From contig JAIOPD010000076.1 of NCBI GenBank assembly GCA_021414115.1, positions 1 through 33,742 on the forward strand: a stretch of 33,742 nucleotides of DNA. The letters are read 5' to 3'. The notes under the pieces were generated by a model. It had not been told where the DNA came from. It saw only the letters and a list, made by a program, of their open reading frames with translations, and searched no databases. The number at the start of each line of letters is the position of its first letter. Position 1 is the first letter of the stretch. The stretch comes from Planctomycetia bacterium. GTDB taxonomy: Bacteria > Planctomycetota > Planctomycetia > Pirellulales > UBA1268. A program made the translations under genes and the position numbers. Below, piece after piece: positions 1 to 33,742 of the stretch.

Positions 1-2
1 TG

Positions 3-2312
3 CTGTTCCTGCAAGACTGGAAATCGTTGCTGCTACCGCTGATCGATGTCGCCGTGTCGCTGGTCGGCACCTTCGCCGTGATGACCGTGCTGGGTTTTTC
101 GCTGAATAACCTGACGCTGTTCGGCCTCGTGCTCGCGATCGGTATTGTGGTCGACGACGCTATCGTCGTGCTCGAAAATATCGAGCGCTGGATCGGCATG
201 GGCTATAAAGTCCGCGAAGCGACCATCCGCGCGATGGACGAAGTCACCGGGCCGATCATCGCGATCACGCTCGTGCTCTGCTCGGTGTTTTTGCCGTCGG
301 CATTCCTCGGCGGCATCAGCGGCCAGTTCTATCGGCAATTCGCGCTCACCATCGCGGCCTCGATGCTCATCTCCGCGACCAACGCGATGACGATGACGCC
401 CGCGCGGGCCGCGTCGGTCTTCAAAGATCCCGAACCGGGCCAAGGGCACGGCCATCATCGCGAAGCGCTGCCCTGGTGGGGCACCGCGCTGCTCACCGGC
501 GCGCTCGTGATCTGGATCGCGGGCATGCTCATTCCCGGCGGCGGCTCGGAACACGGTCACGAACACGAGCCGAGCAGTGCGACCTCGCTGCTCGCCGTGC
601 GGAATATCTTGTTGACGGTGCTGTTCGTCGCCGGCTGCGGCATCGGGCTGTTTGTGTTCAAGCCCGTGAACGATGTGCTGGCCAAATTCTTCGGCGTGTT
701 CAACCGCTGGTTCGACAGCGTGACGAACGGCTTCGGCTCGCTGCTCACACGGATGCTCCGCGTGAGTACGATCGTGATGCTCGTCTACGGCGGAATGTTG
801 TTACTCACGTATGTCGGGCTCACGAGCATTCCCGTCGGCTTCATTCCCAGCCAGGACAAGGGCTACCTGCTGCTCGATCTGCAACTGCCGGACGCGGCTT
901 CGCTGGAACGCACCAGCCAAACGCTGCGGCGCATCGAGAAGATGGCCCTCGAAACGCCCGGCGTGAAGAGCATTCTGACGATTCCCGGCCAATCGTTCGT
1001 CGCCAACGGCGTGAGTTCGAACTTCGGCGCCGCGTACTTGGTGCTCGATCCGTTCCACGATCGCCGCGATCCGTTGCTGGGCGCCGAACAGATCATGGGC
1101 GGACTGCGGCGACGCATGGCGGTGGAAATCGTCGAAGGCCGCGCGCTGCTCTTCGGCGCCCCCGCCGTCGACGGCCTCGGCAACGCGGGCGGTTTCAAAA
1201 TGATGGTGGAAGATCGCGGCGCCCAAGCGCTCGAAACGCTCGCCGCGCAGGCGGACGCCGTCGCGGCCGAAGGCGCCAAGCAGCCCGGCCTGGTCGGCCT
1301 GATGAGCGGCTTCCGCGCGTCCACGCCGCAGCTGTATGTCGATGTCGATCGCACCAAGTGCAAAATGCTGGGCGTCGCGATGAACGACGTCTTCGACACG
1401 CTGCAGGGATACCTCGGCGGATACTACGTGAACGACTTCAACCGGTTCGGCCGCACATGGCAGGTCAATGTGCAGGCCGAGGCCGAGTTCCGTCTCAAAC
1501 CCGAATCAATTCGCGAGTTCAAGGTCCGCAACAAGCAAGGCGAGATGGTGCCGCTCGGCTCCGTGGCCGAGATTCGCGACGACACCGGGCCGATCTTGCT
1601 TACGCGCTACAACATGTATCCGGCCTCGCCGATCAACGGCGGTTCGCTGCCCGGCGTGAGCACGGGCACCGTCATCAGCACCATGAACGAAGTCGCCAAG
1701 CGCCAATTGCCCGCGAACATGAAGGCCGAATGGACCGAGTTGACCTATCTGCAGATGCAGGAAGGCTCGGCGGCGATCTACGCCTTCATCGGCGCCGTGG
1801 TGCTCGTGTTCCTGGTGCTCGCCGCGCAGTACGAAAGCTGGTCGATGCCGTTCGCCGTGGTGCTCGTGGTGCCGATGTGCTTGCTCTCCGCGTGTATCGG
1901 CATCTACTTGGGACGGATGGATCTCAACATCTTCGTGCAGGTGGGCTTCATCGTGCTCGTGGGCCTCGCCAGCAAAAACGCGATTCTGGTCGTCGAGTTC
2001 GCGCGCCAATTGCAGAACGAAGGCAAGTCGGCCACCGAGGCCGCGATTGAATCCGCGAAGACGCGTCTGCGGCCGATCGTGATGACGTCGTTCGCGTTCG
2101 TCCTGGGCGTGTTCCCGCTGGTGATCGGCGTCGGCGCCGGAGCGGAAATGCGGCGCACGCTGGGCACCGCGGTCTTCTCGGGCATGCTCGGCGTGACGTT
2201 CTTCGGCGTGTTTCTCACGCCCGTGTTCTACACCGTCATTATGCGGTTGAGCGGGCAGGATAAGGCGACGGCGAAACCGCCCGACGCGCCGGCCGACAGC
2301 GCAAGCAAGTGA
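3..2312 (+). CDS. HAE1-family RND multidrug efflux permease, 5'-truncated by window edge
   Basis: Inner-membrane proton-driven drug/solute exporter of the AcrB/MexB type. The reading frame is open from base 3 (LFLQDWKSLLLPLIDVAVSL), typical of the segment before TM2-TM3 of HAE1 pumps, so roughly the first 300 residues lie upstream of the window. About 769 residues remain. The TM4 proton-relay motif is visible as GIVVDDAIVVLENIER. The second-half start is marked by IPVGFIPSQDKGYL, and the last TM bundle carries GLASKNAILVVEFA. Between TM6 and the second repeat there is an additional segment of about 90 residues with two hydrophobic stretches and two His-rich patches (GHGHHRE and EHGHEHE). The adaptor and outer-membrane partner are not in the window. 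The next gene is convergent. Family certain; substrate unknown. Confidence 0.93.
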   Translation: MFLQDWKSLLLPLIDVAVSLVGTFAVMTVLGFSLNNLTLFGLVLAIGIVVDDAIVVLENIERWIGMGYKVREATIRAMDEVTGPIIAITLVLCSVFLPSAFLGGISGQFYRQFALTIAASMLISATNAMTMTPARAASVFKDPEPGQGHGHHREALPWWGTALLTGALVIWIAGMLIPGGGSEHGHEHEPSSATSLLAVRNILLTVLFVAGCGIGLFVFKPVNDVLAKFFGVFNRWFDSVTNGFGSLLTRMLRVSTIVMLVYGGMLLLTYVGLTSIPVGFIPSQDKGYLLLDLQLPDAASLERTSQTLRRIEKMALETPGVKSILTIPGQSFVANGVSSNFGAAYLVLDPFHDRRDPLLGAEQIMGGLRRRMAVEIVEGRALLFGAPAVDGLGNAGGFKMMVEDRGAQALETLAAQADAVAAEGAKQPGLVGLMSGFRASTPQLYVDVDRTKCKMLGVAMNDVFDTLQGYLGGYYVNDFNRFGRTWQVNVQAEAEFRLKPESIREFKVRNKQGEMVPLGSVAEIRDDTGPILLTRYNMYPASPINGGSLPGVSTGTVISTMNEVAKRQLPANMKAEWTELTYLQMQEGSAAIYAFIGAVVLVFLVLAAQYESWSMPFAVVLVVPMCLLSACIGIYLGRMDLNIFVQVGFIVLVGLASKNAILVVEFARQLQNEGKSATEAAIESAKTRLRPIVMTSFAFVLGVFPLVIGVGAGAEMRRTLGTAVFSGMLGVTFFGVFLTPVFYTVIMRLSGQDKATAKPPDAPADSASK

Positions 2313-2343
2313 ACCCGCTTCGTCGGCCATGATGGTGTTCGGA

Positions 2344-3282
2344 CTAGTCGTCCGCGATATCGCGAGATCGACCGCCCCTGCCCAGCGACTTGGCCGCGAT
2401 GTCTTCCAGACTTAGGCCGAGGTGTTCCTGCGCCGCTTCCTCGCCCGAATCGTCGCGCCGGGCGTGGCGGATGAAATTCATCAGCGTGACCAGCGGCCGA
2501 CGATCGAACCCCAGCCACCGCGGGCGATAGTCCGACAAGAGCAGCCGCAGCAGGATCTCGGCGAGTTGATACGAGTACTTCTGCACGTCGCCCGGCCGCG
2601 AAAATCCTTCGCCGGACCAAAACTCGTCCAGGCCGTTGTCTCGCCAGTACGCCTTCTGCTCCGCGACTTCCTTCGCCTCGAGCAAAAACGGCTTGCCCGC
2701 CAGATCGTGCTCGAAGAGTTGCGTCAGGCCTTCTTCCAGCCACAACGGCATTTCAAAATGCTCGATGGCCGCGTGCGTGAGTTCGTGGGCGCACACTTGA
2801 AAAATATCCGCGTTCCGCAATTGCTGAATCACCACATGCGAATAACGGGTGCGAATGTGCATGCCGCCCGAACCGCCGTATTCGCCGTCGCCGTGATAGT
2901 CGTCGACGTGCGCGTAATACGCATCGCGGCCGGTGAAGACGAAAATCACCGTCTTGCCCGGCGTGTTGAACTTCGCCAAGCCGGGCAGGTTGTGGATGAG
3001 CTGTGCGCGACATTCCTCCGCGAATCGTCCCAGCGACTTGAGCGGCGTCTCCTCGGGCAGGCCGAACAGCAGGAAGTGAGGCGTCTCCAACACCTCGTAC
3101 CGATTGTCGAATTGATCGTTGGTGAGATCGAACCACTGCAGCGCGAACTCCGTCCAGACTTCATACCGATCGTCGGGCGGCACGTAGAGCTTCACCCATT
3201 CGCCCACGCGATCCCAATCGGGAACGGGCAGGCCGACGTCGGAGTGCAGGAAGTCGCGCAGTTCGGGATCGTAGGACGACAT
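2344..3282 (-). CDS. Putative zinc metallopeptidase (HExxH, gluzincin/MA-like)
   Basis: Protein of 312 residues counted from the ATG at 3282 (MSSYDPELRD). An in-frame start 34 codons earlier would run through the hairpin repeat and is not favoured. The zinc motif HELTH is at about residues 166-170, followed by WLEEGL at about 181-186, giving the HExxH...E layout of gluzincin-type peptidases (peptidase MA-like family). The N-terminal half has no family I recognise. No signal peptide is evident, so it is probably cytoplasmic. Many planctomycete proteins of this kind are annotated DUF1570-like or hypothetical. The protein is convergent with the RND gene, with only 31 nt between them. Catalytic class is supported by the motif; substrate is unknown. 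Confidence 0.8.
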   Translation of the reverse strand: MSSYDPELRDFLHSDVGLPVPDWDRVGEWVKLYVPPDDRYEVWTEFALQWFDLTNDQFDNRYEVLETPHFLLFGLPEETPLKSLGRFAEECRAQLIHNLPGLAKFNTPGKTVIFVFTGRDAYYAHVDDYHGDGEYGGSGGMHIRTRYSHVVIQQLRNADIFQVCAHELTHAAIEHFEMPLWLEEGLTQLFEHDLAGKPFLLEAKEVAEQKAYWRDNGLDEFWSGEGFSRPGDVQKYSYQLAEILLRLLLSDYRPRWLGFDRRPLVTLMNFIRHARRDDSGEEAAQEHLGLSLEDIAAKSLGRGGRSRDIADD

Positions 3283-3304
3283 GGCGGCTGATTTTATCGC
3301 GGAT

Positions 3305-3340
3305 GTAGGCCGGAACAAGCGTCCTCGCGCAGTTCCGGCA
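3305..3340. repeat. Hairpin repeat family C, left copy
   Basis: A 36-bp element with a perfect 8-bp internal stem (GCCGGAAC and GTTCCGGC). It recurs in inverted orientation at 3669-3705. It lies just upstream of the peptidase gene start and upstream of the small ORF at 3444. The role is unknown; such short dispersed palindromes are often REP-like. Confidence 0.7.
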
Positions 3341-3372
3341 GCGGCGCTACGATACGTGAACGAGCTGTGTGA

Positions 3373-3399
3373 TTGTTGTGTCACTCTCGTTGTTAATAT
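3373..3399 (+). promoter_or_regulatory. Possible sigma70-type promoter for the 68-aa ORF
   Basis: TTGTTG at 3373-3378 and TAATAT at 3394-3399 with a 15-bp spacer. The spacer is short, but the -10 is close to consensus and stands out in a GC-rich region. It lies 45 nt before the ATG at 3444. Inference only. Confidence 0.35.
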
Positions 3400-3443
3400 G
3401 TACCGACACCTCCCAACAGCGACGATCTATCGGAATCGAACCC

Positions 3444-3650
3444 ATGCGATTTGTGAGATACAACGGGCAGGTCGCCGCCGTCGTCAGACGCGGAACTGAG
3501 CTCACCGCCGAGAATCCGGGGAGCGACTTGGACGAACACCTGGGGTTGTGGTTCGGGCGCGAAGACGGCAACGGCAACCCGATCGTGCTCACGATCCCGG
3601 CCGAGTGCGTCGACGCCTGCGAGACATTGACGCCGACGTATCAGCATTGA
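3444..3650 (+). CDS. Small protein of unknown function (68 aa)
   Basis: Short ORF beginning MRFVRYNGQVAAVV and ending TLTPTYQH. I do not recognise the family. The protein is soluble-looking, acidic overall (ENPGSDLDEHLGLWFGRED) and has no membrane segment or signal peptide. The start at 3444 is preferred over in-frame codons further upstream because a candidate promoter -10 lies at 3394-3399. The ORF sits between two inverted copies of the same hairpin repeat. It could be a genuine orphan gene, or chance coding within a repeat-flanked segment. Confidence 0.5.
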   Translation: MRFVRYNGQVAAVVRRGTELTAENPGSDLDEHLGLWFGREDGNGNPIVLTIPAECVDACETLTPTYQH

Positions 3651-3668
3651 AGCGGTCAATCCAAGCAC

Positions 3669-3705
3669 TGCCGGAACTGCGCCGCGGCGGCTTGTTCCGG
3701 CCTAC
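3669..3705. repeat. Hairpin repeat family C, right copy (inverted)
   Basis: The reverse complement matches 3305-3340 almost base for base at both ends, with differences confined to the centre and one extra base. It has its own 8-bp stem GCCGGAAC/GTTCCGGC. It lies between two convergent reading frames and touches the stop codon of the NagB/PIG-L gene (3707-3709), so it may double as a bidirectional terminator. Confidence 0.72.
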
Positions 3706-3706
3706 C

Positions 3707-5623
3707 TTAGATCGGCACCCCGTTCCACCGCACAAACGCTTCCATCGCGTAATACTCCGGCAGGCCCACGCGGTTATAGCGATCCGCCGTGCCCTTGTTG
3801 CGATCTTCGGCGCGTTGCCAAAATTCGCGGGGATCGCTGCCGGGGAAGAGAGCTTCGTCCTTTTGACTTTCGTGCATGAAGATCGCCTTCCGCTTGCGGG
3901 CCAGGTCGCCTGGGCTCAGCGGGACGGCGATTTCGATGTCGTGCAGTTCGTATTCCTGCCAGGCGCCGCGGTAGAGCAAAGTATCCGGCACCTTGCCGCC
4001 TTCGGCCTCGATCCGCTTCACCGCGCGGAAGATCGCTTGCGCGCACACGCGGTGCGTGCCGTGCGGATCGGACAGATCGCCCGCGACATAGATCTGGTGC
4101 GGATCGACCTTTTTGATCAGGTCGTAGATGATCTGCACATCGTCGTCGCTGATCGGTTTTTTCGCGATCGTGCCCGTGCGATAGAACGGCAGGTCGAGGA
4201 AGTGCAGATGTTCTTCTTTGCAGCCGGCCTTAAAGGCGCCGAACTTGGCTTCGCTCCAGCGAATCAGGCCTTTGATCTTCAACGTTTCTTCGATGTCCGA
4301 CTGCCCCGGCTGTTTGTTGCGGAGCGATTCGAGCACGGCCGCTAAGACCGCTCGCGAGCGTTCGTTCTCGATGCCGAACATGCGGTTGTATTCGGTCGCG
4401 AAGTCGGCCACGCGGGCCGCGTCGTGATCGAAGACGGCGATGTTGCCGCTGGTCATGTACGCGATGTGCGTCTCGTGGCCGTCCTCAACGAGGCGAATCA
4501 GCGTGCCGCCCATGCTGATCACATCGTCATCGGGATGCGGGCTGAAGCAGATGACCCGCTTCGCCTCCGTGCCGGCCGGATGATACTCGATCGTCTGCAT
4601 CATCCACTGGAACACGCGATTGGCGATCTTTTGGGCCGGGCCGTGATGCCGCAGCAGTTGATGCAGGTTGTGATCGCGGAAGTCTTGGTCGTCGAGCTTG
4701 AGAAACGCCTTGTTCGTCTTCTCGCACAGCCAAATGACCGCCCGCTTGATCAGCATGTCGGTCCACTCGATGTTGCCCAGCGCCCACGGCGTGACCGACG
4801 CGGTGAGGTCCTTGCCGGCGGCCGCATCGACCAGGACGGTCGCGTCCGCGTGTTCCTGCAGCCAACTCGCGGGCACGCGGGGCGTCATCGGGCCTTCCGT
4901 CATTTCCTTGATGACCTTGGACTTGTGTTCGCCGAGCGCGATGAGCAGAATCTTTCGCGCGCCGAGGATGGTGCCCATGCCCATCGTGATCGCCTGCGTC
5001 GGCACGTTCCATTCGCCGAAGAAATCGCTGGCGGCGTCGGACCTGGTCACGCTGTCGAGCGTGATCAGCCGCGTGCGACTCTCGACGGTGCTGCCCGGCT
5101 CGTTGAAGCCGATGTGGCCCGTTCGGCCGATGCCAAGGATCTGCAGGTCGATGCCCCCCGCCTCGCGAATCTTCTCCTCGTAGGCCGCGCAGGCCGCCGG
5201 GATCTTCTCGCGGGCCAGCGTGCCGTCGGGAATATGGATCGATTCCGCCGGAATGTCGAGGTGGTCGAAGAGGTGCTCCCGCATGAAGCGATGGTAGCTC
5301 TGCAACGCATCGGTCGGCATCGGCCAGTATTCGTCGAGGTTGAACGTCACGACCGTCTTGAACGTCACCCCCTCCTCGCGATGCAGCCGAATCAGCTCGT
5401 CGTAGACGCCGACGGGCGTGCTGCCGGTGGCGAGACCGAGCACCGTCTGCTTGCCGGCAGCGGCCCGCTGTGTGACCAGGTCCGCGATCTCGCGGGCCAC
5501 CGCGCGACTGGCATCGCCGGGCTGGTCATAGACCGTGACCGGCAGCCGCTCGACCGTGGTGATGTGCGGCAACGGGCCGCGGTAGATCGGCGACGAGGCC
5601 ACGGCTTTCGACGAGGTGGGCAT
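3707..5623 (-). CDS. nagB: Glucosamine-6-phosphate deaminase-like / PIG-L (LmbE) deacetylase fusion
   Basis: Fusion of 638 residues. Residues about 25-290 are a NagB/RpiA-fold sugar-phosphate isomerase domain with NLDEY at 95-99 (Asp97 matches E. coli Asp72) and GRTGHIGFNEP around 166-176 (His170 and Glu175 match His143 and Glu148). The position of catalytic Asp141 is Thr168. Residues about 355-560 are a PIG-L/LmbE zinc deacetylase domain with HPDDD at 363-367 and DPHGTH at 519-524. Both domains act on amino sugars, so de-N-acetylation plus deamination of GlcNAc derivatives is a reasonable inference. The start is fixed by AAAGGAG upstream of ATG 5623; a longer frame reaching 5776 overlaps the upstream gene and is rejected. 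It follows the Gfo/Idh/MocA gene by 38 nt, so the two are probably co-transcribed. Long NagB-like fusions of this layout occur in Bacteroidetes and Planctomycetes. Confidence 0.9.
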   Translation of the reverse strand: MPTSSKAVASSPIYRGPLPHITTVERLPVTVYDQPGDASRAVAREIADLVTQRAAAGKQTVLGLATGSTPVGVYDELIRLHREEGVTFKTVVTFNLDEYWPMPTDALQSYHRFMREHLFDHLDIPAESIHIPDGTLAREKIPAACAAYEEKIREAGGIDLQILGIGRTGHIGFNEPGSTVESRTRLITLDSVTRSDAASDFFGEWNVPTQAITMGMGTILGARKILLIALGEHKSKVIKEMTEGPMTPRVPASWLQEHADATVLVDAAAGKDLTASVTPWALGNIEWTDMLIKRAVIWLCEKTNKAFLKLDDQDFRDHNLHQLLRHHGPAQKIANRVFQWMMQTIEYHPAGTEAKRVICFSPHPDDDVISMGGTLIRLVEDGHETHIAYMTSGNIAVFDHDAARVADFATEYNRMFGIENERSRAVLAAVLESLRNKQPGQSDIEETLKIKGLIRWSEAKFGAFKAGCKEEHLHFLDLPFYRTGTIAKKPISDDDVQIIYDLIKKVDPHQIYVAGDLSDPHGTHRVCAQAIFRAVKRIEAEGGKVPDTLLYRGAWQEYELHDIEIAVPLSPGDLARKRKAIFMHESQKDEALFPGSDPREFWQRAEDRNKGTADRYNRVGLPEYYAMEAFVRWNGVPI

Positions 5624-5661
5624 CCAGACTCCTTTCACGACACGACGGCGGCGGGCCGACG

Positions 5662-6993
5662 CTAAATAAGTTTCGTCTTCCCGGGGATCGCATGCTGCGG
5701 TTTCGGCAGGGACGACTCCCACGTCAGGTTCTCGGGAAACAGATCGAGTTTCGATTCCTTGGTCGCGAAGTCCCACGTGACCCGTTGGCCGGTGTAGGCC
5801 GCCATCCGGCCCAGCACCGCCACCATCGAGCTGTCGGCCATCTGCCGCAGCTCCACGATCGGCTTGCCAACCCGGATCGAGTCGATCAGGTCCTTGTGCT
5901 CCTGCTTGTAGGCGTCGGCGATGCTGCCCGCCATGTCCCAGGTCTGCTTTCCATCACGGTCCACGATCCGCGATCCGCTGCTCATGGACCCGATGAAACA
6001 GGTGCCCTTCGAGCCGTAGACGACGTTGCTGTTCTCGCTGGCCGCCCCGGGAATCTGCCGGCACTCGAACGACACGATGCGGTTTCCCGGATACTCGTAG
6101 TCGACGCTCACGCTATCCCACATCTCGCTGTCGGCGGGCCGGGTGAACCGTCCTCCCGAACCGAACGCCGACAAGGGATTGCCGCCCATCACCCAGTTCA
6201 TCGTGTCGAGGTTGTGCACCGCCTGTTCGGCGATCTGGTCGCCGCTCAACCAGATAAAGTGCATCCAGTTGTTCATCTGATACTCGGCGTCGCTCATGTC
6301 TTCCTGCCGCGGTCGATACCAGATGCCCGACGAGCAATAGCGGCTGGTCGCGCCGATCACGTCGCCGATCGCACCCTGGCGAATCTGCTCGACGGCGCCG
6401 ATGTAGTTGGCCTGTCGGCGATACTGCGTGCCGCCGACGATGGCCGTGCCCTTCGCCACGGCGGCGTCGTGGGCCTCGAGGCAGATCCGATAGCCGGCCG
6501 GGTCGACGCAGGCCGGCTTCTCGGCGAACACGTGCTTGCCCGCCTCCACCGCGGCACGGACGTAGCGTGGACGAAAACCGGGTGATGTGGTGATCAGCAC
6601 GACGTCGACGGTCGGATCATCGAGCACCCGCTTGAAGCCGTCGAGACCGCTGTACATTCGCGAGTCGTCGATATCCACCTTGCCCGGATGGGCCTCCGAG
6701 ATCGCCCTCCGCATCGTGGCGCACCGCGATTCATAGAGGTCGGCCGCCGCCACGAGTTTGACGCCCTGGTTGATGGTCAGAGAGTCGTTGATCGCCCCGC
6801 TTCCCCGGCCACCACAGCCCACGAGCGCGAGCCGCAACTCCCGCGACTCCTCCGCGGCTGCCAGCGATGAATGCACCATCAGCCCTGCCGCCGCACCGCC
6901 CACCGCCGCAGCCGACACGAAGGATCGGCGGGAGAGGGCCTCGGCAGTCGAAGAACCTGCGATTCGGTCAATCGACCGGAGCGGGGTGGTCAT
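5662..6993 (-). CDS. Gfo/Idh/MocA family oxidoreductase with Tat signal
   Basis: Protein of 443 residues. A twin-arginine signal (LSRRSFVSAAA, Arg22-Arg23, then a hydrophobic stretch to about residue 47) implies export. The Rossmann motif GCGGRGSG at 59-66 binds NAD(P); EKP at 158-160 is the family hallmark; His260 in EQAVHNLDTMNW is in the position of the usual catalytic histidine region. The C-terminal half is the alpha/beta substrate domain. AAGGAG lies 9 nt before the ATG. It heads a minus-strand pair with the NagB/PIG-L fusion and is divergent from an AraC-type regulator, suggesting a sugar or amino-sugar catabolic role. Exact substrate unknown. Confidence 0.93.
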   Translation of the reverse strand: MTTPLRSIDRIAGSSTAEALSRRSFVSAAAVGGAAAGLMVHSSLAAAEESRELRLALVGCGGRGSGAINDSLTINQGVKLVAAADLYESRCATMRRAISEAHPGKVDIDDSRMYSGLDGFKRVLDDPTVDVVLITTSPGFRPRYVRAAVEAGKHVFAEKPACVDPAGYRICLEAHDAAVAKGTAIVGGTQYRRQANYIGAVEQIRQGAIGDVIGATSRYCSSGIWYRPRQEDMSDAEYQMNNWMHFIWLSGDQIAEQAVHNLDTMNWVMGGNPLSAFGSGGRFTRPADSEMWDSVSVDYEYPGNRIVSFECRQIPGAASENSNVVYGSKGTCFIGSMSSGSRIVDRDGKQTWDMAGSIADAYKQEHKDLIDSIRVGKPIVELRQMADSSMVAVLGRMAAYTGQRVTWDFATKESKLDLFPENLTWESSLPKPQHAIPGKTKLI

Positions 6994-7158
6994 GCGTGAG
7001 GGCTCCTTGTGAGTCTGACGAGTGTGTGGGGGGCCGCCGGAACCCTTTCATAATGCACGGGGCGGATTTGCGAACAGCATGCCCAAAAGTGCAGAATGAT
7101 GTCTATTTATACCACCTGCATCAACTGCCACCGTCGGTCCGTCGAGGGTGATGACGTC

Positions 7159-7187
7159 GAAAAAACGTGTGATGGAACGCATTTTTC
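7159..7187. promoter_or_regulatory. Imperfect inverted repeat in divergent intergenic region (possible operator)
   Basis: GAAAAAACG at 7159-7167 faces CGCATTTTTC at 7178-7187. This is an AT-rich dyad in a 227-bp gap between the Gfo/Idh/MocA gene and the araC-type gene, located 34 bp before the latter's start. Position and symmetry fit a regulator-binding site. No binding evidence; inference. Confidence 0.3.
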
Positions 7188-7220
7188 ACTGAAGTATGGT
7201 TCGCGTAGGCTCCCTCTATC

Positions 7221-8153
7221 ATGGCTAAAAGTTCCACGCCCCGGGACCGCGAATATTACCGCTACCTCGCGGTCAGCCCCACTGATCGGACCTGGGGCCT
7301 CAGCGTTACGGGCGCAGGCTATCAGCCGGCCCAGCCGGGAAGCGACGTGCTGCCGCCTCGGCGGCATCCCCCGGGCCACTTTTACCTCTGGGACGCGGGT
7401 CGCGTGCTGAGCGAATACGCCGTCGTGTACGTCACCCACGGCGCGGGGGAGTTTGATTCCCACGGCACCGGACCGATCGGACTCACGGCGGGGGATGCGC
7501 TGGTGCTCTTTCCCGGCGTGTGGCACCGGTATCGGCCCCGCAAGAAGACCGGGTGGGGCATCCACTGGGTGCATTTTCAGGGCGACACGGCCGACCGCCT
7601 CCGTGCCGACGGCGTGCTCAAGCCCGATCGGGCCGTGCTGCGGATCGGCCTCGAACCGTTGATCCTCCGGGCTTTCAGAGACGTGCTCGACGTGCTCCGC
7701 GCCGAACCGGCCGGCTTCGTGCAGATCGCCGCGGCCAAGACGCTCGAGATTGTCGCCCGGTTCGCCGGGGCGGCGTCTGCGGAAAGATCCGTGCCGCGGC
7801 TCCAGGAGGTGGTCAGTCGGGCGCGGCTGCGGCTGGAAGAGGATCCGGGCGGGCTTCCGGTCGTCGACGAGATGATCGAGGAGTTCGACGTCAGTCGCAC
7901 CCACTTTTTTCGTATCTTCAAGGAACAGACCGGGCAGAGCCCCTATAAGTATCACCTCCAACTCAAGATCCGCCGCGCCGGCGAGATGCTGCGCGACTCG
8001 AACCTGACGGTGAAGCAGATCTCGATCGCGCTAGGCTTTCGCAATCCCTACCACTTCTCGAAACTCTTCCGGACGAAGACGGGCACGTCGCCCCGCGAAT
8101 ACCGTCATCATTGGCAGGCGATGGCCACCGGCGAGGACGCGAGCGGTGGTTGA
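7221..8153 (+). CDS. AraC/XylS family transcriptional regulator
   Basis: Protein of 310 residues. Residues about 40-125 form the cupin-like ligand-binding domain (GLTAGDALVLFPGVWHRYRP is the classic AraC cupin signature). Residues about 205-300 carry two helix-turn-helix motifs: VVDEMIEEFDVSRTHFFRIF, then VKQISIALGFRNPYHFSKLF with the terminal SPREYR. The gene is divergent from the Gfo/Idh/MocA gene and its NagB/PIG-L partner, and probably responds to a sugar to control them (inference from layout). The threonine-aldolase-like gene starts 33 nt downstream on the same strand. No clear Shine-Dalgarno precedes the ATG. Confidence 0.93.
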   Translation: MAKSSTPRDREYYRYLAVSPTDRTWGLSVTGAGYQPAQPGSDVLPPRRHPPGHFYLWDAGRVLSEYAVVYVTHGAGEFDSHGTGPIGLTAGDALVLFPGVWHRYRPRKKTGWGIHWVHFQGDTADRLRADGVLKPDRAVLRIGLEPLILRAFRDVLDVLRAEPAGFVQIAAAKTLEIVARFAGAASAERSVPRLQEVVSRARLRLEEDPGGLPVVDEMIEEFDVSRTHFFRIFKEQTGQSPYKYHLQLKIRRAGEMLRDSNLTVKQISIALGFRNPYHFSKLFRTKTGTSPREYRHHWQAMATGEDASGG

Positions 8154-8186
8154 CCGTCGGATCAGGACGCACACAGAGGAATCCCC

Positions 8187-9245
8187 ATGCCGATCTCGAG
8201 CGTGAAGCCAGGCTGCCAGTTTGCGAGTGACAACACGGCCCCGATGAGCACTGGGGCCTGGGAGGCGCTCGTCCAGGCCAACCGCGACTGCCAGTCGAGC
8301 TACGGCGACGACCCGTGGACGGCCCGGGCCTGCGATCTGATTCGCACGATCTTCGAATGCGACGCAGAGGTGTTCTTCGTCTTCAACGGCACGGCAGCCA
8401 ACTCGCTGGCCTTGGCCGCGATGTGCCAGTCGTACCACGCGATCCTCTGCCACGAGATCGCCCACGTGGAGACCGACGAGTGCGGAGCCCCTGAGTTTTT
8501 CTCCAACGGCACCAAACTCCTCCTGCTTACCGGCGACGGCGGCAAGCTCTCTCCTGACGGGATCACGCACGCCGTCGAACGACGTCGTGATATCCACTAT
8601 CCGAAGCCCCGCGTGGTGAGCGTCACCCAGGCCACGGAGCTGTCGACGGTCTACTCCATCGACGAACTGGCCGCGATCAGCGATACGTGCCGCCGCCACG
8701 GCCTGCGGCTCCACATGGACGGGGCCCGGTTCGCCAATGCGGTGGCCGCGCTCGACGTCCCGCCGCGGAAGATCACCTGGGAACTGGGGGTGGACGTGCT
8801 CTGCCTCGGCGGCACGAAGAACGGCATGGGTGTGGGCGACGCCGTGGTGTTCTTCAACAAGGGCCTCGCCGACGAGTTCGCCTACCGCTGCAAGCAGGCC
8901 GGGCAACTGGCCTCCAAGATGCGCTATCTGACGGCCCCATGGGTGGGGCTGCTCGACAATGGCTCGTGGCTCGACAACGCCCGCCGGGCCAACGCAGCCG
9001 CGGCCCGCCTGGAGCAGGGCTTCCGCGTGATCCCCGCGATCGAGGTGCTCGGCCACCGGCAGGCCAATGCCGTCTTCGCCCGGCTGCCCGACGCCCTCGC
9101 CGCGGCGCTGCGGGCCAAGGGCTGGAAGTTCTACGACTTCATCGGCTCCGGCGGCAGCCGCTTCATGTGCTCCTGGGCGGTCACCGACGCCGACATCGAC
9201 AGCTTGCTCGCCGACGCCAGGGAAGCGGCCGGGACGGCCCGTTGA
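8187..9245 (+). CDS. ltaE: Low-specificity L-threonine aldolase / beta-eliminating lyase family
   Basis: Fold-type I PLP enzyme of 352 residues. The N-terminus SDNTAP, the region SYGDDPWT, and HMDGAR (Asp178 for the pyridine nitrogen) are all as in LtaE. The Schiff-base lysine is Lys211 in LGGTKNGMG. The family cleaves L-threonine or L-allo-threonine to glycine and acetaldehyde. GAGGAATCC precedes the ATG, giving an adequate ribosome site. It is probably co-transcribed with the AraC-type regulator, though a functional link is not obvious. Related beta-eliminating lyases acting on other beta-hydroxy amino acids cannot be excluded. Confidence 0.9.
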   Translation: MPISSVKPGCQFASDNTAPMSTGAWEALVQANRDCQSSYGDDPWTARACDLIRTIFECDAEVFFVFNGTAANSLALAAMCQSYHAILCHEIAHVETDECGAPEFFSNGTKLLLLTGDGGKLSPDGITHAVERRRDIHYPKPRVVSVTQATELSTVYSIDELAAISDTCRRHGLRLHMDGARFANAVAALDVPPRKITWELGVDVLCLGGTKNGMGVGDAVVFFNKGLADEFAYRCKQAGQLASKMRYLTAPWVGLLDNGSWLDNARRANAAAARLEQGFRVIPAIEVLGHRQANAVFARLPDALAAALRAKGWKFYDFIGSGGSRFMCSWAVTDADIDSLLADAREAAGTAR

Positions 9246-9265
9246 CGATCACGGTGTCACGCTCC

Positions 9266-9372
9266 GGGAAGCCCGGAGCGCGAGCGACGGGTAGACGGGC
9301 GGCGACCGCGTTCGTGCCGCGGAGCGACGTGAGGTGGAGACCGTAGTCCCCGCGCTCGCGCTTGGGGCTTCC
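9266..9372. repeat. 107-bp palindromic repeat family A, copy 1
   Basis: Imperfect inverted repeat with arms at 9266-9291 (begins GGGAAGCCCGGAGCGCGAGC) and 9348-9372 (ends GCGCTTGGGGCTTCC). The arms match at about 22 of 26 positions when one is reverse-complemented. A second copy of identical length is at 13131-13237. Both full copies sit between convergent genes. Likely a bidirectional terminator or REP/MITE-type element. Confidence 0.8.
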
Positions 9373-9402
9373 CCAGCAACCGACACCATCGAGCACGCGC
9401 GA

Positions 9403-9534
9403 GGGGCTGCCCGTGCCCCGAGAGCCGGGCTCGGCGGCCAGCGAAGCCAGGATGGCGAAGCGCAGCCGGCGTGCAGAGAGCGAAGCCCAGGATGGGCGCA
9501 GCGAACGTCCGGCTCTCGGGGCACGGGCAGCCCC
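9403..9534. repeat. Compound palindromic element family B (perfect 26-bp arms)
   Basis: The arm at 9403-9428 (begins GGGGCTGCCCGTGCCCCGAG) is the exact reverse complement of 9509-9534. The 80-bp interior holds two near-identical units, each with a small hairpin core (GCCAGGATGGC near 9437 and GCCCAGGATGGGC near 9484), both preceded by AGCGAA. Together with family A it fills the 339-bp gap between ltaE and the PiT gene. No coding potential is convincing here. Confidence 0.8.
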
Positions 9535-9584
9535 GACCCACCACTCGGGCCCCCGTCAGGCGCTCCACTACAGTCAGACAAGCT

Positions 9585-11078
9585 CTAGCCGGTGACGAGC
9601 GTCGCCAGCCAGTAGATCGCGGCGGCAAGGAGCATCGCCACGGGCAGCGTGAGAATCCAGGCCAGCGCGATCGTACGGACCGTGCTCCCCTGGACGCCCG
9701 ACCCGTTGGCCCACATCGTGCCGGCAACGCCGCTGGAGAGCACGTGCGTCGTGCTCACCGGCATGCCGAAGCCGTCGGCGAGGCCAATCGTGCCGGCGGC
9801 CACAAGTTCGGCGACGCCCCCCTGCGCGTAGGTGAGGTGCGTCTTGCCGATCTTCTCGCCCACCGTCACGACGATCCGCTCCCAGCCCACCATCGTACCC
9901 AGGCCGAGGCACAGCGCCACGCCCCACTTCACCCACTCGGGAACGTATTCCACCGGCGTCGAAAGCCGGCCGGCGATGCTCTGGAGGATCTGCCGGCGAT
10001 CCGCGCTCATCCGTCCGCCGAATTCCCGCAGGAGCGTCCGCACCGTGGTGCCGAGCTCCACGAGCTGCGTCCGCACCGTCCAGCGGGATTCGGAGTCGAG
10101 TTCGTGAAATCCATCGCGGCCCTCGAGCGTGGCCACGACCGACCTGGCCAGCGGCAGCGGGTCGAGCGTCGCGAGCACGGGATCGCCGCCTTCCAGCGCA
10201 TCAATCACCTCGTGGGCCAGGCCGTATTCGACCGCTGCCTCCGCCGCGAATGCCGTGGAGCGGGACAGCCGCTCCACGCGGCTGTTGGCGACGTGCTGCT
10301 CCTTGAGGGCTCCGATCATGCTGGCGAGCGGCTGTTCCTGGAGCTGCACCTCCAGTTCCTTCGCCGCCGCGATCGCCCCGGCGATCTCGTGGGAGCCGGC
10401 ACCGAGGTCGAGGGCATAGGTGGCAGGCACGATCCCGATCAGAACGAGCATGATCAGGCCCATCCCCTTCTGGCCGTCGTTGGAGCCGTGCGCGAAGCTC
10501 ACGCCGGTGCAAGTGCCGATCAACAAGAGCCGCACCCACCACGGCGGCGGCTCTTCACCGGCTGGCGGTTCGTAGAGTTTTGGCGAGCGGATCAGGGCCT
10601 TGCAGAGCAGAAGCATCCCGGCCGCCAGGCCGAAGCCGATCACCGGTGAGAGCAGCAGCGCCATCATGACCTCGGTGACCTTGTGCCAGTTGAGGCCCTT
10701 GAAGACCGCGCCGTGTTCCATCCATGCATTCATCATGCCCACGCCCATGATCGAGCCGATCAGTGAGTGCGAACTGGAGGCGGGCAGCCCGCGGTACCAG
10801 GTGGCGAAGTTCCAGATGATGGCCGCCAGCAGGAGCGCAAGCACCATCGCCAAGCCGCGGCCGGTCTTGATGTTGACCAGCAGGTCGACCGGGAGCAGGT
10901 GCACGATGCTGAACGCCACGCCGATGCCTCCGACGTGCACGCCGATGAAGTTCCAAATCCCCGACCAGACGACAGCCGCGCAGGGGCACGTGCGTGTGCC
11001 TACCTCCGGAATGACCGCAGGGTAGGGCCGGCCCCGCGGCCCCACAAGAACCCGCGGACGACCACATCGAATCCTCAC
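9585..11078 (-). CDS. pit: PiT-family inorganic phosphate transporter, N-terminus missing (possible pseudogene)
   Basis: Membrane phosphate:cation symporter family. Clear PiT sequence starts at AAVVWSGIWNFIGVHVGG, about residue 35 of the open frame. It includes PASSSHSLIGSIMG, the second family signature SFAHGSNDGQKGMGL, a central hydrophilic insert of about 150 residues, and GMPVSTTHVLSS near the C-terminus. What precedes it (MRIRCGRPRVLVGPRGRP...) is Arg/Pro-rich, not hydrophobic, and lacks the first repeat's signature (normally NGFHDxAN-like in TM1). About 45-50 residues of the normal N-terminus are therefore absent. The ATG at 11078 is only the longest open start. Without TM1 the protein is unlikely to transport normally. 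It is divergent from the damaged M3 peptidase gene and convergent with ltaE. Confidence 0.8.
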   Translation of the reverse strand: MRIRCGRPRVLVGPRGRPYPAVIPEVGTRTCPCAAVVWSGIWNFIGVHVGGIGVAFSIVHLLPVDLLVNIKTGRGLAMVLALLLAAIIWNFATWYRGLPASSSHSLIGSIMGVGMMNAWMEHGAVFKGLNWHKVTEVMMALLLSPVIGFGLAAGMLLLCKALIRSPKLYEPPAGEEPPPWWVRLLLIGTCTGVSFAHGSNDGQKGMGLIMLVLIGIVPATYALDLGAGSHEIAGAIAAAKELEVQLQEQPLASMIGALKEQHVANSRVERLSRSTAFAAEAAVEYGLAHEVIDALEGGDPVLATLDPLPLARSVVATLEGRDGFHELDSESRWTVRTQLVELGTTVRTLLREFGGRMSADRRQILQSIAGRLSTPVEYVPEWVKWGVALCLGLGTMVGWERIVVTVGEKIGKTHLTYAQGGVAELVAAGTIGLADGFGMPVSTTHVLSSGVAGTMWANGSGVQGSTVRTIALAWILTLPVAMLLAAAIYWLATLVTG

Positions 11079-11128
11079 ATGGCGACACCCCTCGCTGTCG
11101 CAACGCCGCTCTCCGGTATCCTGCTGAC

Positions 11129-11770
11129 ATGAGAACCCGACGCTTGCCAGAGGTGTTCCCCGGTCGGGCCATCGTCACCGCCTGTATGCTGGTCGTCATG
11201 GCCGCCACCGCCGCTCTTCGAGCAGACGACGAGAATCCCCTGACACACCGCTGGTCGGGCCCCTACGGCGGTGTGCCGCCGTTCGACCGGGTGCGGGTCG
11301 AGCACTTCGAGCCGGCCCTCGAGGCGGGCATGGCCGAGCAGCGGGCCGCCATCGAGCGGATCGCCGCCGATCCCGCCCCGCCGACGTTTGCCAACACCGT
11401 TGCCGCGTACGAGCGATCAGGCCGCATGCTCGACCGGGTGATGACGGTCTATGACGTCTTCTCCGGCCGATGCGACGGCCAAGACCGAGCTCGCCGCGAT
11501 CAACCAGGAGCTCGCCACGCTGCACACCGCGTTTTCGCAGCACGTGCTCGAGGAGGAAAACGGGACGGCGGTCTTCTTCGGCGCCGAAGCCGACCTCGCG
11601 GGCCTGCCCGAGGCGGCGCGGCGTGCCGCGGCGGAGGCGGCCGAGGAACGCGGCCAGTTGGGCCGGTGGGCGATCCCCAACACGCGGTCGACCGTCGAGC
11701 CCTTTCTCACCTTTGCCGATCGCCGCGACCTCCGCGAGCAGGTGTGGCGGATGTTCGTCGACCGCGGTGA
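11129..11770 (+). pseudogene. N-terminal fragment of frameshifted M3 family peptidase
   Basis: The first ~112 codons read as an exported M3 peptidase: a hydrophobic signal segment (AIVTACMLVVMAATAAL), then NPLTHRWSGPYGGVPPFDRV and AYERSGRMLDRVMTVYDVFSG. Meaningful homology ends at about 11464; the rest of this frame is out-of-phase translation. The protein continues in another frame (next entry). Relative to ordinary M3 peptidases of this type, about 55-60 residues that should follow VYDVFSG are missing at the junction, so this is an internal deletion that also shifted the frame. Either a true pseudogene or an assembly error. Confidence 0.75.
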
Positions 11771-13073
11771 TCGGGGCGGCGCCACCGACAACAACGCCGT
11801 GGTGACGAAGATCCTCGCCCTCCGAGCCCGCCGGGCGAAGCTCCTGGGCTTCGCGACGCATGCCCATTGGCGGCTCGAAGACTCGATGGCCAAGGCGCCC
11901 GACAGCGCGGTCGAGCTGATGGAGGCCCTGTGGCAGCCGGCCGTGGCCCGGGTCCGCGAGGAGGTGGCCGACATGCAGGCCATCGCCGACGCCGAGGGGG
12001 CTGGGATCACGATCGCCGCCTGGGACTACCGGTATTACGCCGAGAAGGTCCGCAAGGCGAAGTACGACCTCGATGACGCGGAGCTCACGCCCTACCTGCA
12101 ACTCGACAACCTTCGCGACGGGATGTTTCTCGTGGCAGAGAAGCTCTTCGGACTGCGGCTGGTGCCAATCGCGGCCGGAACCGTGCCCGTCTACCACCCC
12201 GACGTCCGCGTCTGGGAAGTGCGACGCGGCGACGGCGCGACCGTCGGCCTCTGGTACTTCGATCCCTTCGCCCGCACGGACAAGCGATCCGGGGCGTGGA
12301 TGAGCGACTACCGCGCGCAGGAACGGTTCGACGGCGCCGTGCTCCCGATCGTCTCCAACAACTGCAACTTCGTGAAGCCGGCGGAAGGCGAGCGGGCGGT
12401 CGTGAGCTGGGACGACGCCACGACGCTGTTCCACGAGTTCGGCCACGCGCTCCACGGCCTCTGCTCCGACGTGGATCATCCCTCGCTCTCCGGCACACGG
12501 GTGGCCCGCGACTACGTCGAACTGCCCTCGCAGCTCCTCGAACACTGGCTCTCGACGCCCGAAATCCTGGAGCGGTTCGCGGTGCACCGCGACACGGGAA
12601 AGCCCATCCCGCCCGACCTCGTGGCACGAGTCCAGCGGGCGGCGACGTTCGGCGCAGGCTTTCGCACCGTGGAGTTTCTGGCGAGCGCCATCGTCGACAT
12701 GAAACTCCATCTCACGGGCGACACGCCGATCGATCCCGAGCGGTTCGAGCGGCAGACACTCGAGACGCTCGGCATGCCGGTCGAGATCGTGATGCGGCAC
12801 CGGACGCCGCATTTCAACCACATCTTCGCCGACGACGGCTACTCGGCCGGATACTACAGCTATCTCTGGTCCGACATGCTCACGGCCGATGCGTGGGAGG
12901 CGTTCACCGAGGCGGGCGGCCCGTGGGACGCGGCCGTCGCGGAGCGGCTCCGCCGTCACGTGCTCTCGAAGGGCAACACGATCGACCCTGACGAGGGCTA
13001 CCGGGCCTTCCGCGGCCGGAATCCCTCGGTCGACGCGCTGCTGCGGAAACGCGGCTTCGCCCCACCGCGGTAG
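11451..13073 (+). CDS. M3 family metallopeptidase (peptidyl-dipeptidase Dcp-like), catalytic fragment
   Basis: Zinc oligopeptidase catalytic part, 540 residues as an open frame; true homology begins near ADATAKTELAAINQELATLH (codons from about 11466). The active site TTLFHEFGHALHGL gives HEFGH as the HExxH motif, with a downstream glutamate region ELPSQLLEHW. The C-terminus FNHIFADDGYSAGYYSYLW is the substrate-binding loop of Dcp-type enzymes. Dcp proteins are about 680-710 residues; this fragment plus the N-terminal piece sums to about 650, which supports a 55-60 residue deletion. As it stands it has no signal peptide and no start that makes biological sense: the ATG at 11451 lies inside the upstream fragment. 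Probably non-functional unless the junction is an assembly error. Confidence 0.8.
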   Translation: MTSSPADATAKTELAAINQELATLHTAFSQHVLEEENGTAVFFGAEADLAGLPEAARRAAAEAAEERGQLGRWAIPNTRSTVEPFLTFADRRDLREQVWRMFVDRGDRGGATDNNAVVTKILALRARRAKLLGFATHAHWRLEDSMAKAPDSAVELMEALWQPAVARVREEVADMQAIADAEGAGITIAAWDYRYYAEKVRKAKYDLDDAELTPYLQLDNLRDGMFLVAEKLFGLRLVPIAAGTVPVYHPDVRVWEVRRGDGATVGLWYFDPFARTDKRSGAWMSDYRAQERFDGAVLPIVSNNCNFVKPAEGERAVVSWDDATTLFHEFGHALHGLCSDVDHPSLSGTRVARDYVELPSQLLEHWLSTPEILERFAVHRDTGKPIPPDLVARVQRAATFGAGFRTVEFLASAIVDMKLHLTGDTPIDPERFERQTLETLGMPVEIVMRHRTPHFNHIFADDGYSAGYYSYLWSDMLTADAWEAFTEAGGPWDAAVAERLRRHVLSKGNTIDPDEGYRAFRGRNPSVDALLRKRGFAPPR

Positions 13074-13130
13074 TCCACGAGCCCGCGTGATTGCGTGTTC
13101 ATCGCCGTCGTGTCCTCGGATGCTCGGGAC

Positions 13131-13237
13131 GGGAAGCCCGGAGCGCAAGCGACGGGTATACGGGTGACCTCCGTGAAAAGAGCGCGGAGCGAAGCGGGGT
13201 GGAGGACGTATACCCCGCGCTAGCGCTTGGGGCTTCC
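13131..13237. repeat. 107-bp palindromic repeat family A, copy 2
   Basis: Arms at 13131-13156 (begins GGGAAGCCCGGAGCGCAAGC) and 13213-13237 (ends GCGCTTGGGGCTTCC), with further pairing inside through GGGTATACG and CGTATACCCC. Same length as copy 1 at 9266-9372 and colinear with it. It again lies between two convergent genes (M3 peptidase and DUF1501). Confidence 0.82.
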
Positions 13238-13271
13238 TGACGAGGAGCCATGAGTTCGGGAACTCCGGCCG

Positions 13272-14708
13272 TCAGGAAAGAATGCCCTTCACGATCTTCC
13301 CGTGCACGTCGGTCAGCCGGTAGCGGCGGCCCTGAAACTTGTACGTCAGCCGCTCGTGGTCGATGCCGAGCAGGTGCAGCAGCGTGGCGTGGAAGTCGTG
13401 CACGTGCACGCCGTCCTTCACGATGTTGTAGCCGTAGTCGTCGGTCTCGCCGTAGGTGGTGCCCGGCTTCACGCCGCCACCCGCCATCCAGATCGTGAAG
13501 CACCGCGGGTGGTGATCGCGGCCGAAGTCGCTGCCCGGCTTGTAGAGCCCCTGGCAATAGTTCGTGCGGCCAAACTCGCCCCCCCAGACCACGAGCGTGT
13601 CGTCGAGCATCCCGCGGGCGGCGAGGTCCTTGACGAGCGCGGCAGCCGGCTGGTCGGTCTGTTTTGCTTCCCTGGCAATGCCCCCCTTGAGCCCACCGTG
13701 GTGGTCCCAGTCCTGGTGGTAGAGCTGGATGAACCGCACACCCCGCTCGGCAAGCCGCCGGGCGAGCACGCAGTTGGCCGCGAACGTGCCGGGGTCCTTG
13801 GCGTCGGGGCCGTACATGTCGAGCACGTGCTGCGGCTCGTCGGAGAAGTCGGTCACCTCCGGCACGCTGGCCTGCATCCGGAAGGCCATCTCGTAGTTGG
13901 CGATCCGGGCCGTGATCTCGGCATCGGGCGTGCCGGCGAACTGGTGCTCGTGCAGTTGCCGCAGGCCGTCGAGCAACTGGCGACGATTCTCCGTCGAGAC
14001 GCCCGGCGGGTTGTTCACGTAGAGCACCGGATCGGCTCCGGAGCGAAACCGCACGGCCTGGTGCTTCGTCGGCAGAAAGCCCGCGCCCCAGAGATGGCTC
14101 ATGAGCGGCTGGCCGCCCTTGTTTTTCGTGATCAGGACGACGAACGATGGCAGGTCATCATGCTCGTTGCCGAGGCCGTAATCGAGCCAGGCGCCGATAC
14201 TCGGCCGACCCGGAATCTGATTGCCGCTCTGCATGAACGTCACGCCGGGTCCGTGGTTGATGCTCTCGGTGTACATCGTGCGGATGAAGCAGAGCCGATC
14301 GGCCACCTCGGCCGTGTGGGGCAACAGTTCCGAGAGCCAGGCGCCGCTCTGGCCGTATTGCGAGAACGAGAATGGCGAGCCCACCAGTGGAATCGAGCTC
14401 TGATTGCCCGACATCCCGGTGAGCCGCTGGCCGCCCCGGACGCTGTCGGGCAGTTGCTCGCCCGTCTTCTCGACGAGCAGCGGCTTGCGGTCGTAAAGAT
14501 CGAGCTGCGACGGGCCGCCCGACTGGAAGAGGTAGATCACCCGCTTCGCTCGCGGCGCGTGGTGAAAGCCGCCGAGCACGCCGCCGGCCCCTTCGGTAGC
14601 CGGCTCCGCCACGGCGGACCGTCCGAGCATCTCGGCGAGCGCGAGGCCGCCGAAGCCCAGGCCGAACGAGTTGAGCCAGTCGCGCCTGTTGATCGGATGT
14701 GGACTCAT
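13272..14708 (-). CDS. DUF1501 domain-containing protein (sulfatase-like, Tat-exported)
   Basis: Protein of 478 residues with a twin-arginine-like start (INRRDWLNSFGLGFGGLAL) and the standard DUF1501 landmarks: RAKRVIYLFQSGGPSQLDLYD, GPSIGAWLDYGLG-like (here GRPSIGAWLDYGLG), VLARRLAERGVRFIQLYHQDWDHH (split here only for description), WGGEFGRTN and DHHPRCFTIWMAGGG. The family has an alkaline-phosphatase/sulfatase-like fold and is expanded in planctomycetes; its biochemical role is unproven. Its start codon overlaps the stop of the preceding DUF1549/DUF1553 gene by 4 nt (ATGA at 14705-14708), implying translational coupling and a shared extracytoplasmic task. Confidence 0.95.
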   Translation of the reverse strand: MSPHPINRRDWLNSFGLGFGGLALAEMLGRSAVAEPATEGAGGVLGGFHHAPRAKRVIYLFQSGGPSQLDLYDRKPLLVEKTGEQLPDSVRGGQRLTGMSGNQSSIPLVGSPFSFSQYGQSGAWLSELLPHTAEVADRLCFIRTMYTESINHGPGVTFMQSGNQIPGRPSIGAWLDYGLGNEHDDLPSFVVLITKNKGGQPLMSHLWGAGFLPTKHQAVRFRSGADPVLYVNNPPGVSTENRRQLLDGLRQLHEHQFAGTPDAEITARIANYEMAFRMQASVPEVTDFSDEPQHVLDMYGPDAKDPGTFAANCVLARRLAERGVRFIQLYHQDWDHHGGLKGGIAREAKQTDQPAAALVKDLAARGMLDDTLVVWGGEFGRTNYCQGLYKPGSDFGRDHHPRCFTIWMAGGGVKPGTTYGETDDYGYNIVKDGVHVHDFHATLLHLLGIDHERLTYKFQGRRYRLTDVHGKIVKGILS

Positions 14709-17700
14709 CGCTTCACCACGCTTCCATCGTAGTTCATCAGGGCGTTCACCACGCTCGCCATCGCGGCCACGTCGGCGGCCGGCAGCTTTCCCGTCGGCTT
14801 CTTGTCGCCGATCGACACGAGCTTCGCCGCATCCTCCGGCCGGGCCCGATACCAGTCGAGTTGCGCGGCGTGCATCCGGCGGATGATCAGCTTCTCTTCA
14901 TCGTCCGGCGGCCGGCCGGTGAGCTGCTCGAAGGCCCGGTCGAGCAGCCGATCGAACTGGCCGTCATGATCGGTGAGCAATCGCTCGGCCAGCACCCGGG
15001 CGGCCTCCACGAACTGCGGTCCGTTCAGGAGCACGAAGGCATGCAGCGGGGTGTTCGTCGTGTCGCGTCTGGCTACGCACACAAGCCGCTTGGGCACGTC
15101 AAAGCTCTCGAGCACGGGCGCCGGACCCGTCCGCCGCCAGTAGGTATAGAGGCTCCGGCGATAGAGGCCGTCGCCCGTGTCGGCTTTCTCGGGCTTGAAC
15201 GACTCAGGGAGATCGTACGTTTTCACCGGCGGCCCCCCCAGCTTCTCGACCAGCAGCCCGCAGGCGGCGAGGGCCCCGTCGCGGATCATCTCCGCCGGCA
15301 GCCGGTGCCGCGGGCCGCGGGCCAGCCACACATTGAGCGGGTCGTCAGCCATCGTCTTTGGATCGGAAAGGCTCCGCTGGCGGTAGGTCTCGGAGAGCAT
15401 GATCGTCTTGACGAGCCGCTTCATGTCCCACGCCATGCCGCCGTCGGCCGCCGGATGCGAGAACTGCCAGGCCAGCAGATCGAGCACCTCCGGATACTCA
15501 GGCCGGGTGGACTGGCTGCCGAGATCCTCGGGCGACTGCACGAGGCCGATTCCGAAGAGCGACTGCCAGATTCGGTTCACCGTCACGCGGGCGAGCAGAG
15601 GATGATCAGGGTCGATCAACCAGCGGGCGAGTCCGAGGCGGTTCTTCGGCTGATCGGTGGGGAACGGCGGCAGGACTGCGGGAGTGCTCGGCTCCACCGG
15701 CTCACCCCGCTTGTCGTAATCGCCGCGCTCAAGCACGTAGGCCATCTTCGGCTGCGCGAGCTCCCGCATCACCATGATTTCCCGCGGCCTCTCGGCGAGA
15801 TCATCACGGCTGCGTCGAGAGGCCTCCAGGGCCATTCTCTTCACCGCCGGCTCGGCGGCGAACGCCGCAGTGAAGTAGCCGCCGAGGCCTTCCGCATCCC
15901 GCTTCGCCGCGAGGGCAGCCTGGATCGTCCCCGGCTCGGCGAGATCGCGAATCTCGAGCGGCGAGAGGGCTCTCCCGAAGACCCGGAACTCGTCCACGAG
16001 TCCGTTCTTGAAGCCATGATCGCGCATCCGCTCGCCGATCTTGATCGTGTCGCCGCCGCCGCCGGTGATCTCGCGAGTGAGACTGTCGCGCACGAGTTCG
16101 GTCGCCGCGGGATGGCCATTCACGCAGACCTTCAGGCCGGCCGCCTTGCCGGAGCCGTCGCTCGAGACGGTCACGTGCGTCCACTCGCCCACCGGCAGCG
16201 GCTCCGCGCACCGCACGCTCGCGGCGTCGCCCGGCCAGAAATGGATGAGCGACCAGCGGAGGTGGCCGCCGTCCACGAGCAGTTCGTAGCCGCGGCTGGC
16301 GGCATCGGTCCAGGCCTGCGACCGATGGAAGACGACGGCCCGCTCATACTTCACCGCCGGCTTGATCCAGGCCGACACCGTGAACGGCTGACTGCGGCGG
16401 AAGTTGCCCACCGGCGTCGTCACCGGGTGGTCGCCGGTGAGCTTGAGGGCCGTGCAAGGGCTGCCACCACGCGTGTCGGCGATGATCGTGTTTTCGCCGG
16501 GCGACGTGGCGGCGTCCGTGGAGCCGAGTTCATCGGCAAACTTCCCGTCTTTGCCTCGGCCGTCAAACACGTAGCGCACGAGTTCGCCGGGGATCGTGCC
16601 GCCGGCCGCTTCGAGCGCCTCGGGCGCAGGTGTCTTGCCGGCGATCCATTCGACGATGATCGCGCGAGCCACTGCTTCCGCGAGGTCGCATTCCGCCGCC
16701 GCCTCGCCCGCCGCCTCGTCGGCCTTCGCCAGCGCCGCCGTGGTCGCGTCGTCGAGCAGTCGCAGCTTCGGCGTGGGCACCGACTGCGTGAAGTACGAAT
16801 AGAGCCCCGCCTCGTCGATGTCGTCGAAGAAGGCGAACAGCGAATAAAACTCCTTCTGCGCGAGCGGGTCGAACTTGTGATCGTGGCAGCGGCAGCACTC
16901 GAGCGTGAGTCCGAGAAAGGCGGTGCCGAACGTCGTCACGCGATCGTTAATGGAGTTGACGCGATACTCCTCCTCGACCGAGCCGCCTTCGTTTTCCTGT
17001 TGGTGCAGCCGATTGAACGCCGTGGCCAGCACCTGCTCGTCGGTGGCGTGCGGCAGCAAGTCGCCGGCTATCTGCCAGAGCGTGAACTGGTCCCACGGCA
17101 GGTTGTCGTTGAACGACCTGATCACCCAGTCCCGCCATGGCCACATGTCGGGCCGCGGACGATCCTGCTGGAAGCCGTAGCTATCGGAATACCGAGCGAG
17201 ATCCATCCAGTCGGTCGCCATCCGCTCGCCATACCGCGGGCTCGCAAGCAAGCGGTCGAGGAGTTTTTCATAGGCGTCGGGCGCCGTGTCGGCGACGAAC
17301 GCCTCGACCTCGGTTGGCGTCGGCGGCAGGCCGGTGATGTCGAACGACACTCGCCGAATGAGGGTGCGGCGATCGGCCTCGGGCTGGAGCGTCAGGCTCC
17401 GCCTGGCGAGCTTTTGCATGATGATCGTGTCGATCGGGCTCGTGGCAGCGGAGTGAGCTGCCACATCCGGCTTGACGGGGGCCACGAATGCCCAGTGCGG
17501 CTCGTACTTTGCTCCCTCGGCGATCCACCGCCGGAGCGTCTCGACCTGCTCGTGCGAGAGCCGGCCGATCTTGGCATGCGGCGGCGGCATCACGGCATCG
17601 GGATCGTCTGACACGATCCGGGCCACAAGCTCGCTCTCGTCGATCTTCCCAGGCACGATCGCCCGGGCACCGCTGTCGAGTTCCGCCGTTGCCAGGTCGA

Positions 17701-17914
17701 ACGTGTCGAGCCGCAGGCCCGCCTGGCGATTGGCGTTGTCGGGGCCGTGGCAGGCGAAGCAGTTGTCCGACAGGATCGGACGAATGTCACGGTTGAACGA
17801 CAGTCGGGCGTTCGACTCCGCTCGCTCGACGGCGGCGGCGAATCCGGCCACCGGCATGGCAGCCGCTACGGCGACCAAAACGAAATCGCGAAACCACACC
17901 ATGCTGCACCACAT
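14705..17914 (-). CDS. Planctomycete cytochrome-C-like / DUF1549 / LamG / DUF1553 protein
   Basis: Exported protein of 1069 residues. Signal peptide about 1-28; then PSCyt1-type domain with the haem-binding motif CFACH at 52-56 and MPPPHAKIG; DUF1549 (PSCyt2) about 150-355 (IDTIIMQKLARRSL, DITGLPPTPTEVEAF, DRLLASPRYGERMATDWMDLARY); LamG/concanavalin-like insert about 500-650; DUF1553 (PSD1) about 750-1040 (RVTVNRIWQSLFGIGLV, RRSLYTYWRRTGP, LLNGPQFVEAARVLAERLL). Haem c attachment is expected from the motif. AAAGGA 8 nt before the ATG at 17914 supports the start. It is coupled to the DUF1501 gene. Such pairs are a planctomycete hallmark and are suspected to process sulfated or complex polysaccharides, but function is not established. 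Confidence 0.95.
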   Translation of the reverse strand: MWCSMVWFRDFVLVAVAAAMPVAGFAAAVERAESNARLSFNRDIRPILSDNCFACHGPDNANRQAGLRLDTFDLATAELDSGARAIVPGKIDESELVARIVSDDPDAVMPPPHAKIGRLSHEQVETLRRWIAEGAKYEPHWAFVAPVKPDVAAHSAATSPIDTIIMQKLARRSLTLQPEADRRTLIRRVSFDITGLPPTPTEVEAFVADTAPDAYEKLLDRLLASPRYGERMATDWMDLARYSDSYGFQQDRPRPDMWPWRDWVIRSFNDNLPWDQFTLWQIAGDLLPHATDEQVLATAFNRLHQQENEGGSVEEEYRVNSINDRVTTFGTAFLGLTLECCRCHDHKFDPLAQKEFYSLFAFFDDIDEAGLYSYFTQSVPTPKLRLLDDATTAALAKADEAAGEAAAECDLAEAVARAIIVEWIAGKTPAPEALEAAGGTIPGELVRYVFDGRGKDGKFADELGSTDAATSPGENTIIADTRGGSPCTALKLTGDHPVTTPVGNFRRSQPFTVSAWIKPAVKYERAVVFHRSQAWTDAASRGYELLVDGGHLRWSLIHFWPGDAASVRCAEPLPVGEWTHVTVSSDGSGKAAGLKVCVNGHPAATELVRDSLTREITGGGGDTIKIGERMRDHGFKNGLVDEFRVFGRALSPLEIRDLAEPGTIQAALAAKRDAEGLGGYFTAAFAAEPAVKRMALEASRRSRDDLAERPREIMVMRELAQPKMAYVLERGDYDKRGEPVEPSTPAVLPPFPTDQPKNRLGLARWLIDPDHPLLARVTVNRIWQSLFGIGLVQSPEDLGSQSTRPEYPEVLDLLAWQFSHPAADGGMAWDMKRLVKTIMLSETYRQRSLSDPKTMADDPLNVWLARGPRHRLPAEMIRDGALAACGLLVEKLGGPPVKTYDLPESFKPEKADTGDGLYRRSLYTYWRRTGPAPVLESFDVPKRLVCVARRDTTNTPLHAFVLLNGPQFVEAARVLAERLLTDHDGQFDRLLDRAFEQLTGRPPDDEEKLIIRRMHAAQLDWYRARPEDAAKLVSIGDKKPTGKLPAADVAAMASVVNALMNYDGSVVKR

Positions 17915-18265
17915 GTGACACGTCCTTTCGGGGCGTCACCCGCGTCGCCGGATGGGGTGATCTTCGACAGACCATCCCGATTCGCGGACCTCATGGTCGA
18001 TCGGCGGGCTTGCAAATGGGAACCAGTCTCTCGACCGGATCCTGAAAAGATATTGTAGCGTTCCGTCCTGCGGGGGGCGAATCGACGCAGGCGAGGCAGA
18101 CTGGGCGAAGGCCGGAACTGCGCGGCGGGATTCGCGTATTTCCCAAACTGCCGGCGTTCCGCGCCGGCAGAATCTTTTGAGGAGGCAACTTGAACCGCCG
18201 CCGCCCTGTATGCCGATCTCACCCTCGGCATCGTTTCACGTTGCCTCACCCCTGGCCCAGGCCTC
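17915..18265. other. Divergent intergenic region, 351 bp
   Basis: Separates the minus-strand DUF1549/DUF1553 gene from the plus-strand metal-efflux operon and must hold both promoters. Visible content: a half-match to hairpin family C (GCCGGAACTGCGC near 18111), a 7-bp complementary pair GCGAATC/GATTCGC spanning about 18079-18135, the strong hairpin at 18148-18170, and a purine-rich Shine-Dalgarno-like GAGGAGG just before TTG 18190. No convincing protein gene of ordinary length. Confidence 0.6.
18148..18170 (+). promoter_or_regulatory. Strong hairpin in leader of metal-efflux operon
   Basis: CTGCCGGCG, 5-nt loop, CGCCGGCAG: a perfect 9-bp stem followed by AATCTTTT. This looks like an intrinsic terminator or attenuator on the plus strand, 96 nt before the ATG of the TolC-like gene. 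Downstream lies a good ribosome site (GAGGAGG). It could instead terminate a transcript from further left, but no plus-strand gene ends nearby. Confidence 0.5.
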
Positions 18266-18399
18266 ATGACCACCGCGTTCACGATCCGACTCGGATCGCC
18301 TGCCGTCACCTGCCTGACGCTCGTGTGCCTCGCGGCGTGCGCGGCTCCGCTGATCGCACAGGAATGGCCGCAGCCGGCTGCGGCACTTCAGGTCGCTGA
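18190..18399 (+). CDS. Possible leader ORF (69 codons, TTG start) overlapping the efflux gene
   Basis: TTG at 18190 is preceded by GAGGAGG at about 6-nt spacing, a far better ribosome site than that of the TolC-like gene starting at 18266 in another frame. The product begins MNRRRPVCRSHPRHRFTLPH and is rich in Arg, His, Pro and Cys. It could be a regulatory leader peptide for the metal-efflux operon, or a chance open frame in GC-rich DNA. No homology is recognised. Confidence 0.2.
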   Translation: MNRRRPVCRSHPRHRFTLPHPWPRPHDHRVHDPTRIACRHLPDARVPRGVRGSADRTGMAAAGCGTSGR

Positions 18400-19786
18400 A
18401 CCGGGGGTCATGCTTCGCGCGGATCAGCAGCCTCCTGCTCCGCTGGCGATCGACGAAGCCGCCGTGCTCCCGCTCGACCGCCCCTCACCACGAACGCTCG
18501 CCGAGTTCGTCACGCTTGCCGAGCAGAGCCATCCAAAACTCCGGGCCGCCCGTGCGGCCATCGAAGCCGCCCGCGGCAAAGCCGTTCAGGCCCGGCTCTA
18601 TCCCAATCCGCTGGCGTCCGCCGGATCGCCGCAGATCGCCGGCCCCGAGAGCCAGTGGAACTATTACATGAGCCAGGATCTCGTCACGGCGGGCAAACTG
18701 CGGCTCTCCCAGCAGGCGGCGCTGCGGGAGGTGCAGAGGGCCGAGTATGACCTGATCAGGGCCCGCTACGACGTGCTCACGGAGGTGCGGCAGAGTTTCT
18801 ATGCGTTGCTCGTGTCTCAGCGGCGGGTCGAGATCTACACCCTGCTGCTCGACATTGCCAAGCGGTCGTACGAAATCGGCAACGCACTCGTTGAAGCTGG
18901 CGAAGGCACGAAGGCCGACGTGCTTTTCTGGAGCATCGAGCGCGATCGCGCCGAGGTCCGGCTGCTCAACGCCGCGGTCTACATCGAGACAGGCCGCCGC
19001 CAACTCGCCACGGCGATCGGTCTGCCACGTGTCGATATCGGCCGGATCGAGGCGGACCTCTTCCAAAAGATGCCGTCCTTCGACCTCAAGGATCTGCAGG
19101 AGGCGGTCGTGCGGGCCAATGCCAAGCCGCGGGCGGTCGAGGCCGACATCGCGCGGGCCCAGTGGAATCTGGAACGTGCCACCGTCCAGCCCATTCCCAA
19201 CATCAACGTCCTGGGAGGCTATCAGCGGCAGGTGGGCCCGGCCCAGGAACAGGGCCTGATGCAGGTCACCATGGCGGTGCCGCTCTTCGATCGCAACCAG
19301 GGCAACATCCGCTCGGCCCGCGCCGATATCGCCAGCTCCCGGGCCGACCTCCGCACGATCGAACTCGACCTCGCCACGCAAACGGCCCAGACCGTCGCCG
19401 TGTACCGCACGGCCCAGCGGCTCGTCGAGTGGTATGAGCAGTACATCCTTCCCAAGGCGCGCGAGACGGTGCAGCTCACGCAGCAACTCTACGCCCGCGG
19501 CGAGGTGACGTTCCTGAGTCTGCTCCAGGCCCAGCGAATCCTCACCGAAACGGAACTGGCCTTCGTCGAAGCACAGGCCGACCGTTGGAACAGCGCCGTC
19601 ACGATCGCGAGCCTGCTCCAACTCGACACCTTTCCGCCGCCGCCCGACTCACCGGCCGCGGTCCCGCCGCCACCGGGCGGCCCCGAAAACATGCCTGCTC
19701 GCGACCCAAACCAGCCCCCGCCCTTCGCCCCACCGCTGCCGGAGGCCGTCAACCGCCCTGAACCGGTGCCACTTCCCGCTCCGTAG
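18266..19786 (+). CDS. TolC family outer-membrane efflux protein (CzcC/CusC-like)
   Basis: Outer-membrane channel of a tripartite metal exporter, 506 residues. An N-terminal signal (TCLTLVCLAACAAPLIAQ) is followed by two outer-membrane-efflux repeats: LAEFVTLAEQSHPKLRAARA, ESQWNYYMSQDLVTAGKLRL, then INVLGGYQRQ and MAVPLFDRNQGNIRSARADI, the usual second-repeat signature. The C-terminus is a Pro-rich tail. The ATG at 18266 has only a weak ribosome site (AGG), while a strong one upstream serves a different frame. It is first in the order TolC-like, adaptor, RND pump. Confidence 0.92.
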   Translation: MTTAFTIRLGSPAVTCLTLVCLAACAAPLIAQEWPQPAAALQVAEPGVMLRADQQPPAPLAIDEAAVLPLDRPSPRTLAEFVTLAEQSHPKLRAARAAIEAARGKAVQARLYPNPLASAGSPQIAGPESQWNYYMSQDLVTAGKLRLSQQAALREVQRAEYDLIRARYDVLTEVRQSFYALLVSQRRVEIYTLLLDIAKRSYEIGNALVEAGEGTKADVLFWSIERDRAEVRLLNAAVYIETGRRQLATAIGLPRVDIGRIEADLFQKMPSFDLKDLQEAVVRANAKPRAVEADIARAQWNLERATVQPIPNINVLGGYQRQVGPAQEQGLMQVTMAVPLFDRNQGNIRSARADIASSRADLRTIELDLATQTAQTVAVYRTAQRLVEWYEQYILPKARETVQLTQQLYARGEVTFLSLLQAQRILTETELAFVEAQADRWNSAVTIASLLQLDTFPPPPDSPAAVPPPPGGPENMPARDPNQPPPFAPPLPEAVNRPEPVPLPAP

Positions 19787-19810
19787 AAGCCAGGCCATGC
19801 GGTAAACCCA

Positions 19811-19835
19811 GGAAGCCCGGAGCGGAAGCGACGGG
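19811..19835 (+). repeat. Half copy of palindromic repeat family A
   Basis: GGAAGCCCGGAGCGGAAGCG followed by ACGGG matches the left arm of the 107-bp elements at 9266 and 13131, but the right arm is absent. It lies in the 183-bp gap between the TolC-like gene and the adaptor gene. A solo arm or decayed copy. Confidence 0.65.
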
Positions 19836-19969
19836 ATCGGCATGGCGGGATTTTTCAAGCATCAATAAGTCCAAAGATCCGTCACTCATTCGTCAGATGC
19901 GGCAGACGGGCGGTAACATGATGGATGCCGCGGTCACGCAGGCCCGGCCCTCTTTCGTTGTAGAGCCTC

Positions 19970-21547
19970 ATGGCATCACCAAGCCAACATGCTGCCGTGC
20001 CGCAGGTCGCGGGCCACGCCACTGGCCACGGACGAGCGAGGTCCTCCTGGCTCACGTCTCTCAGGCGGGGCCTCTCGGGCATCGTCTTTCTGGCGGCCGG
20101 CGGCCTGGCCTGGTGGTGGCTGACCACGCACCACTTCACGCAGACCGACCACGCGGAAGATGTCACGGGCCCCGCACACGCCGCGGACGGGTCGTCCCCG
20201 GCCGAGACTTCCTTCCCGATCGTGAAACTTCCGGCCGCCACGGCCGCCAGCGGTGATCTCGAGATCGCCTCCGTGGAGCGTCGCGCATTGCGGGAACATC
20301 TCACCGTCCCCGGTCGCCTCGACTATGACGCCCGCAGCCGGCTGGATTACGACTCGCCGGTGGGGGGAATCGTATCGCGGATGTTCGTCGTGGTACGGCA
20401 GCGGGTCGCCAAGGGAGACTCGTTGGCCGAGGTGTCGAGCCCCGAGGTCGGCATCGCCCGTGACGAGGTCCAAAGACGGGAGGCGGATCGCGAGATCGCG
20501 AAGAATGCAGCCGACTGGGCCGCGACGATTGCCAACAACGTGCAGTCACTCATCGCCGCGCTCGAAAGCCATCCGCCCCTCGAGACTGTCGAGCAGCAGT
20601 TCAAGGGACGGAGGCTCGGGACCTATCGCGAGCAGATCCTCGGCACCTACTCCCGGCTGCTCTATGTTGAAAAGGTGAATGCAGGCACCAGGCAGCTCAG
20701 CGAAGGGGGCGTGCTCTCGGGCCGCATCATCGAGGAACGAACCAGCAACCTCGAAGTCGCGCGGGCGAGTTTTGCCGCCGCCTGCGAGGAGACCCAGTTC
20801 GACATCGTCCAGCAGCGCGACAAGGCCAAAGCCGCCCTCGAACAGGCCGAACGGCTCGTCCAGGTGTCGAAGGAGAACCTCCGGAACCTCGTCGGCGGCA
20901 AACTGGAGGCCGACTCGGCGGACGCGACCCCTTCCACCGAGGATGGATCGGGCGGCAACAGTCTCAGTGCGATCTCGCTCCGTACCCCGTTTGCCGGCAT
21001 CGTCGAGGAGGTGTTCGTCAGCCGCGGACAGCGGGTGCAGGCGGGCGACAAGATGTTCGTGGTCGCCGACACCTCCACGCTTTGGGTTCGTGCCCAGGTC
21101 CATGAGAAGCAGTGGACGACCGTCGAAATCACAGAGGGGCAGGAGGTTCGCGTCGTCGTGCCTGGCGCGGCCGAGCACCGTACGGTCGCGATGATCAGCC
21201 ACGTGGGAGCGACGGTCGACGCCGACTCCCGCAGCGTGCCCATCGTCGCGGCACTGCGGAACGACGACGCCCACTACAAGCCGGGCATGTTCGTCTGGGT
21301 GGAGTTGCCCCAGGGCGAGGCTCGTGACGGGCTCGCCGTTCCGGCCGCCGCCGTGATGCGGCACGAGGGCAAGGCATTCGTGTTCACTCCGGCCGGCACC
21401 GACGGATTTCGGCGGATCGACGTCGAGACCGGCATCGAGACCGACGACTTCGTGGAAGTGAAGCGCGGACTCGAGGCTGGCCAGAAGGTCGTGGCCAAGG
21501 GGGCCTTCCTCCTCAAGAGCGAGCTTTTGCTCGAGGACGAGGGCTGA
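19970..21547 (+). CDS. RND efflux periplasmic adaptor subunit (CusB/CzcB-like)
   Basis: Membrane fusion protein of 525 residues. One N-terminal membrane anchor (GIVFLAAGGLAWWWL, about 34-49), then the barrel-sandwich halves (DYDSPVGGIVSRMFVVVRQRVAKGDSLAEV and ISLRTPFAGIVEEVFVSRGQRVQAGDKMFVV, both interrupted here only by description) around a long alpha-helical hairpin of about 200 residues. The beta-barrel has TLWVRAQVHEKQW, and the membrane-proximal domain ends with GLEAGQKVVAKGAFLLKSELL, the CusB/CzcB hallmark. It links the outer-membrane channel to the RND pump and may deliver metal to it. It is followed after 40 nt by the pump gene. Confidence 0.92.
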   Translation: MASPSQHAAVPQVAGHATGHGRARSSWLTSLRRGLSGIVFLAAGGLAWWWLTTHHFTQTDHAEDVTGPAHAADGSSPAETSFPIVKLPAATAASGDLEIASVERRALREHLTVPGRLDYDARSRLDYDSPVGGIVSRMFVVVRQRVAKGDSLAEVSSPEVGIARDEVQRREADREIAKNAADWAATIANNVQSLIAALESHPPLETVEQQFKGRRLGTYREQILGTYSRLLYVEKVNAGTRQLSEGGVLSGRIIEERTSNLEVARASFAAACEETQFDIVQQRDKAKAALEQAERLVQVSKENLRNLVGGKLEADSADATPSTEDGSGGNSLSAISLRTPFAGIVEEVFVSRGQRVQAGDKMFVVADTSTLWVRAQVHEKQWTTVEITEGQEVRVVVPGAAEHRTVAMISHVGATVDADSRSVPIVAALRNDDAHYKPGMFVWVELPQGEARDGLAVPAAAVMRHEGKAFVFTPAGTDGFRRIDVETGIETDDFVEVKRGLEAGQKVVAKGAFLLKSELLLEDEG

Positions 21548-21587
21548 GCGGTCGGGCCGAAGCGTCATTCACGGTGGGAGAGCTTGC

Positions 21588-24500
21588 GTGCTGTCTGGCC
21601 TCATCGACTGGTCGCTCTCGAACCGGGCGCTCGTGATCGCGCTGTTCGTGCTGATGGCACTCGGCGGTCTCTACGCAGCCACGCAGATTCCTGTCGACGC
21701 GGTGCCTGACCTCGTCAACATCCAGGTGCAGGTCGTCACCGAAGCCGGCACGCTGCCGCCACTGGAGGTCGAGCGGCTCATCACGTATCCCGTCGAAATG
21801 GCGATGAGCGGCCTCCCCGACGTCGAGGAACTGCGGAGCATCTCCCGGCTCGGGATCTCACTGGTGACGATCGTGTTCCGCGAAGGCACCGACATCCTCA
21901 GGGCGCGACAACTCGTCGCCGAACGGCTGCCGACGGCCCGCGCCGGCATCTCGCTGTCGGAAGCCGAGCCGCGACTCGGCTCCCTGAGCACCGCCCTCGG
22001 CGAGATCCTCCAGTTTCAGGTCAAGGGGCCCGAGCGCACTCTGATGGACCTCCGCAGCATCCTCGAATGGGACATCGCTCCGGTGATGCGCACCGTGTCG
22101 GGCGTCACCGACATCAACAGCCACGGCGGCTTCGCCAAGAGCTATCAGGTGCAGGTCGATCCCGATCGGATGTCGTCGCACGGCATCTCGCTCGGCGAGG
22201 TGCTCGCCGCCCTCGACCGCAACAACACCAGCACCGGCGGTGGCTACGTCGTCAAGAACGGGGAGCAGCGTTTCATCCGCGGGGAGTCGCTGCTGCGTGA
22301 CGTCGACGACATCGAGCGGGTGATCGTTCGCAGCCCGGCGGGCGGCGTGCCGATCCTGATCCGTGACATCGGGAGCGTGCAGGTCGGCCCCCTCACCCGC
22401 CAGGGGGCGGCGACCCGGGGCGGTGACGGCGAGATCGTCACCGGCATGGTGATGATGGTCCGTGGCGAGAACAGCCGGCGGGTGGTCACCGCCGCCAAAG
22501 AGAAGCTCGAGGAGGTGCGTCGCACGCTGCCGTCCGGCGTCGATCTCGAGATCCTCTACGACCGTTCGGAGCTGATCGCGCGAACCCTCGACACCGTGCT
22601 CCACAACCTCGCCGAGGGTGGACTGTTCGTGATCGGCGTCTTACTCGTGCTGCTCGGCAACGTGCGTGCGGGACTGATCGTGTCGCTGGCGATTCCCCTG
22701 TCGATGCTCTTCGCCGCCAACCTGATGTGGGCCGTCGGCATTCCGGCGAGCCTCATGAGCCTGGGGGCGATCGACTTTGGCCTCGTCGTGGACAGTTCCG
22801 TGATCATGGTGGAAAACTGCGTCCGCCGGCTGGGGATCGCATCACCGACGGCCTCCAAAATCGACGTCGTCCGCGACGCGGCGATCGAGGTCCGGGGGCC
22901 GACGATGTTCGGCGAACTGATCATCGCGATCGTCTACCTGCCAATCCTGTTCCTCGAGGGCACCGAAGGAAAACTCTTTCGGCCGATGGCGCTCACCGTA
23001 CTGTTCGCCCTGCTCGGGTCGCTGGTGATTTCGCTGACGCTGATGCCGGTGCTCGCCGCGACCGTGCTCTCCCGCGAGGAGGAGCACGAACCCCTGATCA
23101 TGCGGATCTTCCACCGCGGCTATCAGCCGCTCGCCCGGTTGGCGGTCTACCACCCGGTGGTGATCTCGCTGATCGCGGCGGGACTCGTGGCGGCAAGCGT
23201 GCCCGTGGCCCTGCGGCTGGGCGCGGAGTTCATGCCGCGACTCGACGAGGGTGACCTGCTCGTCGAAGTGAACCGGCTGCCGAGCGCCACGCTCGAGGAC
23301 TCGATCCCGCTGACCACCCGGATCGAGAAGGTCCTGGAGGCGTTTCCCGAGGTGCGCACGGTCTTTTGCAAGACGGGGCGGCCCGAAATCGCCAATGACA
23401 TCATGGGAGTGCAGCAGACCGACGTCTGGGTGATGCTCCACCCCCACTCCAAGTGGCCCGCGGGCGTCACGCGGGATGATCTCGTGGCCCGGATGTCGGA
23501 GACGCTGACAGCCGCCGTGCCGGGGGCCAACTTCGGCTTCAGCCAGCCGATCGAGATGCGGGTGGACGAGCTCGTGGCCGGCGTGAAGGCCGACGTGGCG
23601 GTGCTCGTCTACGGAGACAACATCGACACGCTCGGCTCCCTGGGCAAGCACATCGAGAGCGTGCTTCGCGACATCCCTGGCGCCGCCGACGTGCGAGCCG
23701 ACTGGCAGGCCAACGTGCCGACCCTGCGGATCAACGCCCGCCAAGACCAGCTTGCCCGCCACGGCATCGACGGCATCGACGTCATGCAAACGGTGTCCGC
23801 GATGGGCGGCATCCAGACCGGCGTGATTTACGAGGGCCGGCCGCGGTATCCGTTGATGGTGAAGTTTCCGCAGGCCTGGCGGGAAGACGAGGAACTCGTG
23901 CCGCAGATTCCGGTCGCCGCCGCCGGAGGCCGGCCCGTGCCGCTCGGCGAGTTGGCCGACATCCGCGTCGAGGAAAGCCCGCCGTCGATCGAGCACGAGA
24001 ACTCACGACGCCGGACGTTCGTCTCGGCCAACGTCCGGGGCCGAGACGTGGCGAGTTTCGTGGCCGAGGCCCAGCGCCGCATCGCCGCGCAGGTGACGCT
24101 GCCGACGGGCTACACGATCGCCTGGGGCGGCGACTTCGAAAATCTCCTGAGTGCGAGCCGCCGGCTGCTGCTGATCACGCCCGTCGTGCTCGGGTTGATC
24201 GCGATGCTGCTCTACACGAGCTTCAAATCGCTGCGGCTGGCATCGCTGATCTTCTTCGCCGTGCCGGTGGCGGCATCGGGCGGCATCGCGGCGCTCGCCC
24301 TTCGCGGGATGCCCTTCTCGATCGCCGCCGGCGTCGGGTTCGTGGCCCTGTTCGGCGTGGCCGTGCTCAACGGACTCGTCTGGGTGGCGGGTGCCGAACA
24401 TGCCCGCGAAGGCGGGCTCGCGGCCCGCGAGGCGGCGCTGGTCACCGCGGAGATCCGCATCCGTCCGGTGCTGATGACGGCGCTCGTCGCCAGCCTCGGC

Positions 24501-24656
24501 TTCCTGCCGATGGCGATGGCGACGAGCGCCGGCGCCGAGATCCAGCGACCGCTCGCCACCGTCGTGATCGGCGGTATCATCACGAGCACACTGCTCACCG
24601 CATTCGTCATTCCGGCGATCTACCCGTGGTTCGCGCCGCGAACCAAGCCCGCGTAA
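21588..24656 (+). CDS. CusA/CzcA family heavy-metal efflux RND permease
   Basis: Full-length pump of 1022 residues, GTG start with GGGAG upstream. TM1 begins SLSNRALVIALFVLMALGG, then the HME hallmark PVDAVPDLVNIQVQVVTEA. TM4 has DFG-x3-D...VEN with Asp396, Asp402 and Glu409, the same 6/7 spacing as Asp402/Asp408/Glu415 of CzcA. Cu(I)/Ag(I) pumps such as CusA have A-x-G in place of DFG, so divalent cations (Zn, Co, Cd or Ni) are more likely. The second half has GAEFMPRLDEGDLLVE and ends with PAIYPWF. Genes for the channel and adaptor immediately precede it. No metal regulator is in the window. Confidence 0.95.
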   Translation: MLSGLIDWSLSNRALVIALFVLMALGGLYAATQIPVDAVPDLVNIQVQVVTEAGTLPPLEVERLITYPVEMAMSGLPDVEELRSISRLGISLVTIVFREGTDILRARQLVAERLPTARAGISLSEAEPRLGSLSTALGEILQFQVKGPERTLMDLRSILEWDIAPVMRTVSGVTDINSHGGFAKSYQVQVDPDRMSSHGISLGEVLAALDRNNTSTGGGYVVKNGEQRFIRGESLLRDVDDIERVIVRSPAGGVPILIRDIGSVQVGPLTRQGAATRGGDGEIVTGMVMMVRGENSRRVVTAAKEKLEEVRRTLPSGVDLEILYDRSELIARTLDTVLHNLAEGGLFVIGVLLVLLGNVRAGLIVSLAIPLSMLFAANLMWAVGIPASLMSLGAIDFGLVVDSSVIMVENCVRRLGIASPTASKIDVVRDAAIEVRGPTMFGELIIAIVYLPILFLEGTEGKLFRPMALTVLFALLGSLVISLTLMPVLAATVLSREEEHEPLIMRIFHRGYQPLARLAVYHPVVISLIAAGLVAASVPVALRLGAEFMPRLDEGDLLVEVNRLPSATLEDSIPLTTRIEKVLEAFPEVRTVFCKTGRPEIANDIMGVQQTDVWVMLHPHSKWPAGVTRDDLVARMSETLTAAVPGANFGFSQPIEMRVDELVAGVKADVAVLVYGDNIDTLGSLGKHIESVLRDIPGAADVRADWQANVPTLRINARQDQLARHGIDGIDVMQTVSAMGGIQTGVIYEGRPRYPLMVKFPQAWREDEELVPQIPVAAAGGRPVPLGELADIRVEESPPSIEHENSRRRTFVSANVRGRDVASFVAEAQRRIAAQVTLPTGYTIAWGGDFENLLSASRRLLLITPVVLGLIAMLLYTSFKSLRLASLIFFAVPVAASGGIAALALRGMPFSIAAGVGFVALFGVAVLNGLVWVAGAEHAREGGLAAREAALVTAEIRIRPVLMTALVASLGFLPMAMATSAGAEIQRPLATVVIGGIITSTLLTAFVIPAIYPWFAPRTKPA

Positions 24657-24734
24657 ACGCGGCGTGGGCCTTGCATTCCCGACAGCCAGCCCGTGGCCAT
24701 GAGATCTGCCGCTCTGGCAATCTCCGAACTGGGT

Positions 24735-24764
24735 TTGGCTTGAAGGCGCGCGATGACGTACACT
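24735..24764 (+). promoter_or_regulatory. Possible sigma70-type promoter
   Basis: TTGGCT at 24735-24740 and TACACT at 24759-24764 with an 18-bp spacer, 35 bp before the ATG at 24800. A candidate promoter for the small secreted protein and possibly for the dab/sbt operon. Inference from motif similarity only. Confidence 0.35.
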
Positions 24765-24799
24765 CTTCAGCGAGGCGGTCACCTTCGCTGGTTCGTTTC

Positions 24800-25150
24800 A
24801 TGATTCGCAAACTGCGGAATCTGCTGGTCGCCTTAGCGGCCCTCGCGACCATCCTGGCCGGGGTGCGTTCGCCTTTCGCTGAGTCCCTTTCCCTCGAGAC
24901 CGCCGTTTCGTCGACCGACGACCGGACGTATGACGGCAGTCGGGAAGACGATTCGGGCACCCGCTCGGAACAGGTCGAAGAAGACGACAGCGAAGAACAA
25001 GACGGCCGCGAAGTTCATCTCTTTGCGACCTCGGCACTCTCCTGCTCGCTGGATGCCTGCGTTGCAGGAGTGACGCGTCCGGTGGTTTACGCGGCACCGC
25101 AGGCCCGCGGTCGCTCCGCTCTTGTCCGCGGCCCACCGGCGGCGTTCTGA
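24800..25150 (+). CDS. Small secreted acidic protein of unknown function (116 aa)
   Basis: The ATG at 24800 opens a protein with a textbook signal peptide (MIRKLRNLLVALAALATILAG). A very acidic middle (REDDSGTRSEQVEEDDSEEQ) follows, then a Cys-containing segment (LFATSALSCSLDACVAG) and a basic tail ending RGPPAAF. A longer frame from 24626 would overlap the czcA stop and place the signal peptide internally, so it is rejected. I do not recognise the family. It sits between the metal-efflux operon and dabA, 109 nt before the latter. The acidic stretch and two cysteines could bind metal, but that is speculation. Confidence 0.6.
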   Translation: MIRKLRNLLVALAALATILAGVRSPFAESLSLETAVSSTDDRTYDGSREDDSGTRSEQVEEDDSEEQDGREVHLFATSALSCSLDACVAGVTRPVVYAAPQARGRSALVRGPPAAF

Positions 25151-25259
25151 CGCGGATTGACAGGCTCCGCGTGCGGAGTTCCGCGTCTCTTTTCCGTTCT
25201 CTCTGCGCATCCGCTGCGCGTCCTCGCGTCTGAACCAAGCCATTCCCGCCCCGCCCGAC

Positions 25260-28200
25260 ATGAACGCACACCCACACGATCACGATCCGAACGACCTCGC
25301 GGCGTTGATCCGGGCTGCCGCCCATTACCTGCCTGCGCAGGGACCGATCGACGTGTTCATCCACCACAACACGCTTCACGCCTTCGAAAACGAGCCGTTC
25401 GAGGATGCGGTGATCCATGCCTCGTCGATCTTCGGCACCGAGCCCTTTCTCTCGGAGAGCCGGTATCGTGACGAACTCGCCCATGGCCGAATCCGCACGG
25501 CCGACATCGAAGCCGTACTCGAGTTTGACTCACCTCACTTCGCGGAGGCCGAGCTCGCCGGCGGCAGGCTCAGGCTCCGCGACCTCCATCGCGTTCTGCT
25601 TCTGCATCCTGTTCGTCAGGAATCGGATACCTCCGTGCGGTGGACTCTGACCGAGAGCGACGTTCTTCAACGGCTGCGTGCCGACCTGCCCACCCATGTG
25701 CGTCATCGACTGCTGGACGATGACCTGGAGCCGGGCGGCAGGGTTGCTCGCAGCAATCTGGGCGACAGCGAGGACGAAGCGACGCGACGGACGACGTTCG
25801 CCCGAGCGGACATGGGATCCGCCGATCGTGAACGCCGCGTCTGCAGTGACCTGTGGCACGCCTGCCTCGAAGCGATGGCGATATCTCACAAGGCCTTCGT
25901 CCACGTCCGGCCTCCCGTCCGGCACCGCGATCTGATTCGCGCCGTCGATCCCACCATGGACACCGACGAACTGGTACACCCGCTACTGATCCGGCTCTGC
26001 GCGGCGTATCTCGATCAGGGAGTCGCCAGTTGGCCGATGCCCGATCGGGAACATGGACTGCTCCAGGCGGCTGCTGGCCTCTATGCGGGCGCGCACGGGC
26101 CGACCGAACCCTGGAGCGTGCATCTTCCCGCCGCGCTGCGGGCCTGCCGTGGCCTGACGGCCGATGAGGTGATCGTGACCGAGATCGATCGCCTGGGCGT
26201 GCCGCGGGCGGATCGCGGCGACTTCATCCGTCAGACACTGCTCGCGCTTCGCGGCTGGGCGGGCATGATCTACCAGTTCCAGGAACGGCCCGACCGCGCG
26301 CCGGTCGAGCAAGTGCCGGCTCGCCTCGTCGATTTTCTCGCACTGCGACTCGTGCTCGACCGCGTGGCCGCCGAGTGGGCCGCGAGGCGGAATGGTATCC
26401 CGCCCTCCGGCCACGAAGGCATCGATCTGGCCAGCTGGCGAGTCGAACTTCAGGACCGATTTCCCCCGCATCGCGGGCCGGGCACGCTGGCCCGGGCATT
26501 CCTCCTCCACCAGGTGTCGCAGCTCGTGGGGATGACCGGCCACGACATCCGCAGCCTCGACGAGAACGAACTCCTGCGATTCGAGCGTGCCATCTCCGCC
26601 TTCGACGCGACGTCACGGCGTCGGCTGTTTCACCTGGCCTACGAACGTCGGCACCGAATCATGATTCTCGACGCGCTGGCCGCTCACGTCGCCGTCGCGT
26701 CACCACGGCCGGCGACGCCGCCAACCGGCCAGATCATTCTCTGCATCGACGAACGGTGCGAATCCTTCAGACGTCACGTCGAGGAACTCGGCCGTGGTTA
26801 CGAAACCTTCGGCACGGCGGGCTTCTTCGCGGTGCCGATGTATTACCAGGGCCTCGACGACTGGCACCCGTCCCCGCTCTGCCCGATCGTGATGCGGCCG
26901 AGTCACACGGTGCTCGAGGTACCCGAGGACCATTCCGTCGCCAATCACAGGCTGCACCGCAACCTCCGCAAACGCTATGGCCAACTCTCAGGCAGCCTGT
27001 CGGTAGGCTCGCGGACACTCTTTCGCGGCGGCCTGTTCTCGGCGCTTGCCGGCGGCATCGCGGCGATTCCCCTCGTGGCCCGCGTGGCGTTTCCGCGTCT
27101 TGCGGCCCGGATCGGCAAGTCCGCAGCCGATGTCACCCGCCGCCGAATCGCTACGCGACTCGACCTTTTCCGCGACGGACCAGCGCCGCTCGACGACGGC
27201 ACATCGGCCGGCTTCGACGTCGATGAAATGGCCGGCATGGTCCGCAGGGTGCTCGAAGACATCGGGCTCACGACGCGTTTGTCGCGACTCGTGGCCGTGC
27301 TCGGCCATGGCTCGTCGAGCCGCAACAACCCGCATGAAAGCGCCTACGACTGCGGCGCGTGTGGTGGCGGCAAGGGTGGGCCAAACGCCCGCGCGTTCGC
27401 GATGATGGCCAACGACGCCCGCGTCCGCGAACGTCTCGTCCGCGACGGACTCATGATTCCCGATGACACGCGGTTCATCGGCGGGATGCTCGACACCTGT
27501 GCCGACGGGATCGCATGGTTCGACGTCGATCGACTGCCCGACAGCCACCATGCCGACATGCAGGCCATGCGCGAGGTCTGCAGCGTCGCGACTGCGGCCG
27601 ATGCCCACGAGCGGTGCCGGCGATTCGAGTCGGCTGCGTTCGACCTCACGCCAGCCGAAGCGCTGGCCCACGTCGAGGCCCGCAGCGTCGACCTCGCACA
27701 GGTGCGGCCGGAACTCGGCCACGCCACCAACGCCGTCTGTATCATCGGTCGACGCTGGCGTACGCAGGGACTGTTCCTCGACCGGCGGGCCTTCCTGGTC
27801 TCCTATGACCCCACGACCGACGTGGATGGCACGATCCTCGCCCGGACGCTCGCCGCCGTCGGTCCGGTGGGTGCGGGAATCAACCTGGAGTATTTCTTTT
27901 CGACGATCGACCGGCTGGGGTATGGCGCGGGCACCAAACTGCCGCACAACATCACCGGCCTGATCGGCGTGATGGACGGGCACGGCAGCGACCTTCGGAC
28001 GGGACTGCCGTGGCAGATGGTGGAGATCCACGAACCTGTCCGGTTGCTGGTCGTGATCGACGCACAGCCGACGGCGATTCTCGCCGCCGCCGAGGCGGTG
28101 CCTGCCGTCAAGAAGCTGGTGGTCAATCGCTGGATTCAACTCGTGTCGTGGGATCCCGACACCGGCGGGCTGTCGGTTTTCGAGCAGGAAGGGTTCAGGC

Positions 28201-28340
28201 CCTACGTCTCGGAAGGCACCCAGCCCCCCGTGGTCGATCGATCGGCGGATTGGTACGGAGGCCACCGCGAGCATCTGCCTCCGGCCCGCGTGCTGAACGG
28301 CCTCGAACCTCATCCAAGCCGGCAGGGAGGTGCGGCGTGA
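25260..28340 (+). CDS. dabA: DabA, DUF2309 inorganic carbon transporter subunit
   Basis: Large cytoplasmic subunit (1026 residues) of the DAB CO2/bicarbonate accumulation complex, also known as UPF0753 and MpsB. The N-terminus PIDVFIHHNTLHAFE is the family signature. The beta-carbonic-anhydrase-like zinc site is complete: Cys495 and Asp497 in CIDER, His683 in GHGSSSRNNPHESAYDCG and Cys698 in the same block. The His-to-Cys spacing of 15 equals that of Halothiobacillus DabA2 (His524, Cys539). The conserved NPHESAYDCGACGG and GMLDTCAD motifs are intact. The family is proposed to hydrate CO2 vectorially using ion flow through its membrane partner. Its stop overlaps the dabB GTG start by 4 nt, implying coupled translation. 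Confidence 0.95.
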   Translation: MNAHPHDHDPNDLAALIRAAAHYLPAQGPIDVFIHHNTLHAFENEPFEDAVIHASSIFGTEPFLSESRYRDELAHGRIRTADIEAVLEFDSPHFAEAELAGGRLRLRDLHRVLLLHPVRQESDTSVRWTLTESDVLQRLRADLPTHVRHRLLDDDLEPGGRVARSNLGDSEDEATRRTTFARADMGSADRERRVCSDLWHACLEAMAISHKAFVHVRPPVRHRDLIRAVDPTMDTDELVHPLLIRLCAAYLDQGVASWPMPDREHGLLQAAAGLYAGAHGPTEPWSVHLPAALRACRGLTADEVIVTEIDRLGVPRADRGDFIRQTLLALRGWAGMIYQFQERPDRAPVEQVPARLVDFLALRLVLDRVAAEWAARRNGIPPSGHEGIDLASWRVELQDRFPPHRGPGTLARAFLLHQVSQLVGMTGHDIRSLDENELLRFERAISAFDATSRRRLFHLAYERRHRIMILDALAAHVAVASPRPATPPTGQIILCIDERCESFRRHVEELGRGYETFGTAGFFAVPMYYQGLDDWHPSPLCPIVMRPSHTVLEVPEDHSVANHRLHRNLRKRYGQLSGSLSVGSRTLFRGGLFSALAGGIAAIPLVARVAFPRLAARIGKSAADVTRRRIATRLDLFRDGPAPLDDGTSAGFDVDEMAGMVRRVLEDIGLTTRLSRLVAVLGHGSSSRNNPHESAYDCGACGGGKGGPNARAFAMMANDARVRERLVRDGLMIPDDTRFIGGMLDTCADGIAWFDVDRLPDSHHADMQAMREVCSVATAADAHERCRRFESAAFDLTPAEALAHVEARSVDLAQVRPELGHATNAVCIIGRRWRTQGLFLDRRAFLVSYDPTTDVDGTILARTLAAVGPVGAGINLEYFFSTIDRLGYGAGTKLPHNITGLIGVMDGHGSDLRTGLPWQMVEIHEPVRLLVVIDAQPTAILAAAEAVPAVKKLVVNRWIQLVSWDPDTGGLSVFEQEGFRPYVSEGTQPPVVDRSADWYGGHREHLPPARVLNGLEPHPSRQGGAA

Positions 28341-29680
28341 GCAGCCACGACCTGATCTCGCTGCTGGTCATCGCCCAACTCGCGGCGCCGCTCGCCACGC
28401 TGGCGACCATCGGCCTGCCGGCCCTCGCGGGCCGCCCGCTTGGTGAGACGGCCACGACACGACTGGTGGGCATCGGATTCGCGGCCGGGTTCCTCTCCGG
28501 TGTCGCCGCCCTGGTGATTCTCGGCGGCAGGAGCTTTCGTCCCGAGATCGTTCATCTGGCGACCTGGTTCGCCGTGGGGCATCACGAGGCCACCATCAAT
28601 CTCGTCGCCGATGCCCTCTCGGTGCCCTACGTCTGCTTCTCCAGCGGTCTCTGCTGGCTCGTGAACGCGTTTGCGGGAAAGTACCTCCACCGTGAACCGG
28701 GGTTCACCCGGTTCTTCATCCTCCTGGCCCTGTTCGGTGCCGGCATGAATCTGATGGTGCTGGCAGACAGCATCGACGTGCTGTTTGCCGGATGGGAGTG
28801 CCTCGGCATCTCGTCGGCTCTCCTCATCGGCTTTTTCCACGAGCGGACCAACGCGGTCAAGGCGGCGCTGCGGGCGTTCACGACGTACCGGATCTGCGAC
28901 GTGGGAATCCTTACGGCCAGCGTCGTCGTCCATCGCGCGGTCGGCTCGGGCGACTTCGACCGTTTGTTCGGCGTCGACTGGCCGAACGGGACGTGCCTCG
29001 TTTCGGCGACGACCGCAACGGTCGTCTCGCTGCTGCTGGTGTTCGCAACGCTCGGCAAGACGGCGCAGGTGCCCTTCTCGGGCTGGCTGCCCAGGGCGAT
29101 GGAGGGGCCCACCCCGTCGAGTGCGATTTTCTACGGAGCACTTTCGATCCACGCCGGCGCCTATGTGCTGCTCCGCTGTGAGGCGCTTCTCGAACAAGCC
29201 CCGCTGGCCAGGGCCTCGCTGATCCTGATCGGCACCGGCACCGCGATCCACGCCAGTCTGGTTGGTCGGGTGCAGACCGATCTCAAGAGCGTCCTGGCGT
29301 ATGCCTCCATGACGCAGGCCTCGCTGATCCTCGTCGAGATCGGGCTCGGGTGGCGGGTGATCCCGCTCGTCCATGTGATCGGCCACGCGATTCTCCGCAG
29401 CCTGCAGATTCTCCGCTCTCCATCCGCCCTCCACGACCGCTACGAGTTGGCTGCCGCTCTCGGCGGCCATCCCGGTTCGGGCAACTCGTGGCCCCTCTCG
29501 ATGATGCCGAAGACCTGGCAGGACCACCTTTACAGGGTCGCGCTCGACCGCGGCTACGAGGAGATGGCCGTCAGCCGCCTCGTCGTCGGCCCGATCGTGC
29601 GGCTACTCGACCGTGCCGCGGCTGCCGAGAAGGCATGGATCACCTGGCTCTCCGGTGAATCAGCGGGAGACAGACGCTGA
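28337..29680 (+). CDS. dabB: DabB-like proton-conducting membrane subunit (NuoL family)
   Basis: Membrane partner of DabA, 447 residues, Proton_antipo_M (PF00361) family. The GTG at 28337 overlaps the dabA stop (GTGA) and follows GGGAGG; longer frames starting inside dabA are rejected. Landmarks: FAGWECLGISSALLIGFF (NuoL FVGWEGVGLCSYLLIGF-like), TLGKTAQVPFSGWLPRAMEGPTP with the pump lysine region, and LKSVLAYASMTQASLI. The C-terminal block YRVALDRGYEEMAVSRLVVGP is typical of DabB/MpsA-type proteins. It lacks the long lateral helix of complex I NuoL. Expected role: proton or sodium conduction driving DabA. Confidence 0.9.
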   Translation: MSSHDLISLLVIAQLAAPLATLATIGLPALAGRPLGETATTRLVGIGFAAGFLSGVAALVILGGRSFRPEIVHLATWFAVGHHEATINLVADALSVPYVCFSSGLCWLVNAFAGKYLHREPGFTRFFILLALFGAGMNLMVLADSIDVLFAGWECLGISSALLIGFFHERTNAVKAALRAFTTYRICDVGILTASVVVHRAVGSGDFDRLFGVDWPNGTCLVSATTATVVSLLLVFATLGKTAQVPFSGWLPRAMEGPTPSSAIFYGALSIHAGAYVLLRCEALLEQAPLARASLILIGTGTAIHASLVGRVQTDLKSVLAYASMTQASLILVEIGLGWRVIPLVHVIGHAILRSLQILRSPSALHDRYELAAALGGHPGSGNSWPLSMMPKTWQDHLYRVALDRGYEEMAVSRLVVGPIVRLLDRAAAAEKAWITWLSGESAGDRR

Positions 29681-31221
29681 TGATCACCCCGCTCATGACT
29701 CCGGCTGGAAACTGGATCCTGTACGGCGTCGCCGTGACGGTGGCAGCGCCGCTGGCAGCCGGTGGCCTCGCGGCCCTCGGCATGGCAGGACGGTCGCTCC
29801 GCATGCTCGCGGTCGCTGCCACGGCCGTCTCGTTCGTTGCCAGCCTCATGATCGCGGTCGGCTGGCAGATGACCAACGGCGATCCCGTCTCGTTCGGCTC
29901 GGTTTTGGGTGAGGGGAGACTGATCTTCATCGACGGGCTCAACGCCGTGTTGCTGCCCTACGTCGGCTTGGTCGCGTTGGCGATCCTCCTGGTCGCCCCG
30001 CGTCGCTCGATCGAGCCGGCGATGGTGAAGCGGATGCTGCTGGGCACCGCCGCCACGTTCGCCCTGTTCGCCACATCGCATCCCCTGGCCCTCGTGGTGC
30101 TCTGGGCCGTGACGGCCCAGTTGACATGGCGTTCCACGCGGGTGACGCCCGGCGGCCGCTCGGCCGCTCGGGTGTTCGCCATATACATGTGGCTTGCATT
30201 CGCGTGCATGGCAGTCGGAACGGCAATGCTCGTCGCCGATCCGCCTTGGGAGCGGTCCAGCGGCCTGATGGGGACGTCGGGCGGGTGGCTCGTCGCGGTC
30301 GCCGTGATGCTTCGAAAGGGCATCGTTCCGTTCCATTCCTGGTATCCCGCCCTGTTCTCCGGAGCCCCGATGGCGACGGCACTCGCCGCGACGATGCCCC
30401 AGGTGGCCTCCTACACCGCGGTCCGACTTCTTGTCGGCCATGCAGATGGCGTCGCCACGGAACTCGAGGTTCTCGCGCAGTTCGCACTCATCACGGCCGT
30501 TTACGGAGCGGCGCTCGCCCTGGTGCAGCGCGACCTTCGCGGGTTCATCGGGGCGCTCGCGATGAGCCAATCGGCACTCGTGCTGGCCGGCCTCTCCGGC
30601 AGGCTCCCCATGGAGCTCAACGGGGCATTCTGCGTGTGGATTTCGAGCGGCCTCGCGATCACCGGCATTGGTCTCGTGACGTGGGCGCTGGAGAGCAGGG
30701 CCGGCGACATTTCGCTGGAAACACTCCAGGGCCGATTCTGGGATGCACCAGCGCTCGCAGCCTTCTTTCTTCTCTTCGGCATGGCCGCCATCGGCCTTCC
30801 TGGCACGCTCTCCTTCGTGGCGGACGACCTCATCGTGTCGGGCAGCCTCGACGACCAGCTCCATGCAGGCTTGATGGTGATCGCAGCCACCGTACTCTGT
30901 GGCATTGCCACCATGCGGTGCTGGTTCCACGTGTTCGGCGGGCCGTCGGCCGTCGACAGCCCCAAGCACGGGATCCTGCCGCGAGAGCGATTGACGTTGA
31001 TAACGCTGATCGCCGTCCTTTTCGTGCTCGGTATCTGGCCGGGGCCTCTCGTGCGGGCGCTCGAGAAGGCGGCCGAGCGGGTGCTCTTCACCCCGGCACC
31101 GCAGCCGCCGGCCGCGGCAGACCCGCCGCGGGCTGCAGCCCCCGCGGCACCGTACTCGTCTCCCGGCTTGCTTCGCCTTCTGAACGTCCCGTCCGCAACG
31201 AAAGGAATCCTCCTATGCTGA
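29680..31221 (+). CDS. Second proton-conducting antiporter-like subunit (NuoM-like)
   Basis: Membrane protein of 513 residues starting within the stop of dabB (TGATG, 1-nt overlap). It is related to NuoM/MrpD-type subunits: VAVMLRKGIVPFHSWYPALF, GAPMATALAATMPQVASYTA, and LFGMAAIGLPGTLSFVADDL (NuoM-like ...GLPGTxxFVGExL). The normally expected Trp-Glu and Lys-rich motifs are partly altered: the conserved GE of the last motif is here a DD pair. It ends with a Pro/Ala-rich soluble tail. Its position inside the dab operon suggests a third component of the Dab complex. It could alternatively be part of an unrelated cation antiporter. Confidence 0.85.
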   Translation: MITPLMTPAGNWILYGVAVTVAAPLAAGGLAALGMAGRSLRMLAVAATAVSFVASLMIAVGWQMTNGDPVSFGSVLGEGRLIFIDGLNAVLLPYVGLVALAILLVAPRRSIEPAMVKRMLLGTAATFALFATSHPLALVVLWAVTAQLTWRSTRVTPGGRSAARVFAIYMWLAFACMAVGTAMLVADPPWERSSGLMGTSGGWLVAVAVMLRKGIVPFHSWYPALFSGAPMATALAATMPQVASYTAVRLLVGHADGVATELEVLAQFALITAVYGAALALVQRDLRGFIGALAMSQSALVLAGLSGRLPMELNGAFCVWISSGLAITGIGLVTWALESRAGDISLETLQGRFWDAPALAAFFLLFGMAAIGLPGTLSFVADDLIVSGSLDDQLHAGLMVIAATVLCGIATMRCWFHVFGGPSAVDSPKHGILPRERLTLITLIAVLFVLGIWPGPLVRALEKAAERVLFTPAPQPPAAADPPRAAAPAAPYSSPGLLRLLNVPSATKGILLC

Positions 31222-32333
31222 CCATCCCGTGTGCAACGCTCTGCTGGCATATTCCGGCGCTCTTCGCCGTGTTCAATGCGGAGCAACTCGGCCGCATCGT
31301 CGAGTCGCTCGAGCGCAACCTGCTGACGCCGATTCCGCTGTGTTTCGTGCTGGGCCTGATCTGCACGCAGATCCACGGCGGCATCAAGATTCCGAAGGAA
31401 CTCTATCTCGCGATCGCGATCTTCCTCTTGATGTCGATCGGTTTCATCGGTGGCCATGAGCTGGCGCACGAATACCAGGAGCACGGCATCTCCACGATCT
31501 GGAAGCCAGCGCTCGCGACCTTGGTGCTCGGCTGCCTCACGCCGATCACGTCTTATGTCGTGCTCCACTATCTCGGCCGGCTTTCGATCGCCGACTCCGC
31601 CGGCATCGCGGCCCACTACGGCAGCACGTCGGCCGTGACGTATGCCGTCGCCAACTCCTTCGTGGAGCAGACGCAGCATCCTGCCAACAGCTTCCTGCCG
31701 ACGCTCGTGACGATCCTCGAATGCCCAGGCATCGCGATTGCGCTCGTGCTCGGGGCGGCGCTCTCGGCCCGGGAACGGGCCACGAAAGCCAGCGCCAGCG
31801 GCGCACCGGTTCGCGAGTCAAAACTCGGCGAAGCGCTCTACGAGGTGATGACAGGACAATCGATCATGCTAATGGCCGGCCTGCTCGTCATCGGATTCAT
31901 CTCCACGCTCTTCATGGACACGAAGGGATTCCAGCCCTTTTATGACTTTTTCCAGAGCAAGGGCATGCTGTTCCGTGGCGCCCTCTGCATCTTCCTGCTG
32001 GAAATGGGGCTGGTGGCGGGCGAACGACTGGGCGATCTCCGCAAGGTGGGCCCGTTCCTGGTGGCGTTCGGCATCGTCATGCCCCTGATTCACGGGTTTG
32101 CCGGCGTGTACCTCGGCCATCTGGCCGGGCTCAATCTCGGCGGCTGCACCGTGCTGGGAGCGATCGTGGCCAGTGCGTCCTACATCGCCGCCCCGCCGGC
32201 GGTGCGGCTCACGCTGCCGGAGGCGAATCCGACCCTGTCCATCACGGCGGCGCTTGCCATCACGTTTCCTTTCAATATCGCCTTCGGCATTCCGATCTAT
32301 TTCGAGATGGCCAAGTGGGTCGGAGCGACCTGA
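31215..32333 (+). CDS. sbtA: SbtA-type sodium-dependent bicarbonate transporter
   Basis: Membrane protein of 372 residues, SbtA/DUF897 family. It has inverted-repeat topology with IHGGIKIPKELYLAIAIFLLM near the N-terminus, HYGSTSAVTYAVA, and the hallmark ASASYIAAPPAVRLTLPEAN with FPFNIAFGIPIYF at the C-terminus. In cyanobacteria SbtA is a high-affinity Na+/HCO3- symporter. ATG 31215 overlaps the previous gene by 7 nt, and AAAGGA lies 8 nt upstream. It is followed by sbtB. Family assignment is strong; bicarbonate as substrate is inferred from family, the sbtB neighbour and the dab genes. Confidence 0.93.
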   Translation: MLTIPCATLCWHIPALFAVFNAEQLGRIVESLERNLLTPIPLCFVLGLICTQIHGGIKIPKELYLAIAIFLLMSIGFIGGHELAHEYQEHGISTIWKPALATLVLGCLTPITSYVVLHYLGRLSIADSAGIAAHYGSTSAVTYAVANSFVEQTQHPANSFLPTLVTILECPGIAIALVLGAALSARERATKASASGAPVRESKLGEALYEVMTGQSIMLMAGLLVIGFISTLFMDTKGFQPFYDFFQSKGMLFRGALCIFLLEMGLVAGERLGDLRKVGPFLVAFGIVMPLIHGFAGVYLGHLAGLNLGGCTVLGAIVASASYIAAPPAVRLTLPEANPTLSITAALAITFPFNIAFGIPIYFEMAKWVGAT

Positions 32334-32384
32334 TCCGGTTACCATTCACGTATATCTATTCATTCCATTCCAGGAGAACACACG

Positions 32385-32696
32385 ATGCAGCTCTATCCTT
32401 TGAAACTCGTCACCGTCGTCGGTGAGACCGTGATCATGGACGACATCGCCAAGGAAGGCCAGCAGCTCGGAGCCAGTGGGTACACGCTGAGCGAAGTGGT
32501 GGGGCAGGGTTCCCGGAGTGCCAGAAACGTGATCGTGGGGGCGTCGAAGACGATGAAGTGCGAGTTCGTCGTTCCCATGGACTTGGCTGAGAAGATCCTC
32601 AAGCACGTCTCGTACACCTACTTCGAGCACTATGCCTGCATCGCATGGCTCTCGGATGTGCAGGTCGTGCGGGGCGAAGCCTACGTGGCCAAGTGA
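32385..32696 (+). CDS. sbtB: SbtB-like PII-family regulator
   Basis: Small trimeric PII-like protein of 103 residues (MQLYPLKLVTVVGETVIMDD...). GASGYTLSEVVGQGSR is the T-loop-proximal nucleotide-binding region of SbtB, and the C-terminal strand reads YFEHYACIAWLSDVQVV. In cyanobacteria SbtB binds adenine nucleotides including cAMP and c-di-AMP and gates SbtA. The C-terminal redox extension CGPxGC of many cyanobacterial SbtB proteins is absent; this one ends RGEAYVAK. AGGAG lies 9 nt before ATG 32385. It is separated from sbtA by 51 nt and from hypF by 10 nt. Confidence 0.92.
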   Translation: MQLYPLKLVTVVGETVIMDDIAKEGQQLGASGYTLSEVVGQGSRSARNVIVGASKTMKCEFVVPMDLAEKILKHVSYTYFEHYACIAWLSDVQVVRGEAYVAK

Positions 32697-32706
32697 CGCA
32701 TCAGCC

Positions 32707-33742
32707 ATGACCGACGCGACGCCGATGGTACGCCGCAGGGTGACAATCACCGGCGTCGTGCAGGGCGTGGGGTTCAGGCCCTTCGTCTGGCGGCGGGCGA
32801 CACGGTTCGGACTCTCAGGCTGGGTCGAGAATGACGCCGCGGGCGTGACGGCGGAACTGCAGGGCACCGCCGCCGCCGTGTCCGCGTTTCTTGAAGGGTT
32901 TGCCTCGGCCGCGCCGCCGCTGGCCCGCGTGGGCGGCATCGACTCGATCGAGGTATCGACGCGTGCCGATGACGCCGTGAGTCGGTTCGTGATCCTCGAA
33001 AGCATCGCAGCCGTCGGCCCGCGGGCGGTCGTCGTGCCCCCCGACGTCGCCCCGTGCGAAGCCTGCCTTGCCGAGATGGCCGACCCGGGTGATCGGCGAC
33101 ACCGCTACCCGTTCATCAATTGCACCGACTGCGGCCCGCGGTTCACGATCATCGAGGCCCTGCCCTACGATCGCGAGGTGACGACGATGCGGTCGTTCGC
33201 GATGTGCGACGCCTGCGCGGCGGAGTATCGCGCTCCATCATCGCGGCGGTTTCACGCCCAGCCCAATGCCTGCCCCGCATGCGGCCCGGCCGTCTGGTGT
33301 GCCGAGAGGGCCGCCGGTGCGATCCCAACGATCCGCTCTGCCGCCCGCTGCCTCGGTGATGCCGCGATCGAGGCAGCGCGTGCGGTGCTCCGCCGCGGTG
33401 GCATCGTCGCGATCAAGGGCGCGGGGGGCTTTCAGCTCGCGTGCGACGCAACGAACACCGCGGCCGTGCAGCTCCTCCGCGACCGCAAGCAGCGGCTCCG
33501 CAAGCTGTTCGCCGTGATGGTGGCCGACCTCGCCGCCGCGCGGGAGGAGGCACAGATCGACGAACAGGAGCGGCGGCTGCTCGAAGGCTGCGAGCGGCCG
33601 ATCGTGCTCCTGCGGCCGCGGGCCGACGCCCGAGGCTCCGCTGTTCGAGCGCATCCGACCGTGGTGGATCGCCGGCTCGGGGGCGGCAAAAGTCGCCGCT
33701 ACGCGGTCCTTCGGATTCTCGCGACAGTGGCGCCGGGCAACG
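32707..33742 (+). CDS. hypF: HypF carbamoyltransferase, 3' end outside window
   Basis: [NiFe]-hydrogenase maturation factor that transfers carbamoyl from carbamoyl phosphate to HypE for cyanide ligand synthesis. The first 345 codons are present and open to the window edge. The acylphosphatase domain (GVVQGVGFRPFVWRRATRFG, then GWVEND) is at about 10-95. The zinc-finger segment has four CxxC pairs (CEAC, CTDC, CDAC, CPAC) at about 115-200. The YrdC-like domain begins at about 220 with GGIVAIKGAGGFQLACDA and RDRKQRLRKLFAVM. Between RPIVLLRPRADA and VAPGN, normally separated by a few residues, lies an in-frame insertion of 32 codons (33631-33726). It is probably co-transcribed with sbtB, 10 nt upstream. 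Confidence 0.93.
   Translation, partial: MTDATPMVRRRVTITGVVQGVGFRPFVWRRATRFGLSGWVENDAAGVTAELQGTAAAVSAFLEGFASAAPPLARVGGIDSIEVSTRADDAVSRFVILESIAAVGPRAVVVPPDVAPCEACLAEMADPGDRRHRYPFINCTDCGPRFTIIEALPYDREVTTMRSFAMCDACAAEYRAPSSRRFHAQPNACPACGPAVWCAERAAGAIPTIRSAARCLGDAAIEAARAVLRRGGIVAIKGAGGFQLACDATNTAAVQLLRDRKQRLRKLFAVMVADLAAAREEAQIDEQERRLLEGCERPIVLLRPRADARGSAVRAHPTVVDRRLGGGKSRRYAVLRILATVAPGN
33631..33726. repeat. Suspected in-frame insertion element within hypF
   Basis: 96 nt encode a basic, low-similarity stretch (RGSAVRAHPTVVDRRLGGGK...) between two normally near-contiguous HypF motifs. A small hairpin core (GCGGC/GCCGC around an AAAAGT loop) lies in the middle at about 33682-33699. It may be a dispersed planctomycete repeat that happens to preserve the frame. 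No second copy is in this window. Confidence 0.35.

Follow-up and report, generated by a model that had tools for sequence, protein, structure and literature searches.

Several hundred REPINs of a planctomycete and the single-copy tyrosine transposase, overlooked by standard databases, that very probably spreads them

The doublet plan of bacterial REP sequences, in which two inverted REPs make up one REPIN, was set out by Bertels and Rainey (2011) for Pseudomonas fluorescens SBW25 (PMC3116915): the doublets there have conserved ends, a less conserved spacer and a predicted hairpin, they occur in hundreds of extragenic copies with singlets as remnants, and their cognate RAYT is itself flanked by the repeat. 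In Escherichia coli, where two types of REP are combined and bound by TnpA-REP (group 2; 4er8), the REPs have a foot tetranucleotide, and an AA-GC mismatch in mid-stem is needed for activity (PMC8266576). Class 3 TnpA-Y1 proteins carry a Y----Q motif, are found mainly in Planctomycetes, Acidobacteria and Proteobacteria, and have high-copy flanking hairpins (PMC6006769), which are atypical and, by the count of Quentin et al. (2018), reach about 600 copies in Solibacter usitatus (PMC6006769); the proteins have been described as rare, as a possible intermediate between IS200 elements and REPtrons, and as calling for experiments (PMC6006769). Finally, short extragenic palindromic repeats tagged with GTAG/CGTC have been described from phyla that include Planctomycetes (Di Nocera et al. 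2013, PMC3733652).

The repeat described here lies in a window of 33,742 nucleotides (the whole stretch of DNA that was analysed) from a planctomycete draft genome of 4.35 Mb (144 contigs, 95% complete); the nearest named record to a gene of the window, at 91% protein identity, is a freshwater-type MAG labelled Planctomicrobium piriforme AH-03may19-215 (G017). With high probability, this element of 106/107 bp is a non-autonomous REPIN on which a RAYT-type Y1 HUH nuclease acts in trans, the product of a single-copy gene in the same genome. The features of the window are:

9266..9372, plus strand: REPIN copy 1, conserved unit 9267–9372; flanking genes convergent
9267..9291, plus strand: left REP hairpin of copy 1, GGAAG-CCCGGAGC-GCGA-GCGACGGG, from the sequence and the descriptor scan
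9348..9372, minus strand: right REP hairpin of copy 1, minus-strand reading GGAAG-CCCCAAGC-GCGA-GCGCGGGG, from the sequence and the descriptor scan
13131..13237, plus strand: REPIN copy 2, conserved unit 13132–13237; flanking genes convergent
13132..13156, plus strand: left REP hairpin of copy 2, loop GCAA, from the descriptor scan
13213..13237, minus strand: right REP hairpin of copy 2, loop GCTA, from the descriptor scan
19811..19835, plus strand: solo left-type REP, loop GGAA, without a right partner; flanking genes tandem

An earlier, sequence-only reading of this DNA had called two colinear 107-bp copies and a lone left arm, and all three are real. The two copies are identical at 85/107 positions (left end 25/26, middle 36/54, right end 24/27), and the unit that is conserved falls one base short of the 107 bp called. 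As that reading had it, both copies lie between convergent genes: copy 1 between 8187–9245(+) and 9585–11078(−), and copy 2 between 11451–13073(+) and 13272–14708(−). The four strands of the two copies, folded as single strands, give z-scores of −3.7 to −7.9. In the whole 4.35 Mb, the 14-mer left-arm seed GGAAGCCCGGAGCG has 273 exact matches (136 + 137) and the reversed pattern none, and these counts, together with the folding scores, exclude chance. The genome-wide count had been proposed as a check on the repeat, with the existence of these copies only as the finding that would tell against it; at 273 exact seeds, the copies in the window are far from alone.

Two further observations concern the window. 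The solo left REP and another at L032:13082–13143 share about 60 bp from the REP onward (19806–19867 in the window) at 90% identity, and this common unit is perhaps half of an older REPIN subfamily. A second palindromic repeat, unrelated-looking and about 132 bp long, lies at 9403–9534; its arms, GGGGCTGCCCGTGCCCC, have 164 exact matches in the genome, the repeat is found within about 100 bp of 15 of the 73 full REPINs, and 18 of 22 congeners have it, with or without this RAYT.

The 35-residue peptides to which the sequence-only reading drew attention are real translations, identical between the copies at 26 of 35 positions. They provide no evidence of coding, since three frames are open in 66–68 of the 72 full copies and neither 106 nor 107 bp is divisible by three; a protein-coding reading of the repeat is not supported, and it is a G+C-rich hairpin that yields such peptides as by-products. 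The accompanying warning, that such repeats may seed false hypothetical proteins in annotations, is a reasonable one: the peptides translate a non-coding repeat, and repeats of this kind can be mistaken for small proteins.

The anatomy of the element was drawn from 0.82 Mb of sampled stretches, chosen around seed-bearing contigs, in which 63 near-complete copies were first gathered, most commonly 106 and 107 bp in length. About 25 bp are near-invariant at each end, and the middle is variable (61 aligned copies). Each arm is a 25-nt hairpin composed of a GAAG foot, an 8-bp stem with a tandem mismatch in mid-stem, and a GNNA tetraloop; the mismatch is a tandem G·A in the left REP and AA/GC in the right REP, which is read on the opposite strand. 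A descriptor of this hairpin (AAG, a 7–10-bp stem with at most 2 mismatches or 1 bulge, and a GNNA loop) finds 161 sites in the 0.82 Mb, against 6 in the reversed sequence, and in the window it finds exactly the five arms, the solo arm at 19811 among them. The foot-to-foot spacing of inverted REP pairs is almost only 101–102 bp. Two inverted, non-identical REP hairpins on either side of a variable spacer are the layout of a REPIN, and the further hallmarks of such elements are found here as well: conserved ends on the inverted REPs, a high and mostly extragenic copy number, and a RAYT gene flanked by the same REPs. Among the roles proposed from the sequence, that of a REP element thus stands, the repeat being REP-based, present in hundreds of copies and accompanied by a RAYT in the genome.

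In this genome it is the sequence of the ends that is conserved. The arms are near-invariant, none of 16 pairs is changed on both sides, and RNAalifold applied to the copies of this genome places pairing at the ends only; it is the REP at each end that is kept, not the middle of a long hairpin. In full REPINs, conservation continues for a few bases past the arms, where CTCG precedes them and (T/C)GA follows (position −1 is G in 83%, +2 is G in 86% and +3 is A in 81%), and these flanks are possibly cleavage or joining sites. REPINs also occur in head-to-tail tandem arrays with a constant spacing per array (155, 127 or 135 bp; L040:3953–4368, L056:14827–15187, and others), as if duplicated along with a short flank. 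A comparison of REP identity in doublets and singlets was set aside as biased by detection.

The element shares with the SBW25 REPINs (PMC3116915) all of the features given above, from the inverted doublet and its predicted hairpin to the singlets and the RAYT flanked by the repeat. It differs from them in its foot, which is GAAG here and GTAG there, in the two REPs of the doublet, which are unlike each other here (G·A versus AA/GC mismatch), and in its RAYT, which is of another type (Y----Q). With the E. coli REP/BIME and TnpA-REP system it has in common the foot tetranucleotide, the combination of two REP types and a related protein fold, and the AA-GC mid-stem mismatch of the E. coli REP is identical in the right REP; however, E. 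coli group 2 combines a GTAG foot with Y---NP, whereas GAAG, Y----Q and a GNNA tetraloop are found here. Like the GTAG/CGTC-tagged repeats (PMC3733652), the element is short, tagged and extragenic, but its tag is GAAG in both arms (NAAG in congeners).

The protein that would serve the repeat is encoded elsewhere in the genome:

G000:C100:717–1238: RAYT-type gene, 174 aa, on a different contig from the window

A search for a RAYT-type transposase had been suggested along with the repeat, and the gene found in this genome is flanked by it, with a full REPIN upstream (558–664 of L161) and a half and two full REPINs downstream. Pfam Y1_Tnp (PF01797) has no match in the genome at E ≤ 0.001, because the RAYT is too divergent; in a relaxed genus-wide search with the same model it surfaced on contig C100 at E 0.087, and G014 gave a better match, located between two seed copies. 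The protein falls below the curated cut-offs of both PF01797 (14 of 23 bits; the homologue in G014 reaches 24.5 bits) and NF047646 (18 of 80 bits), and the NCBIfam REP transposase and IS200 models match it below cut-off only.

Across the nine RAYT proteins of the genus 40 columns are invariant, including H95-V-H97, Y163 and Q168, and in the tyrosine motif, YVRECQ, the glutamine is invariant at the fifth position after the tyrosine (Y----Q), in place of the Y---NP motif of class 2 TnpA-REP (groups 1–5 RAYTs), which is absent. The best PDB match of an AlphaFold2 model of the protein (pLDDT 75) is 4er8, the E. coli TnpA-REP bound to its REP (Foldseek, probability 1.00), the next 29 PDB matches are all Y1 transposases, and a second aligner (VIA-align) gives Z of 9.8–13.2 to Y1 transposases, above unrelated rows. 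With the HUH motif and the tyrosine conserved and a Y1 fold in the model, the protein is predicted to be a Y1 HUH transposase. It is like class 3 TnpA-Y1 (PMC6006769) in being an HUH nuclease with Y----Q, in its occurrence in Planctomycetes, in a conserved N-terminal part and in its high-copy flanking hairpins, but the published foot is CnGA and the foot here is GGAA/GAAG; furthermore, in the present genus the gene is single copy per genome, unlike class 3 as described. As the CnGA foot is absent, we liken the RAYT to the published motif description and call it class-3-like, rather than filing it as a member. Upstream of all nine RAYT genes is a conserved σ70-like promoter, TTGAC...TACACT (L161:690–716), and a palindrome-like TATAC/TGTAC-N4-GTACA between its boxes resembles an operator; given this motif, the RAYT may be regulated.

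Protein searches recover one RAYT homologue in each of 9 of the 22 congeneric genomes, this one included (47–72% identical), and in 9/9 the gene lies between inverted REPs. At the nine loci the descriptor, which was designed on them, has 55 matches against 0 in the reversed control. The flanking REP sequence is lineage-specific and the stem pairing is kept, and the repeat populations range from about twenty to several hundred exact arms. A covariance model built on the REPIN of this genome finds at least 150 copies here, 132 in G017 and 127 in G014. In four further genomes with a RAYT it finds 27, 21, 10 and 3, one genome that lacks this RAYT has 2, and the remaining genomes have none: matches occur in 7/9 genomes with this RAYT and 1/13 without (Fisher p 0.0015, which overstates the independence of genomes that are related). 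The REPs beside other RAYTs are abundant in their own genomes, with 151 matches in G013 for the REP taken beside its own RAYT, 19 and 17 in G005 and G016, 27 and 17 in G008 and G010, and at most 6 outside their own genomes. Stem positions 4–8 are paired in 60/75 cells (15 REPs from eight genomes, bulged bases removed by hand), against a mean of 40 and a maximum of 52 when partners are shuffled. Compensatory changes in the arms, by which the sequence-only reading would have had the repeat judged, are therefore absent within the genome, where the arms hardly vary, but present across congeners.

The sister species has roughly 83–93% DNA identity to this one in aligned blocks, and the RAYT locus is orthologous in the two genomes, with a folD-like gene on one side and an ABC transporter on the other. 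The left REP of the sister differs from that of this genome at fixed positions (T in 24/28 versus 1/78; foot dinucleotide AG/AA versus GG), so the REPIN populations have turned over since the species separated. An expansion confined to the present lineage, to which a count of only 15 seeds in the sister had pointed, was rejected as an artefact of the seed, as the sister carries a variant REP and has 132 matches to the model. In planctomycetes at large, the wider RAYT protein family is present in 41 of 294 genomes, with at most 9 per genome; repeats lie on either side at most of the 19 distant loci that were inspected, among them L240 with GTAG as its foot or tag, and the AAGC-foot descriptor has few matches (6 in the 19 loci) because their feet differ. 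Six congeners (G002, G018, G008, G016, G001 and G021; L151–L156) encode a different protein, a canonical Y1_Tnp above the Pfam cut-off.

The placement of the repeat was assessed with a home-made codon-usage gene finder on the stretches around seed-bearing contigs. Only 10 of 101 elements lie inside predicted ORFs, and the 91 between predicted genes comprise 50 convergent, 36 tandem and 5 divergent positions, against 21%, 57% and 22% of background intergenic bases (p 6e-13 for the convergent enrichment). Counting positions relative to gene ends, another of the proposed checks, thus extends the convergent bias beyond the window. Such a bias, and the very stable folding of both strands, would suit a host-selected bidirectional terminator or mRNA 3′-end stabiliser between convergent genes, with any mobility long past, and a Rho-dependent or stabilising role is compatible with the data. 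However, a T-tract accompanies 0/73 full copies in either direction, and a tool scan finds none at the two window copies, so that the intrinsic terminator offered as a candidate role is not supported; the variable middle breaks the long hairpin, with no covariation inside the genome; and the ends turned over in step between the sister species, as replicating repeats would. We consider this explanation very unlikely. A structured RNA, also among the early candidates, finds no positive support, with no Rfam match at gathering thresholds and the same lack of covariation within the genome, where the arms are near-invariant.

Length, inverted ends and copy number also fit a classical MITE, which would descend from a DDE-type insertion sequence, end in inverted repeats and duplicate its target, but the flanks of the 73 full copies contain no target-site duplication (one of 512 offset/length combinations in the direct-repeat scan is marginally above controls), the ends are individually foldable, looped hairpins, and the gene that the repeats flank is a Y1 HUH gene instead; the MITE, another role suggested from the sequence, is in this strict sense extremely improbable. 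A domesticated RAYT, which binds the repeats (e.g., in repair or chromosome organisation) and no longer moves them, so that the repeats are its binding sites, is a variant of the main reading and not its opposite, as it is compatible with the anatomy. The single-copy gene in an orthologous position in the two sister genomes speaks for it, and TnpA-REP has been termed a domesticated transposase (PMC8266576); against it, one lineage-specific repeat type has taken the place of another across whole genomes of a single genus, for which copying or conversion of some kind is needed, and we regard domestication as unlikely, if worth keeping in mind.

For the REPIN served by a RAYT, our preferred reading, a mechanism can be proposed in which binding, cleavage and mobility are inferred from the biochemistry of TnpA-REP; the copying step and the precise points of excision are putative as well. 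In DNA made single-stranded by replication or transcription, each arm would fold into its GAAG foot, mismatched 8-bp stem and GNNA loop; the RAYT would recognise foot and hairpin, and nick beside the hairpin with the YVRECQ tyrosine; a copy of the REPIN would then enter a new extragenic site, where no target duplication would arise. Selection would remove insertions in genes and promoters, which is enough to explain the placement, and if the copies affect host mRNA ends or supercoiling at all, they would do so secondarily. The sister genome offers no clean case of an empty site, hence no insertion event is seen and the ends of the REPIN unit are putative. Against the reading stand the scores of the RAYT below curated cut-offs, and a foot of GAAG rather than GTAG or CGTC.

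REPIN/RAYT systems are a known kind, and what is new here is a variant with an under-studied type of transposase, one that curated Pfam and NCBIfam cut-offs miss. In this genus, nine related transposases can be compared whose cognate hairpins and repeat populations visibly differ, so that whether the protein defines the resident repeat population becomes directly testable. We give an even chance to the broader proposal that the nine single-copy, class-3-like RAYTs, each with its own REP and all sharing an NAAG foot, a mismatched or bulged stem and a GNNA tetraloop distinct from the GTAG/CGTC codes, form a natural series of largely orthogonal pairs; if true, these pairs would be a bridge between IS200 elements and REPIN systems.
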